DNA of 46,117 nt from Gammaproteobacteria bacterium (lineage in GTDB: Bacteria > Pseudomonadota > Gammaproteobacteria > Pseudomonadales > JAUIET01). The position numbers were made by a program, and so were the translations under genes. Below, in pieces: positions 1 to 46,117 of the stretch; positions within the stretch are counted from its first letter, which is position 1; each line of letters opens with the position of its first letter. The DNA lies in assembly GCA_030431775.1 (NCBI GenBank), contig JAUIHW010000030.1, forward strand, positions 1-46,117, read 5' to 3'. The notes beneath the pieces were generated by a model, which made no database searches, was not told where the DNA came from, and worked only from the letters and a program-made list of their open reading frames with translations.

Positions 1-85
1 TTTTCCCCCAGCGGTCGGAATGCATGTGCATCGCACCACCGCTGTGGGCGGCGTATGATATAAGACATTGCGCCACGGTTCAATT
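1..85. other. Short non-coding end of the window
   Basis: These 85 bases lie downstream of the uvrB stop codon and run to the window edge. I see no coding frame with a recognisable product and no hairpin followed by a T-run that would terminate uvrB. The stretch is too short to say more. Confidence 0.4.
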
Positions 86-2110
86 TCACTGTTTGAACTG
101 GTAGTTTTTCAGTGTTTCTATCTGGTCGCGCACGGCAGCAGCCTCCTCGAACTCCAGATCCTTGGCATGCTGAAACATCTGTTTTTCCAGCTTTTTCAGC
201 GTTGTCGCCAGCTTGGCCGGGTTGTCCAGATCAATACCGTCAATGATGACTTCGTCCGATGTGCCCACCTGACGCGCTTTACGTGAGCTCTTGCCACGAC
301 CACCAGGCGCATAACTGACTTCCAGGATGTCCTGCACGCTTTTCGTGACGCCCACAGGCGTAATGCCGTGTTCTTCGTTAAAGGCCAATTGCTTGGCGCG
401 GCGACGTTCGGTTTCGTTAATCGCCCTCTGCATCGACCCGGTCACTTCGTCGGCGTACAGAATTGCGCGCCCATGTAAATTCCGTGCGGCCCGGCCAATG
501 GTTTGAATTAGCGAAGACTCCGAACGCAGAAAACCTTCTTTGTCGGCATCCAGAATCGCGACCAGAGAGACTTCAGGCATATCCAGCCCTTCCCGCAGCA
601 AATTAATGCCCACCAACACATCAAACTTGCCCAAGCGCAGATCGCGGACTATTTCCACGCGCTCGACCGTGTCGATGTCAGAGTGCAGATATTTCACCCG
701 CACGCCGTGCTCATCCAGGTACTCGGTCAGGTCCTCAGCCATTCGCTTAGTCAGCACTGTAACCAGCACCCGGCCACCCTCGGCCACACAGAGGTTGATC
801 TCGGACAGCAGGTCATCTACCTGGGTGCTGGCTGGACGAACATCGATCTCCGGGTCCACCAGGCCGGTTGGACGAACCACCTGCTCCACCACCTGGCCGG
901 ATTTTTCCAGCTCGTATTCCCTGGGCGTGGCCGACACGTAGATGATTTGCGGAACCGCCCGCTCCCACTCGTCGAACCGCATGGGCCGGTTGTCCAGCGC
1001 CGACGGCAAGCGAAAGCCATACTCCACCAGAGTTTCCTTGCGCGAGCGGTCACCACGGTACATGCCACCGATTTGCGGCACACTGACGTGTGACTCGTCC
1101 ACCACCACCAGCGCATTGGGTGGCAGGTAGTCAAACAGCGTGGGTGGTGGCTCACCGGCTTCGCGGCCCGACAGGTAACGCGAGTAGTTCTCAATACCGG
1201 TGCAATATCCTAATTCACGAATCATCTCCATGTCGTAACGGGTACGTTGTTCCAGGCGCTGGGCCTCTACCAGCTTGTCATTGGAACGCAACTGCTCCAG
1301 CCGCTCTTTAAGCTCCTCCTCAATCTGCTCAACGGCGTTCAGCAGCTTTTCACGCGGCGTAACATAGTGGCTTTTTGGGAAGATTGTTACCCGCGGTATT
1401 TTGTCGATCACATGGCCGGTTAAGGGGTCAAACCTGGAAATGCTTTCTATTTCATCGTCAAACAGTTCAACCCGCACGGCTTCCTGCTCGGATTCAGCGG
1501 GGAAAATATCAATCACATCGCCGCGCACCCGATAGTTCGCACGCGAGAAGTCCACGTCGTTGCGGGTGTATTGCAGTTCGGCCAAACGACGCAGAATATG
1601 GCGCTGGTCCACTTGGTCGCCACGGTCTAGATGCAAGACCATTTTCAGGTAGGCGTCGGGCTCCCCAAGGCCATAGATAGCCGATACTGTGGCGACCACA
1701 ATGGCATCCGGCCGCTCGATCAATGCTTTGGTGGCCGACAGCCGCATCTGCTCGATGTGCTCATTGACCGATGCGTCCTTGTCTATGAAAGTGTCCGACG
1801 CCGGAACATAGGCTTCCGGCTGATAGTAGTCGTAATAGGACACAAAATACTCAACCGCGTTTTCTGGAAAAAATTCCTTAAATTCCCCATAAAGCTGCGC
1901 CGCCAGCGTTTTATTGTGCGCCATCACCACCGTGGGGCGCTGGATCTGCTCAATCACGTGGGCAATGGTGAACGTCTTCCCCGACCCCGTAACCCCGAGC
2001 AAAACCTGGCCCAGCAGACCGGAATCAATACCAGCCACCAGCTTGTCGATGGCCTCCGGCTGGTCGCCCGCGGGCTCAAACTTGGCGTGAACCTTGAAAT
2101 TTTTGCTCAT
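86..2110 (-). CDS. uvrB: Excinuclease ABC subunit B (UvrB)
   Basis: UvrB is the damage-verifying helicase-like subunit of UvrABC nucleotide excision repair; UvrA loads it and it recruits UvrC. The 674-residue product has the family's usual length. Visible are the Walker A motif GVTGSGKT (about residues 39-46), the aromatic beta-hairpin segment [12 protein letters not shown] that clamps DNA, a DESH motif II, the helicase-like TIGRAARN motif near residue 545, and a C-terminal UVR domain ([21 protein letters not shown]) that contacts UvrC. The frame extends upstream to 2245, but homologues begin [11 protein letters not shown]-, so the ATG at 2110 is chosen; a short purine stretch (AGCAGGT) precedes it. 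No convincing LexA box is visible upstream. Confidence 0.97.
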
Positions 2111-2281
2111 TCGACCTGCTGGCGCCCCTGAACCGCCCAAAAGCTGGAAAATAGACCATAATAATAGGTATTGACGGGCTTCACGAGCGTTATTAAGATA
2201 CGCGCCCTCGACTACGGTCGACGCCACGGCCGGTAACCCGGCCACAACCGCCCCGAAAAAGCGGTGACAGGCACAGTTTAT

Positions 2282-2357
2282 TCCGCCTTAGCTCAGTTGG
2301 TAGAGCAAATGACTGTTAATCATTGGGTCGCTGGTTCGAGCCCAGCAGGCGGAGCCA
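2282..2357 (+). tRNA. tRNA-Asn (anticodon GTT)
   Basis: A 76-nt cloverleaf with CCA encoded. The acceptor stem TCCGCCT (2282-2288) pairs with AGGCGGA, the D arm is the canonical AGCTCAGTTGGTAGAGC, the anticodon stem AATGA/TCATT encloses CTGTTAA with anticodon GTT at 2315-2317, and the T arm carries GGTTCGAGCC. In P. aeruginosa a tRNA-Asn also lies near uvrB and the O-antigen region (from memory). No attachment-site duplication or integrase is seen next to it here. Confidence 0.97.
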
Positions 2358-2364
2358 ATCCATC

Positions 2365-2390
2365 AAAAGGTCGCATCAGCGGCCTTTTTT
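2365..2390 (+). terminator. Rho-independent terminator after tRNA-Asn
   Basis: The 10-bp stem AAAAGGTCGC / GCGGCCTTTT (one G-T pair) has a 4-nt ATCA loop and runs into a T6 tract. It begins 7 nt after the tRNA CCA end, so it should terminate the tRNA transcript and separate it from deaD. Confidence 0.85.
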
Positions 2391-2520
2391 ATAGTTGACA
2401 TCGCTCGGTTGGGCGAACGCCAGACCTGCCTCGTGCTGTCGCGGCAATCTGGCCTTTCGACCACCCCTACTGTATCATCGCCGACCCGAGAATCGCCCGG
2501 CTAGAGTAAAACCGGGCCCC

Positions 2521-2526
2521 AAAAGG
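2521..2526 (+). promoter_or_regulatory. Shine-Dalgarno site supporting an AUU start of deaD
   Basis: The purine run AAAAGG lies 8 nt before an ATT codon at 2535. That codon is the first residue of the family-typical N-terminus I/M-S-T-F-K-S-F-G-L. No ATG, GTG or TTG exists in this frame between the TAG at 2502 and the ATG at 2631, so this site decides the proposed start. Confidence 0.5.
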
Positions 2527-2534
2527 TCATCCCC

Positions 2535-4265
2535 ATTTCCACATTCAAATCTTTCGGCCTGCGCCCGGAACTGTACAAAGCGCTGGACGAGGTCGGTTAT
2601 GAATCGCCCTCACCCATTCAGGAACAGAGCATGCCCCCATTGCTTGAGGGGCATGACATTATTGGTCAGGCACAGACTGGCACCGGCAAAACCGCGGCGT
2701 TTGCTTTACCTATTCTCAATGCATTGCACGCTGGCAGTGCCAGGCAGCCCAAAGCACTTGTGCTTGCACCGACGCGTGAATTGGCCATTCAGGTAGCTGA
2801 GGCCTTTCAGACCTACGCCAAACACATCAAGGGCTTTCGTGTTCTGCCGATCTACGGCGGGCAAAGTTATGAGGGTCAAATTCGTGCCTTGAAACGTGGC
2901 GTAGATGTGGTAGTTGGTACGCCAGGTCGCGTGATGGACCATATGCGCAAAGGCACACTGAAGCTGGACGAACTCAGTCACATGGTGCTGGACGAAGCCG
3001 ACGAAATGCTGCGCATGGGGTTTATTGACGACGTGGAATGGGTGCTCTCGCACACGCCGGAGCAGCGTCAGACAGCGCTGTTTTCGGCCACCATGCCCAA
3101 AGAGATCGCCAAGGTTGCCAAGCGCCATTTGAGAGACCCGGTGCAAATTCAGGTCGCCGTAAAAGCCAGCACCAATGTCGACATTCGCCAACGCTACTGG
3201 CCGGTAGCAGGCCTGCACAAGTTGGATGCGCTCACCCGTATTCTGGAAGCGGAAACTTTTGATGCCATCATCGTTTTTGTCCGCACCAAAACCAGCACGG
3301 TTGAACTCAGCGATAAACTGGCCGCTCGCGGTTATAGCAGTGCCGCCCTGAATGGCGACATCAGCCAGCAGCTGCGCGAGCGCACGATCGAGCAACTAAA
3401 ACAAGGGCGTATTGATATTCTGGTCGCCACCGATGTTGCAGCACGTGGGCTGGATGTGCCCCGCGTTAGCCATGTCATCAACTACGATATCCCTTACGAC
3501 ACCGAGGCCTATGTGCACCGTATCGGCCGTACCGGTCGGGCCGGGCGGGCGGGAGAAGCCATTCTGTTTGTGGCGCGGCGGGAAACCCGAATGCTGCGCG
3601 CTATCGAGCGGGCCACGGGTGCGACCATCAACGTCATGCAGATGCCCAGTACAGATGCCATCAACGCGCGGCGCAGTGAGCGCTTCCGCGAACAGATCAG
3701 CAGCGCCATCGAGAGCGGCGATCTGACACTGTACCGGGAACTGATCGCCACTCATCAGCAGGAAAGCGGCGAGGGACTGCTGGATATCGCTGCCGCCCTG
3801 GCCAGCCTGTTGCAGGGCGACCAGCCATTTTTTCTGAAGGAATCCAGGCACTCGGATCAACCTGAGTATGCCAACTCCAGCGAACAGGCAGTAAGAGGTC
3901 GCTCGAAGCCAGGCAAGAACCCAAAAGGGACGAAGAAGCAGAAGTCGGACAATTTTGATACTTATCGAATTGAGGTTGGCCATAATGATGGCGCACAACC
4001 GGGCAACATCGTTGGTGCAATTGCCAATGAGGCCGGCATCGACTCGCAATACATTGGCCGGATTCAATTATTCGACAGTTTCAGTACGGTCGATCTACCA
4101 AAAGGCATGCCAAAGGATATTTTTCAAACACTGAAAAAGGCACGAGTGTGTAACAAACCTCTCGCCCTTTCGCGCATTGATGCCGGGCCGCCTGAAAAAA
4201 CAGACCGCAGGCCAGGCAAGGCGCAGCGCAAGCGCAAAAAAGACAAAAGCCGTTCGAATAGCTGA
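2535..4265 (+). CDS. deaD: DEAD-box ATP-dependent RNA helicase DeaD/CsdA, apparent AUU start
   Basis: A DEAD-box RNA helicase of the CsdA/DeaD type, which unwinds RNA during ribosome assembly and cold-adapted mRNA turnover. From the proposed start (576 aa) the order is Q-motif (GYESPSPIQ, 21-29), motif I AQTGTGKT (46-53), Ia PTRELA, TPGR, DEAD (153-156), SAT (184-186), [15 protein letters not shown], then a DbpA-type RNA-binding domain (about 476-548) and a basic tail. The first ATG (2631) would delete the Q-motif and the upstream Phe needed for adenine recognition. In-frame family-like sequence continues back to an ATT codon at 2535 preceded by AAAAGG. AUU starts are known for infC and pcnB. 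The alternative is a sequencing error or a mutated ATG. The gene converges on rhlE with only 7 bases between stops. Confidence 0.9.
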   Translation: MSTFKSFGLRPELYKALDEVGYESPSPIQEQSMPPLLEGHDIIGQAQTGTGKTAAFALPILNALHAGSARQPKALVLAPTRELAIQVAEAFQTYAKHIKGFRVLPIYGGQSYEGQIRALKRGVDVVVGTPGRVMDHMRKGTLKLDELSHMVLDEADEMLRMGFIDDVEWVLSHTPEQRQTALFSATMPKEIAKVAKRHLRDPVQIQVAVKASTNVDIRQRYWPVAGLHKLDALTRILEAETFDAIIVFVRTKTSTVELSDKLAARGYSSAALNGDISQQLRERTIEQLKQGRIDILVATDVAARGLDVPRVSHVINYDIPYDTEAYVHRIGRTGRAGRAGEAILFVARRETRMLRAIERATGATINVMQMPSTDAINARRSERFREQISSAIESGDLTLYRELIATHQQESGEGLLDIAAALASLLQGDQPFFLKESRHSDQPEYANSSEQAVRGRSKPGKNPKGTKKQKSDNFDTYRIEVGHNDGAQPGNIVGAIANEAGIDSQYIGRIQLFDSFSTVDLPKGMPKDIFQTLKKARVCNKPLALSRIDAGPPEKTDRRPGKAQRKRKKDKSRSNS

Positions 4266-4272
4266 AACCGGT

Positions 4273-5616
4273 CTAGGCGTTGCGTGCAGGTTGCCGGCTG
4301 GAACTGGAACCACCATTTTTGCGCGGGTTTTGTTTGCCACGCGGTGATTGCGGCGCGTTGCGCGATTGCTTGCCGGATGACCTGCCGCGTGCTTGCCTAT
4401 TGGATCCGCCCGGGCGTGGCTTTTTCGTCCGGCCACTGCGGGATGCAGGCCGCGTAGCTGGCTGGCGGCTCTCAGGGAGATCATGCTCTGGCTCAAAGCC
4501 ATCAACCAAATGGCGCGGTAAAACCTTACCCAGCAAGCGTTCAATATCGCGCAGCTGCTTAATTTCGTCAGCCGATACCAGCGAAACCGCCTTGCCGCTG
4601 GCACCGGCACGCCCGGTGCGACCAATACGGTGCACGTAATCTTCAGGCACATTTGGCAGGTCAAAATTTACTACCTGCGGTAACTGGCTGATATCAAGCC
4701 CTCTGGCAGCAATATCGGTGGCGACCAGAATGCGGATGTCGCCCGACTTGAAGCCGGCTAAAGCACGCGTTCGCGCGCCCTGACTTTTATTACCATGTAT
4801 GGCGGCGGCATTGATACCGCGCGCATCCAATTGTTTAGCGATTTTGTTCGCACCGTGCTTGGTGCGGCTGAAAACCAGCACCTGCTGCCAGTCATTATCA
4901 ATAATAAGATTGGCCAGCAAAGCGCTCTTTTGCTTTTTGTCCACCGGACAGATGCTGTGTTCCACAGTGGCAACCGTGGAATTGGGCGGACTGACGGAAA
5001 CATCCACCGGGTTTTCCAGCAGACCTTTGGTGAGTTCTCGAATCTCTTTGGAAAACGTGGCGGAAAACAGCAGGTTTTGCCGCTGCTTGGGCAGCAGTTT
5101 GAGAATCCTGCGAATGTCGTGGATAAAGCCCATGTCCAGCATGCGATCGGCTTCATCCAGCACTAGTATCTCAACCTTGTCAAAACGTATGGCATTCTGC
5201 CCATGCAGGTCCAGCAAACGACCGGGCGTTGCCACCAGCACATCCACACCTTTGCGCAGTTTCATCATCTGCGGGTTTATTTTCACGCCGCCAAACACCA
5301 CGGTCGAGCGCAATGGCAGGTTTTTCCCGTATTCGCTCACACTCTCCCCTACCTGAGCGGCCAGTTCTCGGGTGGGTGTCAGCACCAGGGTTCTGCAACG
5401 GTTTGGCCCAGCTGGCTTACCAGCGCTGAGGCGTTCCAATATGGGCAGGGTGAAGCCGGCAGTTTTACCCGTGCCGGTCTGAGCAGCCGCCATGACATCC
5501 CGACCGGAAAGAACGGCGGGAATAGCCTGTTTCTGAATAGGGGTCGGCTCACCGTAACCTTTTTCGGAAACAGCCGCCAAAATGGGCGCACTAAGGCCCA
5601 GGGAATCAAAACTCAT
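4273..5616 (-). CDS. rhlE: DEAD-box ATP-dependent RNA helicase RhlE
   Basis: A 447-residue DEAD-box helicase of the RhlE subgroup, which acts in rRNA maturation and RNA decay. The N-terminus [13 protein letters not shown] is family-typical. Q-motif (GYGEPTPIQ), motif [10 protein letters not shown] (44-52), [26 protein letters not shown] and HRIGRTGR are all present. The last 70 or so residues are a low-complexity Arg/Lys/Ser/Gly/Pro tail typical of RhlE and likely RNA-binding. It is convergent with deaD, a second helicase of the superfamily. The ATG at 5616 is preceded by AAGAGA. Confidence 0.93.
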
Positions 5617-5690
5617 AGATTATCTCTTGAGGAAGCAAACGCGTATTGCGTCGCCAGGGTGTGAAAGCTGCTGCGCAGCAAAGTCTTAGG

Positions 5691-5696
5691 ATTATA
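5691..5696 (-). promoter_or_regulatory. Putative -10 element of rhlE
   Basis: On the minus strand this is a perfect TATAAT about 75 bases upstream of the rhlE start; the -35 region is weak. The implied leader of about 65 nt contains the 12-bp palindrome TGCTGCGCAGCA (5669-5680), which could fold. Inference only. Confidence 0.4.
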
Positions 5697-5832
5697 TAGT
5701 ATTTAGGCAACTGATGTGAGCAGTAAGTGATTATTGGCGGTTAACACTGACGAAGCTCGTTTTTATGAGTCACTGAACGCGAACGGCCTGAACCAGGCCG
5801 GCACGGCTACCGCATTCCTCGCCTGACTGTGT

Positions 5833-6657
5833 ATGATAGTAAGCAACAGCAAATCACCCAGGCTCGAACCACAAATGCCGGATCATCAAAGAAAGCTGAG
5901 TTCAGTGATCATCACGGGTGCCGGGTCGGGTATTGGCCGAGCCTGTGCCAGCCGGTTTGCTCAGGCCGGCTGCGGAGTACTGCTGTGTGACATTGTCGAA
6001 GCAGACGGACAGGCAAGCTGTGACGCTATACGGGCCGCTGGTGGCGACGCCGCATTTCAACGGGTCGACGTCACCGATCCTGCTCAATGCCAGGTGGCGT
6101 GTAGCCAGGCGCAGCAAAGGTGGGGCCAGGTTGACATGCTGGTGGCCAATGCCGGTACGCAGCTTGGTGGCTCACTGTTGGAAGCCAGCGAAGCCGATTG
6201 GGACAGCATACTGGGTGTCAACCTGAAAGGTGTGGCCCATATGTGCCAGGCTGTGTTACCCGTGATGATTGAACGCGGCCACGGTTCACTCGTGCTGGTG
6301 TCTTCGGTGAATGCCCTGCAAGGCTCACCAGGCATGGCAATTTATGATGCCAGCAAGTCCGCCGTGTTAGGGCTGATGCGCAGTCTGGCGGCTGAGCACG
6401 GGGCGCAGGGCATTCGTGTAAATGCAGTATGCCCCGGCAATACCTTGACTGACTTTCACCTCAAACGCATGGCCGAGCAAGGGGTTTCAGAAGAACAACT
6501 TCGGGAAATGACCCGCGGTTACGCCCTGCTGGGCAGAGCCGCCGAGCCTCTGGAAATAGCCAATGCCATTTATTTCCTCGCCAGCGAGCAGGCTTCTTTT
6601 ATCACCGGACACGCCTTATGTGTTGATGGTGGTTTCACCGCAGGCCGGACGGGCTGA
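5833..6657 (+). CDS. Short-chain dehydrogenase/reductase (SDR)
   Basis: A classical NAD(P)-dependent SDR with cofactor motif TGAGSGIG, NAG motif, catalytic serine in VLVSSV, YDASK (Tyr-x3-Lys) and a C-terminal FITGHALCVDGGF segment. Substrate is unknown; classical SDRs of this shape act on secondary alcohols, sugars or 3-oxoacyl compounds. Two starts are possible: ATG 5833 (274 aa) or ATG 5875 (260 aa, beginning MPDHQRKLSSVIIT, closer to usual family length). Neither has a strong ribosome-binding site. The stop overlaps the next start by one base (TGATG), so the gene is probably co-translated with the Gfo/Idh/MocA oxidoreductase downstream, suggesting two steps of one pathway. Confidence 0.9.
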   Translation: MIVSNSKSPRLEPQMPDHQRKLSSVIITGAGSGIGRACASRFAQAGCGVLLCDIVEADGQASCDAIRAAGGDAAFQRVDVTDPAQCQVACSQAQQRWGQVDMLVANAGTQLGGSLLEASEADWDSILGVNLKGVAHMCQAVLPVMIERGHGSLVLVSSVNALQGSPGMAIYDASKSAVLGLMRSLAAEHGAQGIRVNAVCPGNTLTDFHLKRMAEQGVSEEQLREMTRGYALLGRAAEPLEIANAIYFLASEQASFITGHALCVDGGFTAGRTG

Positions 6658-7646
6658 TGTCGGCACGAGAGCTTATACGCTGGGGTATTCTTGGTACTGG
6701 CCGTATGGCACGGGAATTTGCCGCGGCATTAGCAGAGGTTGAGAACGCTCAGCTGGTGGCCATCGCCTCACGCAACCACGCCCGTGCCGCCGAGCAAGCG
6801 CGGAAGTACAACATAAGTAAGTCGTTTGGCAGCTATGAGCAGTTAGCCCATCAACAGGACATTGATGTTGTCTATGTAGCGACACCTCCTGCCTTGCACA
6901 AAGACCATGCGGCGCTTTGTCTGCAGGCAGGTAAAGCGGTACTGTGTGAAAAGCCTTTTACAGTTAACGCAAGCGAGGCCCGCGAGCTGATTGATATCGC
7001 TCGCGCTCGGCGCTGTTTTCTCATGGAAGCCATGTGGACGCGTTTTGTACCCACGGTGCTTGCGCTGCATCGTGAGCTGCAGCGGGGAACCATCGGTGAT
7101 ATTCAGCTGGTGGTCGCTGGTGGTGCGTTTATTCCAGACTTTAACCCCAACTATTATCTGTTTCGCCCCGAACTCGGTGGTGGCGTTATGTTGGATGCCG
7201 GAGTCTACCTGGTGTCCATGGCGTCTATGCTGTGCGGGCCGATCGCTCAGGTGCTGGCCACTGGCGACACCGACTCTCGTTGCGCTGTTGATGCGCACGA
7301 TGCCGTTATTTTGCGGCATACCTCAGGCGCTCTGGCCAATCTTTATGTGTCCATGCGCGGGCGCTGCGCACCGGATATGCAGATTATCGGCTCGCAAGGG
7401 AAAATCACGGTGGCTGCGCCCCTCTTCTGTCCGCCTTCGTTCACCATTACCGATGCTGATGGCTGCAGCAGGGAGCTAAGCGGAGAATTGACCGGCAACC
7501 CTTATCGGCATCAGATTGAAGAGGTGCACACCTGCCTTCGCGCCGACCGGCTCGAAAGCACTAGCATGGGCCTGGACGAAACACTGGCGATCATGAGCAT
7601 ACTGGACGCTATCAGAACGCAGATAAGCCGTGCAGGCCTTAAATAA
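6657..7646 (+). CDS. Gfo/Idh/MocA family NAD(P)-dependent oxidoreductase
   Basis: A 329-residue oxidoreductase. The N-terminal Rossmann motif GILGTGRMA (10-18) and the CEKP signature (EKP at 98-100) define the family. The central FLMEAMWTRF segment and the C-terminal alpha/beta domain resemble the dihydrodiol or sugar dehydrogenase subgroup. The substrate cannot be read from sequence; a sugar, inositol or trans-dihydrodiol is typical. It overlaps the upstream SDR by one base and converges on the di-iron protein gene with 7 bases between stops, so the SDR-oxidoreductase pair looks like a two-gene operon. Confidence 0.9.
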   Translation: MSARELIRWGILGTGRMAREFAAALAEVENAQLVAIASRNHARAAEQARKYNISKSFGSYEQLAHQQDIDVVYVATPPALHKDHAALCLQAGKAVLCEKPFTVNASEARELIDIARARRCFLMEAMWTRFVPTVLALHRELQRGTIGDIQLVVAGGAFIPDFNPNYYLFRPELGGGVMLDAGVYLVSMASMLCGPIAQVLATGDTDSRCAVDAHDAVILRHTSGALANLYVSMRGRCAPDMQIIGSQGKITVAAPLFCPPSFTITDADGCSRELSGELTGNPYRHQIEEVHTCLRADRLESTSMGLDETLAIMSILDAIRTQISRAGLK

Positions 7647-7653
7647 TGCTGAT

Positions 7654-8409
7654 TTACTGCGGTACCCGATAAACTTCCGACATACATTCCACCGCGCCAG
7701 GAGAGCTGGCAATCCAGTCAATGAATTGCGCGGACAGGCTAGCGGTTGGAAAAATGGCACCGTGTTGCGGCACAATCCGGTCTATGTCAAGTGTTCGAAC
7801 CATATCAGCCCAATAGCGGTTGGCGTGATTGGAGGGCATGTACCGGCGATGAAATCCTTCCATGTATTGCACATGGCTGGCAAAGTCCTCCACTTCTACG
7901 TATGGCGGCCCTATAGAGGCACCCAAATCGCCGGAAAACAGTGTTTTGGACAGCGGATCGTACACCTGAAAGTTACCGGCTGAGTGCAGGAAGTGCGCCG
8001 GCAAAATCAACAACTCGGTGTCGCCCAGCGGCAGGCGCATACCCTGATCAGGAATGCCCTTCAGACGGGGAAGCATCAACTCGTCTACGCCAAAGTGCGG
8101 GATAAAGCGCAGCCACAATTCAGAAATGTAGGCCTCGGCATCACTGAGCATCAACCAGGCGTTGGCAGCGGCAACAATATCAGGGTCCTGGTGCGAAAAG
8201 AACAGGTACTTCAGGTCGTTAATCGGCACCAGTGAGGAGACTTCATTAATTACCTCATAATGCACTTTGTGGCCACCCGGGTCTAACAGGATCGCTTCGT
8301 TTCGATTGTGAATGAGCACCTGATTGGTCGGCACCATTTCGCCTTCGCCGAAACCTTCCAGCAATACAAAAGCGTGCCCACCGGCATGGTACAGGTAACT
8401 TGAACTCAT
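7654..8409 (-). CDS. Oxygen-binding-type di-iron protein, metallo-beta-lactamase fold (FprA/ODP-like)
   Basis: A 251-residue protein with the metallo-beta-lactamase fold of flavodiiron proteins but no flavodoxin domain. Ligand positions are recognisable: H73-Q-D75-P-D77 (for HxExD), H142 in FLHSAGN, D161 in SGD and H216 in PQHG. The flavodiiron position after D77, normally His, is Ile78, and the usual Glu is Asp75. Stand-alone proteins of this type (ODP) bind O2 and serve as sensors in some chemotaxis systems. The Roadblock gene lies 6 bp upstream on the same strand, so the two form an operon. No FMN-binding partner is encoded nearby, which favours sensing over reduction of O2 or NO; that is inference. 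A generic MBL hydrolase is less likely because the HxHxDH motif is absent. Confidence 0.8.
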   Translation of the reverse strand: MSSSYLYHAGGHAFVLLEGFGEGEMVPTNQVLIHNRNEAILLDPGGHKVHYEVINEVSSLVPINDLKYLFFSHQDPDIVAAANAWLMLSDAEAYISELWLRFIPHFGVDELMLPRLKGIPDQGMRLPLGDTELLILPAHFLHSAGNFQVYDPLSKTLFSGDLGASIGPPYVEVEDFASHVQYMEGFHRRYMPSNHANRYWADMVRTLDIDRIVPQHGAIFPTASLSAQFIDWIASSPGAVECMSEVYRVPQ

Positions 8410-8415
8410 ACAGAC

Positions 8416-8784
8416 CTACGACGCAACCAGCTCGGCCACGGTTTTAGCGGCTTTTGGGCCTTCCAGCCGAATCAGGCCTAGATTAGCTCGCCGGGGTGAT
8501 CGTAAGGCTAATATTGCACCGGGACCGGCCATATAGATCACCAGGGTTTCATTATTGCCTTCAATCATCATATCCACCATATCACCCAACTCTGTGGTCT
8601 TGGTGATTCGGTTTCCAAGCCCGATGGCCGCCGCGCCCATTGCCGCAATTCGGGCCGCTTCCTCTTCGCCAAAATCGGTACTGATCGCCAAGCCGTCAAC
8701 CGACGCTACCATGACACCGGTAATATCCGGTACGTTTTCACGCAAACCCCGGATGATGTCGGCAAATTGTTCTTGTTTGCTCAT
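8416..8784 (-). CDS. Roadblock/LC7 domain protein (MglB-like)
   Basis: A 122-residue single-domain Roadblock/LC7 protein. The pattern is typical: an N-terminal helix (LRENVPDITGVMVASVDG), the strand pair VMVASVDGLAIS, a long small-residue helix (EEAARIAAMGAAAIGLGNRI), VDMMIEG, LVIYMAGPGAILAL and LGLIRLE. Bacterial Roadblock proteins such as MglB act as dimers that regulate Ras-like MglA GTPases or as scaffolds. No MglA-type GTPase is encoded in the window. The gene is the first of a two-gene minus-strand operon with the di-iron protein, divergent from three further genes of which the last ends in a second Roadblock-like domain. An FNR-like site lies upstream. Confidence 0.92.
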   Translation of the reverse strand: MSKQEQFADIIRGLRENVPDITGVMVASVDGLAISTDFGEEEAARIAAMGAAAIGLGNRITKTTELGDMVDMMIEGNNETLVIYMAGPGAILALRSPRRANLGLIRLEGPKAAKTVAELVAS

Positions 8785-8843
8785 CGCCGTCCCGCCTTCT
8801 GCTGCTTTATGTGCAGAATAAACGATTGTTCTCAGGCCCCCGT

Positions 8844-8857
8844 ATGACCTGGATCAA
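8844..8857. promoter_or_regulatory. FNR/Anr-like palindrome between the divergent operons
   Basis: ATGAC-CTGG-ATCAA matches the FNR/Anr consensus TTGAT-N4-ATCAA at 8 of 10 positions, with one perfect half-site. Its centre (8850.5) is about 41.5 bp from a plausible plus-strand start near 8892, with TAAATT at 8880-8885 as -10. It is about 42 bp from a plausible minus-strand start near 8808, with TATTCT at 8815-8820 as -10. These are class II activator spacings on both sides. Oxygen-responsive control would suit the di-iron protein gene. The site is predicted by eye only. Confidence 0.4.
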
Positions 8858-8917
8858 GCTTTCGTTCGTGTATTGGCGGTAAATTGTTTAATGATTAAGC
8901 ATCATCAGCAAAGGAAT

Positions 8918-9850
8918 ATGGGCGGATTGCAACTGGCTGTCTGCGGCTTCAACCGGCCGGACAGAACATTCATCAAGACAATGATCGAGCTCGCCGCGGA
9001 GCGCGAGGTCGGAGCGTGGACTTTTGTGGATGATGCGCCATCAGATGCTCTGCTGTTGAATATCGACACCCTGCGCCACCAGGAAGGCGAAGTGAACTTC
9101 GCGGTTTCCGACCACCCCAGCGTGGTTGTAGCTTGCTCGCAGAACGCGCCAAGAGCCGCGTCACAACCCAGCGAACACTTACACATGCAACTGCCGCTGA
9201 CCTACTCACGGCTGCTTGAATTACTGCTATTGATCGAATGTCGACTCGAGCACCAACGCAGCCAGCAGACGCCGAACGTCAGTTCACGGCGCTTCTACGA
9301 AGCCATGTGTATGCTCGGCCTGTTGAAATCGCTGATTGATCGCCATCGGAGTGTTGAAATCACCCACCCGAGATACAGCCCCATGCGAATTTATCCGGCA
9401 GAACAGATATTTGCCGTGCCTTTGGGAGCCACCTTAACGGCAGAGATGTTTCAGACCTTGCCGGCCAAATTCCTGGTGCACGACCTGCCAAAAGCAGAAC
9501 ACAAACGGCCACCGCCAAACTGGCAGGCAAAGCCACTTTGGAAGCTGGTTTTCACAGCAGCTCTGCTGGGGTCCCAGGGTCGCTTGAAAGAAGGTGCAAA
9601 CCCGCATGATAAACTGTGTTTGAGCAACGAGCCCGATTACAATATCGTGCCCCAAGCGCTGGAGTACCGGCCAATTTGTGATGCCATGCTGGCCATGGGC
9701 CCGGCCAATATTGGCGCCATCGCCCGACGCTCTGGAAAAAGCATCGAGGATGTGATCGATTTCTGTAACGCTTGCGAAGAAATGCTACTGTTAACCAGAC
9801 TGCCGGCCAGCCATGAACACTCAGATCGTCAAGAGCGCAGCGTCAGCTGA
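8918..9850 (+). CDS. Uncharacterised protein with pseudo-receiver-like N-terminus and winged-helix-like C-terminus
   Basis: I do not recognise a named family. Residues 1-112 alternate strand and helix like a receiver domain: LQLAVCGF, RTFIKTMIELAAER, SDALLLNID, PSVVVACS, then HMQLPLTYSRLLELL, where receivers have the KP motif. The phospho-acceptor region and conserved Lys are degenerate, so phosphorylation is doubtful. The last 65 residues (ANIGAIARRSGKSIEDVIDFC) resemble a helix-turn-helix. Start choices are TTG 8873, ATG 8891 or ATG 8918. I take 8918 because AAAGGA lies just upstream and the fold-like sequence begins there (310 aa). The 3' end overlaps the next gene by 38 nt. It is the first gene of a three-gene operon divergent from the Roadblock/di-iron pair. 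Confidence 0.75.
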   Translation: MGGLQLAVCGFNRPDRTFIKTMIELAAEREVGAWTFVDDAPSDALLLNIDTLRHQEGEVNFAVSDHPSVVVACSQNAPRAASQPSEHLHMQLPLTYSRLLELLLLIECRLEHQRSQQTPNVSSRRFYEAMCMLGLLKSLIDRHRSVEITHPRYSPMRIYPAEQIFAVPLGATLTAEMFQTLPAKFLVHDLPKAEHKRPPPNWQAKPLWKLVFTAALLGSQGRLKEGANPHDKLCLSNEPDYNIVPQALEYRPICDAMLAMGPANIGAIARRSGKSIEDVIDFCNACEEMLLLTRLPASHEHSDRQERSVS

Positions 9851-10511
9851 CAACTCCGCATTACCGATAGGATATCAGCCGGAGCCCGCCCTGCTGCCAC
9901 CGTGTCGCAAGGTCACTCCGCAATTTTCCGACCCACTGCTGCAGCAAGCTTACCCCGGTTTTCTGTCCCGCAAGCTCCAGCGCAACCCGAGAGACCTGTT
10001 GGCCCATGTGCAGAGAATACGCCTGTTGCGTCAGGCCGGGCAAGGGGATGCCTGCTATGCGGCGTTGAATGCACTATTTCAGATACTTGGGACCAGTGGT
10101 CAGGCTTTGCGGAAACGTCTGCTGTTACAGTGCAGGCTATTGCTAAACAAGCAGCAGCACCAGCGTCTTGAGCAGCAATTGTTGGGCGAAGATGCTGCTC
10201 CCTACTCGCTGCCAGTCGTTGACGCTGCATACACAGATATTCAGGGTACTTTGGCCATCGTAGCTCAAACGCACCGAACAACAGATTCTAAGGTAAATGT
10301 TTTGCTCGAACCGCAGCTGAGCAGATTGGAGAGCATGGTGCGTTCTGACCCAGGAGATAAACAAGCCTGTAGCGAGCTGCTCGGCCTCTATCAGCAATAT
10401 AAGCTGCGTAGCGAGTTTACCGCCATGCACGCAGAGTTGCTGAGTCGTCGCTTCGCACTGCCAGAAGATTGGCAGGCAACCGAGCGCATGTTCGCCTGTG
10501 ATCAGGCGTGA
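9813..10511 (+). CDS. Uncharacterised helical-repeat (TPR-like) protein
   Basis: This 232-residue protein has no motif I can name. After a Pro-rich N-terminal 40 residues it is almost entirely predicted helix, with TPR-like spacing of small and aromatic residues (RNPRDLLAHVQRIRLLRQAGQGDACYAALNALFQ, about residues 57-90, then RLLLNKQQHQRLEQQL), and a second helical pair near the C-terminus (DKQACSELLGLYQQYKLRSEF). No signal peptide or membrane segment is seen. It overlaps the upstream gene by 38 nt and is 24 nt from the next, so it is an internal operon member, perhaps an adaptor between the pseudo-receiver and Roadblock-like proteins (inference). Confidence 0.7.
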   Translation: MNTQIVKSAASADNSALPIGYQPEPALLPPCRKVTPQFSDPLLQQAYPGFLSRKLQRNPRDLLAHVQRIRLLRQAGQGDACYAALNALFQILGTSGQALRKRLLLQCRLLLNKQQHQRLEQQLLGEDAAPYSLPVVDAAYTDIQGTLAIVAQTHRTTDSKVNVLLEPQLSRLESMVRSDPGDKQACSELLGLYQQYKLRSEFTAMHAELLSRRFALPEDWQATERMFACDQA

Positions 10512-10535
10512 CGTACGCGGAAGCGGCGAGCTGAA

Positions 10536-11168
10536 ATGACTGATTACCAACTGCTTGATGAACTTTATCTGCTGCCCACTGCCGCCGGCGCATTCTACGC
10601 AGCTTCAAGTCGGGCTGATGACCCTATCCGCGACATGCTATTTAATTTACTCAGAGAAGGCAGCAGCCCGCTGGCAAGCCCCGCATCATTAACTCATTGG
10701 TTTGCGAATGAAGATCAACAGCAATGCCTCGCCTGGTTGCATCGCGCCCAAACCCTGTCACTGATTCAGGGTTTTCGGGAGCCACAGCATGTACCAGGCG
10801 CCGGAACTGGAAAGAAACTGGAAGACCTTTTGCCTGCACTCTCCGCCTTGGGTAAAGCAATACTGGTGGACTGGAACGGGCTTACCCTGGCGTATACCGG
10901 CCTGGACGCTGAAGCAGCGGATATGCTAGCCGCACTCAGTGCTGACCTTATCGCGGTTCAAGCGAGGCACGCACAACGACTGGCGCAAACTCTCGGCCTT
11001 GGCAATCAAGGCTGGGCAGCGGTGGATGCATTTGGATCCAGCCGCATCGGCGCCTGGCCGCTATTTGTGAACGAACAGCGCTTCATGCTGGTGGTTCTGG
11101 GCGAACCACAATTAAATTGCAAAGAGTTCATTGAATTGGTCTGGGTTTTGGTTAACCGCTACGGCTGA
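10536..11168 (+). CDS. Uncharacterised protein with degenerate C-terminal Roadblock/LC7-like domain
   Basis: A 210-residue protein. Residues 1-80 are helical and could form a winged helix (MLFNLLREG...LAWLHRAQTLSLIQGF). Residues 95-210 follow Roadblock topology: helix LLPALSALG, strands KAILVDWNGLTLAYTG (compare VMVASVDGLAIST in the gene at 8416-8784), a long Ala-rich helix (AEAADMLAALSADLIAVQARHAQRLAQTLG), strands WAAVDAFGSSRIGAWPL and FMLVVLGE, and a final helix. The resemblance is pattern-level and below what I would call a certain family match. It is the last gene of the divergent operon, which gives the module a second Roadblock-like subunit. Confidence 0.72.
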   Translation: MTDYQLLDELYLLPTAAGAFYAASSRADDPIRDMLFNLLREGSSPLASPASLTHWFANEDQQQCLAWLHRAQTLSLIQGFREPQHVPGAGTGKKLEDLLPALSALGKAILVDWNGLTLAYTGLDAEAADMLAALSADLIAVQARHAQRLAQTLGLGNQGWAAVDAFGSSRIGAWPLFVNEQRFMLVVLGEPQLNCKEFIELVWVLVNRYG

Positions 11169-11232
11169 CTACCAACCGTAGTAAGGGTTGCCCGCGCATT
11201 CAAGCCTATCAGTACATAGTTAACCACAGGCT

Positions 11233-11246
11233 CCCGCAGGTGCGGG
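11233..11246. repeat. Small inverted repeat between convergent genes
   Basis: CCCGCA-GG-TGCGGG is a perfect 6-bp inverted repeat with a 2-nt centre. It lies between the stop of the Roadblock-like gene (11168) and the stop of the SnoaL-like gene (11250). No T-run follows on either strand, so it is at best a weak or Rho-assisted terminator. Confidence 0.3.
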
Positions 11247-11249
11247 TTG

Positions 11250-11828
11250 TCATCGTGAATCGGGAACAGGCATTACACTGCGTGGAAACCAGGCAGCTTG
11301 TCGTAACAAATTCTGGGCGGCCTGCTCACCCAGCAGTCGAGACTCGCGTCGGCGGATGTACCAATGCCCGGCGCAGCGCTGGAATTGCCATTCATTTACG
11401 GCTACTCGCATCAGCTGGGCTTGGCCACTCCCACCGGCCTGGTAGATCCGGGAATAGCCGGTAGCACGGGCTTGATCCCCGCTTGCTTCCACAGTGACCG
11501 GCCCCACCGTGTGAGCGCAGTTTGGCAACAACGACTGGTGTAAGTCGGATTCCAGCATGCCCTCGATTGCCTCGTGGCCGTGCAGCTCAAGATCCGGGGC
11601 AGCCTGGTTTTGATCTTCGCGGCCCGCGCCAGGTGCAGATACCACATAAACCGCATTCTCCAAATGACAGCTGAGAGCTGCCGCTACGTCACCGCAATCC
11701 GCGGCCAGCCCATATCTGACAACCAGATTGCGAATCGCAAGCTCGTCCTCGGTGCGCTGTAGCCGTTGTTCCAGAGCCTCCAGGCGTTGCAGGAGTGTTT
11801 CTATCTTTTCGGCCTGCTCAGTGCTCAT
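11250..11828 (-). CDS. SnoaL-like / NTF2-fold family protein
   Basis: A 192-residue protein. After an N-terminal coiled-coil helix (EKIETLLQRLEALEQRLQRTEDELAIRNL, about residues 7-35) comes an NTF2/SnoaL-like cone fold: VVRYGLAADCGDVAAAL, a middle segment ending HTVGPVTVEASGDQARATGYSRIY, and NEWQFQRCAGHWYIRRRESRLL. Family members are cyclases, dehydratases, isomerases or non-catalytic binders of hydrophobic ligands. The ATG at 11828 overlaps the stop of the upstream MFS transporter (ATGA), so the two are translationally coupled and may handle one hydrophobic compound as transporter plus modifying or binding protein. An upstream in-frame start at 11912 would run deep into the transporter gene and is rejected. 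Confidence 0.8.
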   Translation of the reverse strand: MSTEQAEKIETLLQRLEALEQRLQRTEDELAIRNLVVRYGLAADCGDVAAALSCHLENAVYVVSAPGAGREDQNQAAPDLELHGHEAIEGMLESDLHQSLLPNCAHTVGPVTVEASGDQARATGYSRIYQAGGSGQAQLMRVAVNEWQFQRCAGHWYIRRRESRLLGEQAAQNLLRQAAWFPRSVMPVPDSR

Positions 11829-13165
11829 GGTGCACCCTCTCCATCGGTGAGTTGCGCGGCTTCGCGATACGCGGCCAGCCCCTGCCAGATCAACAATGCG
11901 GCGAGCGGGCAAACCAGCAGTGGCAGCAGTGCCATGGAATAGCGCAAGGCCTGGTCGTCAGCAAAAATGAAATCCGTAAGTATCGCCACCGCCGTTGGCC
12001 CAAAGGCCAGCCCTAGCAAATTGGTGCAAAACAGCATAAATGCGGATACCTGAGCACGCATCCGGTTTGGCGTAATAAACTGGACAGCCGCCACGCCCAC
12101 CCCGTAGTGCGCGTTGAGAAAAAACACGATGGGCGCAGCCATCCAGATGGCAATAGTCGGCGACGAACCCAAAGGCCCGGCCACTGCCGGCAGTATCCAT
12201 AGCAACGCGACGGCCATAATGATTCGCAACGGCGCATCCTGATAGCCGCGGCGCATCAACGGTTCCACCGCAAAGCCACCGCACAATGTGCCAAGGCTGC
12301 CCGCTACTAGAAACATCAAGCCGAACTGACTGGCAGCCTCGCCCCGCGGCATATCAAAAGTGCGCATCAGCAATTCCGGGTACCAGGCCATGGTACCGTA
12401 GCCAAGAATACCTAACACAGACACCGAACCGATTGGCGCCAGATAGGCGCGCCAGCGCACCCGCAAGTGATTGCGAATAACGGCAAGGCTTGCGGCTTCC
12501 TCGGCCACCAGCAACGATGTTGAGCCAGACTCTCCACGGCGCTTGGGCTCGCTCAGCAAGCCGAGAAATACAGCCAGCAACAATCCCGGCGCGCCAACAA
12601 CAATGAAGGTTAATTGCCAGGGCCTGGTTTCACCCAGCAATGGCAGGACAATTGGCTGCGACGCAGCAAACCACTCGTATACCATGCCGCCGATAACATA
12701 CGCCAATCCGCCGCCCAAGGTAATGCCCAAACTGTAAATAGCCAGCGCCTTCGCCAGTTTCTCTTTCGGAAAAAGATCACTGAGCATTGAGAAGGCCGCC
12801 GGCGAAAGTGTTGCCTCGCCCACACCCACCCCGATACGGGCCAGAAACAGGCTGGAAAAACTACGCGCGGCACCGCACAGACAAGTCATCAAACTCCATA
12901 ACACTAGCCCTATGGTGATAATCCATTTGCGGCTGTGCCGATCAGCCAGGCGTGCGATCGGCAGTCCCATGACAATATAAAACATCGAAAAGGCAAAGCC
13001 ATGCAACAGGCTGTACTGGAAATCACTGATCGCAAAATCCTCGCGAATCGGTCCGATCAGCACAGCCATTACGTTGCGGTCAATAAACGAGAGAATGTAC
13101 GCCAGTAGCAACAGAATCAACGCATAATTGGCGCGCAGCGGCGGAGGATAGTCGCTTGTCTTCAA
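11825..13165 (-). CDS. MFS transporter, spinster-like
   Basis: A 446-residue major facilitator with about 12 membrane segments. The signatures are FIDRNVMAVLIGPI in helix 1, GLPIARLADRHSRKW in the 2-3 loop (family motif A) and GVGVGEATLSPAAFSMLSDLFP in helices 4-5, a pattern typical of the spinster-like group. These transport lipids, sphingolipids or other hydrophobic anions; substrate here is unknown. The start is a TTG at 13165; no upstream ATG exists in this frame without an intervening stop and the ribosome-binding site is weak. A TACAAT (13206-13211, minus strand) could be the -10. The stop overlaps the SnoaL-like gene by 4 nt. Confidence 0.88.
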   Translation of the reverse strand: MKTSDYPPPLRANYALILLLLAYILSFIDRNVMAVLIGPIREDFAISDFQYSLLHGFAFSMFYIVMGLPIARLADRHSRKWIITIGLVLWSLMTCLCGAARSFSSLFLARIGVGVGEATLSPAAFSMLSDLFPKEKLAKALAIYSLGITLGGGLAYVIGGMVYEWFAASQPIVLPLLGETRPWQLTFIVVGAPGLLLAVFLGLLSEPKRRGESGSTSLLVAEEAASLAVIRNHLRVRWRAYLAPIGSVSVLGILGYGTMAWYPELLMRTFDMPRGEAASQFGLMFLVAGSLGTLCGGFAVEPLMRRGYQDAPLRIIMAVALLWILPAVAGPLGSSPTIAIWMAAPIVFFLNAHYGVGVAAVQFITPNRMRAQVSAFMLFCTNLLGLAFGPTAVAILTDFIFADDQALRYSMALLPLLVCPLAALLIWQGLAAYREAAQLTDGEGAP

Positions 13166-13245
13166 AAGAGTATTACTCGTGGCCAGCTTGCGGATTCACC
13201 CATGGATTGTACCCCAGCAACGCAATTATCTGCACCAAACTGAAC

Positions 13246-14190
13246 TCAAGCTATTGGCAGCATGACTTTATGGTCAGCATTGGTGATATAACGCTGTACA
13301 TCCGCTGCGTACAGCGTTCTCAGCTGCTGAAACACCGGCCCCGGTCCACCGTTTCCAATGCTCCGGCCATCAATGGCGGCAACCGGTGTTTGTGCCCCGA
13401 AAGTACCGGTGACAAACGCTTCTTCGGCACTGTAAGCGTCGACCAGCGAGAAGTTCTTTTGCCGGGCGACCATACCATTGCGCTCACACAACTGAATCAC
13501 TTTTTCACGGGTAATGCCATTCATACAGTAATCGCCGGTGGAGGTCCAAACCTCGCCTTTGCGTACGATAAAGAAGTTAGTGGAATTCGTGGTATTGACG
13601 AAACCATGCGGGTCCAGCATGAGTGCCTCGTCAGCCCCGGCCACCAGCGCCTGGTTCAATGCCATGATGCAGTTTAATTTGCTGTGCGAGTTCAAACGTG
13701 GGTCCTGGGTAATCGGTGAGCCACGATGTACCGCAACTGTATGCAGCCTTATTCCTTTCCTGTAGCTGTCCAGGCTGACTTTGCTGTGCTCGGCAATCAT
13801 GACAATGCTTGGGCCTTGCTTGCTCAGGCGCGGATCCTGGAACGGACTGGATTTTACGCCCCGGGTTACCATCAGGCGAATGTGTACGTCATCCACCATC
13901 TGATTGGCGGCCAGCAAACGGTACAGCTCGTCAACCAGGCGGTCTGCCGACATCCCGATATCCAGCCCAATCATCAGCGCGCCTGCATACAATCGCTCCA
14001 AATGCTCCTCCAGAAAGTACACAACCCCCTGCTTCAGCCGCAAACCTTCCCAGACTCCATCACCCAGCAGAAAGCCACTGTCGTATACTGATACCAGAGC
14101 TTGCTCGCGCGGTACTATGTCACCATTTATGTAGATTTTTATCGCTTGGTTGCGAGCATCCAACTCGCTATCGTGTGTACTGGTTGCCAT
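13246..14190 (-). CDS. Class IV PLP-dependent aminotransferase (BCAT/D-Ala aminotransferase fold)
   Basis: A 314-residue fold-type IV aminotransferase. Evident are IYINGDIVPREQALVSVYDSGF, LGDGVWEGLR, the PLP-binding lysine K171 in NSHSKLNCI, EALMLDPHGFVNTTNSTNFF and EAFVTGTFGAQTPV. The substrate could be a branched-chain amino acid, a D-amino acid or aminodeoxychorismate; sequence alone does not decide. The ATG at 14190 is chosen; an upstream in-frame start (14253) would overlap the divergent neighbour. Its start codon is only 16 bp from that of the divergent sulfotransferase-like gene. Plant BCAT-like proteins that join these two domain types are known to me, so a shared pathway is likely. 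Confidence 0.88.
   Translation of the reverse strand: MATSTHDSELDARNQAIKIYINGDIVPREQALVSVYDSGFLLGDGVWEGLRLKQGVVYFLEEHLERLYAGALMIGLDIGMSADRLVDELYRLLAANQMVDDVHIRLMVTRGVKSSPFQDPRLSKQGPSIVMIAEHSKVSLDSYRKGIRLHTVAVHRGSPITQDPRLNSHSKLNCIMALNQALVAGADEALMLDPHGFVNTTNSTNFFIVRKGEVWTSTGDYCMNGITREKVIQLCERNGMVARQKNFSLVDAYSAEEAFVTGTFGAQTPVAAIDGRSIGNGGPGPVFQQLRTLYAADVQRYITNADHKVMLPIA
14146..14174 (+). promoter_or_regulatory. Putative promoter of the sulfotransferase-like gene, inside the aminotransferase gene
   Basis: TTGGTT, a 17-bp spacer and TATCGT (14169-14174) lie upstream of the ATG at 14207, which also has a good ribosome-binding site (GAGGTG, 14193-14198). Because the divergent start codons are 16 bp apart, this promoter sits within the first codons of the aminotransferase gene. 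Predicted by eye. Confidence 0.35.
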
Positions 14191-14206
14191 TGAGGTGTAA
14201 TGTCCT

Positions 14207-14929
14207 ATGCGAATAGCTATGTGGTCTGGTCCACGGAATATCTCCACGGCCATGATGCGTGCCTGGGAAAACCGGGCCGACTGCCGGGTTATTGATGAAC
14301 CTTTTTACGGCTACTACCTGCACACCACCGGCCTGGACCACCCGGGTGCAGACGAGGTGATAGCCGACCAGGGCACCGACTGGCAGAGCGCAGTAGACCG
14401 TTGCATGGCACCACTGGGCAATGGCGAAACAATTTTCTTCCAGAAGCACATGATAATGCACCTGCTCGCTGAAGTGGACCGAGAGTGGCTGCACAACTGT
14501 GAACATCTATTTCTGGTGCGACACCCCGCAGAGGTAGTGGCTTCTTATTCGCAGGTACGCGGCACACCAACACTCAGGGACATTGGTTTCAAAGAGCTTG
14601 CCGAATTGTTCGTTGACATGAAATCGCGGCGAGAAGTGGAACCGCTGGTGATTGATGCCAATGAATTCCTACAGGCCCCGGAACAGCAGCTTCGACAAGT
14701 GTGCGCGCATCTGGGCCTGGTATTCTCCCCGGCCATGCTGAGTTGGCCCAGCGGTTCCAGGGACAGCGACGGGGTTTGGGCCACGTACTGGTATCGGTCG
14801 GTGCAGGCGTCTACCGGCTTTGCGCCCTATCAAGCTCGCTCCCCCCAATTGACGTCCAGCCAGCAGGCCTTGATCGACCAGGCGATGCCCTACTTCGAGC
14901 AGCTGTGGGCTCACCGCTTACGCAACTGA
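14207..14929 (+). CDS. Sulfotransferase-like P-loop protein
   Basis: A 240-residue protein with the sulfotransferase nucleotide-binding pattern: a 5'-phosphosulfate-type loop SGPRNIST (7-14) after the first strand, and a 3'-phosphate-type segment RHPAEVVASY (105-114). Typical sulfotransferases move sulfate from PAPS to hydroxyl or amine groups, but this subgroup has an unusual loop and could bind another nucleotide. It is divergent from the class IV aminotransferase with a 16-bp gap between start codons. GAGGTG 8 nt upstream supports the start. It converges on the aldehyde dehydrogenase gene. Confidence 0.82.
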   Translation: MRIAMWSGPRNISTAMMRAWENRADCRVIDEPFYGYYLHTTGLDHPGADEVIADQGTDWQSAVDRCMAPLGNGETIFFQKHMIMHLLAEVDREWLHNCEHLFLVRHPAEVVASYSQVRGTPTLRDIGFKELAELFVDMKSRREVEPLVIDANEFLQAPEQQLRQVCAHLGLVFSPAMLSWPSGSRDSDGVWATYWYRSVQASTGFAPYQARSPQLTSSQQALIDQAMPYFEQLWAHRLRN

Positions 14930-14947
14930 GCCCAGCATGTTAGTCTG

Positions 14948-16468
14948 CTAGAAAAAGCCCAAGGGGTTGGTGTCGTAACTCACCAACAGATTTTTGGTGT
15001 TCTGGTAATGTTCCAGCGCAACCTTGTGAGTTTCACGGCCAATACCCGACTTCTTATAACCACCGAATGCCGCATGCGCCGGATAGGCGTGGTAACAGTT
15101 CATCCATACCCGACCGGCCTGAATGCCACGCCCCATACGAAACGCACGGTTCGTATCACGAGTCCATACGCCGGCGCCCAGTCCGTAATCGGTCGCGTTG
15201 GCTATGTCCAGCGCTTCGGCTTCATCCTTAAACGTGGTCACCCCCAGGGTTGGCCCGAAGATTTCTTCCTGAAAAACCCGCATCTCATTATGGCCTTTCA
15301 GCAGTGTAGGCTCTACGTAATAACCACCGGACAGGCCATCTCCCACCGCCGCTTTGCCACCTCCCATCAGGAATTCAGCACCCTCGCTGCGGGCAACCTC
15401 CATATAACTCAGTATTTTGTCGAGTTGCTCCTGCGACGCCTGGGCCCCCACCATGGTTTCGGTATCCAGCGGGTTTCCTTGCTTGATGTTGTTGGCGCGT
15501 TCCAACACTTTTTCAATAAACGGCTCATAAATGCTTTCCTGTACCAAAGCACGCGATGGGCAGGTACAGACTTCGCCTTGATTAAAAAAGCCCAGCAACA
15601 GACCTTCCACACATTTGCTCACAAACTCGTCTTCCTGTTGCAGCACATCGTCGAAGTATATATTCGGAGACTTGCCACCCAGTTCAACCGTGGATGGAAT
15701 CAAAGTATTGGCCGCGCTGGCAAGAATTTTGTGGCCCACTGCAGTTGAGCCGGTAAAGGCAATTTTGGCGATTCGGTCGCTGTTCGCCAGGGCTGCACCT
15801 ATTTCCTCACCATACCCGTTTAGAACGTTCACGGTACCGGCTGGCAGCAGATCCTGGATCATCTCCAGCAACACCAGGATGGACGTTGGGGTTTGCTCAG
15901 CCGGTTTGAGAATAACGCAGTTGCCAGCTGCTAGCGCAGGCGCCAGCTTCCAGCCAGCCATCAACAAAGGAAAGTTCCAAGGGATTATCTGGCCGACCAC
16001 GCCCAGCGGTTCGTGAAAATGGTAAGACACCGTGTTGCCGTCAATATCCGAAGCGCTGCCTTCCTGGGCGCGAATACAGCCTGCGAAATAGCGAAAGTGG
16101 TCTACCAATAAGGGAATATCAGCATTCAGCGTTTCGCGGATGGCCTTGCCGTTCTCCCAGGTTTCCACATAGGCCAGTGTTTCCAGATTGGCTTCGATCC
16201 GGTCGGCGATTTTCAGTAATGTGTTGGAACGTTCTGCAGCTGCTGTTTTGCCCCAGCTGGGGGCCGCCTTATGTGCTGCGTCCAGCGCATACTGAAGGTC
16301 CGCAGCGCTGGAACGTGGCACCTCACAGAATGCCTCTCCAGTCACGGGGCTTATATTGTCAAAATACTCGCCTTCCAAAGGCGCCACCCACTCTCCACCG
16401 ACAAAGTTGGCATAGCGATTTTTGAATTCGAACAGGGCTTCAGGCGAGCCGGGCTGAGCGTAAATCAT
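14948..16468 (-). CDS. NAD-dependent aldehyde dehydrogenase, AldB/ExaC type
   Basis: A 506-residue aldehyde dehydrogenase. Motifs are [18 protein letters not shown], the catalytic glutamate E262 in ELGGKSP and the catalytic cysteine C301 in NQGEVCTC. The doubled Cys after the active site, [19 protein letters not shown], and the C-terminal [13 protein letters not shown] are characteristic of AldB (E. coli) and ExaC (Pseudomonas ethanol oxidation), which oxidise acetaldehyde and other short aldehydes. A strong ribosome-binding site (AAGAGGAGAA) precedes the ATG. No pyrroloquinoline-quinone alcohol dehydrogenase gene is in the window, so the physiological aldehyde is uncertain. It appears monocistronic. 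Confidence 0.93.
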
Positions 16469-16603
16469 ACAATTCTCCTCTTGGTTATTAGGCTTGGGCA
16501 GACACTGTACTCCTGCGCATGCCCATGCTATCGAAAACAGCCCGGCTCGTATAGCGATTACTATTTATACAGGACAGTACATAAAAATACCGGCTGGCGC
16601 GCT

Positions 16604-16618
16604 GTATGCTGGGCATAC
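16604..16618. repeat. Inverted repeat upstream of the aldehyde dehydrogenase gene
   Basis: GTATGC-TGG-GCATAC is a perfect 6-bp inverted repeat in the 271-bp gap between the aldehyde dehydrogenase start (16468) and the small gene at 16740. It could be an operator for either; no regulator gene adjoins. Confidence 0.25.
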
Positions 16619-16649
16619 CCAAACCTGCTCTGAGTAGAGTGCCATTTTT

Positions 16650-16677
16650 TTGACTTTATTTAACGTGGATTTACATT
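16650..16677 (+). promoter_or_regulatory. Sigma-70-type promoter of the 57-residue small protein gene
   Basis: TTGACT (16650-16655), a 16-bp spacer and TACATT (16672-16677) predict a start near 16684 and a leader of about 56 nt. The -10 and its flank (TGGATTTACATT) resemble the promoter at 44152-44179. Predicted by eye. Confidence 0.5.
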
Positions 16678-16739
16678 CTTTTTTCAGCAATTGACTACTC
16701 TTAAGTTGAGACACACGTCACAAGCTGTAGGGGAACGTA

Positions 16740-16913
16740 ATGGATCAACATGAAGTTGAGTTCCAACGTTTTCTGCAGAAATTGGAATTCAGCGACGCCG
16801 TATGGAAGCAGTTGGTCGCGCAGAAAATAATCGAGAACGACGACCAGTACCGGCGCGATCGTATCGCGCCAGACAATAACCGTTGGAGCGAGGGTTTCCA
16901 GCAGAGTAGCTAA
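16740..16913 (+). CDS. Small hypothetical protein (57 aa)
   Basis: A short frame starting MDQHEVEFQRFLQKLEFSD and ending RWSEGFQQSS. I do not recognise it. Support for coding is an AGGGGAA ribosome-binding site 5-7 nt upstream of the ATG, a good sigma-70-type promoter at 16650-16677 and a TAA stop 7 bp before the convergent pgi stop. The product is highly charged (many D, E, R, K, Q), has no signal peptide or membrane segment, and is probably a cytosolic helical protein. The C-terminal IAPDNNRWSEGF could be a conserved tail. Confidence 0.6.
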   Translation: MDQHEVEFQRFLQKLEFSDAVWKQLVAQKIIENDDQYRRDRIAPDNNRWSEGFQQSS

Positions 16914-16920
16914 TCGGCTT

Positions 16921-18504
16921 TCATTTCGTGAGCTGGTGGTCCACCCAGGCAATCAACGCCAGGGTGCCAGGGTCCAGATTCGCGGGAGGATTGCTAAAAT
17001 CTGTGCCAATTTCATTGGCCAGACGCTTACCGAGCTGCACTCCCCATTGGTCGAACGAATTAATATTCCAGACCACGCCCTGAACGAATATCTTATGTTC
17101 ATACAGGGCAACCAGTGCTCCCAACCTGCGGGGAGTCAGCTCGTCAAGCGCTACCACAATATTCGGTTTATCGCCCGGATACTCAGTATACGGTTCGCCT
17201 TCCGCTGCGGGCTGACCGGCCATAAACGCATTCGATTGGGCGAACAGGTTTGCCAGAAGAATACGGTGTTGTTGCGGATTATTCGTTTCGCGGTGAAGTG
17301 CAAATACAATTTCCAATGGTACAACCTGGGTGCCCTGGTGCAGGGATTGAAAAAATGCATGCTGCCCGTTGGAGCCATTCTGCCCCCACAGTACCGGCCC
17401 GGTTGCGTAGTCGACGGCTAAGCCATCGCGATCTATGCTTTTTCCATTACTTTCCATGTCCAGCTGCTGCAGGTACATGGGAAGCAAACTGAGCGCATCG
17501 TTGTAAGGAATCACCCCGAGAGTGTGGTACCCACAGAAATTGTTGTGCCAAATGCCTGCCAACGCCAGTAATATGGGAAGGTTTTCGGCCCATTCGGCAG
17601 AGAAAAAATGCTGGTCCATGTCGTGCGCACCGTCCAGCAATTCGCAAAAGCGCTCATAGCCCAGCGCGGCCGCTATGGGAAAGCCAATTGTGGACCACAG
17701 CGAAAACCGACCACCCACCCACTCCCAGAAACTCAATAAGTTCGCGGCGTCAATACCAAACTCCGTCGCTGCCTCCACATTACTGGTGACCGCTATACAA
17801 TGCGCCGCAATGGCTGAGTCATCTTGGTAGTGCGCCATCAACCACGCGCGAGCCAGCCGGGCATTGCACATAGTTTCCTGGGTGGTAAAGGTCTTGCTTG
17901 AGATACTGAACAGGGTTTCTTCAGGGTTCAGCCCCTGCAGAATGGTGGGCAAATGGGTTTCATCAACATTGGAGGCAAAATAGGCCTTGGGGCCACCACG
18001 GTTGTAGTCGCGCAGCGCATCACACACCATGCGCGGCCCCAGGTCCGAGCCGCCAATACCGATATTCACCACCTGGCGGATGCTTTTCCCGGTGTGGCCT
18101 CGCCATTGCCCATTCCGCACGGCTTCGCTGATCCGGGCGAGATTCGCGAGTTGTTCCTGCACTTGGCTATAGATACCCGACCCATAGTCTGCAGCGAAAT
18201 TTCCTTGCCGGTCACGCAGGGCAATGTGCAAAACTGCGCGCTGCTCGCTGCTGTTGATTTTGTCTCCGTGGCGCATCGCTTGCATCATTGACGCGAGCTT
18301 GCAGTCTTCTGCCAGTGTTAACAGTTGCTCTCGTACGGCAGCGTTGATTGCGGTTTTAGAATAATCCAGTCGAATGCCGCAGGCAGCACTGCAGAAATTA
18401 TCAGCCCGATGCGGATCTTCCCGGAACTGAGCGCTGATCGCACCGCGCTCATTGGCAAGCGCCTCAAGCTTCTGCCAACTGGGCAAATTGGTTCGAGTGC
18501 TCAC
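16921..18504 (-). CDS. pgi: Glucose-6-phosphate isomerase
   Basis: A 527-residue phosphoglucose isomerase interconverting glucose-6-phosphate and fructose-6-phosphate; E. coli Pgi has 549 residues, and this N-terminus is slightly shorter. Signatures are NIGIGGSDLGPRMV, the first family signature around GGRFSLWSTIGFPIA, ESNGKSIDRDG, and the C-terminal GVVWNINSFDQWGVQLGK. The start is a GTG at 18504 overlapping the stop of the upstream DHH gene by 4 nt (GTGA), so it is translationally coupled to it. Its product feeds fructose-6-phosphate towards UDP-GlcNAc, the precursor used by the WbpM-like enzyme upstream. Confidence 0.96.
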   Translation of the reverse strand: MSTRTNLPSWQKLEALANERGAISAQFREDPHRADNFCSAACGIRLDYSKTAINAAVREQLLTLAEDCKLASMMQAMRHGDKINSSEQRAVLHIALRDRQGNFAADYGSGIYSQVQEQLANLARISEAVRNGQWRGHTGKSIRQVVNIGIGGSDLGPRMVCDALRDYNRGGPKAYFASNVDETHLPTILQGLNPEETLFSISSKTFTTQETMCNARLARAWLMAHYQDDSAIAAHCIAVTSNVEAATEFGIDAANLLSFWEWVGGRFSLWSTIGFPIAAALGYERFCELLDGAHDMDQHFFSAEWAENLPILLALAGIWHNNFCGYHTLGVIPYNDALSLLPMYLQQLDMESNGKSIDRDGLAVDYATGPVLWGQNGSNGQHAFFQSLHQGTQVVPLEIVFALHRETNNPQQHRILLANLFAQSNAFMAGQPAAEGEPYTEYPGDKPNIVVALDELTPRRLGALVALYEHKIFVQGVVWNINSFDQWGVQLGKRLANEIGTDFSNPPANLDPGTLALIAWVDHQLTK

Positions 18505-19460
18505 GAATAGCGCGCCTCCAATGCCTGAATAAAGTCACCAAGCTGATCGGCGGGTAAGTCATTGATGCCTGCAGCGGCCTTGCGCCCGCCCCCGGTAGGA
18601 AATTGCATACACAGCTCATCGGCGCCGGTCTTATTGCTCAACGGCGCACGAACACTCACCAGGTAGTTTCCGTTTGCCTTTTCGGTCAAAACGGCGTGCG
18701 CCCGGTCGGGGTTGCCATTGGCAAGGTCATTGCTAAACACTCCGCTCACTCGACGAGCCCAGGCTTCATTCGGAAAAGTCAGCACCGCCGTATTTGCTGC
18801 TTCATGGTCAAACGGCGTGGAACGAGCGGCCTGCATGTCCTGCGTGTAACCGTCTGCAAGTTGTTCAAACACGGTGGCAGCACCGGCAACAAAGTCCAGC
18901 GGACTCGCGAATGCCTGCATGTGCTGATACAGAGCCTGAGGCGTGAAATGCAGGTCATCCAGATCAGCCCCGTACGCGTTATAGTTGATATAGGTGCCCA
19001 GATTCTCAAGCAACTCCAGTTGCTCGGCCGAAAGCCCGGTTTGCTTTGCCAGCGCCAGTGCACTTTTCTTCAAATTATCGCCAAACGCCCCGGTGATCGC
19101 CCATTCGCGAAAAGCACCTTTCAGGTAACCATTGACTAACAGACTGGTACAGGTATCTGGCTCAGTATTAATCAGCGCCGTCAGATTATGCGTTTCCGGA
19201 ATATCACCCGCGAAATGATGGTCGCAGTAAAACACCTCAGCGCCATTATCCAACAGAGCGAGTAACGCATCCCTGTTTTTGTCCATGGAGATGTCCAGGG
19301 CGGTAACCCGATCACCCGCCGTTGCTGCGACCCGCTGCAAGAGGTTTATATCACGCTTTACGCCCGTCACCAGCTCAGCGTCACGGGGGTCAGCATTACG
19401 CAATTGCAGGAGCGCACAGATACCGTCCGCATCGCCATTAAAGACATCGAAGTTGGCCAT
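18501..19460 (-). CDS. DHH family phosphoesterase
   Basis: A 319-residue DHH/DHHA1-type phosphoesterase. It has the N-terminal FNGDADGICALLQL motif (D10, D12; the usual DxDG metal site), the eponymous DHH triad D80-H81-H82 in YCDHHFAGD, and a C-terminal GGGRKAAAGI substrate-binding motif of the DHHA1 domain. Family members hydrolyse short RNA or cyclic dinucleotide products such as pApA, or polyphosphates. This one resembles a proteobacterial subgroup without an established substrate. It is translationally coupled to pgi downstream (GTGA overlap). Confidence 0.88.
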   Translation of the reverse strand: MANFDVFNGDADGICALLQLRNADPRDAELVTGVKRDINLLQRVAATAGDRVTALDISMDKNRDALLALLDNGAEVFYCDHHFAGDIPETHNLTALINTEPDTCTSLLVNGYLKGAFREWAITGAFGDNLKKSALALAKQTGLSAEQLELLENLGTYINYNAYGADLDDLHFTPQALYQHMQAFASPLDFVAGAATVFEQLADGYTQDMQAARSTPFDHEAANTAVLTFPNEAWARRVSGVFSNDLANGNPDRAHAVLTEKANGNYLVSVRAPLSNKTGADELCMQFPTGGGRKAAAGINDLPADQLGDFIQALEARYS

Positions 19461-19500
19461 ATTGATTCCTTTGATTTAACTGAAACGGATAGGTTTCTTA

Positions 19501-21516
19501 CTACTTTCTGGTGGGTACACCAGTCGGAAACAAGGGTTGTACTTTTGGATCTTCGGCCGCGACTCTGGCAACCTTGTTATTCTGCGCCATGCGCTCCCAC
19601 AGATAGTCCGCGACCGGGCCACGACTGCTAAAGCCCTGGACAAGCTCCAGTAGCACCGCACGAATACTGTCGCAGTCGCCTTGTTCACAGGCTGCTTCCA
19701 GGCTGATCAGATATTGCTGAACGACGTCATAATCCGGATATTCCTCCTCGGCCCGCATAATCATGGGATGGCCGGTGCCGGATACATTGTCGCCCAGCAG
19801 CAATTCTTCATAGAGCTTTTCACCCGGACGGAGCCCGGTTACCTTGATCTCTATTTCGCCCTGGGGATTGTTCTCATCTTTGACCTCGTAGCCCATTAAC
19901 CTGACCATTCTTCGCGCCAGATCGATGATTCGGACCGGTTCACCCATATCGAGAACAAACACATCGCCGCCCTCAGCAAATGCACCACACTGCAGGACCA
20001 GTTGCGCAGCTTCCGGAATGGTCATGAAATAGCGAATGATCTCGGCATGGGTTACGGTAACTGGTCCACCACTACTGATCTGCTGACGAAACAATGGCAC
20101 TACCGAGCCGGAAGAGCCGAGCACATTGCCAAACCTTACTGTACTGAACTGGGTGTTTCCAGGCTTTGCCGCGAGGCCTTGTAAAACGATTTCCGCAAGG
20201 CGTTTGGACGCCCCCATAATATTCGTAGGGCGAACTGCTTTGTCGGTTGATACCAGTACAAAACGCTCAACGTTGTTCTGCAATGCCGCCAGGGCCGCGT
20301 TGGCAGTGCCAAAAACATTATTGCTGACGCCCTCCGCTACATTGTACTCAACCAGAGGGACATGTTTGTGTGCAGCGGCATGGTAAACGGTCTGTACTTC
20401 AAAAGCGCTCATCACACGATGTATCAAGCGCTTGTCTTTAACCGAACCCAACAGTGGCGTCAGCCGGCACGGCGAGTGCATCGCCGCCAGACCGCTTCTT
20501 AGTTCCTGTTCAATCTGGTATAGCGCATATTCAGACGCTTCGAATAGAATCAATTCCGCGGGCTTATGGTTAATAATTTGCCGACACAATTCTGAACCGA
20601 TGGAACCACCCGCCCCCGTAACCAGCACGGTTTTATTCGCCACACAGCGGTCAATCAACTCGGGGTGAGGTGGTACAGGGTCGCGTCCTAGCAGATCCTC
20701 GATATCAATATCCTGAATCTGCGCGATTGAAGCCCGCCCCTGAATGAGGCTGGCAAAATCCGGAATGGTCTTGACGTAGACAGGTAGGCCAACCAGCCGG
20801 TTGATTACCTTACGGCGGTGTTCACGACCCGCGGAAGGCATGGCCAGTAACACCTGATTCACCTCAAACTTGCGGACGATATGCGCCAGGTTTTCCGGGG
20901 AATGAACGATAACTCCGTTGATTACCGTACCCTGCAGTTTCTGGTCATCATCAACAAAACAAATGGGATGGTACTCATCACTGTGAGTCAGCGACGTCAG
21001 CAATTGCCGACCGGATGCACCAGCACCGTAGATAATAACCTTGTCTGCCATGCTCTTGAGTTTGTGCTGGTAGTACGCCCGAATGCCCAGACGTGAGCCG
21101 CCAATCAATACGATCGCGAGCGCGAAATACAGCAACGGGGTGGAGCGCGGCAATGCTGTGTCCATGGTATAGAGACACAAAGCGAACACCAGAGTCGAGA
21201 CGCTGACCGCCTTCAGTACAGCAAGGATGGCCTGTTGCCCCATAAAGCGGATGACAGCGCGATACAAGCCGAGCCGTAAAAACAAGGCTGCACTGACGAC
21301 AATCGTTGTGGCCACCGCCAGGTAGGCCATAGGACCGATTGGAAAATCGGTTTTGCCCCACCGCAATGCAACAGATAGCCAGATGGCCAGCGGAATACAA
21401 AACAAGTCGACCATTAACATCAAGGTCTGCTTGACGTTACGCGGTAACTCAGCGGCCTTGTCTATTGGCGACAGATAATCGATGAGGCGATGGAGGATGC
21501 GTCTGAGTTTATTCAT
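19501..21516 (-). CDS. wbpM: Membrane-bound UDP-GlcNAc C6-dehydratase, WbpM/CapD type
   Basis: A 671-residue nucleotide-sugar 4,6-dehydratase. The N-terminal 140 residues hold about four membrane helices, then a CoA-binding-like Rossmann domain (VIIYGAGASGRQLL) and a second SDR-like domain with TGAGGSIGSEL. The catalytic region STDKAVRPTNIMGASK carries Met where most SDRs have Tyr, the SMK variant known for WbpM. The activity would convert UDP-GlcNAc to UDP-4-keto-6-deoxy sugar, the first step to QuiNAc or FucNAc of O-antigen. It lies in the same orientation as the WbpL- and WbpV-like genes upstream, separated from them by 118 bp, matching the end of the P. aeruginosa O-antigen cluster. Confidence 0.92.
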   Translation of the reverse strand: MNKLRRILHRLIDYLSPIDKAAELPRNVKQTLMLMVDLFCIPLAIWLSVALRWGKTDFPIGPMAYLAVATTIVVSAALFLRLGLYRAVIRFMGQQAILAVLKAVSVSTLVFALCLYTMDTALPRSTPLLYFALAIVLIGGSRLGIRAYYQHKLKSMADKVIIYGAGASGRQLLTSLTHSDEYHPICFVDDDQKLQGTVINGVIVHSPENLAHIVRKFEVNQVLLAMPSAGREHRRKVINRLVGLPVYVKTIPDFASLIQGRASIAQIQDIDIEDLLGRDPVPPHPELIDRCVANKTVLVTGAGGSIGSELCRQIINHKPAELILFEASEYALYQIEQELRSGLAAMHSPCRLTPLLGSVKDKRLIHRVMSAFEVQTVYHAAAHKHVPLVEYNVAEGVSNNVFGTANAALAALQNNVERFVLVSTDKAVRPTNIMGASKRLAEIVLQGLAAKPGNTQFSTVRFGNVLGSSGSVVPLFRQQISSGGPVTVTHAEIIRYFMTIPEAAQLVLQCGAFAEGGDVFVLDMGEPVRIIDLARRMVRLMGYEVKDENNPQGEIEIKVTGLRPGEKLYEELLLGDNVSGTGHPMIMRAEEEYPDYDVVQQYLISLEAACEQGDCDSIRAVLLELVQGFSSRGPVADYLWERMAQNNKVARVAAEDPKVQPLFPTGVPTRK

Positions 21517-21634
21517 AAAGCGATGTCAAAGCGCACTTTTCAGGTTTCCTTGTGCAGCGTGGCTGACCGTTTGATCAGGGCTTGGCAATCAATTGCACCC
21601 TGCCGGCCGCTAAAGCTCAAAAAACGAGCACGAA

Positions 21635-22624
21635 TTATATTTGGTCTTCAGTGGATAACAACAAATGCGAGCGTAAAATCGCGAAAACTAAACACATAAC
21701 ACCATAAGTCGACACCAGAATTATAGTACCGAGTGCTGGTTTTTGGGCGCTCAACCAGGCGAGGGGCAACAAAATGCCCACATTAATCACTAAAACCAAC
21801 AGCGTTACCCGTTGATGGCTCTGCCAGGCACGAGCGAGCAATTGATATACATGGGTGCGATGCGCCGAAAAAATGTTCTCGCCATTGAGCAGACGCATCA
21901 CCAGAGCGACGGCCGAATCACAAACAAATACTGCCGGCAGCAGCAGGCTAGTCTGCAAGCCTACTGCCGAGTCCTGAGCGCCCAGTCCTATCAGCGACGC
22001 AATAAGAAACCCGGCAAACAGACTGCCGGCGTCCCCCATAAACAATGTCGCCGGCGCCCAGTTCCAACACAGAAAACTGGCGCTCAGCCCCGCTAATAAC
22101 AGGCAAGGCAGCAATAACGTGTGCCCGGCGGGCAGCAACACCGCCATTGCCAGCGCGACAAAAGCCATCTCTACGCCAGCAATACCATCGATACCGTCCA
22201 TAAAATTAAAGGCATTTATAAACGCGAACAGCGCACCGGCTGTGATTACGAGCGCCCAAATAGCTGCGACATCGATTACCAAGGCTGCAGCGATACTCAC
22301 CACCAGGATGACAACCGCCCGCAATCGCCGCGACAGCTTGTAGCGGTCATCAAACCAGCCAAGAACCGCCAGCAAACAACCCAGCCCAGTGAGCCACATC
22401 GCTTCCCGCGTAACAGCAAAGAACACTGGCGAGCTCAGAGTCGTCACGGCCCACACGATGGCCAATACCAGACCCGCGCCGCCGGGTACCGGCTGCACAT
22501 GCGAACTGCGCTCATTGGGATGGTCAAACCAACGTAAGCGGATTGCTAGCCGGTGATAGGCCCACAGGCCAAGCCAGCAGGCGGTGCTTGCAAGGAGAAT
22601 AATCGCAACTTCTGTGCGGCTCAT
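21635..22624 (-). CDS. wbpL: Undecaprenyl-phosphate sugar-1-phosphate transferase, WecA/WbpL-like (GT4)
   Basis: A 329-residue integral membrane protein of the MraY/WecA superfamily, with about 10-11 membrane helices. The diagnostic motifs are FDDRYKLS (91-98), NAFNFMDGIDG (137-147), FMGDAGSLFAG and SAHRTHVYQ (HxxH-like loop). It would transfer a HexNAc-1-phosphate to undecaprenyl phosphate and so initiate O-unit synthesis. WbpL of P. aeruginosa uses FucNAc or QuiNAc. The ATG at 22624 overlaps the stop of the upstream epimerase (ATGA). The longer frame to 22741 lies inside that gene and is rejected. Confidence 0.9.
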   Translation of the reverse strand: MSRTEVAIILLASTACWLGLWAYHRLAIRLRWFDHPNERSSHVQPVPGGAGLVLAIVWAVTTLSSPVFFAVTREAMWLTGLGCLLAVLGWFDDRYKLSRRLRAVVILVVSIAAALVIDVAAIWALVITAGALFAFINAFNFMDGIDGIAGVEMAFVALAMAVLLPAGHTLLLPCLLLAGLSASFLCWNWAPATLFMGDAGSLFAGFLIASLIGLGAQDSAVGLQTSLLLPAVFVCDSAVALVMRLLNGENIFSAHRTHVYQLLARAWQSHQRVTLLVLVINVGILLPLAWLSAQKPALGTIILVSTYGVMCLVFAILRSHLLLSTEDQI

Positions 22625-23571
22625 GGCCCAGTGCCCACCGAGTTTGCCGCCGGCTGTGCCAGCATATCCGGCAAGCTGTCCAGCAGATCCTGTTGCGCCT
22701 GCCAGCCGGTATCGTACTGCAAGCGAGCCGCACTGTAGCATTCGCGCTGCAGCACTTTATGTAAGCGCTCGCTAAGAGGCTGGCGTCCATGAAAGCTTGC
22801 CGCAATCACATCAATTGGTTTAGCCAGTGCCTGCAGCCATTGGGTGGACAATCTCAAGCCCGCGCCCTGTTTACCCTGCAGGGCTCTTACTTCGCGCTGG
22901 ATTTCGGTGACCGAATAAGCTTTGCGGCTCGCGGCGATATACAGCTGATGTGACAGCTGCGGCGCTTCTATTAGCGCGTGCACTGCCCGACAAAAGTCCT
23001 GGCCACCCAACATGGTACGGGCACCGGTGGGCTCCAAAACGGGCAACCAGCCGGCCTGCGTGGCTTGCAGCAATTGCTTCAAATTTGCCAGTACCCCCGG
23101 CCCATAAACCAACGCAGGCCGCAGTATGGCCAGCCGGGTATTTGCCCAATCGAGAGCCAGCAGATTGCATTCTCCGGAACGTTTGGACCGTCCATACAAG
23201 CCATCTGGCAGACCGTCGTCTGCCTCGTCGTTCTCCAGCTTAGCCGGATTGTAAGCGGCCGCCTTGACTGAACTGATGTGCACAAAGCTCGCTACACCTG
23301 CGGTGAGGGCACATTTCGCCAAGGCTTCGGGAAACCGGGCATTAATCCGCTCATACTCAGCCTCAGAGCGTTGCCCGGGTGAACTGTGCGCAAGCCCCAG
23401 TAGATTGACCACCGCACCCGCGCCTGACATTTCTCTGATGCAGCGCTCGTTATCGAAGCTCTCTACACGCTGCTGGCACTGAATAAGCTGCAAGCCCGCG
23501 CCACTGAGATAACGGCTCAACATGCTACCGAGATACCCTCGGCCGCCGCAAATATAAATCGGCCCGGTCAC
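22621..23571 (-). CDS. NAD-dependent epimerase/dehydratase, WbpV-like 4-ketoreductase
   Basis: A 316-residue extended SDR with the Rossmann motif GGRGYLGS (9-16), HISSVKA and YGRSK (Tyr-x3-Lys). With the WbpL- and WbpM-like genes it forms the order wbpV-wbpL-wbpM. In P. aeruginosa O6, WbpV reduces the WbpM product to UDP-QuiNAc. The stop overlaps the WbpL-like start by 4 nt. Substrate assignment rests on context; UDP-FucNAc production or UDP-Glc 4-epimerisation cannot be excluded. Confidence 0.82.
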   Translation of the reverse strand: MTGPIYICGGRGYLGSMLSRYLSGAGLQLIQCQQRVESFDNERCIREMSGAGAVVNLLGLAHSSPGQRSEAEYERINARFPEALAKCALTAGVASFVHISSVKAAAYNPAKLENDEADDGLPDGLYGRSKRSGECNLLALDWANTRLAILRPALVYGPGVLANLKQLLQATQAGWLPVLEPTGARTMLGGQDFCRAVHALIEAPQLSHQLYIAASRKAYSVTEIQREVRALQGKQGAGLRLSTQWLQALAKPIDVIAASFHGRQPLSERLHKVLQRECYSAARLQYDTGWQAQQDLLDSLPDMLAQPAANSVGTGP

Positions 23572-23661
23572 CTACAACACACCACTGCTTTGTAATACTG
23601 AATAGAGGATTATTTCAGCAACGAACCCGGGGGACAATGTGCGTAGTGCCGCTATGGAACA

Positions 23662-23683
23662 GCGGGCTGCCATGGCAGCCCGC
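23662..23683. terminator. Perfect 22-bp palindrome 3' of comEA
   Basis: GCGGGCTGCCA directly followed by its reverse complement TGGCAGCCCGC. It begins 10 bp beyond the comEA stop (comEA runs on the minus strand). In comEA mRNA it would form a very stable GC-rich hairpin, but only TGTTCC follows instead of a U-run. A Rho-assisted terminator or 3'-end stabiliser is likely; a protein operator cannot be ruled out. Confidence 0.45.
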
Positions 23684-23693
23684 ATTCTGGCGA

Positions 23694-24041
23694 CTACAGC
23701 TCGATCAAACTTCTGTTTTTAGCCAGGGTCGCCTGCCCCACTCCCTCAACCGCCAGCAGATCCTCCAGTGTCTGGAAACGACCGAACTTGTCACGGTACT
23801 CGATAATGGCCTGTGCCTTGGCAGCGCCAATGCCATTCAGTTGTGCCAGCATATCAACAGACGCGGTATTGACATTGATTTTTCCATGCTGCTGCATGGA
23901 TTTGGCTGCGGCCGGTTTTTCAGCCGGGCCAGCTTGCGCCGCCAGTGGCACAATACTGACCAGACCGGACAGCAGCAGCGCTGCAGCAGCGGTTCGCAGA
24001 GGGGCATTGGCGCGTTGCGCCGACAGATTGCATAAAGTCAT
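23694..24041 (-). CDS. comEA: ComEA-like helix-hairpin-helix DNA-binding protein
   Basis: A 115-residue exported protein. An N-terminal signal peptide (about residues 1-38, ending AAQAGPA) precedes a short linker and a ComEA-type double helix-hairpin-helix domain: INVNTASVDMLAQLNGIGAAKAQAIIEYRD and FQTLEDLLAVEGVGQATLAKNR. ComEA proteins bind incoming DNA in the periplasm during natural transformation. Many short proteobacterial versions have not been tested for this. A strong AAGGAGATGAATC leader precedes the ATG. In P. aeruginosa a similar gene adjoins wbpM; here it lies on the other side of the three sugar genes. Confidence 0.9.
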   Translation of the reverse strand: MTLCNLSAQRANAPLRTAAAALLLSGLVSIVPLAAQAGPAEKPAAAKSMQQHGKINVNTASVDMLAQLNGIGAAKAQAIIEYRDKFGRFQTLEDLLAVEGVGQATLAKNRSLIEL

Positions 24042-24146
24042 GATTCATCTCCTTCGAATCCATTAGTGAATGTGCTTCCTGCACCGTTACAAAATAACAC
24101 GACCGCGCTAATTGTTTGTGCGATATTTCCGCTGTTTGTGCAATCC

Positions 24147-25349
24147 TTAAGCTATTTCTTCCTGCTTGCTGGCAGGCGTGATTCGCTCGACACTTCCCCA
24201 GCTTTTGCAGCTGGGACAACGCCAGTGGCGCTGCTGTCCACTGAACCCACACTGCCGGCACCGGAATTTATGCCGGGCAGCCAGTTCGGCGTTCAGCAGC
24301 GCGCTGATGCGCTGCACTGTATCGCGCGCCTGCCCTTCGATTTCCAGCATGTCATGTTCTAGAATTCTAGCCAGCGCCGACATTGAGGATTTTTGTGACA
24401 GCCGGCCATGCAGAAACGCCGCCGCTTCAGACGGCCCTTCAAGTCGCAATAGCTCACCGTGCACGGCCATCACCAGGGCCGATGGCGAATCGTCGCTGAG
24501 ATAGGCCCGCAGTAATTTAAGCAAACCCCGCTCGTTATCCAACTGCTGGAAAGCCTGTCGGCTTTCGTCCAGCACCTCCGCCAGGTTAGCCGGATCACGG
24601 TCAGCCAGTTTTCGAACCTCAGCAAGCGCCTTTTTCGGTTGCTCGTTTAACAACAACACACGAGCCCGCATAATGCCTACCCGAAGGCTATCGGGATCAA
24701 ATCGGCTGCCCCGTCGCAAAGCCTTGCTTGCCGCAGCATAGCGCTGCCTTGCGATCTCCAGCTCTGCCTGTTCACAGCAGAAATGGGCCGCACTTCTACC
24801 CAGTTTCTGCGCTTCACGCGGCGTTAACAAGTGCAGCAGCTCTGAGGCGTGATCAATAGCCTGAGCCCACTCCTGCTCTTGCTGGTAGATATCAATAAGC
24901 GTTCGCAGAATAGGAACTCGCTGCTGTGCCGGTTGCGCCAGCAAATCCACAAGAATCCTCTCTGCACGATCCAGCCAACCGGCTTTCATGTAATCCAGCG
25001 CCAACTCGTACTGAACGGTCTGACGCTGCTCAGGACTCAGTGTCAGGCGCGCCAGCAGATTTTGATGCACCCTGATCGCGCGTTCGGTTTCTCCGCGCCG
25101 ACGGCTCAGGCTACCGATCGCCAGATGCGTTTCAATGGTTTCGCTGTTGACTTCAAGCGAGGCAATAAAGGCGTCGATCGCCCCATCTGGCTGGTCATTC
25201 AGTAAGAAATTAAAGCCGGTAACATACTGCCGATTCAACTCACTTCCGGGGGGCTGTCGGCCTTCCTTACGCCCCGGACCATGGCGGCCCAGCAACCAGC
25301 CAATAGCGATTGCCAGAAAAATCAGGGCAAACAGTGCGAACTCAGACAT
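24147..25349 (-). CDS. lapB: Lipopolysaccharide assembly protein LapB (YciM)
   Basis: A 400-residue protein: an N-terminal membrane anchor (residues 3-20), a chain of tetratricopeptide repeats through about residue 340, and a C-terminal rubredoxin-like zinc or iron knuckle with C364, C367, C378 and C381. LapB promotes FtsH degradation of LpxC and co-ordinates LPS assembly at the inner membrane. Length and domain order match the family (E. coli 389 aa). It is downstream of lapA with a 63-bp gap, as in other gammaproteobacteria. Confidence 0.95.
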   Translation of the reverse strand: MSEFALFALIFLAIAIGWLLGRHGPGRKEGRQPPGSELNRQYVTGFNFLLNDQPDGAIDAFIASLEVNSETIETHLAIGSLSRRRGETERAIRVHQNLLARLTLSPEQRQTVQYELALDYMKAGWLDRAERILVDLLAQPAQQRVPILRTLIDIYQQEQEWAQAIDHASELLHLLTPREAQKLGRSAAHFCCEQAELEIARQRYAAASKALRRGSRFDPDSLRVGIMRARVLLLNEQPKKALAEVRKLADRDPANLAEVLDESRQAFQQLDNERGLLKLLRAYLSDDSPSALVMAVHGELLRLEGPSEAAAFLHGRLSQKSSMSALARILEHDMLEIEGQARDTVQRISALLNAELAARHKFRCRQCGFSGQQRHWRCPSCKSWGSVERITPASKQEEIA

Positions 25350-25412
25350 CCTGTCGCATGGCCTGAAATTGCTCTAGTCTACGTTGCGGTCATGGGGCGA
25401 GAATGCCGGGCT

Positions 25413-25697
25413 TCAAGCCACATTAGAACGGAGACTGTCCAGCTCCTTCTCCGACTTCGCGAGCTTGCGCTTGGCGGAAACTTCGGATCGTTTGACCTTA
25501 AACCAGGCGCCCGAAGCCGCCAGCATGCCAAACAACCCCCCGACCAGAAAAGCACCCAACGCAACTCCACCCACCGACGCTTCATCAATTTGCAGAAAAA
25601 ACAAGTCCAGCGGAACAGCGGTCGAATTCTGTAGGGTGAAAGCAGTCAACGCGATCGCCAACAGTATCAAAATAATAATGCTGAAAAATTTGAGCAT
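25413..25697 (-). CDS. lapA: Lipopolysaccharide assembly protein LapA domain protein
   Basis: A 94-residue membrane protein with two hydrophobic helices (about 3-22 and 42-65) and a C-terminal basic, charged coiled-coil (EVSAKRKLAKSEKELDSLRS). The motif LQNSTAVPLDLFF between the helices is typical of LapA/YciS (DUF1049). LapA acts with LapB in LPS transport and assembly. The ATG at 25697 (MLKFFSIIIL) is preferred over an extended frame to 25763, whose N-terminal extension is unlike the family. Confidence 0.9.
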   Translation of the reverse strand: MLKFFSIIILILLAIALTAFTLQNSTAVPLDLFFLQIDEASVGGVALGAFLVGGLFGMLAASGAWFKVKRSEVSAKRKLAKSEKELDSLRSNVA

Positions 25698-25739
25698 CGA
25701 GGGTATCCAACGGGGTAATGACAGTAAGCTTGACGATTC

Positions 25740-25768
25740 AAGATACCGCCAAGCGAACGGCAACGCAA
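25740..25768 (-). promoter_or_regulatory. Putative lapAB promoter
   Basis: On the minus strand TTGCGT (25763-25768), a 17-bp spacer and TATCTT (25740-25745) lie between ihfB and lapA, about 42 bp before the lapA start. This would let lapAB be expressed independently of ihfB. Predicted by eye. Confidence 0.45.
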
Positions 25769-25807
25769 ATTGATTTTGTAAAATACCGCGGACTGAAAGA
25801 CTTGCGC

Positions 25808-26104
25808 TTAGTAGCGCTTGTTGAGGCTGTCGTTGACTCGCTCGCGCAGCTCTTTTCCAGGCTTGAAGTGAGGCACGTTTTTGCCAGCCAGCTGGACACG
25901 CTCACCGGTTTTCGGGTTACGCCCCATGCGGGGCTCCCGATAATGCAGAGAAAAGCTGCCAAAACCGCGGATCTCAATACGCTCACCAGCAGCCAGGGTC
26001 TGGCACATGTGCTCTATCACCATCTTAACCGCTAGCTCAACATCTTTTGGCGGCAGTTGAGACTGCGCCGCAGCGATGTGTTCAATCAGCTCAGACTTGG
26101 TCAT
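25808..26104 (-). CDS. ihfB: Integration host factor subunit beta
   Basis: The 98-residue beta chain of the DNA-bending heterodimer IHF. It has [40 protein letters not shown] (the beta-arm with the intercalating proline in GRNP) and [13 protein letters not shown]. Length and sequence fit IhfB rather than HU. It lies between rpsA and lapA, the conserved gammaproteobacterial position. Confidence 0.97.
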
Positions 26105-26163
26105 AGTCCACTTAGGTCCGTTGGCATAATGGCGTGAAATCCATGGGAAAACACTCTACCGAC

Positions 26164-26193
26164 ACTATAGATGAGTTTCGCCCCAGCGTCCAA
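26164..26193 (-). promoter_or_regulatory. Putative ihfB promoter
   Basis: On the minus strand TTGGAC (26188-26193), an 18-bp spacer and TATAGT (26164-26169). It starts just downstream of the rpsA terminator and about 60 bp before the ihfB ATG, so ihfB can be transcribed on its own. Confidence 0.55.
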
Positions 26194-26196
26194 AGC

Positions 26197-26236
26197 TTTT
26201 TAAAATCAAGGCCTTGGACGCCTATGCTGGGCCTTG
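26197..26236 (-). terminator. rpsA terminator
   Basis: Immediately after the rpsA stop, CAAGGCC and GGCCTTG form a 7-bp stem around a 16-nt loop (26207-26236), followed on the minus strand by ATTTTAAAAAG. The T-tract is short, so partial read-through into ihfB is possible. Confidence 0.55.
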
Positions 26237-27913
26237 CTAGTTATTGTCCATCTTGGCTTTAATGAGGTCACCCAAGGTCGCCCGCGAATTGTCATCCGCC
26301 GCCGTTTCCTTATGGTCACGCACGGCTTGTTTCTCTTCGTCAAACTCCTTGGCCTTGATTGACAGGTTAACGGTGCGATTCTTTCGGTCAACGTTAACGA
26401 CTTTTACCTCAATCTCATCACCAACACTGAGAACATTACGCGCGTCTTCCACTTTATCGCGGCTGATTTCTGACGCTTTAAGAACCCCTTCAACATCCTC
26501 GGAGAGGCTGACAATGGCGGCTTTGGCGTCTACTTCCTTAACCGTACCCATTACCACAGAGCCTTTGTCATTCGCGGTCAGGTAGTTAGAGAATGGGTCA
26601 TTCTCCAGCTGCTTGATGCCCAGGGAAATACGCTCACGCTCGGGATCAATTGCCAGGATGACCGTTTCGATCTCCTCGCCCTTGCTAAAGCGTCGAACCG
26701 CTTCCTCGCCTTCTTCATGCCAGGAAATATCGGACAGATGAACCAGCCCATCGATGTTGCCATCCAGGCCAATAAAAATACCAAAGTCGGTAATCGACTT
26801 GATGCTTCCAGATATTTTGTCGCCTTTGCTGAAGCGCGAGCCGAAAGCGTCCCAGGGATTTTGCTGGCACTGTTTAATACCCAGTGAGATTCGCCGGCGA
26901 TCTTCGTCGATGTCGAGAATCATCACTTCAACTTCATCGCCAACCTGAACCAGCTTGGACGGGTGAACGTTTTTATTGGTCCAGTCCATTTCGGAAACGT
27001 GAACCAGACCTTCAACACCTTCCTCCAGTTCGGCAAAACAGCCATAGTCGGTCAGGTTGGTGATTTTCGCCTGCACCCGGCCGTTTTCCGGGTAACGTGC
27101 CTTGATGTCCACCCATGGGTCTTCACCCAGCTGCTTCATACCCAAGGACACACGATTGCGCTCGCGGTCGAATTTCAGAATTTTCACATCGATTTCATCG
27201 CCGACGTTAACCACTTCGCTGGGGTGCTTGATGCGCTTCCAGGCCATATCGGTAATGTGCAGCAAGCCATCAATACCACCGAGGTCCACAAAGGCACCGT
27301 AATCGGTCAGATTCTTGACCACACCCTTGGCTGACGCCCCTTCCTGAAGACTTGCCAACAACGCTTCGCGCTCTTCGCTATTGGCCACTTCCATCACAGC
27401 GCGGCGAGAAATGACTACATTGTTGCGCTTCTGGTCCAGCTTAATTACCTTGAACTCAAGCTCCTTGCCCTCCAGATGCGTTGTTTCACGGACCGGGCGC
27501 ATATCCACCAGCGAGCCAGGCAGGAAGGCTCTTACACCGCCAACATCAACGGTGAAACCACCTTTCACCTTGCCATTGATTACACCTTTGACGACATCTT
27601 CAGTCTCAAAGGCCAATTCCAATTCTTTCCAAGCTTCAGCGCGACGCGCTTTCTCGCGCGACAATTTGGTTTCGCCAAAGCCGTCTTCGACTGACTCGAG
27701 CGCTACCTGTACCTCATCCCCTATTTCCAGAGAGAACTCACCGTTCTCACTAACAAATTGGGAGCGTGGTATAACACCTTCGGATTTAAGGCCCGCATGA
27801 ACGGTTACCCACTCGGAGTCAATATCGATCACCACACCGGTGACGATTGCTCCAGGCTGCATTTCAATGGTTTTTAAACTTTCTTCGAAAAGTTCGGCGA
27901 AGCTTTCGCTCAT
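26237..27913 (-). CDS. rpsA: 30S ribosomal protein S1
   Basis: The 558-residue ribosomal protein S1, which binds mRNA leaders and brings them to the 30S subunit. Six S1 repeats are recognisable, the later ones marked by recurring segments such as [28 protein letters not shown] and [25 protein letters not shown]. The length matches E. coli S1 (557 aa). The 157-bp upstream gap to cmk has room for the leader that S1 uses for autoregulation in other bacteria; I did not work out its fold. Confidence 0.98.
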
Positions 27914-28014
27914 AGGATTGTTCTCGTCGAATTACCGTATCGCCAGCCCGACACGGGAAGTGGTTGTATGGAACAGTCGATGCTGCTGCTGGGCCAAACA
28001 CCTTGTTCCGTTTC

Positions 28015-28020
28015 TATATA
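28015..28020 (-). promoter_or_regulatory. Putative -10 of the rpsA promoter
   Basis: TATATA on the minus strand about 102 bp upstream of the rpsA ATG, with a poor -35 (TTATTG at 17-bp spacing). It implies a leader of about 95 nt, a length consistent with a structured S1 leader. Weak evidence. Confidence 0.3.
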
Positions 28021-28070
28021 GCTCGCGCAACGACCACCAATAACAGTCGGCTGCCGATCAACCCTTAACT

Positions 28071-28760
28071 TTAGCAAAGGTCCAGGCGGCGTACCTCTTG
28101 CAGTACCCGCTCAAACACTTGATCCGCTGACAACTCAGAGCTGTCGACAGTGATTGCATCATCCGCAGGTCGCAAAGGCGAGGCTTTACGAGACATGTCC
28201 CTCTCGTCACGCTTTTTGATGTCGTCGAGAAGTGCGCGGAGGCTACCACTATCTTCCTTGTTTTTCAACTGCTTATGGCGCCTTTCAGCACGGATTTCCG
28301 GTTGTGCAGTCAGATAAATCTTCAAGTCGGCATCCGGAAACACCGTAGAACCCATATCTCTGCCATCAGCGACCAGGCCGGGCTCCCGCCGGAAAGCATG
28401 TTGTAATTCGAGCAGCGCATTGCGAACCGGCGAATGCGCAGCCACTTTGGAAGCCGCCTCACTGATCCGGTGCTCCCGGATCATGTCGGTCACGTTCTCC
28501 CCATTCAGCTGAATGGCAGGTATACCGGTTAGGCCGTCAGCCAGGAATTCAACGTCCAGCTCAAGGGCCAGCTTGGCCAATGCGACACCATCATCCAAGG
28601 AAATCCGCTGCTCCAACGCCGCCAAGCCCAAAACCCGGTACATGGCGCCGCTGTCCAGGAGATGCCAGTCAAGATGCTGCGCAAGCTTTTGCGAAATCGT
28701 TCCTTTGCCGGTCCCGCTTGGACCGTCAATGGTGATCACTGGCACCTGCGACCGCTGCAT
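28071..28760 (-). CDS. cmk: Cytidylate kinase
   Basis: A 229-residue (d)CMP kinase. The P-loop is GPSGTGKG (13-20), followed by LDSGAMYR, a canonical CMP-binding segment, VADGRDMGSTVFPDADLKIYLTA, and RDERDMSRKASPL in the lid. It phosphorylates CMP and dCMP. It sits 2 bp after aroA and before rpsA, the widespread aroA-cmk-rpsA order. Confidence 0.96.
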   Translation of the reverse strand: MQRSQVPVITIDGPSGTGKGTISQKLAQHLDWHLLDSGAMYRVLGLAALEQRISLDDGVALAKLALELDVEFLADGLTGIPAIQLNGENVTDMIREHRISEAASKVAAHSPVRNALLELQHAFRREPGLVADGRDMGSTVFPDADLKIYLTAQPEIRAERRHKQLKNKEDSGSLRALLDDIKKRDERDMSRKASPLRPADDAITVDSSELSADQVFERVLQEVRRLDLC

Positions 28761-28762
28761 GC

Positions 28763-30085
28763 CTATTGCACCTCGCGAATTCGCATGCCTCGGGCTGCGG
28801 AAAGCACAGCAAAACCGGGAAAACTGGTAGCGACGTGATCACAGCCACTAATCCGGACCTCTCCGCTGGCCACCATGCCAGCCACAGAGAAAGCCATCGC
28901 AATGCGGTGGTCCAGGTAGCTGTCCACCTGCCCACCGGAGAGAGTTTGTCCATCGATTATCATGCCGTCTTCGGTCGGTTGCGCCTTGCCACCGAGGCGT
29001 TGAATACCTTCGGCCATGGTTGCGATTCGATCACTCTCCTTCACCCGCAATTCCTTCGCACCACGCAGTATGGTTCGGCCCTCGGCCGCACAGGCCGCAA
29101 TGAACAGCACAGGAAACTCATCAATGGCCAAAGGGACCAACTGCTCGTCAAACTCCACGCCATGCAAAGGCGCATACCGAACCCGAATATCGGCAACCGG
29201 CTCACCGCCGAACATCCGTTCATTACTCAGTTCAAGGCTGGCGCCCATGGATTGTAATGCCGTGATTACCCCGGTTCGTGTCGGGTTGACTCCAACATCA
29301 GTCAGCAACAGATCGCTGCCCGGCACAATGCTGGCCGCAACCATAAAAAATGCCGCCGAGGAAATATCTGCCGGCACCTGAAAGTGGCCCGGGCGCAAAC
29401 TGGAACCGCCTTGCAAACTAATCCGCGTGGCCCCACTCTCACCAGGCAAAGCTGCCACCTGAACCGGGTAATCCATGGCCTGCAACATACGCTCGGTATG
29501 ATCTCGAGTGGGGGCCGGCTCAATGACGGAGGTTGTGCCTGCAGCATACAGGCCCGCCAGTAGCAGGCAAGACTTGATCTGGGCACTGGCCACCGGCAGC
29601 CGGTATTCTATGCCATTAAGTTGCTCGCCTGCCTCCAGGCGTATCGGCGGCGTACCTTCGGGGCTGGTACCAATTCGTGCGCCCATTTCACGAAGCGGCA
29701 AAGCCACCCTGTTCATGGGCCGCTTGCTGAGAGAGGCATCGCCCACCAGCGTCGTGGAAAATGCTTGCCCCGCCAGCAACCCTGCCATAAGACGAATGGA
29801 GGTTCCGGAATTCCCCAGGTCGAGTTCTGAACCAGGTGCCCGCAGTCCATGCAAACCCACTCCGCGAATACGCACAGCACCGTCACTGGGCTGGCTGATG
29901 TCGACGCCCATCTGCCGAAACGCTTTCAGGGTGGCGAGTGCGTCTTCGCCTTCCAGGAACCCGCTGATCGTGGACTCTCCATCAGCCAGCGCTCCCAGCA
30001 TGATAGCCCGATGCGAAACTGATTTATCACCTGGCACCCGCAAAGTGCCGGTAAGCGCCCCACCGGGCTCGATCAGAAACTGCAT
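28763..30085 (-). CDS. aroA: 3-phosphoshikimate 1-carboxyvinyltransferase (EPSP synthase), class II-like
   Basis: A 440-residue EPSP synthase, the sixth step of the shikimate pathway. Visible are PGDKSVSHR (18-26), GNSGTSIRLMAG (91-102) and the motifs SAQIK, RDHTER and NPTR. Together with GDKS these fit the published class II (glyphosate-tolerant type) motif set RxHxER, GDKx, SAQxK and NxTR; tolerance itself is not shown. In P. aeruginosa the homologous region is a tyrA-aroA fusion (from memory). Here aroA and tyrA are separate frames 65 bp apart. Confidence 0.95.
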   Translation of the reverse strand: MQFLIEPGGALTGTLRVPGDKSVSHRAIMLGALADGESTISGFLEGEDALATLKAFRQMGVDISQPSDGAVRIRGVGLHGLRAPGSELDLGNSGTSIRLMAGLLAGQAFSTTLVGDASLSKRPMNRVALPLREMGARIGTSPEGTPPIRLEAGEQLNGIEYRLPVASAQIKSCLLLAGLYAAGTTSVIEPAPTRDHTERMLQAMDYPVQVAALPGESGATRISLQGGSSLRPGHFQVPADISSAAFFMVAASIVPGSDLLLTDVGVNPTRTGVITALQSMGASLELSNERMFGGEPVADIRVRYAPLHGVEFDEQLVPLAIDEFPVLFIAACAAEGRTILRGAKELRVKESDRIATMAEGIQRLGGKAQPTEDGMIIDGQTLSGGQVDSYLDHRIAMAFSVAGMVASGEVRISGCDHVATSFPGFAVLSAARGMRIREVQ

Positions 30086-30150
30086 TATGCGACCCCTGAG
30101 ATTTCGATATCAGCGAACCGCTCAATCTTATTAATTAGCAATACCCCCCC

Positions 30151-31038
30151 TCATGAGCGATATTTGGCCAGGTAATCGTCGCGGCCCTGCTTGGCATGCT
30201 CAAGCATCGCAAACAGTTCGTCTGAGCGCCCCTCGTTAAGCAGCTGCTTAAATCGGGACAAGCGACCCTCAAAGGCCTCCACCGCATCTAACACTTTATC
30301 TTTATTGAGCATAAAAATGTCACGCCACATTGTCGGGTCACTCGAGGCCGTGCGGGAAATGTCCTGGAAACCGCCCGCGGCAAATTCAAACAAACTACCA
30401 ATGTGCTGATGACCCAGCAAGGAATCGACCAGAACATAAGCGAGCACGTGCGGAAGATGGCTGGTCGACGCGAGCAACTCATCGTGCAACTCAGGGCCAA
30501 GAATCGCCAAAAAGCAGTCCAGACTGGACCAAAAAGCTTCTCCCCGCCGGGTCGCTTCAGCACTGGTCTGATCATGAGGAGTGAGGATCAATTTCTTGTG
30601 GTAGAACAGACCGTTTTTCGCAGCAGAAAAGCCGCTCTGCTCAGAACCGGCAATGGGATGCGCAGGAATAAAGCGCGGCATCAGCGCTGGCGCGTTCTCG
30701 ATGCAGGCGGAAATTACAGGGCTTTTTACACTGGCCACATCGGAAATAACACAGGCACTGTTAAGTTCTGCTGAGGCAAGCTCCGCAAAGATTTCTGCAA
30801 ATGCGGACGGTGGCGCAGCAATGACAATTAAACTGGCTTGCGCTGCAAGATCTCGCAATTGCCCGGCAGAATTTTCGATAACCCCTTGCTCACAGGCCGT
30901 TTGCATGGTGCTGGAGTCACGATCGAAACCCAAAATATGGCGAGCGCTACCAGCTGCGCACGCACTAAGCAGTACCGAGCCGCCGATCATACCCATTCCC
31001 ACGACCAGCAGGCTTTCTTCACGGCTTACTGAGTTCAT
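30151..31038 (-). CDS. tyrA: Prephenate/arogenate dehydrogenase
   Basis: A 295-residue TyrA-family dehydrogenase for tyrosine synthesis. It has the NAD(P) motif GMGMIGGS (14-21), HPIAGSEQSG (substrate-binding His) and HLPHVLAYVL with a conserved His. No ACT or chorismate mutase domain is attached. It begins one base overlapping the pheA stop (TAATG), so it is coupled to it. Prephenate versus arogenate specificity cannot be assigned. Confidence 0.93.
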   Translation of the reverse strand: MNSVSREESLLVVGMGMIGGSVLLSACAAGSARHILGFDRDSSTMQTACEQGVIENSAGQLRDLAAQASLIVIAAPPSAFAEIFAELASAELNSACVISDVASVKSPVISACIENAPALMPRFIPAHPIAGSEQSGFSAAKNGLFYHKKLILTPHDQTSAEATRRGEAFWSSLDCFLAILGPELHDELLASTSHLPHVLAYVLVDSLLGHQHIGSLFEFAAGGFQDISRTASSDPTMWRDIFMLNKDKVLDAVEAFEGRLSRFKQLLNEGRSDELFAMLEHAKQGRDDYLAKYRS

Positions 31039-32147
31039 TAGAAAGGTGCTCTGGGGTATGAACCAAGTACTTTCACCATGGAAGACAGCTCTTCCAGCTC
31101 AAGCAGGATGCGGCGGATTGTCTCCGCTTCTCTATGCCCCTCAAATTCGATAAAAAACAGATAGGACCAGGCTTCGCTTTGCGACGGGCGGGTATCTATC
31201 CGGGTCAACATCACACCTTCACGATCAAACGGTTCAAGCAGTTTGAACAGTGCGCCGGGACGGTTTCGGGTGGCGACAATGATCGAGGTCTTATCGTCTC
31301 CACAAGACGGCACGTCATTCTCGGACAAGACCAAAAACCGCGTGGCATTATCCGTACGATCTTCAATATTTTCGGCAACACAACGCAAATCATACAGCTC
31401 AGCGGCCATAGTACTGGCCACAGCCGCAACAGTAGGGTCTTCCGCCGCCATCTTCGCGGCAGCTGCGTTGCTGCTGACCGCCGTGACTTCCATATCGGGC
31501 CAGTGAGTGGCCAGCCAGGTTTGGCATTGCGCCAATGCCTGTTGGTGACCGCAAATTTTAGTAAAACTGTCCACCGTTGCATCGCGGTTGATCAGCAATT
31601 GCAAATGGATTCGAAGCTCCACCTCGCCGCATATTTTCAACGATGATTTAACGAAATTATCTAAGGTATGCGAAACCATGCCTTCGGTGGAGTTTTCCAC
31701 CGGTACAACTCCGTAGCGCACCTGTCCGCTCTCCACTTGGCTGAACACCGCGGAAATTGAAGGAAAGGCAGAAACGATAGCCGCCTGCCCAAAATGTTTT
31801 AACGCGGCCTGATGTGTGTAGGTTCCTTCAGGCCCGAAAAAAGCGACTTCAGTGGGCTTTTCCAGCGCCAAGCAAGCCGAAATAATCTCTCTGAAAATGT
31901 GCGCCACCACATGATCGTCAAGCGGCCCTTTATTACGCTGCATGACCTGACTGAGCACCTGAGCTTCGCGCTCCGGCCGATAAAACTCCACTTCTGACAG
32001 CGGTCTGCCCGCTTGCAGCATTTCCTCGAGTTTAACCTTGGCCACCTGCAGTGCAATGGCCGCACGGTCATTAAGTAACTGTTGAATCTGCTCATCCAAG
32101 GCATCAATTTGCTGGCGCAGTATGCTGAGGTCAGTGGTTTCGGACAT
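31038..32147 (-). CDS. pheA: Bifunctional chorismate mutase/prephenate dehydratase (P-protein)
   Basis: A 369-residue P-protein. Residues 5-90 are an AroQ chorismate mutase (LSILRQQIDALDEQIQQLL), then a prephenate dehydratase domain (VAFFGPEGTYTHQAALKHFG, VVPVENSTEGMV) and a C-terminal ACT domain (RPGALFKLLEPFDREGVML, with TRIDTRPS, the Phe-binding motif region). Phenylalanine feedback inhibition is therefore expected. The ATG at 32147 lies 5 bp beyond the serC stop; a GTG at 32162 is an alternative that would overlap serC. Confidence 0.95.
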   Translation of the reverse strand: MSETTDLSILRQQIDALDEQIQQLLNDRAAIALQVAKVKLEEMLQAGRPLSEVEFYRPEREAQVLSQVMQRNKGPLDDHVVAHIFREIISACLALEKPTEVAFFGPEGTYTHQAALKHFGQAAIVSAFPSISAVFSQVESGQVRYGVVPVENSTEGMVSHTLDNFVKSSLKICGEVELRIHLQLLINRDATVDSFTKICGHQQALAQCQTWLATHWPDMEVTAVSSNAAAAKMAAEDPTVAAVASTMAAELYDLRCVAENIEDRTDNATRFLVLSENDVPSCGDDKTSIIVATRNRPGALFKLLEPFDREGVMLTRIDTRPSQSEAWSYLFFIEFEGHREAETIRRILLELEELSSMVKVLGSYPRAPF

Positions 32148-32152
32148 GGTAT

Positions 32153-33244
32153 TCAGGCACACTCTCGCTCGAAGTCGTACATGAAGCTGATCAACGCCTG
32201 GACCGCTTCCATTTCCACAGCATTGTAGATGCTCGCCCGCATGCCACCGACCGAACGATGCCCTTTAAGGTTTAACAAACCGCGCTGCTCGGCCTTTTTC
32301 AGGAACAATGAATCCAGCTCCGGATTCGCCAAGGTGAAGGGCACGTTCATCCAGGAGCGGCTCTGAGGCTCGACCGGATTGTCGTAGAAGCTACTGTTGT
32401 CAATGGCATCATAGAGCGCACTCGCCTTTTGCTCGTTAGTTCGCGCCTGCTCTTTAAGACCCCCGCGGTCCAGCAACCACTGAAAAACCAGCCCTGCCAG
32501 ATACCAGGAATAGGTAGGCGGGGTGTTTTGCATGGAATCGTTGTCAGCAACAAACTGATAGTCCAGCAAGCTTGGTGTCAGCGCATGCGCATTACCCAGC
32601 AGGTCACGACGCACAATCACGACGGTGAGACCAGCCGGCCCAATGTTCTTCTGCGCCCCAGCATAGATGAGCCCAAATTGGCTTACATCAACGGGCCGAG
32701 ACAAAATGGTGGAAGACATGTCGGCCACCAACGGCACATTCAGGTCTGGGACAAATGAAAATTCCACGCCGCCGATGGTTTCATTGGGCGTGTAGTGACA
32801 ATAAGCGGCATCTGCACGACATTCCCAGCCAGAGAAATCAGGCACTGTAGTGAAATTAGTCGACTCTGAACTGGCGACAACTTTGACATCTGCGTAGCGA
32901 GCCGCCTCCTTGATGGCTTTCTTGGACCATTGCCCGGTGTTCACGTAATCCGCCCGGCCATTTCCACCCAACAAATTCAGTGGCACTGCAGAAAACTGCA
33001 TGGTCGCGCCGCCCTGCATAAACAACACCGCATAGTCATCGCTTATATCCAGCAGCCGACGCAAGGAATTCTCGGCCTGCTCTGCAATGGCCACAAACTC
33101 CTCGCTTCTGTGGCTCATTTCCATCACCGACAGGCCACGCTGCCGCCAATTCAGCAGTTCTTCCCTGGCTTGAGTTAACACGGCCTCTGGCAAGGCGGCC
33201 GGCCCCGCACAAAAATTAAAACTCCGGTCCACTCCAACGCTCAT
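32153..33244 (-). CDS. serC: Phosphoserine aminotransferase
   Basis: A 363-residue PLP enzyme of serine (and pyridoxal phosphate) synthesis; E. coli SerC has 362 residues. It has [11 protein letters not shown] at the N-terminus, [18 protein letters not shown] and the PLP lysine in [13 protein letters not shown]. The ATG overlaps the gyrA stop by 4 nt (ATGA). SerC also serves the DXP-dependent PLP route that PdxJ completes at the other end of the window. Confidence 0.97.
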
Positions 33245-35811
33245 GGTTCCTCCATTCCCTCAACCGCTGCATCCGCCTCGTCATCTTCTTCGACCCGCGC
33301 CACACCGACTATCTGCTCCCCCTCCTTGACCCGAATAAGGCAAACACCCTGAGTGTTGCGACCGAGCACTGACACCTCGTCAACTTTTGTGCGAACCAAC
33401 ATACCCTGGTCGCTGATCAGCATCATTTCGTCACCATCATGCACTTGAATAGCACCGACTATTTCACCATTTCTCGCACTGGACTGAATCCCAATCACGC
33501 CCTGTCCCCCACGACCAATAGTGGAAAACTCGGACACCAGCGTGCGCTTACCATAACCATTGACACTGACACAGAGAATAGCCGCTTCATCATCCGCGAC
33601 CATCAACGAGATTACCCGATTGGCCCCGGGCAATTTCATCCCTCGTACCCCGCGGGCAACCCGCCCCATCGGACGCACGTCCTGCTCTGAAAAACGAATA
33701 ACCTTGCCGGAGTCGCTCGCCAGTAAAATATCGGACTTACCATTGGTAATAGCGGTACCCACCAGGTGATCGTCGTCATCCAGTTCAATTGCCCGCAAAC
33801 CGACACTGCGCTGCCGTGAGAAATTAGGCAGCGCCGTTTTCTTTACAACACCTTTGGAAGTCGCCATAAAGACATAGTGGTCGTCCTCATACGACTCAAC
33901 CGGCAGAATGGACGTAATCCGCTCACCTTCATCCAGTGGCAGCAGGTTGACCATCGGTCGACCGCGCGATGTTCGACTACCCAGCGGTATGTGAAACACT
34001 CGCAACCAATAGACTTTTCCGTAATTGCTGAAACAAAGAATGGTGTCATGAGTATTGGCAATTAACAGATGTTCAACAAAATCCTCGTCCCTGACCGAGG
34101 TCGCCGTTTTGCCTTTACCACCTCGCCGTTGTGCACGGTAGTCCTCTAGCGACTGGGTTTTGGCGTAACCAAAATGCGACAGGGTCACTACCCGGTATTC
34201 TTCAGCAATCAGATCTTCGGCTGTCAGATCCTGCACTGAATCGGTAATTTCGGTGCGCCGCTCATCACCAAAATCCTTCTTGACCTGCTCCAACTCCTCG
34301 CGAATCACCTGCATCAGGCGATCAGAATCGGCCAGTATTTTCAGGTAGCCGATTATTTCCTCTATCTTTTCCCCGTATTCCTGCAGTAGCTTTTCAGTTT
34401 CCAGTCCGGTGAGCCTGTGCAGACGCAATTCCAGAATAGCTTGGGCCTGTTGCTCGGAAAGATAGTACTCGCCATCGCGCAGGCCAAGGTGCGTCGGCAG
34501 GTCACTGGGTTTCGACGACTCGTCGCCAGCTCGTTCGAGCATGCTAAGCACTGACGACCCGGGCGGCCAGGATCGCGCTAACAATTTGGCTCTGGCTTCC
34601 GCTGCAGTGGGCGATGATTTGATCAATTCAATCACCGGGTCGATATTGGCCAAGGCGACCGCCCAACCTTCAAGCAGATGGGCTCTTTCACGCGCTTTGC
34701 GCAGAAGGTAGATCGTGCGCCGTGTCACCACTTCACGACGATGCCTGACAAACGCCTGCAGCAGCTCTTTCAGGTTCAGCAGTTTGGGCTGCCCGTCTAC
34801 CAGTGCAACCATATTGATTCCGAACACGGACTGCAGGTTGGTTTGCGAGTACAGGTTATTCAGCACCACCTCACCGGATTCACCGCGTCGCAGCTCGATG
34901 ACCACCCGCAGGCCATCCTTGTCTGACTCGTCACGCAATTCTGAAATACCTTCAAGCTTTTTATCCTTGACCAGCTCGGCGATTCGCTCGATTAACTTAG
35001 CTTTATTGAGTTGATAGGGAATTTCCGTAACGATAATGGTTTCCCGACCGGTTTTTTCATTGACTTCAACGGTCGCTCTGGCCCGCACATAGATACGTCC
35101 ACGTCCGGTGCGATAGGCCGAAGCAATCCCTGCGCGCCCGTTAATTATTGCGCCAGTAGGAAAATCAGGCCCAGGCAACACCTGCATGAGCTCATCGATA
35201 CCCGCTTCGGGCCTGTCCATCAGCAACAGACAGGCATCAATAACCTCATTGATATTATGCGGTGGTATGTTGGTGGCCATACCAACGGCTATTCCCGAAG
35301 AACCATTGACCAGCAGATTAGGAACCCGGGTAGGCAATACATCCGGTATCTGTTCGGTGTTGTCATAGTTGGGCACGAAATCGACCGTTTCCTTGTCGAG
35401 ATCCATCAACAGGTCATGGGCCAGTTTCTGCATGCGGATTTCGGTGTAACGCATGGCGGCTGCGGAATCGCCATCAATTGAGCCGAAGTTACCCTGCCCG
35501 TCAACCAACATGTAGCGTAACGAGAAAGGTTGCGCCATTCGCACAATGGTGTCGTAGACCGCACTGTCACCGTGGGGATGGTATTTACCAATAACGTCGC
35601 CGACGATTCTGGCTGACTTCTTATAGGCCTTGTTCCAGTCATTGCCCAGTTCATTCATTGCGAATAAAACCCGCCGATGCACCGGCTTCAAACCGTCCCG
35701 AACGTCCGGCAGGGCTCGCCCCACGATGACTGACATGGCGTAGTCAAGGTATGACTGTTTCAGTTCGTCCTCAATATTGACCGGGACCAGTTCTTTTGCA
35801 AGTTCAGCCAT
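33241..35811 (-). CDS. gyrA: DNA gyrase subunit A
   Basis: The 856-residue catalytic subunit of gyrase. The N-terminal alignment to E. coli is ungapped, placing the quinolone-resistance positions as Ser83 and Asp87 (GDSAVYD), the susceptible-type residues, and the DNA-cleaving tyrosine as Tyr122 (MRYTEIR). The C-terminal wrapping domain carries the GyrA-box QRRGGKG. The C-terminus ends in an acidic tail ([16 protein letters not shown]). It is head of the minus-strand run gyrA-serC-pheA-tyrA-aroA-cmk. Confidence 0.98.
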
Positions 35812-35881
35812 GAATACTTCTTATTCCTTGGGTAGGCACCACCCGCCAATCGGGCGTGCAAGTCGAGAAATCAAACGCCCA

Positions 35882-35887
35882 ATTGTA
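35882..35887 (-). promoter_or_regulatory. Putative extended -10 of gyrA
   Basis: On the minus strand TGGTACAAT, an extended -10 (TGn then TACAAT), lies about 70 bp upstream of the gyrA ATG. The -35 is poor. The implied start near 35875 leaves a leader of about 64 nt. Confidence 0.45.
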
Positions 35888-35912
35888 CCACACTGTGACC
35901 CTAAACCGCTCG

Positions 35913-35952
35913 CAGGGCGTTGAATGAGATATACTTCTCGTTCAACGCCCTG
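35913..35952. repeat. 40-bp near-perfect hairpin in the gyrA/mtaD divergent gap
   Basis: The arms CAGGGCGTTGAATGAGA (35913-35929) and TCTCGTTCAACGCCCTG (35936-35952) pair over 17 positions (16 Watson-Crick, one G-T) around the loop TATACT. The last base of the right arm is the G of the mtaD GTG start codon. The loop itself resembles a -10 hexamer. No T-run follows on either strand, so it is not a typical terminator. Confidence 0.85.
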
Positions 35953-37307
35953 TGAACCACCGGACCGTGCCGCAAACCCAATCTGACGCGCCAAAAAAAC
36001 CGATCGACGTGCTGGTGCATGCGCGCTGGATTGCTGCAGTCGATCCGGCTAACACTGTGCATGAGAACGCCAGCCTTGCAATTGATGGCAACACGATTGT
36101 GGGGATCTATCCACAGCAGGAAGCCAGGCAACGTTTCTCAGCAGAAAAGAACTTTACGCTTGATACCCATTTGCTTTGCCCTGGCCTGGTGAACGCTCAC
36201 GGCCACGCCGCAATGACTCTGTTCCGGGGCTTTGCGGATGACCTGCCATTAATGACCTGGCTGACAGAGCATATCTGGCCAGCAGAAACCGCGCATGTGG
36301 ATGCCGGCTTCGTTGAAGTTGGCGCCAGCCTGGCCGCTGCCGAAATGCTCCGCAGTGGAACCACGTGTTTTTCCGACATGTATTTTTACCCCGGTGTGAC
36401 GGCCGCTGTCGCTCACCGCCACGGCTTGCGCACGCAGCTTGCCTTTCCGGTACTGGAGCTGGAAACCGCCTGGGCCAAGTCTTTGCAGGAATACATCGAC
36501 AAAGGTTTGCAGGTACTGGATGACTACAAACACAGCGCTTACGTGGATGTGTGCTTCGGGCCACACGCACCGTACACCGTCAGCCGCGAAACTCTGCTCA
36601 AGGTGCTTACTCTGGCAGAGGAAATTGATGCCGGTGTGCACATGCACGTGCATGAAAGTGAGCAGGAAATCCAGGCCTTCGTTCACGAGCATGGCCAGCG
36701 GCCGCTCGCAATGCTGCATGAGATTGGGCTTGCCTCGCCCCGTTTGTGTTGCGCGCACATGTGTCATGTGGACGATACGGATCTGGAAATTCTAAGCACC
36801 ACCGGCACCCATGTTGCGCATTGTCCGCGGGCCAACCTGAAACTGGCCAGTGGGTTCAGCCCCATTCAAAAACTGTTGCAGGCCGGGGTCAATGTCGCTC
36901 TGGGCACTGACGGAGCGGCCAGCAATAACAGGTTGGACATGCTCAATGAACTGACCACCAGTGCCTTGCTGGCCAAAGGAGTGGCAGGCGAAGCACACGC
37001 GCTCAATGCCGTTCAGGCACTTCGTCAAGCCACAATCAATGGCGCCAGGGCCTTGGGCAAAGACGCCGATATTGGTAGCCTTGAGGCAGGCAAGCAAGCC
37101 GATTGCTTCGCCATTGATCTTGATCAGCCCGAATACTGGCCGCTCTATGATCCAATTGCCCAACTGGTTTACTGCGCCAACAGCCAACACATTTCGCATG
37201 TTTGGTCTGCCGGCGAGTTACGTCTGGAAGGCGGCCGCCTGTTAAATTTCAATCTGACTGAATTGCGCAACCAGGTGAACCAGTGGCGCAACGTGTTAAG
37301 ACAGTGA
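35952..37307 (+). CDS. mtaD: TRZ/ATZ family hydrolase, 5-methylthioadenosine/S-adenosylhomocysteine deaminase-like
   Basis: A 451-residue amidohydrolase. The metal ligands are in NAHGHAA (H83, H85), FGPHAPYT, HMHVHESEQE and LGTDGAASNN. Homologues at this locus in Pseudomonas deaminate 5'-methylthioadenosine (and in others S-adenosylhomocysteine); other amidohydrolase substrates remain possible. A GTG at 35952 is the only ordinary start after the in-frame TGA at 35925. It has no ribosome-binding site and lies at the foot of the hairpin 35913-35952, so translation may be weak or regulated. mtnA, which neighbours this gene in P. aeruginosa, is absent. Confidence 0.88.
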   Translation: MNHRTVPQTQSDAPKKPIDVLVHARWIAAVDPANTVHENASLAIDGNTIVGIYPQQEARQRFSAEKNFTLDTHLLCPGLVNAHGHAAMTLFRGFADDLPLMTWLTEHIWPAETAHVDAGFVEVGASLAAAEMLRSGTTCFSDMYFYPGVTAAVAHRHGLRTQLAFPVLELETAWAKSLQEYIDKGLQVLDDYKHSAYVDVCFGPHAPYTVSRETLLKVLTLAEEIDAGVHMHVHESEQEIQAFVHEHGQRPLAMLHEIGLASPRLCCAHMCHVDDTDLEILSTTGTHVAHCPRANLKLASGFSPIQKLLQAGVNVALGTDGAASNNRLDMLNELTTSALLAKGVAGEAHALNAVQALRQATINGARALGKDADIGSLEAGKQADCFAIDLDQPEYWPLYDPIAQLVYCANSQHISHVWSAGELRLEGGRLLNFNLTELRNQVNQWRNVLRQ

Positions 37308-37312
37308 TCCGT

Positions 37313-38017
37313 ATGCAAGACCAAGCCAATCTTGATCCCAAAGAAGTCGACAAATTTGATGCGCTGGCGAATCGCTGGTGGGATCGGGAGTCAGAATTCA
37401 AACCGCTGCATGACATCAACCCACTGCGACTCGGCTACATTGAGCAACGCTGTCCGCTGGCAGGAAAACAGGCTCTGGATATCGGTTGCGGTGGCGGGAT
37501 TGTAGCGGAAGCGCTAGCCCAACGCGGTGCAATAGTCACGGCGATTGATATGGCCGAAACCTCACTGGAGGTTGCCCGGTTGCACCTGCTGGAATCCGGC
37601 CTCGACATTGACTACCGCTGCTGCACCGCCGAACAGATTGCCAGCGACGAGCCCGGCAAATATGACCTGGTCACCTGCCTGGAAATGCTGGAGCATGTTC
37701 CCGACCCGGCCTCGGTGATTGACAGCTGCGCTCGATTGCTCAAGCCGGGTGGGCATTTGTTTTTATCCACCATCAATCGCAATCCCAAAGCCTACCTGCT
37801 GGCGATCGTCGGCGCCGAATACATACTGCAAATGCTCCAGAAAGGCACGCATGATTATCGCAAGTTTATCAAGCCATCCGAATTGGCAAGCTGGGCGAGA
37901 CCGGCGGGGCTGAAGCTGCGCGACGTTACCGGAATGACCTACAACCCCATCACCAAGCGCTATGCGCTTGGCAATGACACCGACGTCAATTACCTGATGC
38001 ATCTGGTACTGGAATGA
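37313..38017 (+). CDS. ubiG: Ubiquinone biosynthesis O-methyltransferase
   Basis: A 234-residue SAM-dependent methyltransferase performing both O-methylations of ubiquinone synthesis. The family N-terminus PKEVDKFDALANRWWD, SAM motif I LDIGCGGG (55-62) and LEMLEHVPDP are present. The ATG at 37313 follows the mtaD stop by 5 bp; an in-frame start at 37283 inside mtaD is less likely given homologue length. It overlaps mupP by 4 nt. Confidence 0.96.
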   Translation: MQDQANLDPKEVDKFDALANRWWDRESEFKPLHDINPLRLGYIEQRCPLAGKQALDIGCGGGIVAEALAQRGAIVTAIDMAETSLEVARLHLLESGLDIDYRCCTAEQIASDEPGKYDLVTCLEMLEHVPDPASVIDSCARLLKPGGHLFLSTINRNPKAYLLAIVGAEYILQMLQKGTHDYRKFIKPSELASWARPAGLKLRDVTGMTYNPITKRYALGNDTDVNYLMHLVLE

Positions 38018-38685
38018 CAAGCAGCGGAGCGGTTTTATTTGATCTGGATGGTACCTTGCTGGACACTGCTGACGATTTTATTGTGGTGATTCGTGAGCAG
38101 TGCAAGCGGCATAAGCGTCTGCCTCCCGATGCTTCGGCCATTCGGGAAACAGTCTCTGATGGGGCCCGCGCCATGGTAAGCCTGGCCTTTGAAATGTCTC
38201 CTGATCAGCCGCTGTTTGAGGCGCGTCGCGAAGAATTCCTGTCGATCTATGCCGAGGTGGCAGGCCAGGCTACTGTTCCTTTCGATGGGATACCGACCAC
38301 CTTACAATTCATTGCCGAACTTGGGCTGCCCTGGGGCATTGTTACCAACAAACCGCGCCGTTTTGCAGAGCCTCTGATGGAGCGAATCGGTCTTGAGCCT
38401 GAACATCAGGTTCTGGTTTGCCCGGACGATGTCAGACAAACTAAACCCGCGGCAGAACCGATGCTAAAGGCCGCCCTGGCACTTGGCGTCTCGCCAGGCC
38501 ACTGCATCTATGTGGGCGATCACAGCAGAGACATCGAAGCTGGCCGAAACGCCGGTATGCGAACAATTGCAGCGGCCTACGGTTATGTCACAGATCGAGA
38601 AGCCGCCCTCGCCTGGAAGGCCAACCACACGGTGGACAGCGCTCACGAGATTCCAGCCATTCTTCACACTGAGTACAAACGATAG
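38014..38685 (+). CDS. mupP: HAD-family phosphatase MupP (N-acetylmuramic acid 6-phosphate phosphatase)
   Basis: A 223-residue HAD hydrolase with nucleophile motif FDLDGTLLDT (D10, D12), motif II VTNKP, and YVGDHSRDIEAG. It resembles phosphoglycolate phosphatase, but in Pseudomonas the enzyme in exactly this position between ubiG and the YciK gene is MupP of the cell-wall recycling bypass. The assignment rests on that synteny; Gph activity is the alternative. The start overlaps ubiG by 4 nt. Confidence 0.85.
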   Translation: MTSSGAVLFDLDGTLLDTADDFIVVIREQCKRHKRLPPDASAIRETVSDGARAMVSLAFEMSPDQPLFEARREEFLSIYAEVAGQATVPFDGIPTTLQFIAELGLPWGIVTNKPRRFAEPLMERIGLEPEHQVLVCPDDVRQTKPAAEPMLKAALALGVSPGHCIYVGDHSRDIEAGRNAGMRTIAAAYGYVTDREAALAWKANHTVDSAHEIPAILHTEYKR

Positions 38686-38686
38686 C

Positions 38687-39439
38687 ATGCAGGAATATTT
38701 ACTAAACTACCAACCGGCGCCGATGTGCCTTGATGGCAAGGTCATTCTGGTAACGGGTGCTGGCAGCGGTATCGGACAGGCGGCTGCCAGAACCTACGCC
38801 CAGAATGGTGCTGAAGTCATTCTTGTAGGAAGAACCACAGAAAAGCTTGAGCAAACTTACGATGAAATGCTGGCGGGCGGCTGCCGCGAGCCGATTATGT
38901 ATACTTTCGATCTGGCCAGCACTGATGAAACAGCCTATCGACAATTGGCCGATGCGGTAAGTGAACAGTATCATCGGCTTGACGGCCTACTCCACAACGC
39001 CTCGCTGCTCGGGGAGCGCAAACCGATTGAGAATTACAGCGCGCAGGTGTGGCAAGACGTCATGCAGGTGAATGTTAATTCAGCATTTCTGCTAAGTAAG
39101 GCACTTCTACCGACGCTCAAGCTCGCCAAGAACGCCTCTCTGTTATTCACCTCGTCCGGCGTTGGCCGGCGAGGCAAGGCCTACTGGGGGGCGTATGCGG
39201 CATCCAAGTTTGCCACTGAAGGCCTGATGCAGGTGTTGGCGAGTGAGCTGGAAAACACCAGCAATATCCGTGTCAACAGTATCAACCCGGGCGCTACCTG
39301 CACGGCAATGCGCCAGGCGGCCTATCCCGCAGAAAATCCAGACGACAATCCTCATCCCGAGGAAATAATGCTGCCCTATTTGTACCTGATGGACGACGCC
39401 AGCTGTGCCGTCAACGGGATGGCGCTGAACGCCCAGTAG
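38687..39439 (+). CDS. yciK: YciK-type short-chain dehydrogenase
   Basis: A 250-residue SDR with TGAGSGIG (23-30), HNAS (for NNAG), SSGVGRRGKAYWGAYAASK (Ser-Tyr-Lys triad) and NPGATCT. The N-terminal YLLNYQPAPMCLDGKVILV fits YciK, a conserved SDR of unknown substrate. It follows mupP by one base. Its 3' end overlaps the convergent rluB by 29 nt. Confidence 0.92.
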   Translation: MQEYLLNYQPAPMCLDGKVILVTGAGSGIGQAAARTYAQNGAEVILVGRTTEKLEQTYDEMLAGGCREPIMYTFDLASTDETAYRQLADAVSEQYHRLDGLLHNASLLGERKPIENYSAQVWQDVMQVNVNSAFLLSKALLPTLKLAKNASLLFTSSGVGRRGKAYWGAYAASKFATEGLMQVLASELENTSNIRVNSINPGATCTAMRQAAYPAENPDDNPHPEEIMLPYLYLMDDASCAVNGMALNAQ

Positions 39440-40205
39440 GTCGACGCTGACTCAACCCCCGGGGAGCAGGCAAACCGACATACTGGTAGATTTCCCGGCA
39501 TTCGGCTGCACTGAACTCTTTGAAGCGTCCGGCCTTGATTGCCGACGGTATGACCACTGGACCAAACCTTACCCGCTTCAGGCGACTGACCTGCACGCCC
39601 TGAGACTCCCACAACCGTCGTACTTCGCGATTACGGCCTTCAGTCAGGGCAACATAGAACCAGTGATTGCTCCCTGCCGCAGCGCCGCGACCGGCCTGTA
39701 TGTCGGTGAATCGAGCGACCCCGTCGTCCAATTCCACGCCTGCCCGCAGGCGCTCCAGCATAGCCTCATCCACCTCTCCGTTTACGCGCACCAGGTATTC
39801 GCGATCAATGCCTGAGGAAGGGTGCATCAGCGCGTTGGCCAACTCACCGTCTGTGGTGAACAGCAGCAAACCACTGGTATTGAGGTCAAGACGGCCAATA
39901 CTGATCCAGCGCTGTTGGCGCAGGCGCGGCAGCCGATCATAAACACTGGGCCGTCCTTCGGGGTCTTTGCGACTGCAAACCTCTCCGGTTGGCTTGTGGT
40001 ACAGTAAAACCTTTGCCTGCTGCTCGGTCGTGCGGGCACGCACTTCCCGACCATCCACCTGCAGGCGATCACTGTCACTGACCCGGTCGCCCAAACGGGC
40101 CACTTTACCGTTCACTTTGACCCGGCCATCGGCGATCCAGCGCTCTAGCTCACGCCGCGAGCCAAAGCCTTTTCGCGCCAGCACCTTCTGAAGTTTTTCA
40201 TCCAT
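39411..40205 (-). CDS. rluB: 23S rRNA pseudouridine synthase RluB
   Basis: A 264-residue pseudouridine synthase (23S rRNA U2605 in E. coli). The N-terminal S4 RNA-binding domain (EKLQKVLARKGFGSRRELERWI) is followed by the RsuA-family catalytic domain with GRLDLNTSG (catalytic D107). The C-terminus is basic. The ATG at 40205 is preferred over an upstream in-frame start at 40241, which would extend into scpB. It is the last gene of the rnm-yciO-scpA-scpB-rluB cluster. Confidence 0.95.
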   Translation of the reverse strand: MDEKLQKVLARKGFGSRRELERWIADGRVKVNGKVARLGDRVSDSDRLQVDGREVRARTTEQQAKVLLYHKPTGEVCSRKDPEGRPSVYDRLPRLRQQRWISIGRLDLNTSGLLLFTTDGELANALMHPSSGIDREYLVRVNGEVDEAMLERLRAGVELDDGVARFTDIQAGRGAAAGSNHWFYVALTEGRNREVRRLWESQGVQVSRLKRVRFGPVVIPSAIKAGRFKEFSAAECREIYQYVGLPAPRGLSQRRPTGRSAPSR

Positions 40206-40244
40206 AATGTTATTTGGCCTGCCCCCGGCAACAAACCGCAACGG

Positions 40245-41018
40245 TCAGTTAGGCAGTGGTTTGAAGTTGGCGTCTGGGTCAACGTCTTCCGGCTCAGGCA
40301 CTGTGTCTGCTTGCTCTGAATCAGGCACTTCCAGGCTGGTCGTCGCAGCCTGGTCAGGATCAGAAGCAGCATTGGACACTTCTGCCTCGACACTCTGCTC
40401 ATCATTAATGGCGGGCAGATCCTCAACCGGCAGTTCTATGCTGCGCCCAGTTACCGGCGCTTCATCAAGTTCCAGCTCAGGTTCCGCAGTAGCGATCTCC
40501 TTGATGTCAGCCAGACTTGGCAATTGGCTCAGCCCCTTAAGGTTGAAATAATCGAGAAACTCTCTGGTGGTTGCGTACATTGCCGGTTTTCCTGGCACGT
40601 CTCGATGGCCAACAACCCGCACCCAGCCACGCTCCAACAGCGAGCGAATAATGTTTGTGCTGACCGCGACCCCGCGCACATCTTCAATTTCGCCGCGGGT
40701 GATGGGCTGCTTGTAGGCGACCAAGGCCAGGGTTTCCAGGAGAGCGCGCGAATAACGTGGCGGCTTTTCTTCCCATAATCGGCTCACCCAGACCCCGTAC
40801 TTGCTTTTCACCTGAAAACGGAAGCCGCTCGCAACTTCTTTCAGTTCGTATGCGCGCTCATCACATTCATCCGCCAATTCGGCCAGCGCCTGGCGCAACA
40901 GCTCGTTGTCGGGTTTGCCCTTAACGTCGAACAGATTGCCCAACTCGCGCAGGCTGAGAGGCCTCCCTGACGCCAGCAAAGCACCTTCAACAACTCTTTT
41001 CAGCTCTGATACTTCCAT
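40245..41018 (-). CDS. scpB: Segregation and condensation protein B
   Basis: A 257-residue ScpB, the winged-helix kleisin-associated subunit of the SMC condensin complex. The core (residues 1-180) has LKRVVEGALLASGRPLS, SRALLETLALVAYKQPITRGEIEDVRGV and LLERGWVRVVGHRDVPGKPAMY. The last 75 residues are acidic and low-complexity (D/E/P/S/T) and probably disordered. It overlaps scpA by one base (TGATG), so the two are coupled. The SMC or MksB partner is outside the window. Confidence 0.95.
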   Translation of the reverse strand: MEVSELKRVVEGALLASGRPLSLRELGNLFDVKGKPDNELLRQALAELADECDERAYELKEVASGFRFQVKSKYGVWVSRLWEEKPPRYSRALLETLALVAYKQPITRGEIEDVRGVAVSTNIIRSLLERGWVRVVGHRDVPGKPAMYATTREFLDYFNLKGLSQLPSLADIKEIATAEPELELDEAPVTGRSIELPVEDLPAINDEQSVEAEVSNAASDPDQAATTSLEVPDSEQADTVPEPEDVDPDANFKPLPN

Positions 41019-41860
41019 CAGGCCGCTTCCTTGGCTTTCAAGTGAATGGGACCAAAAATTTCCGACTGCACGATATCGATCAGCTCCTCTTTCAATAATT
41101 CCATCATCGCCAGAAACGTTACGATCACCCCCAAGCGACCTTCTTCCACCACAAACATTGACAGCAATGGAACAAACTTTTCGCTACTGACACGCTCCAG
41201 CATACTGGCCATTTTTTCCCGCGTGGACAGCGGCTCCAGAACGATATGGTGATGCTCGTACATTTCAGCACGGCGCAGCACCTCGCCCATGGCCAGCATC
41301 AGTTCCTGCATGCTGACATCCGGCTGCGGCCGCTCCTGCTCGTAGTCGGGAGGCTCGATGGCCACTACCGTATAATCCCGTCCTTCTCTGGGAAGCTCGT
41401 CAATCTTCTCGGCGGCTTCCTTGAAGCGTTCATATTCCTGCAAGCGCCTGATCAGTTCAGCGCGCGGATCATCTTCTTCGGCTTCCGCTTCGGCCTTCTT
41501 GGGCAGCAGCATGCGCGATTTTATCTGTGCCAGCATCGCTGCCATTACCAGGTATTCTGCAGCCAGTTCAAAGCGCAGCGCATCCATCATTTCAACGTAT
41601 GCCATGTACTGCGCGGTAACCCTGGCCACATCCAACTCAAGAATATCGAGGTTGTGGCGCTTGATCAGGTAAAGCAGCAAGTCCAGAGGGCCCTGGAAGG
41701 TTTCCAGCACAATCGCCAGCGCATCCGGTGGTATGTACAGGTCTTCCGGCAGCTCGGTAAGCGACTTGCCATTAACCACCGCGACGAAGGGCTGCCCGCC
41801 GCCGTGCGTCTGGGGTTCAACCGCATTCTGTGCTCTGTCGCTTATGGCTTCCTCGCTCAC
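41018..41860 (-). CDS. scpA: Segregation and condensation protein A
   Basis: The 280-residue kleisin subunit of the SMC-ScpAB complex. It has the N-terminal FQGPLDLLLYLIKRHNLDILELDVARVTAQY, the middle EYLVMAAMLAQIKSRMLLP, and the C-terminal winged helix (VVEEGRLGVIVTFLAMMELLKEELIDIVQSE). The start is a GTG at 41860. It lies downstream of yciO with a 58-bp gap and is coupled to scpB. Confidence 0.95.
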   Translation of the reverse strand: MSEEAISDRAQNAVEPQTHGGGQPFVAVVNGKSLTELPEDLYIPPDALAIVLETFQGPLDLLLYLIKRHNLDILELDVARVTAQYMAYVEMMDALRFELAAEYLVMAAMLAQIKSRMLLPKKAEAEAEEDDPRAELIRRLQEYERFKEAAEKIDELPREGRDYTVVAIEPPDYEQERPQPDVSMQELMLAMGEVLRRAEMYEHHHIVLEPLSTREKMASMLERVSSEKFVPLLSMFVVEEGRLGVIVTFLAMMELLKEELIDIVQSEIFGPIHLKAKEAA

Positions 41861-41918
41861 TTAATCACCAATGTAACGTTCGGCGCGATTATACTGGCTC
41901 CGGTGCACGAAAGACATA

Positions 41919-42542
41919 TCAGCCGGAAAATACATCCACAGGTCCCTTCCCTTCGCGAACAAGCTGTATCCCGTCCTCGTCGATTGCGACGATGGTCGTC
42001 GGCTCCATGCCGCAATAGCCGCCATCGATGACCAGATCAACCTGGCTGCCCAGCAAGTCGCGCATTTCGTAAGGGTCGATTAAGGGCTCCCGGTCACCGG
42101 GCAGAATAAGAGTAACGCTCATCAGCGGCTCACCGAGGGTGGCCAGCAGCGCCTGGGCGACTGCATGGTCTGGCACCCGCAGACCAATGGTCTTGCGTTT
42201 AGGGTGCATCAGGCGGCGCGGCACTTCTCGGGTGGCCGGTAAAATGAAGGTGTAGGGCCCTGGCGTCAGGTGTTTCAATGTGCGAAACACGCTGTTGTCC
42301 ACGCGGGCGTAGTTCGCCAACTCCGACAAATCACGAACCATCAGGGTAAAGTTGTGGTGCTTGTCAAGTTGACGTAAACGTCGAATACGATCCAATGCAG
42401 TTTTGTCGCCAATCTGACAACCCAACGCGTAAGCCGAGTCGGTTGGGTACGCGATGACCCCTCCCGCCGCAATTATGTCCGCAGCACTGCGTATCAAGCG
42501 CTGCTGCGGATTATCCGGGTGGACCTGAAAGAACTGACTCAT
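41919..42542 (-). CDS. yciO: YciO/YrdC family protein (L-threonylcarbamoyladenylate synthase-like)
   Basis: A 207-residue YrdC-domain protein: IIAAGGVIAYPTDSAYALGC, RLRQLDKHHNFTLMV, LTPGPYTFILPATREVP and KTIGLRVPDH. TsaC members make threonylcarbamoyl-AMP for the tRNA modification t6A, but the YciO branch is a paralogue whose activity is uncertain. Its place between rnm and scpA matches the yciV-yciO order in E. coli. The ATG at 42542 overlaps the rnm stop by 4 nt. Confidence 0.9.
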   Translation of the reverse strand: MSQFFQVHPDNPQQRLIRSAADIIAAGGVIAYPTDSAYALGCQIGDKTALDRIRRLRQLDKHHNFTLMVRDLSELANYARVDNSVFRTLKHLTPGPYTFILPATREVPRRLMHPKRKTIGLRVPDHAVAQALLATLGEPLMSVTLILPGDREPLIDPYEMRDLLGSQVDLVIDGGYCGMEPTTIVAIDEDGIQLVREGKGPVDVFSG

Positions 42543-43402
42543 CTCAACAGCGACTCCGCTTGCCAGTGTTCCCACAACGTATCGCAGTGAGCTGGTAAAC
42601 CTTGAACGGCACCAAGATGTCTCCAGGGACTGCTGGCGCCGTGAAAATCACTGCCCTGACTGACCAGCAATTGATGCTGGCGAGCCAGCTTTGTCAGACG
42701 ATTGACATCCGCTCTTGGCTGAATACCGGTACAAGCTTCCAGCGCATGCCCTCCACACTGGCTGAATTCGGCCGCCAATGCCTGCAATCGGCGTCCACCC
42801 AGTTTGTAATGCAGCGGGTGGGCCAGAACCGCGTACCCTCCCGAGCGGCGAATAATCGCGACCGTTTCATCAAGCCCTGGCCAGTCAACGGCAATACTGG
42901 CCGCTTTGCCCTTGCCCAGTATGCGTTTAAACGCGCGGCGCGAATCGGGGACATAGGCCAACTCAGCCAGACACGCAGCGATGGCTGGACGATTGACAGC
43001 CTGCATCGCGCCACCTCTGAAGCAGTCCCGAACGCCGTAATACCCCAATTCATCGAGGCGGGCTAACAAGCGATGATTGCGCTCACAGCGTAACGCCTGT
43101 TGCCGGCCCAGGAAAGCCAGCAACGCCGGGTGCGACGTGTTCACGGCGAGACCCAAGACATGCACCGGGCAGCTTCCCCAGCGGGACGAAATCTCCACCC
43201 CACTGATCAGTTGAAAATTTGCGAAACGCTCAGCCACTGCGGACTCGGCCAGGTAATGGCGCGCATCGTCCACACCAGCTACCGTATCGTGGTCTGTGAT
43301 TGCCAGCACGGAAACGCCCTGCGACAGCGCACTTTCCAGCAATTCAGCTGGCGACAAGCTACCGTCAGAGCGATTAGTATGTGTATGTAGGTCAATCTTC
43401 AC
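42539..43402 (-). CDS. rnm: RNase AM, PHP-domain 5'-3' exoribonuclease (YciV)
   Basis: A 287-residue PHP-fold phosphoesterase with metal ligands in DLHTHTNRSDGS, AITDHDT, GVEISS, AHPLHY and GSDFHG. Homologues in E. coli (YciV/TrpH) remove 5' nucleotides from RNA, including rRNA precursors, and hydrolyse 3',5'-bisphosphonucleotides. It is first in the minus-strand cluster with yciO and scpAB, divergent from yciB across 118 bp. Confidence 0.92.
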   Translation of the reverse strand: MKIDLHTHTNRSDGSLSPAELLESALSQGVSVLAITDHDTVAGVDDARHYLAESAVAERFANFQLISGVEISSRWGSCPVHVLGLAVNTSHPALLAFLGRQQALRCERNHRLLARLDELGYYGVRDCFRGGAMQAVNRPAIAACLAELAYVPDSRRAFKRILGKGKAASIAVDWPGLDETVAIIRRSGGYAVLAHPLHYKLGGRRLQALAAEFSQCGGHALEACTGIQPRADVNRLTKLARQHQLLVSQGSDFHGASSPWRHLGAVQGLPAHCDTLWEHWQAESLLR

Positions 43403-43437
43403 GTGATGTCGCCGGGCCAGATCGTTTACACTCCCGT

Positions 43438-43463
43438 CCCGGCCTTCGCCGAGAAAGGCCGGG
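43438..43463. repeat. Hairpin between divergent rnm and yciB
   Basis: CCCGGCCTT and AAGGCCGGG form a perfect 9-bp stem around an 8-nt loop. It is followed on the plus strand by ATTATACT, in which TATACT (43467-43472) could be the yciB -10, so the hairpin would lie over the -35 region. Lacking a T-run, it looks like an operator or a structured leader element rather than a terminator. Confidence 0.5.
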
Positions 43464-43520
43464 CATTATACTCACGTCCGTATTCTGAAGTACTCTGAAT
43501 TTAACCACTCACTCGACGCC

Positions 43521-44102
43521 ATGAAACAACTAGCCGAATTAGTCCCTGTCCTGCTCTTTTTTATCGTGTACCAACTGGACGGCCAGGAAATCGCAGTGGC
43601 CGGTTTACACTACACCTTCGATGGTATTTATTCGGCAACGGCCGTTTTGATGCTCGCAACCGCCGCCCAGCTTGCACTGACACGGCTGCTAACCGGGGCT
43701 TTCGAAAAACGCCTGTTGTGGCTGTTTGCGGCCGTGCTCGTGTTTGGCTCTGCAACGCTGTTACTGCGCAGTGAACTATTCATACAGTGGAAACCCACCG
43801 TGTTTAACTGGGCCCTGGCGGCAGCGTTTATTGTCGCTCCTTTCATTGGTCGAAAAACGCTGCTTGAACGAGGTCTGGGCGACCAGGTTGCCCTGCCTGC
43901 TGCAATCTGGAAACGTCTCAACCTGCTGTGGATCGCTAATTTCCTGGTTGTCGGCACGTTGAATCTGGTGGTGGCCTACCAGTTCAGTGAAGCCTTCTGG
44001 GTGAGCTACAAGCTGTACAGCGCAATTGGCTTCACGCTGTTGCTGGCCGTGCTCACCGCCGTGATTATTGCCCCGCACATCAGCGAGGAAGAACCAGGCT
44101 AG
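43521..44102 (+). CDS. yciB: Inner-membrane septation protein A-like (YciB)
   Basis: A 193-residue integral membrane protein with about five hydrophobic helices. Typical YciB features are LVPVLLFFIVYQ at the N-terminus, GIYSATAVLMLATAAQLA, the segment FIQWKPTVFNW and the loop RLNLLWIANFLVVGTLNL. YciB is linked to septation, envelope synthesis and membrane-potential maintenance; its mechanism is unsettled. The ATG is not preceded by a clear ribosome-binding site. Confidence 0.93.
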   Translation: MKQLAELVPVLLFFIVYQLDGQEIAVAGLHYTFDGIYSATAVLMLATAAQLALTRLLTGAFEKRLLWLFAAVLVFGSATLLLRSELFIQWKPTVFNWALAAAFIVAPFIGRKTLLERGLGDQVALPAAIWKRLNLLWIANFLVVGTLNLVVAYQFSEAFWVSYKLYSAIGFTLLLAVLTAVIIAPHISEEEPG

Positions 44103-44151
44103 CTGTTTTTGGTATTTTTGCTGCGTCTGAGCGTTCCTTTAGCTGCACAAT

Positions 44152-44179
44152 TTGACAGCATCCTGATCTGGATTACATT
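44152..44179 (+). promoter_or_regulatory. Sigma-70-type promoter of the SH3/coiled-coil protein operon
   Basis: A perfect TTGACA (44152-44157), a 16-bp spacer and TACATT (44174-44179). The predicted start near 44186 leaves a leader of about 45 nt before the ATG at 44233. Confidence 0.6.
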
Positions 44180-44232
44180 ACTTTTACACGACGCTTATTC
44201 TTTGGCTGATTAAGAAGCAGGATCAAACGGTA

Positions 44233-44910
44233 ATGAGGCATTTTTTCTTTCGCACCGCAATATTGTGCTTTGTGCTTCAGGTGTCACCAGCAATTGTGGC
44301 GGAAGTCGGCTGGGTGGATGACAAGCTGTATGTCCCTATGCGCACGGGCCCTTCGTCTAGGCACTCGATCACCCATCGTGGTCTGGTAAGCGGCACTCGG
44401 CTTGAAATTCTAAGCAGCGATGAAGAAAGCGGTTTTACGCATGTCCGTCTGCGGGATGGCAAAGAAGGTTATCTGCCATCGCAGTACGTCAGCAAAATTC
44501 CGATCGCCGAGGACCGGCTTGCGGAGGCCAACAAAACGATTGAGGCGCTCACGTCAAAGAGCAAACCATTGCAACAACAATTGTTTGAACTCAGAGAAAA
44601 CAACAAATCTCTTGAGCAGCAAGTCAGCACATTGACCGGCGACAAAAAACGACTTGAAGACCAGCTCAGTGAAATCCAGCAAATCTCCAAAAGCCATATC
44701 GAGACCGCGCAGAAAAACAAGGCACTGCTGAAGGAAAACGAGTCGCACAAAAATACCATCGATGTACTGAAAGCTGACAATACCCGTCTCAAGCAACGGT
44801 CTGATCAAGAATGGTTTATCAACGGCGCTGGTGCTGTTGTGCTCGGTGTTATTTTGACCCTGGTAATACCACGTCTGGTGCCGAAAAAGCGAGGTACCGA
44901 GTGGGCTTAA
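44233..44910 (+). CDS. TIGR04211-type SH3 domain protein (YgiM-like)
   Basis: A 225-residue protein: signal peptide (about 1-23), a bacterial SH3 domain (24-90, [27 protein letters not shown] and [14 protein letters not shown]), a coiled coil (about 92-190), a C-terminal membrane helix (196-213) and a short basic tail (KKRGTEWA). This is the architecture of YgiM and related SH3 proteins of the envelope; a peptidoglycan-associated role is presumed. It overlaps the peptidyl-prolyl isomerase by 10 nt. Confidence 0.9.
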
Positions 44911-45479
44911 AGCACAGTCTGTTAACACTGTGGTGTTGCGGACTGCTACTGCTGTCCACGGTTGCAAATAGCGGGAACACTGCTGCAACGCACGTTCAAA
45001 TAAGCACCAGCCACGGCACAATCACGCTTGAATTATTTGATCAAAAGGCGCCTGAAACCGTGCGGAATTTTCTGAAGTACGTTGATGCCGGGCACTACAA
45101 CAACACCATTTTTCACCGAGTCATTCCACGCTTCATGATCCAGGGTGGTGGCTTTACCGCAGAAATGCACGAGAAACCTACCGCTGCACCCATCAAAAAC
45201 GAGTCAAAAAATCGCTTGCATAATGAGCGGGGAACAATCGCCATGGCGCGCACCTCGGATCCGCACAGCGCGACCGCGCAGTTTTTTATCAACGTTCGGA
45301 TGAACATCAGCCTGGACTACCGGATGGGGCAATATGGTTACGCTGTTTTCGGCAAGGTCATAGAAGGCATGGACGTGGTTGACACGATTTCCATACAAAA
45401 AACGGGTCGTCGGGGTATGCACGATGATGTTCCGGAGCAAGCAATTTTCATCAAGAGCATCAGCCGCATCAGCCAATGA
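44901..45479 (+). CDS. Periplasmic peptidyl-prolyl cis-trans isomerase, cyclophilin type
   Basis: A 192-residue cyclophilin resembling E. coli PpiA. Starting at GTG 44901 (GAGG ribosome-binding site 7 nt upstream) it has a signal peptide ([19 protein letters not shown]) and then the fold: [38 protein letters not shown], and [22 protein letters not shown]. The earlier in-frame start at 44811 lies within the upstream gene and would lack a signal peptide at the N-terminus, so it is rejected. It overlaps pdxJ by 4 nt. Confidence 0.9.
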
Positions 45480-46117
45480 TCGCGCTTAGCGTAAACCTCA
45501 ACAAAATTGCACTGATTCGTAACTCGCGAGAGGGCAACCATCCTGACGTACTAAGCTACGCTGAGCGTTGCATAACAGCAGGTGCCGACGGGATCACTGT
45601 CCACCCTCGCCCCGATCAACGTCACATCCGCGCTCAAGATATCCAGCCACTGGCCAAACTGTGCGCCCGGCGACAGAACATAGAGTTTAATATCGAAGGC
45701 AATCCATTCGCAGCATCCGAGCCAGCCCCTCGACCCGGTGTCAGCGCTTACCCGGGCTTTATGGCTCTGGTTGAAGCGGTTCGCCCTGACCAATGCACGC
45801 TGGTACCTGACAATCCAGAACAGCTGACTTCTGACCATGGATTTGACCTGAGCGGTTCAAACAGGGAATTGCAGAAGGTGTTGCAACAATTGCGCTCACT
45901 CGGGGTCAGGAGTAGCCTGTTTATGGACCCGGATGTGGAGCAAATCAGGCGGGCAGCTCGGCTGGGTGCCGACCGTATTGAGCTGTACACCGGCCCGTAT
46001 GCCGCCAACCCAGATGATAAAGCGCTGCTTAAGAAATATTGGGAAGCAGCCCAGGTTGCGGCAGACATCGGGCTCGGAGTAAATGCCGGTCATGACCTGA
46101 ATCTGGATAATCTCCGT
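45476..46117 (+). CDS. pdxJ: Pyridoxine 5'-phosphate synthase (partial; runs off the window)
   Basis: An open frame of 214 codons with no stop before the window end. It begins [20 protein letters not shown] and continues [75 protein letters not shown] and [11 protein letters not shown], all recognisable PdxJ segments. PdxJ joins DXP and 3-amino-2-oxopropyl phosphate to make pyridoxine 5'-phosphate. The N-terminus is SVNLNKIA rather than the E. coli-type GVNIDHIA, placing it with the variant seen in Bacteroidetes and some Proteobacteria (from memory). The ATG overlaps the isomerase stop by 4 nt. About 25-30 C-terminal residues are probably missing. Confidence 0.93.

Follow-up and report, generated by a model that had tools for sequence, protein, structure and literature searches.

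Most work on bacterial Roadblock proteins concerns how they regulate MglA-type GTPases or cooperate with them. The closest described relatives of the locus reported here are the Group 3 mgl systems of the beta- and gammaproteobacteria, which possess a GTPase and for one protein of which receiver and winged helix-turn-helix (wHTH) folds have been predicted and a role in transcription suggested, according to the accessible part of Wuichet and Sogaard-Andersen (2014, PMC4316618), the only open-access paper found on "Group 3 MglA". Excerpts of four other papers provide further precedents. Mutation of an orphan mglB altered spreading in Snodgrassella, which bears a Group 3 system (PMC11112851); the Roadblock protein MglC contacts the response regulator RomR by binding one of its helices (PMC12719032); a globin is fused to a Roadblock domain, and its ferrous form binds O2 (PMC4476040); and in T. 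denticola an ODP senses O2 for chemotaxis (PMC7666581). For the wider mgl-type systems, no description of an input signal was found in the papers and excerpts consulted.

The window, the 46,117-nucleotide stretch of DNA analyzed here, contains five intact, open reading frames arranged as two divergent operons:

ODP, 7654..8409, minus strand: stand-alone di-iron protein of the metallo-beta-lactamase fold, the proposed O2/redox sensor.
ROB1, 8416..8784, minus strand: MglB-like Roadblock/LC7 protein, the proposed sensor-facing relay.
Divergent intergenic region, 8785..8917: 133 bp between the ROB1 and P3 starts.
P3, 8918..9850, plus strand: degenerate receiver followed by a central part and a putatively winged-helix-like C-terminal part.
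P4, 9813..10511, plus strand: helical, TPR-like adaptor.
P5, 10536..11168, plus strand: helical, winged-helix-like N-terminal part and degenerate Roadblock domain.

ODP and ROB1 are separate genes on the same strand with a gap of 6 bp, and P3 and P4 share 38 nt where the former ends and the latter starts. The listed P3 frame extends from a TTG at 8873 to 9850; the preferred start is the ATG at 8918, which has AAAGGA just upstream. Measured from this ATG, the distance to the ROB1 start is 133 bp (8785–8917), as the initial annotation of this DNA had it. Starts of P3, P4, and P5 in relatives were set by script and are approximate.

That annotation, made from the sequence alone, had described a flavodoxin-less protein of the ODP fold and a Roadblock/LC7 protein on the minus strand, and a receiver-like fold and a degenerate Roadblock-like domain in two plus-strand products, and all four descriptions stand. 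ODP is a member of the ODP family by sequence family and metal-site motif: it matches Pfam PF19583 over the cut-off (E 5.8e-71), shares the HQDPD motif with PDB 6qrq (E 2.1e-63), and has residues H73, D75, D77, H142, D161, and H216, which are invariant among seven aligned ODPs. It is at most 41% identical to the free-standing ODPs compared, and Pfam found neither a flavodoxin nor a rubredoxin domain in it. NCBIfam returned weak matches only, far under the cut-offs and all on ODP. ROB1 matches PF03259 (Robl_LC7) with an E of 5.4e-16, and its profile matches Roadblock structures, CvnB5 among them. For P5 the Robl_LC7 match (E 3.7e-4) lies under the curated Pfam cut-off; the Roadblock fold was found in its C-terminal half by modeling (alignment of 19 rows, mean pLDDT 87.3) and by Foldseek, which ranked Thermus MglB first among the PDB matches to this part (E 1.6e-4; TM-score 0.51, normalized to target length) and also matched further Roadblock structures. 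ROB1 and P5 are the only two Roadblock matches in the window genome.

Pfam found no match for P3 or for the window P4, and TPR_14 occurs in 9 of the 13 members of the P4 alignment, the window P4 not being among these. The P3 model (mean pLDDT 84.3, pTM 0.59) has a receiver fold at residues 3–124, with VIA-align Z scores of 11.5 (DgcR) and 11.0 (XynC) over about 110 residues. Foldseek listed nothing at E ≤0.001 and receivers from E 5e-3 on, and the P3 profile scored 76.8% against five receivers versus 0.1% against a GTPase control. The receiver is degenerate: in the profile alignment the phospho-Asp position is occupied by Asn48 (counted from ATG 8918) and the Lys position by a Leu, so that P3 has neither the phospho-acceptor Asp nor the conserved Lys of two-component receivers. 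Pfam matched a response regulator in just two of the 18 P3 rows, with a best E of 0.11. P3 proved a poor probe, matching 1 of 56 genomes, the window's own.

The module resembles Group 3 mgl systems, as set out in the accessible part of PMC4316618, in combining a receiver-like protein with a variable linker and a putatively winged-helix-like C-terminus (P3) with one or two Roadblock proteins (P5 and ROB1), and it resembles Group 3-like GTPase operons in that P4 relatives lie in the same operons. It differs in having no GTPase gene at the locus or detected in the window genome, in drawing ROB1 from another Roadblock clade, in its dedicated, putatively O2-binding partner, and in being divergent, whereas Group 3 mgl forms one operon. 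With the solved ODPs 6qrq and 6qnm, the window ODP shares its stand-alone form and metal-site motif; the partner of the T. denticola ODP is a chemoreceptor in the available part of PMC7666581, whereas here the partner gene encodes a Roadblock protein. HGbRL of Methylacidiphilum (PMC4476040, in excerpt) likewise couples an O2-binding module to a Roadblock domain, O2 binding being proposed in the present case, but there a heme globin and the Roadblock domain are joined in a single polypeptide instead of being encoded by separate genes, and that excerpt mentions neither a receiver or TPR-like partner nor another Roadblock protein. The actinobacterial conservon (CvnA–D) similarly groups an MglB-type Roadblock protein and small partners compactly behind a sensor, but it includes a histidine kinase and a CvnD-type GTPase, neither of which is among the genes of this locus. 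MglB, MglC, and RomR of Myxococcus xanthus (PMC12719032) also bring Roadblock proteins together with a receiver-bearing protein; their genes are unlinked, however, MglA is present, and there is no O2-binding partner.

ROB1 matched 59 of 369 genomes of the class. Its close relatives, eight besides its own, are 52–63% identical, and the remainder about 36% or less. A scan of named genomes yielded 24 loci, of which 13 (L060–L072) belong to the ROB1 clade, in Sedimenticola, Candidatus Thiodiazotropha (two), Woeseiaceae (two), Thiotrichales, Chromatiales, and MAGs; seven of the eight close relatives lie on these same contigs, and together with the eighth, L044 (genome G359), and the window the 13 form a set of 15 distinct loci, which includes close kin (L044, L070, and L071). 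Gene content was counted by tblastn, because ORF calls fell on the wrong strand in some GC-rich loci. The divergent layout, with P5-P4-P3 facing away from ROB1, recurs in four other loci, from the two Thiodiazotropha and the two Woeseiaceae genomes (L061–L064), a co-occurrence above chance. All five genes, with a complete ODP after ROB1, are present in L061 and L062; L064 retains ODP to residue 54, and L063 follows the window layout up to the contig end right after ROB1. At a contig edge, L060 shows a partial P3, then ROB1, then ODP; L065 contains ROB1-ODP, and L066 contains ROB1-ODP with a convergent P5. The second locus type has the order P3-ROB1-protoglobin; P4-P5 come next in L067, L070, L071, and L044 but are missing in L068 and L069. 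L072 contains P3-ROB1 with no sensor beside ROB1, and, like L068 and L069, has no P4 or P5 nearby.

An O2-binding-type protein thus follows ROB1 in 13 of the 14 readable loci, ODP in seven and a protoglobin in six (in L063, the fifteenth, the neighbor of ROB1 is cut off by the contig end). The protoglobin was confirmed by Pfam in L044 and L042 (= L069), as well as in L054. In a 38-row Roadblock tree, the ODP-linked ROB1 rows fall into a single clade (95/95) that includes L063, the globin-linked rows into one group (86/87) that includes L072, and the GTPase-linked rows into a separate group (99/97); the root of this tree is unsure because long branches meet at the outgroups. Since the ROB1 clades follow the sensor, we take ROB1 as the sensor-facing protein. 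The chance-neighborhood explanation was rejected, as the layout recurs in L061, L062, L063, and L064.

More distant homologues lie in a wider operon with the order P4, P3-like protein, GTPase, P5, and Roadblock protein, the GTPase being Ras-like and about 180 aa long. ORF calls included P5 together with this GTPase in 9 of 12 loci in the range L048–L059 and 10 of 20 in L087–L106. Beside the GTPase operon some loci carry a PAS protein and a phosphonate-binding-like protein (L048 by Pfam, seven more by eye), others a protoglobin (L054, L094, and L101) or a CZB protein (L055), and the remaining loci have no such PAS, protoglobin, or CZB neighbor. By architecture and class, the only grounds used, these GTPase-bearing operons fit Group 3 mgl. 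The best reading of the module is that it is a GTPase-free, O2-sensor-coupled derivative of Group 3-like mgl systems and not a new kind of system: it resembles a known switch for motility and polarity from which the GTPase was lost and to which a dedicated O2-binding-type protein was added; it is filed as a derivative rather than a member because no GTPase was found in the locus or the genome. The initial annotation had seen here the best candidate in the window for an undescribed system; the module does have described kin, the Group 3 mgl systems of PMC4316618. Among the open-access matches listed, no title named an ODP/Roadblock module; no open-access paper was found for Roadblock with protoglobin, and "MBL fold metallo-hydrolase" with "roadblock" matched only a paper on Deinococcus G-quadruplexes.

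The reading that we favor, with confidence just short of even, is an O2- or redox-responsive module derived from Group 3 mgl and independent of a G protein, in which the signal would pass from ODP through ROB1 to P5, P3, and P4. ODP would bind O2 or shift its redox state at the di-iron site and so sense O2 or redox state, as the protoglobin would in sister loci. From ODP the signal would go to its operon partner ROB1, which may then act on P5 through a Roadblock–Roadblock contact, with P5, the pseudo-receiver P3, and the TPR-like P4 forming an output scaffold from which P3 and P4 read out. O2 binding, all of these contacts, the direction of the signal, and its output are inferred steps of the proposal. 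It is quite conceivable, if not quite probable, that the two Roadblock proteins are the switch itself, with ODP and protoglobin as exchangeable O2-binding gates and P3 and the TPR-like P4 as the readout. The finding of a protoglobin at the place of ODP after ROB1 in sister loci strengthens the earlier suggestion of an O2- or redox-responsive Roadblock switch; the interpretation as a whole is partly supported, and as a hypothesis its core (an oxygen or redox signal, Roadblock proteins, and no GTPase) has good support. If true, Roadblock proteins would be able to signal without a G protein, and oxygen signaling could proceed without a kinase, chemoreceptor, or GTPase. The exchange of ODP and protoglobin also offers a testable proposal for the input signal of wider mgl-type systems.

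The weakest step of the proposal is its output. Our first choice is that the module acts at the level of proteins, on type IV pili or surface behavior, although this step taken by itself is more doubtful than not. PilT is over the cut-off in 14 of 14 genomes, and the single MCP of the window genome sits in a pil-chp-like cluster with PilT/PilU-, CheY-, CheW-, and ChpA-like genes (named by reading), both Woeseiaceae genomes likewise having one MCP each. The altered spreading of the Snodgrassella orphan mglB mutant (PMC11112851) speaks for the same output. Flagellar FliG, however, is also found in all 14 genomes, and pili are therefore not singled out.

The main rival places the output in transcription: P3, P5, or both would bind DNA through winged-helix-like domains and be switched by ODP and ROB1. 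We consider this unlikely, although the Group 3 protein with predicted receiver and wHTH folds and a suggested transcription role, in the part of PMC4316618 available, is a precedent for it. In our models P3 appears to end in three helices and a strand, and the N-terminal half of P5 is predicted to be helical and could be called winged-helix-like by secondary structure only. Against DNA binding, the P3 C-terminal domain carries a net negative charge in 10 of the 11 rows from the ROB1 clade and a net positive one in all seven GTPase-linked rows, and no DNA-binding structure was among the 50 matches listed for the P3 C-terminus, a region that the structure comparison barely covered. The divergent region also argues against it, as no clear sequence conservation, and hence no conserved operator, was seen among the six regions compared. 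A weak FNR-like site at 8844–8857 has one mismatch to the consensus used; six such sites were observed in the window versus 4.76 expected, 1.6% of shuffles of the 133-bp region contain one, and the other upstream regions scanned have none at ≤1 mismatch. No sigma-70-like promoter was found in 7400–11400 (2.6 expected by chance). A basic amphipathic tail at the C-terminus of P3 relatives is a weak lead: when the best 11-mer of each tail was ranked among all 11-mers of its protein, 14 of 18 rows came out at or above the 95th percentile, about half being expected to do so by chance given the choice of the best of 15 windows, and the tail of the window P3 falls below that mark.

A second rival, which we judge improbable, retains the GTPase and moves it: the Roadblock pair would still regulate a GTPase encoded elsewhere, as an orphan mgl branch. 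The initial annotation had proposed Roadblock proteins acting without a local GTPase and a genome search for an unlinked MglA, and both lines came out in line with its idea. No GTPase was found at any of the 15 ROB1-clade loci, as far as the contigs reach, and no mgl-type GTPase was found elsewhere in the window genome, which is 98.3% complete in 121 contigs. Because PF00025 missed mgl-type GTPases in genomes that have them, searches with a relative's GTPase and with a profile are the real test; the former gave no match in the window genome and the latter a best E of 0.09, in a 297-aa frame. The sole Arf-family match there lies in a 904-aa frame, a size that we take to be that of IF-2. Across the clade, an mgl-type GTPase is encoded at another place in 8 of the 15 genomes (G422, G427–G432, and G359), which makes cross-talk with the module possible there and favors the orphan branch, as do the orphan mglB genes described in Snodgrassella (PMC11112851, accessible part). 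None was found in the other seven, all draft assemblies (the window's own, G421, G423–G426, and G433), and among the eight genomes of the ODP clade two have one and six do not. G433 gave a GTPase match covering 50 residues of a 379-aa frame (E 0.005), and in G426 a second Roadblock gene lies near a contig start, so its GTPase may be unassembled.

That ODP is instead an enzyme reducing O2, NO, or peroxide and merely co-expressed with a signaling unit is very unlikely: its metallo-beta-lactamase fold and a weak flavorubredoxin match (E 0.028) would suit such a role, but it lacks flavodoxin and rubredoxin domains, its nearest solved relatives (6qrq, and 6qnm at E 2.6e-52) are both titled "oxygen-binding di-iron protein", and a protoglobin takes its place in sister loci.

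In the window's order ROB1 matches 38 of 390 genomes, all but its own at ≤30% identity. The genus includes one other genome; it gave no match for Roadblock and retains only the window neighbors from 13246 on. The G+C content of the five genes (0.53–0.56) is like that of the window; despite this, horizontal gain of the module is the simplest inference. Carriage as phage cargo was rejected, ROB1 matching none of 50,697 phage records.

Free-standing ODPs without module partners are fairly common in other bacteria, which weighs against the favored reading, as do L072, where ROB1 has no sensor beside it, and the lack of P4 and P5 near ROB1 in L068, L069, and L072. The ODP probe matched nine records of a plasmid collection, and six of these regions, one without annotation, were inspected. 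With the five window proteins as tblastn queries on these six, ODP alone matched, and ODP by itself is therefore no marker of the module. In one plasmid region ODP adjoins a gene annotated "chemotaxis protein".

The divergent region of the module (8785-8917), which separates ROB1, one of its Roadblock genes, from the degenerate receiver gene P3, contains a candidate FNR/Anr-like site near its middle (8844-8857), with one mismatch to the consensus. This site is not conserved in relatives. A gene for a rhomboid-like membrane protein was seen by eye shortly downstream of the ROB1 operon at two related loci, L042 (8498-9265) and L046 (7305-8000), both of which are without P4 (the TPR-like protein) and P5 (the second Roadblock protein).

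Most of the P3 relatives aligned in A3 have a basic amphipathic stretch as their C-terminal end, a statistically weak feature that may be a membrane anchor. The P3 of the window is shorter and is without this end (region 9813-9850).

Some of the GTPase-bearing mgl-type operons of wider relatives have neighbors of their own. At L048 (6382-8049) the operon is followed by a PAS protein together with a phosphonate-binding-like one, as identified with Pfam at this locus only, and the same pair was judged by eye to follow it at seven others (L049, L050, L092, L100, L101, L102, and L106). At L055 (8404-8763), a chemoreceptor zinc-binding (CZB) protein is encoded after the Roadblock gene of a GTPase-bearing operon.

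The window's own genome, G000 (C113 and C106 (L107)), encodes flagellar FliG and just one MCP, which sits inside a pil-chp-like cluster. Both Woeseiaceae genomes (2/2) likewise have FliG and one MCP each. On a Pseudoalteromonas replicon (L009, 5387-6732), a gene annotated "chemotaxis protein" adjoins a free-standing ODP (oxygen-binding di-iron protein) gene, an arrangement resembling that in Treponema.

Elsewhere in the window, two distinct DEAD-box helicase-like genes, recognized by eye from their translations, lie tail-to-tail with 7 bp between them (2631-4265 and 4273-5616).
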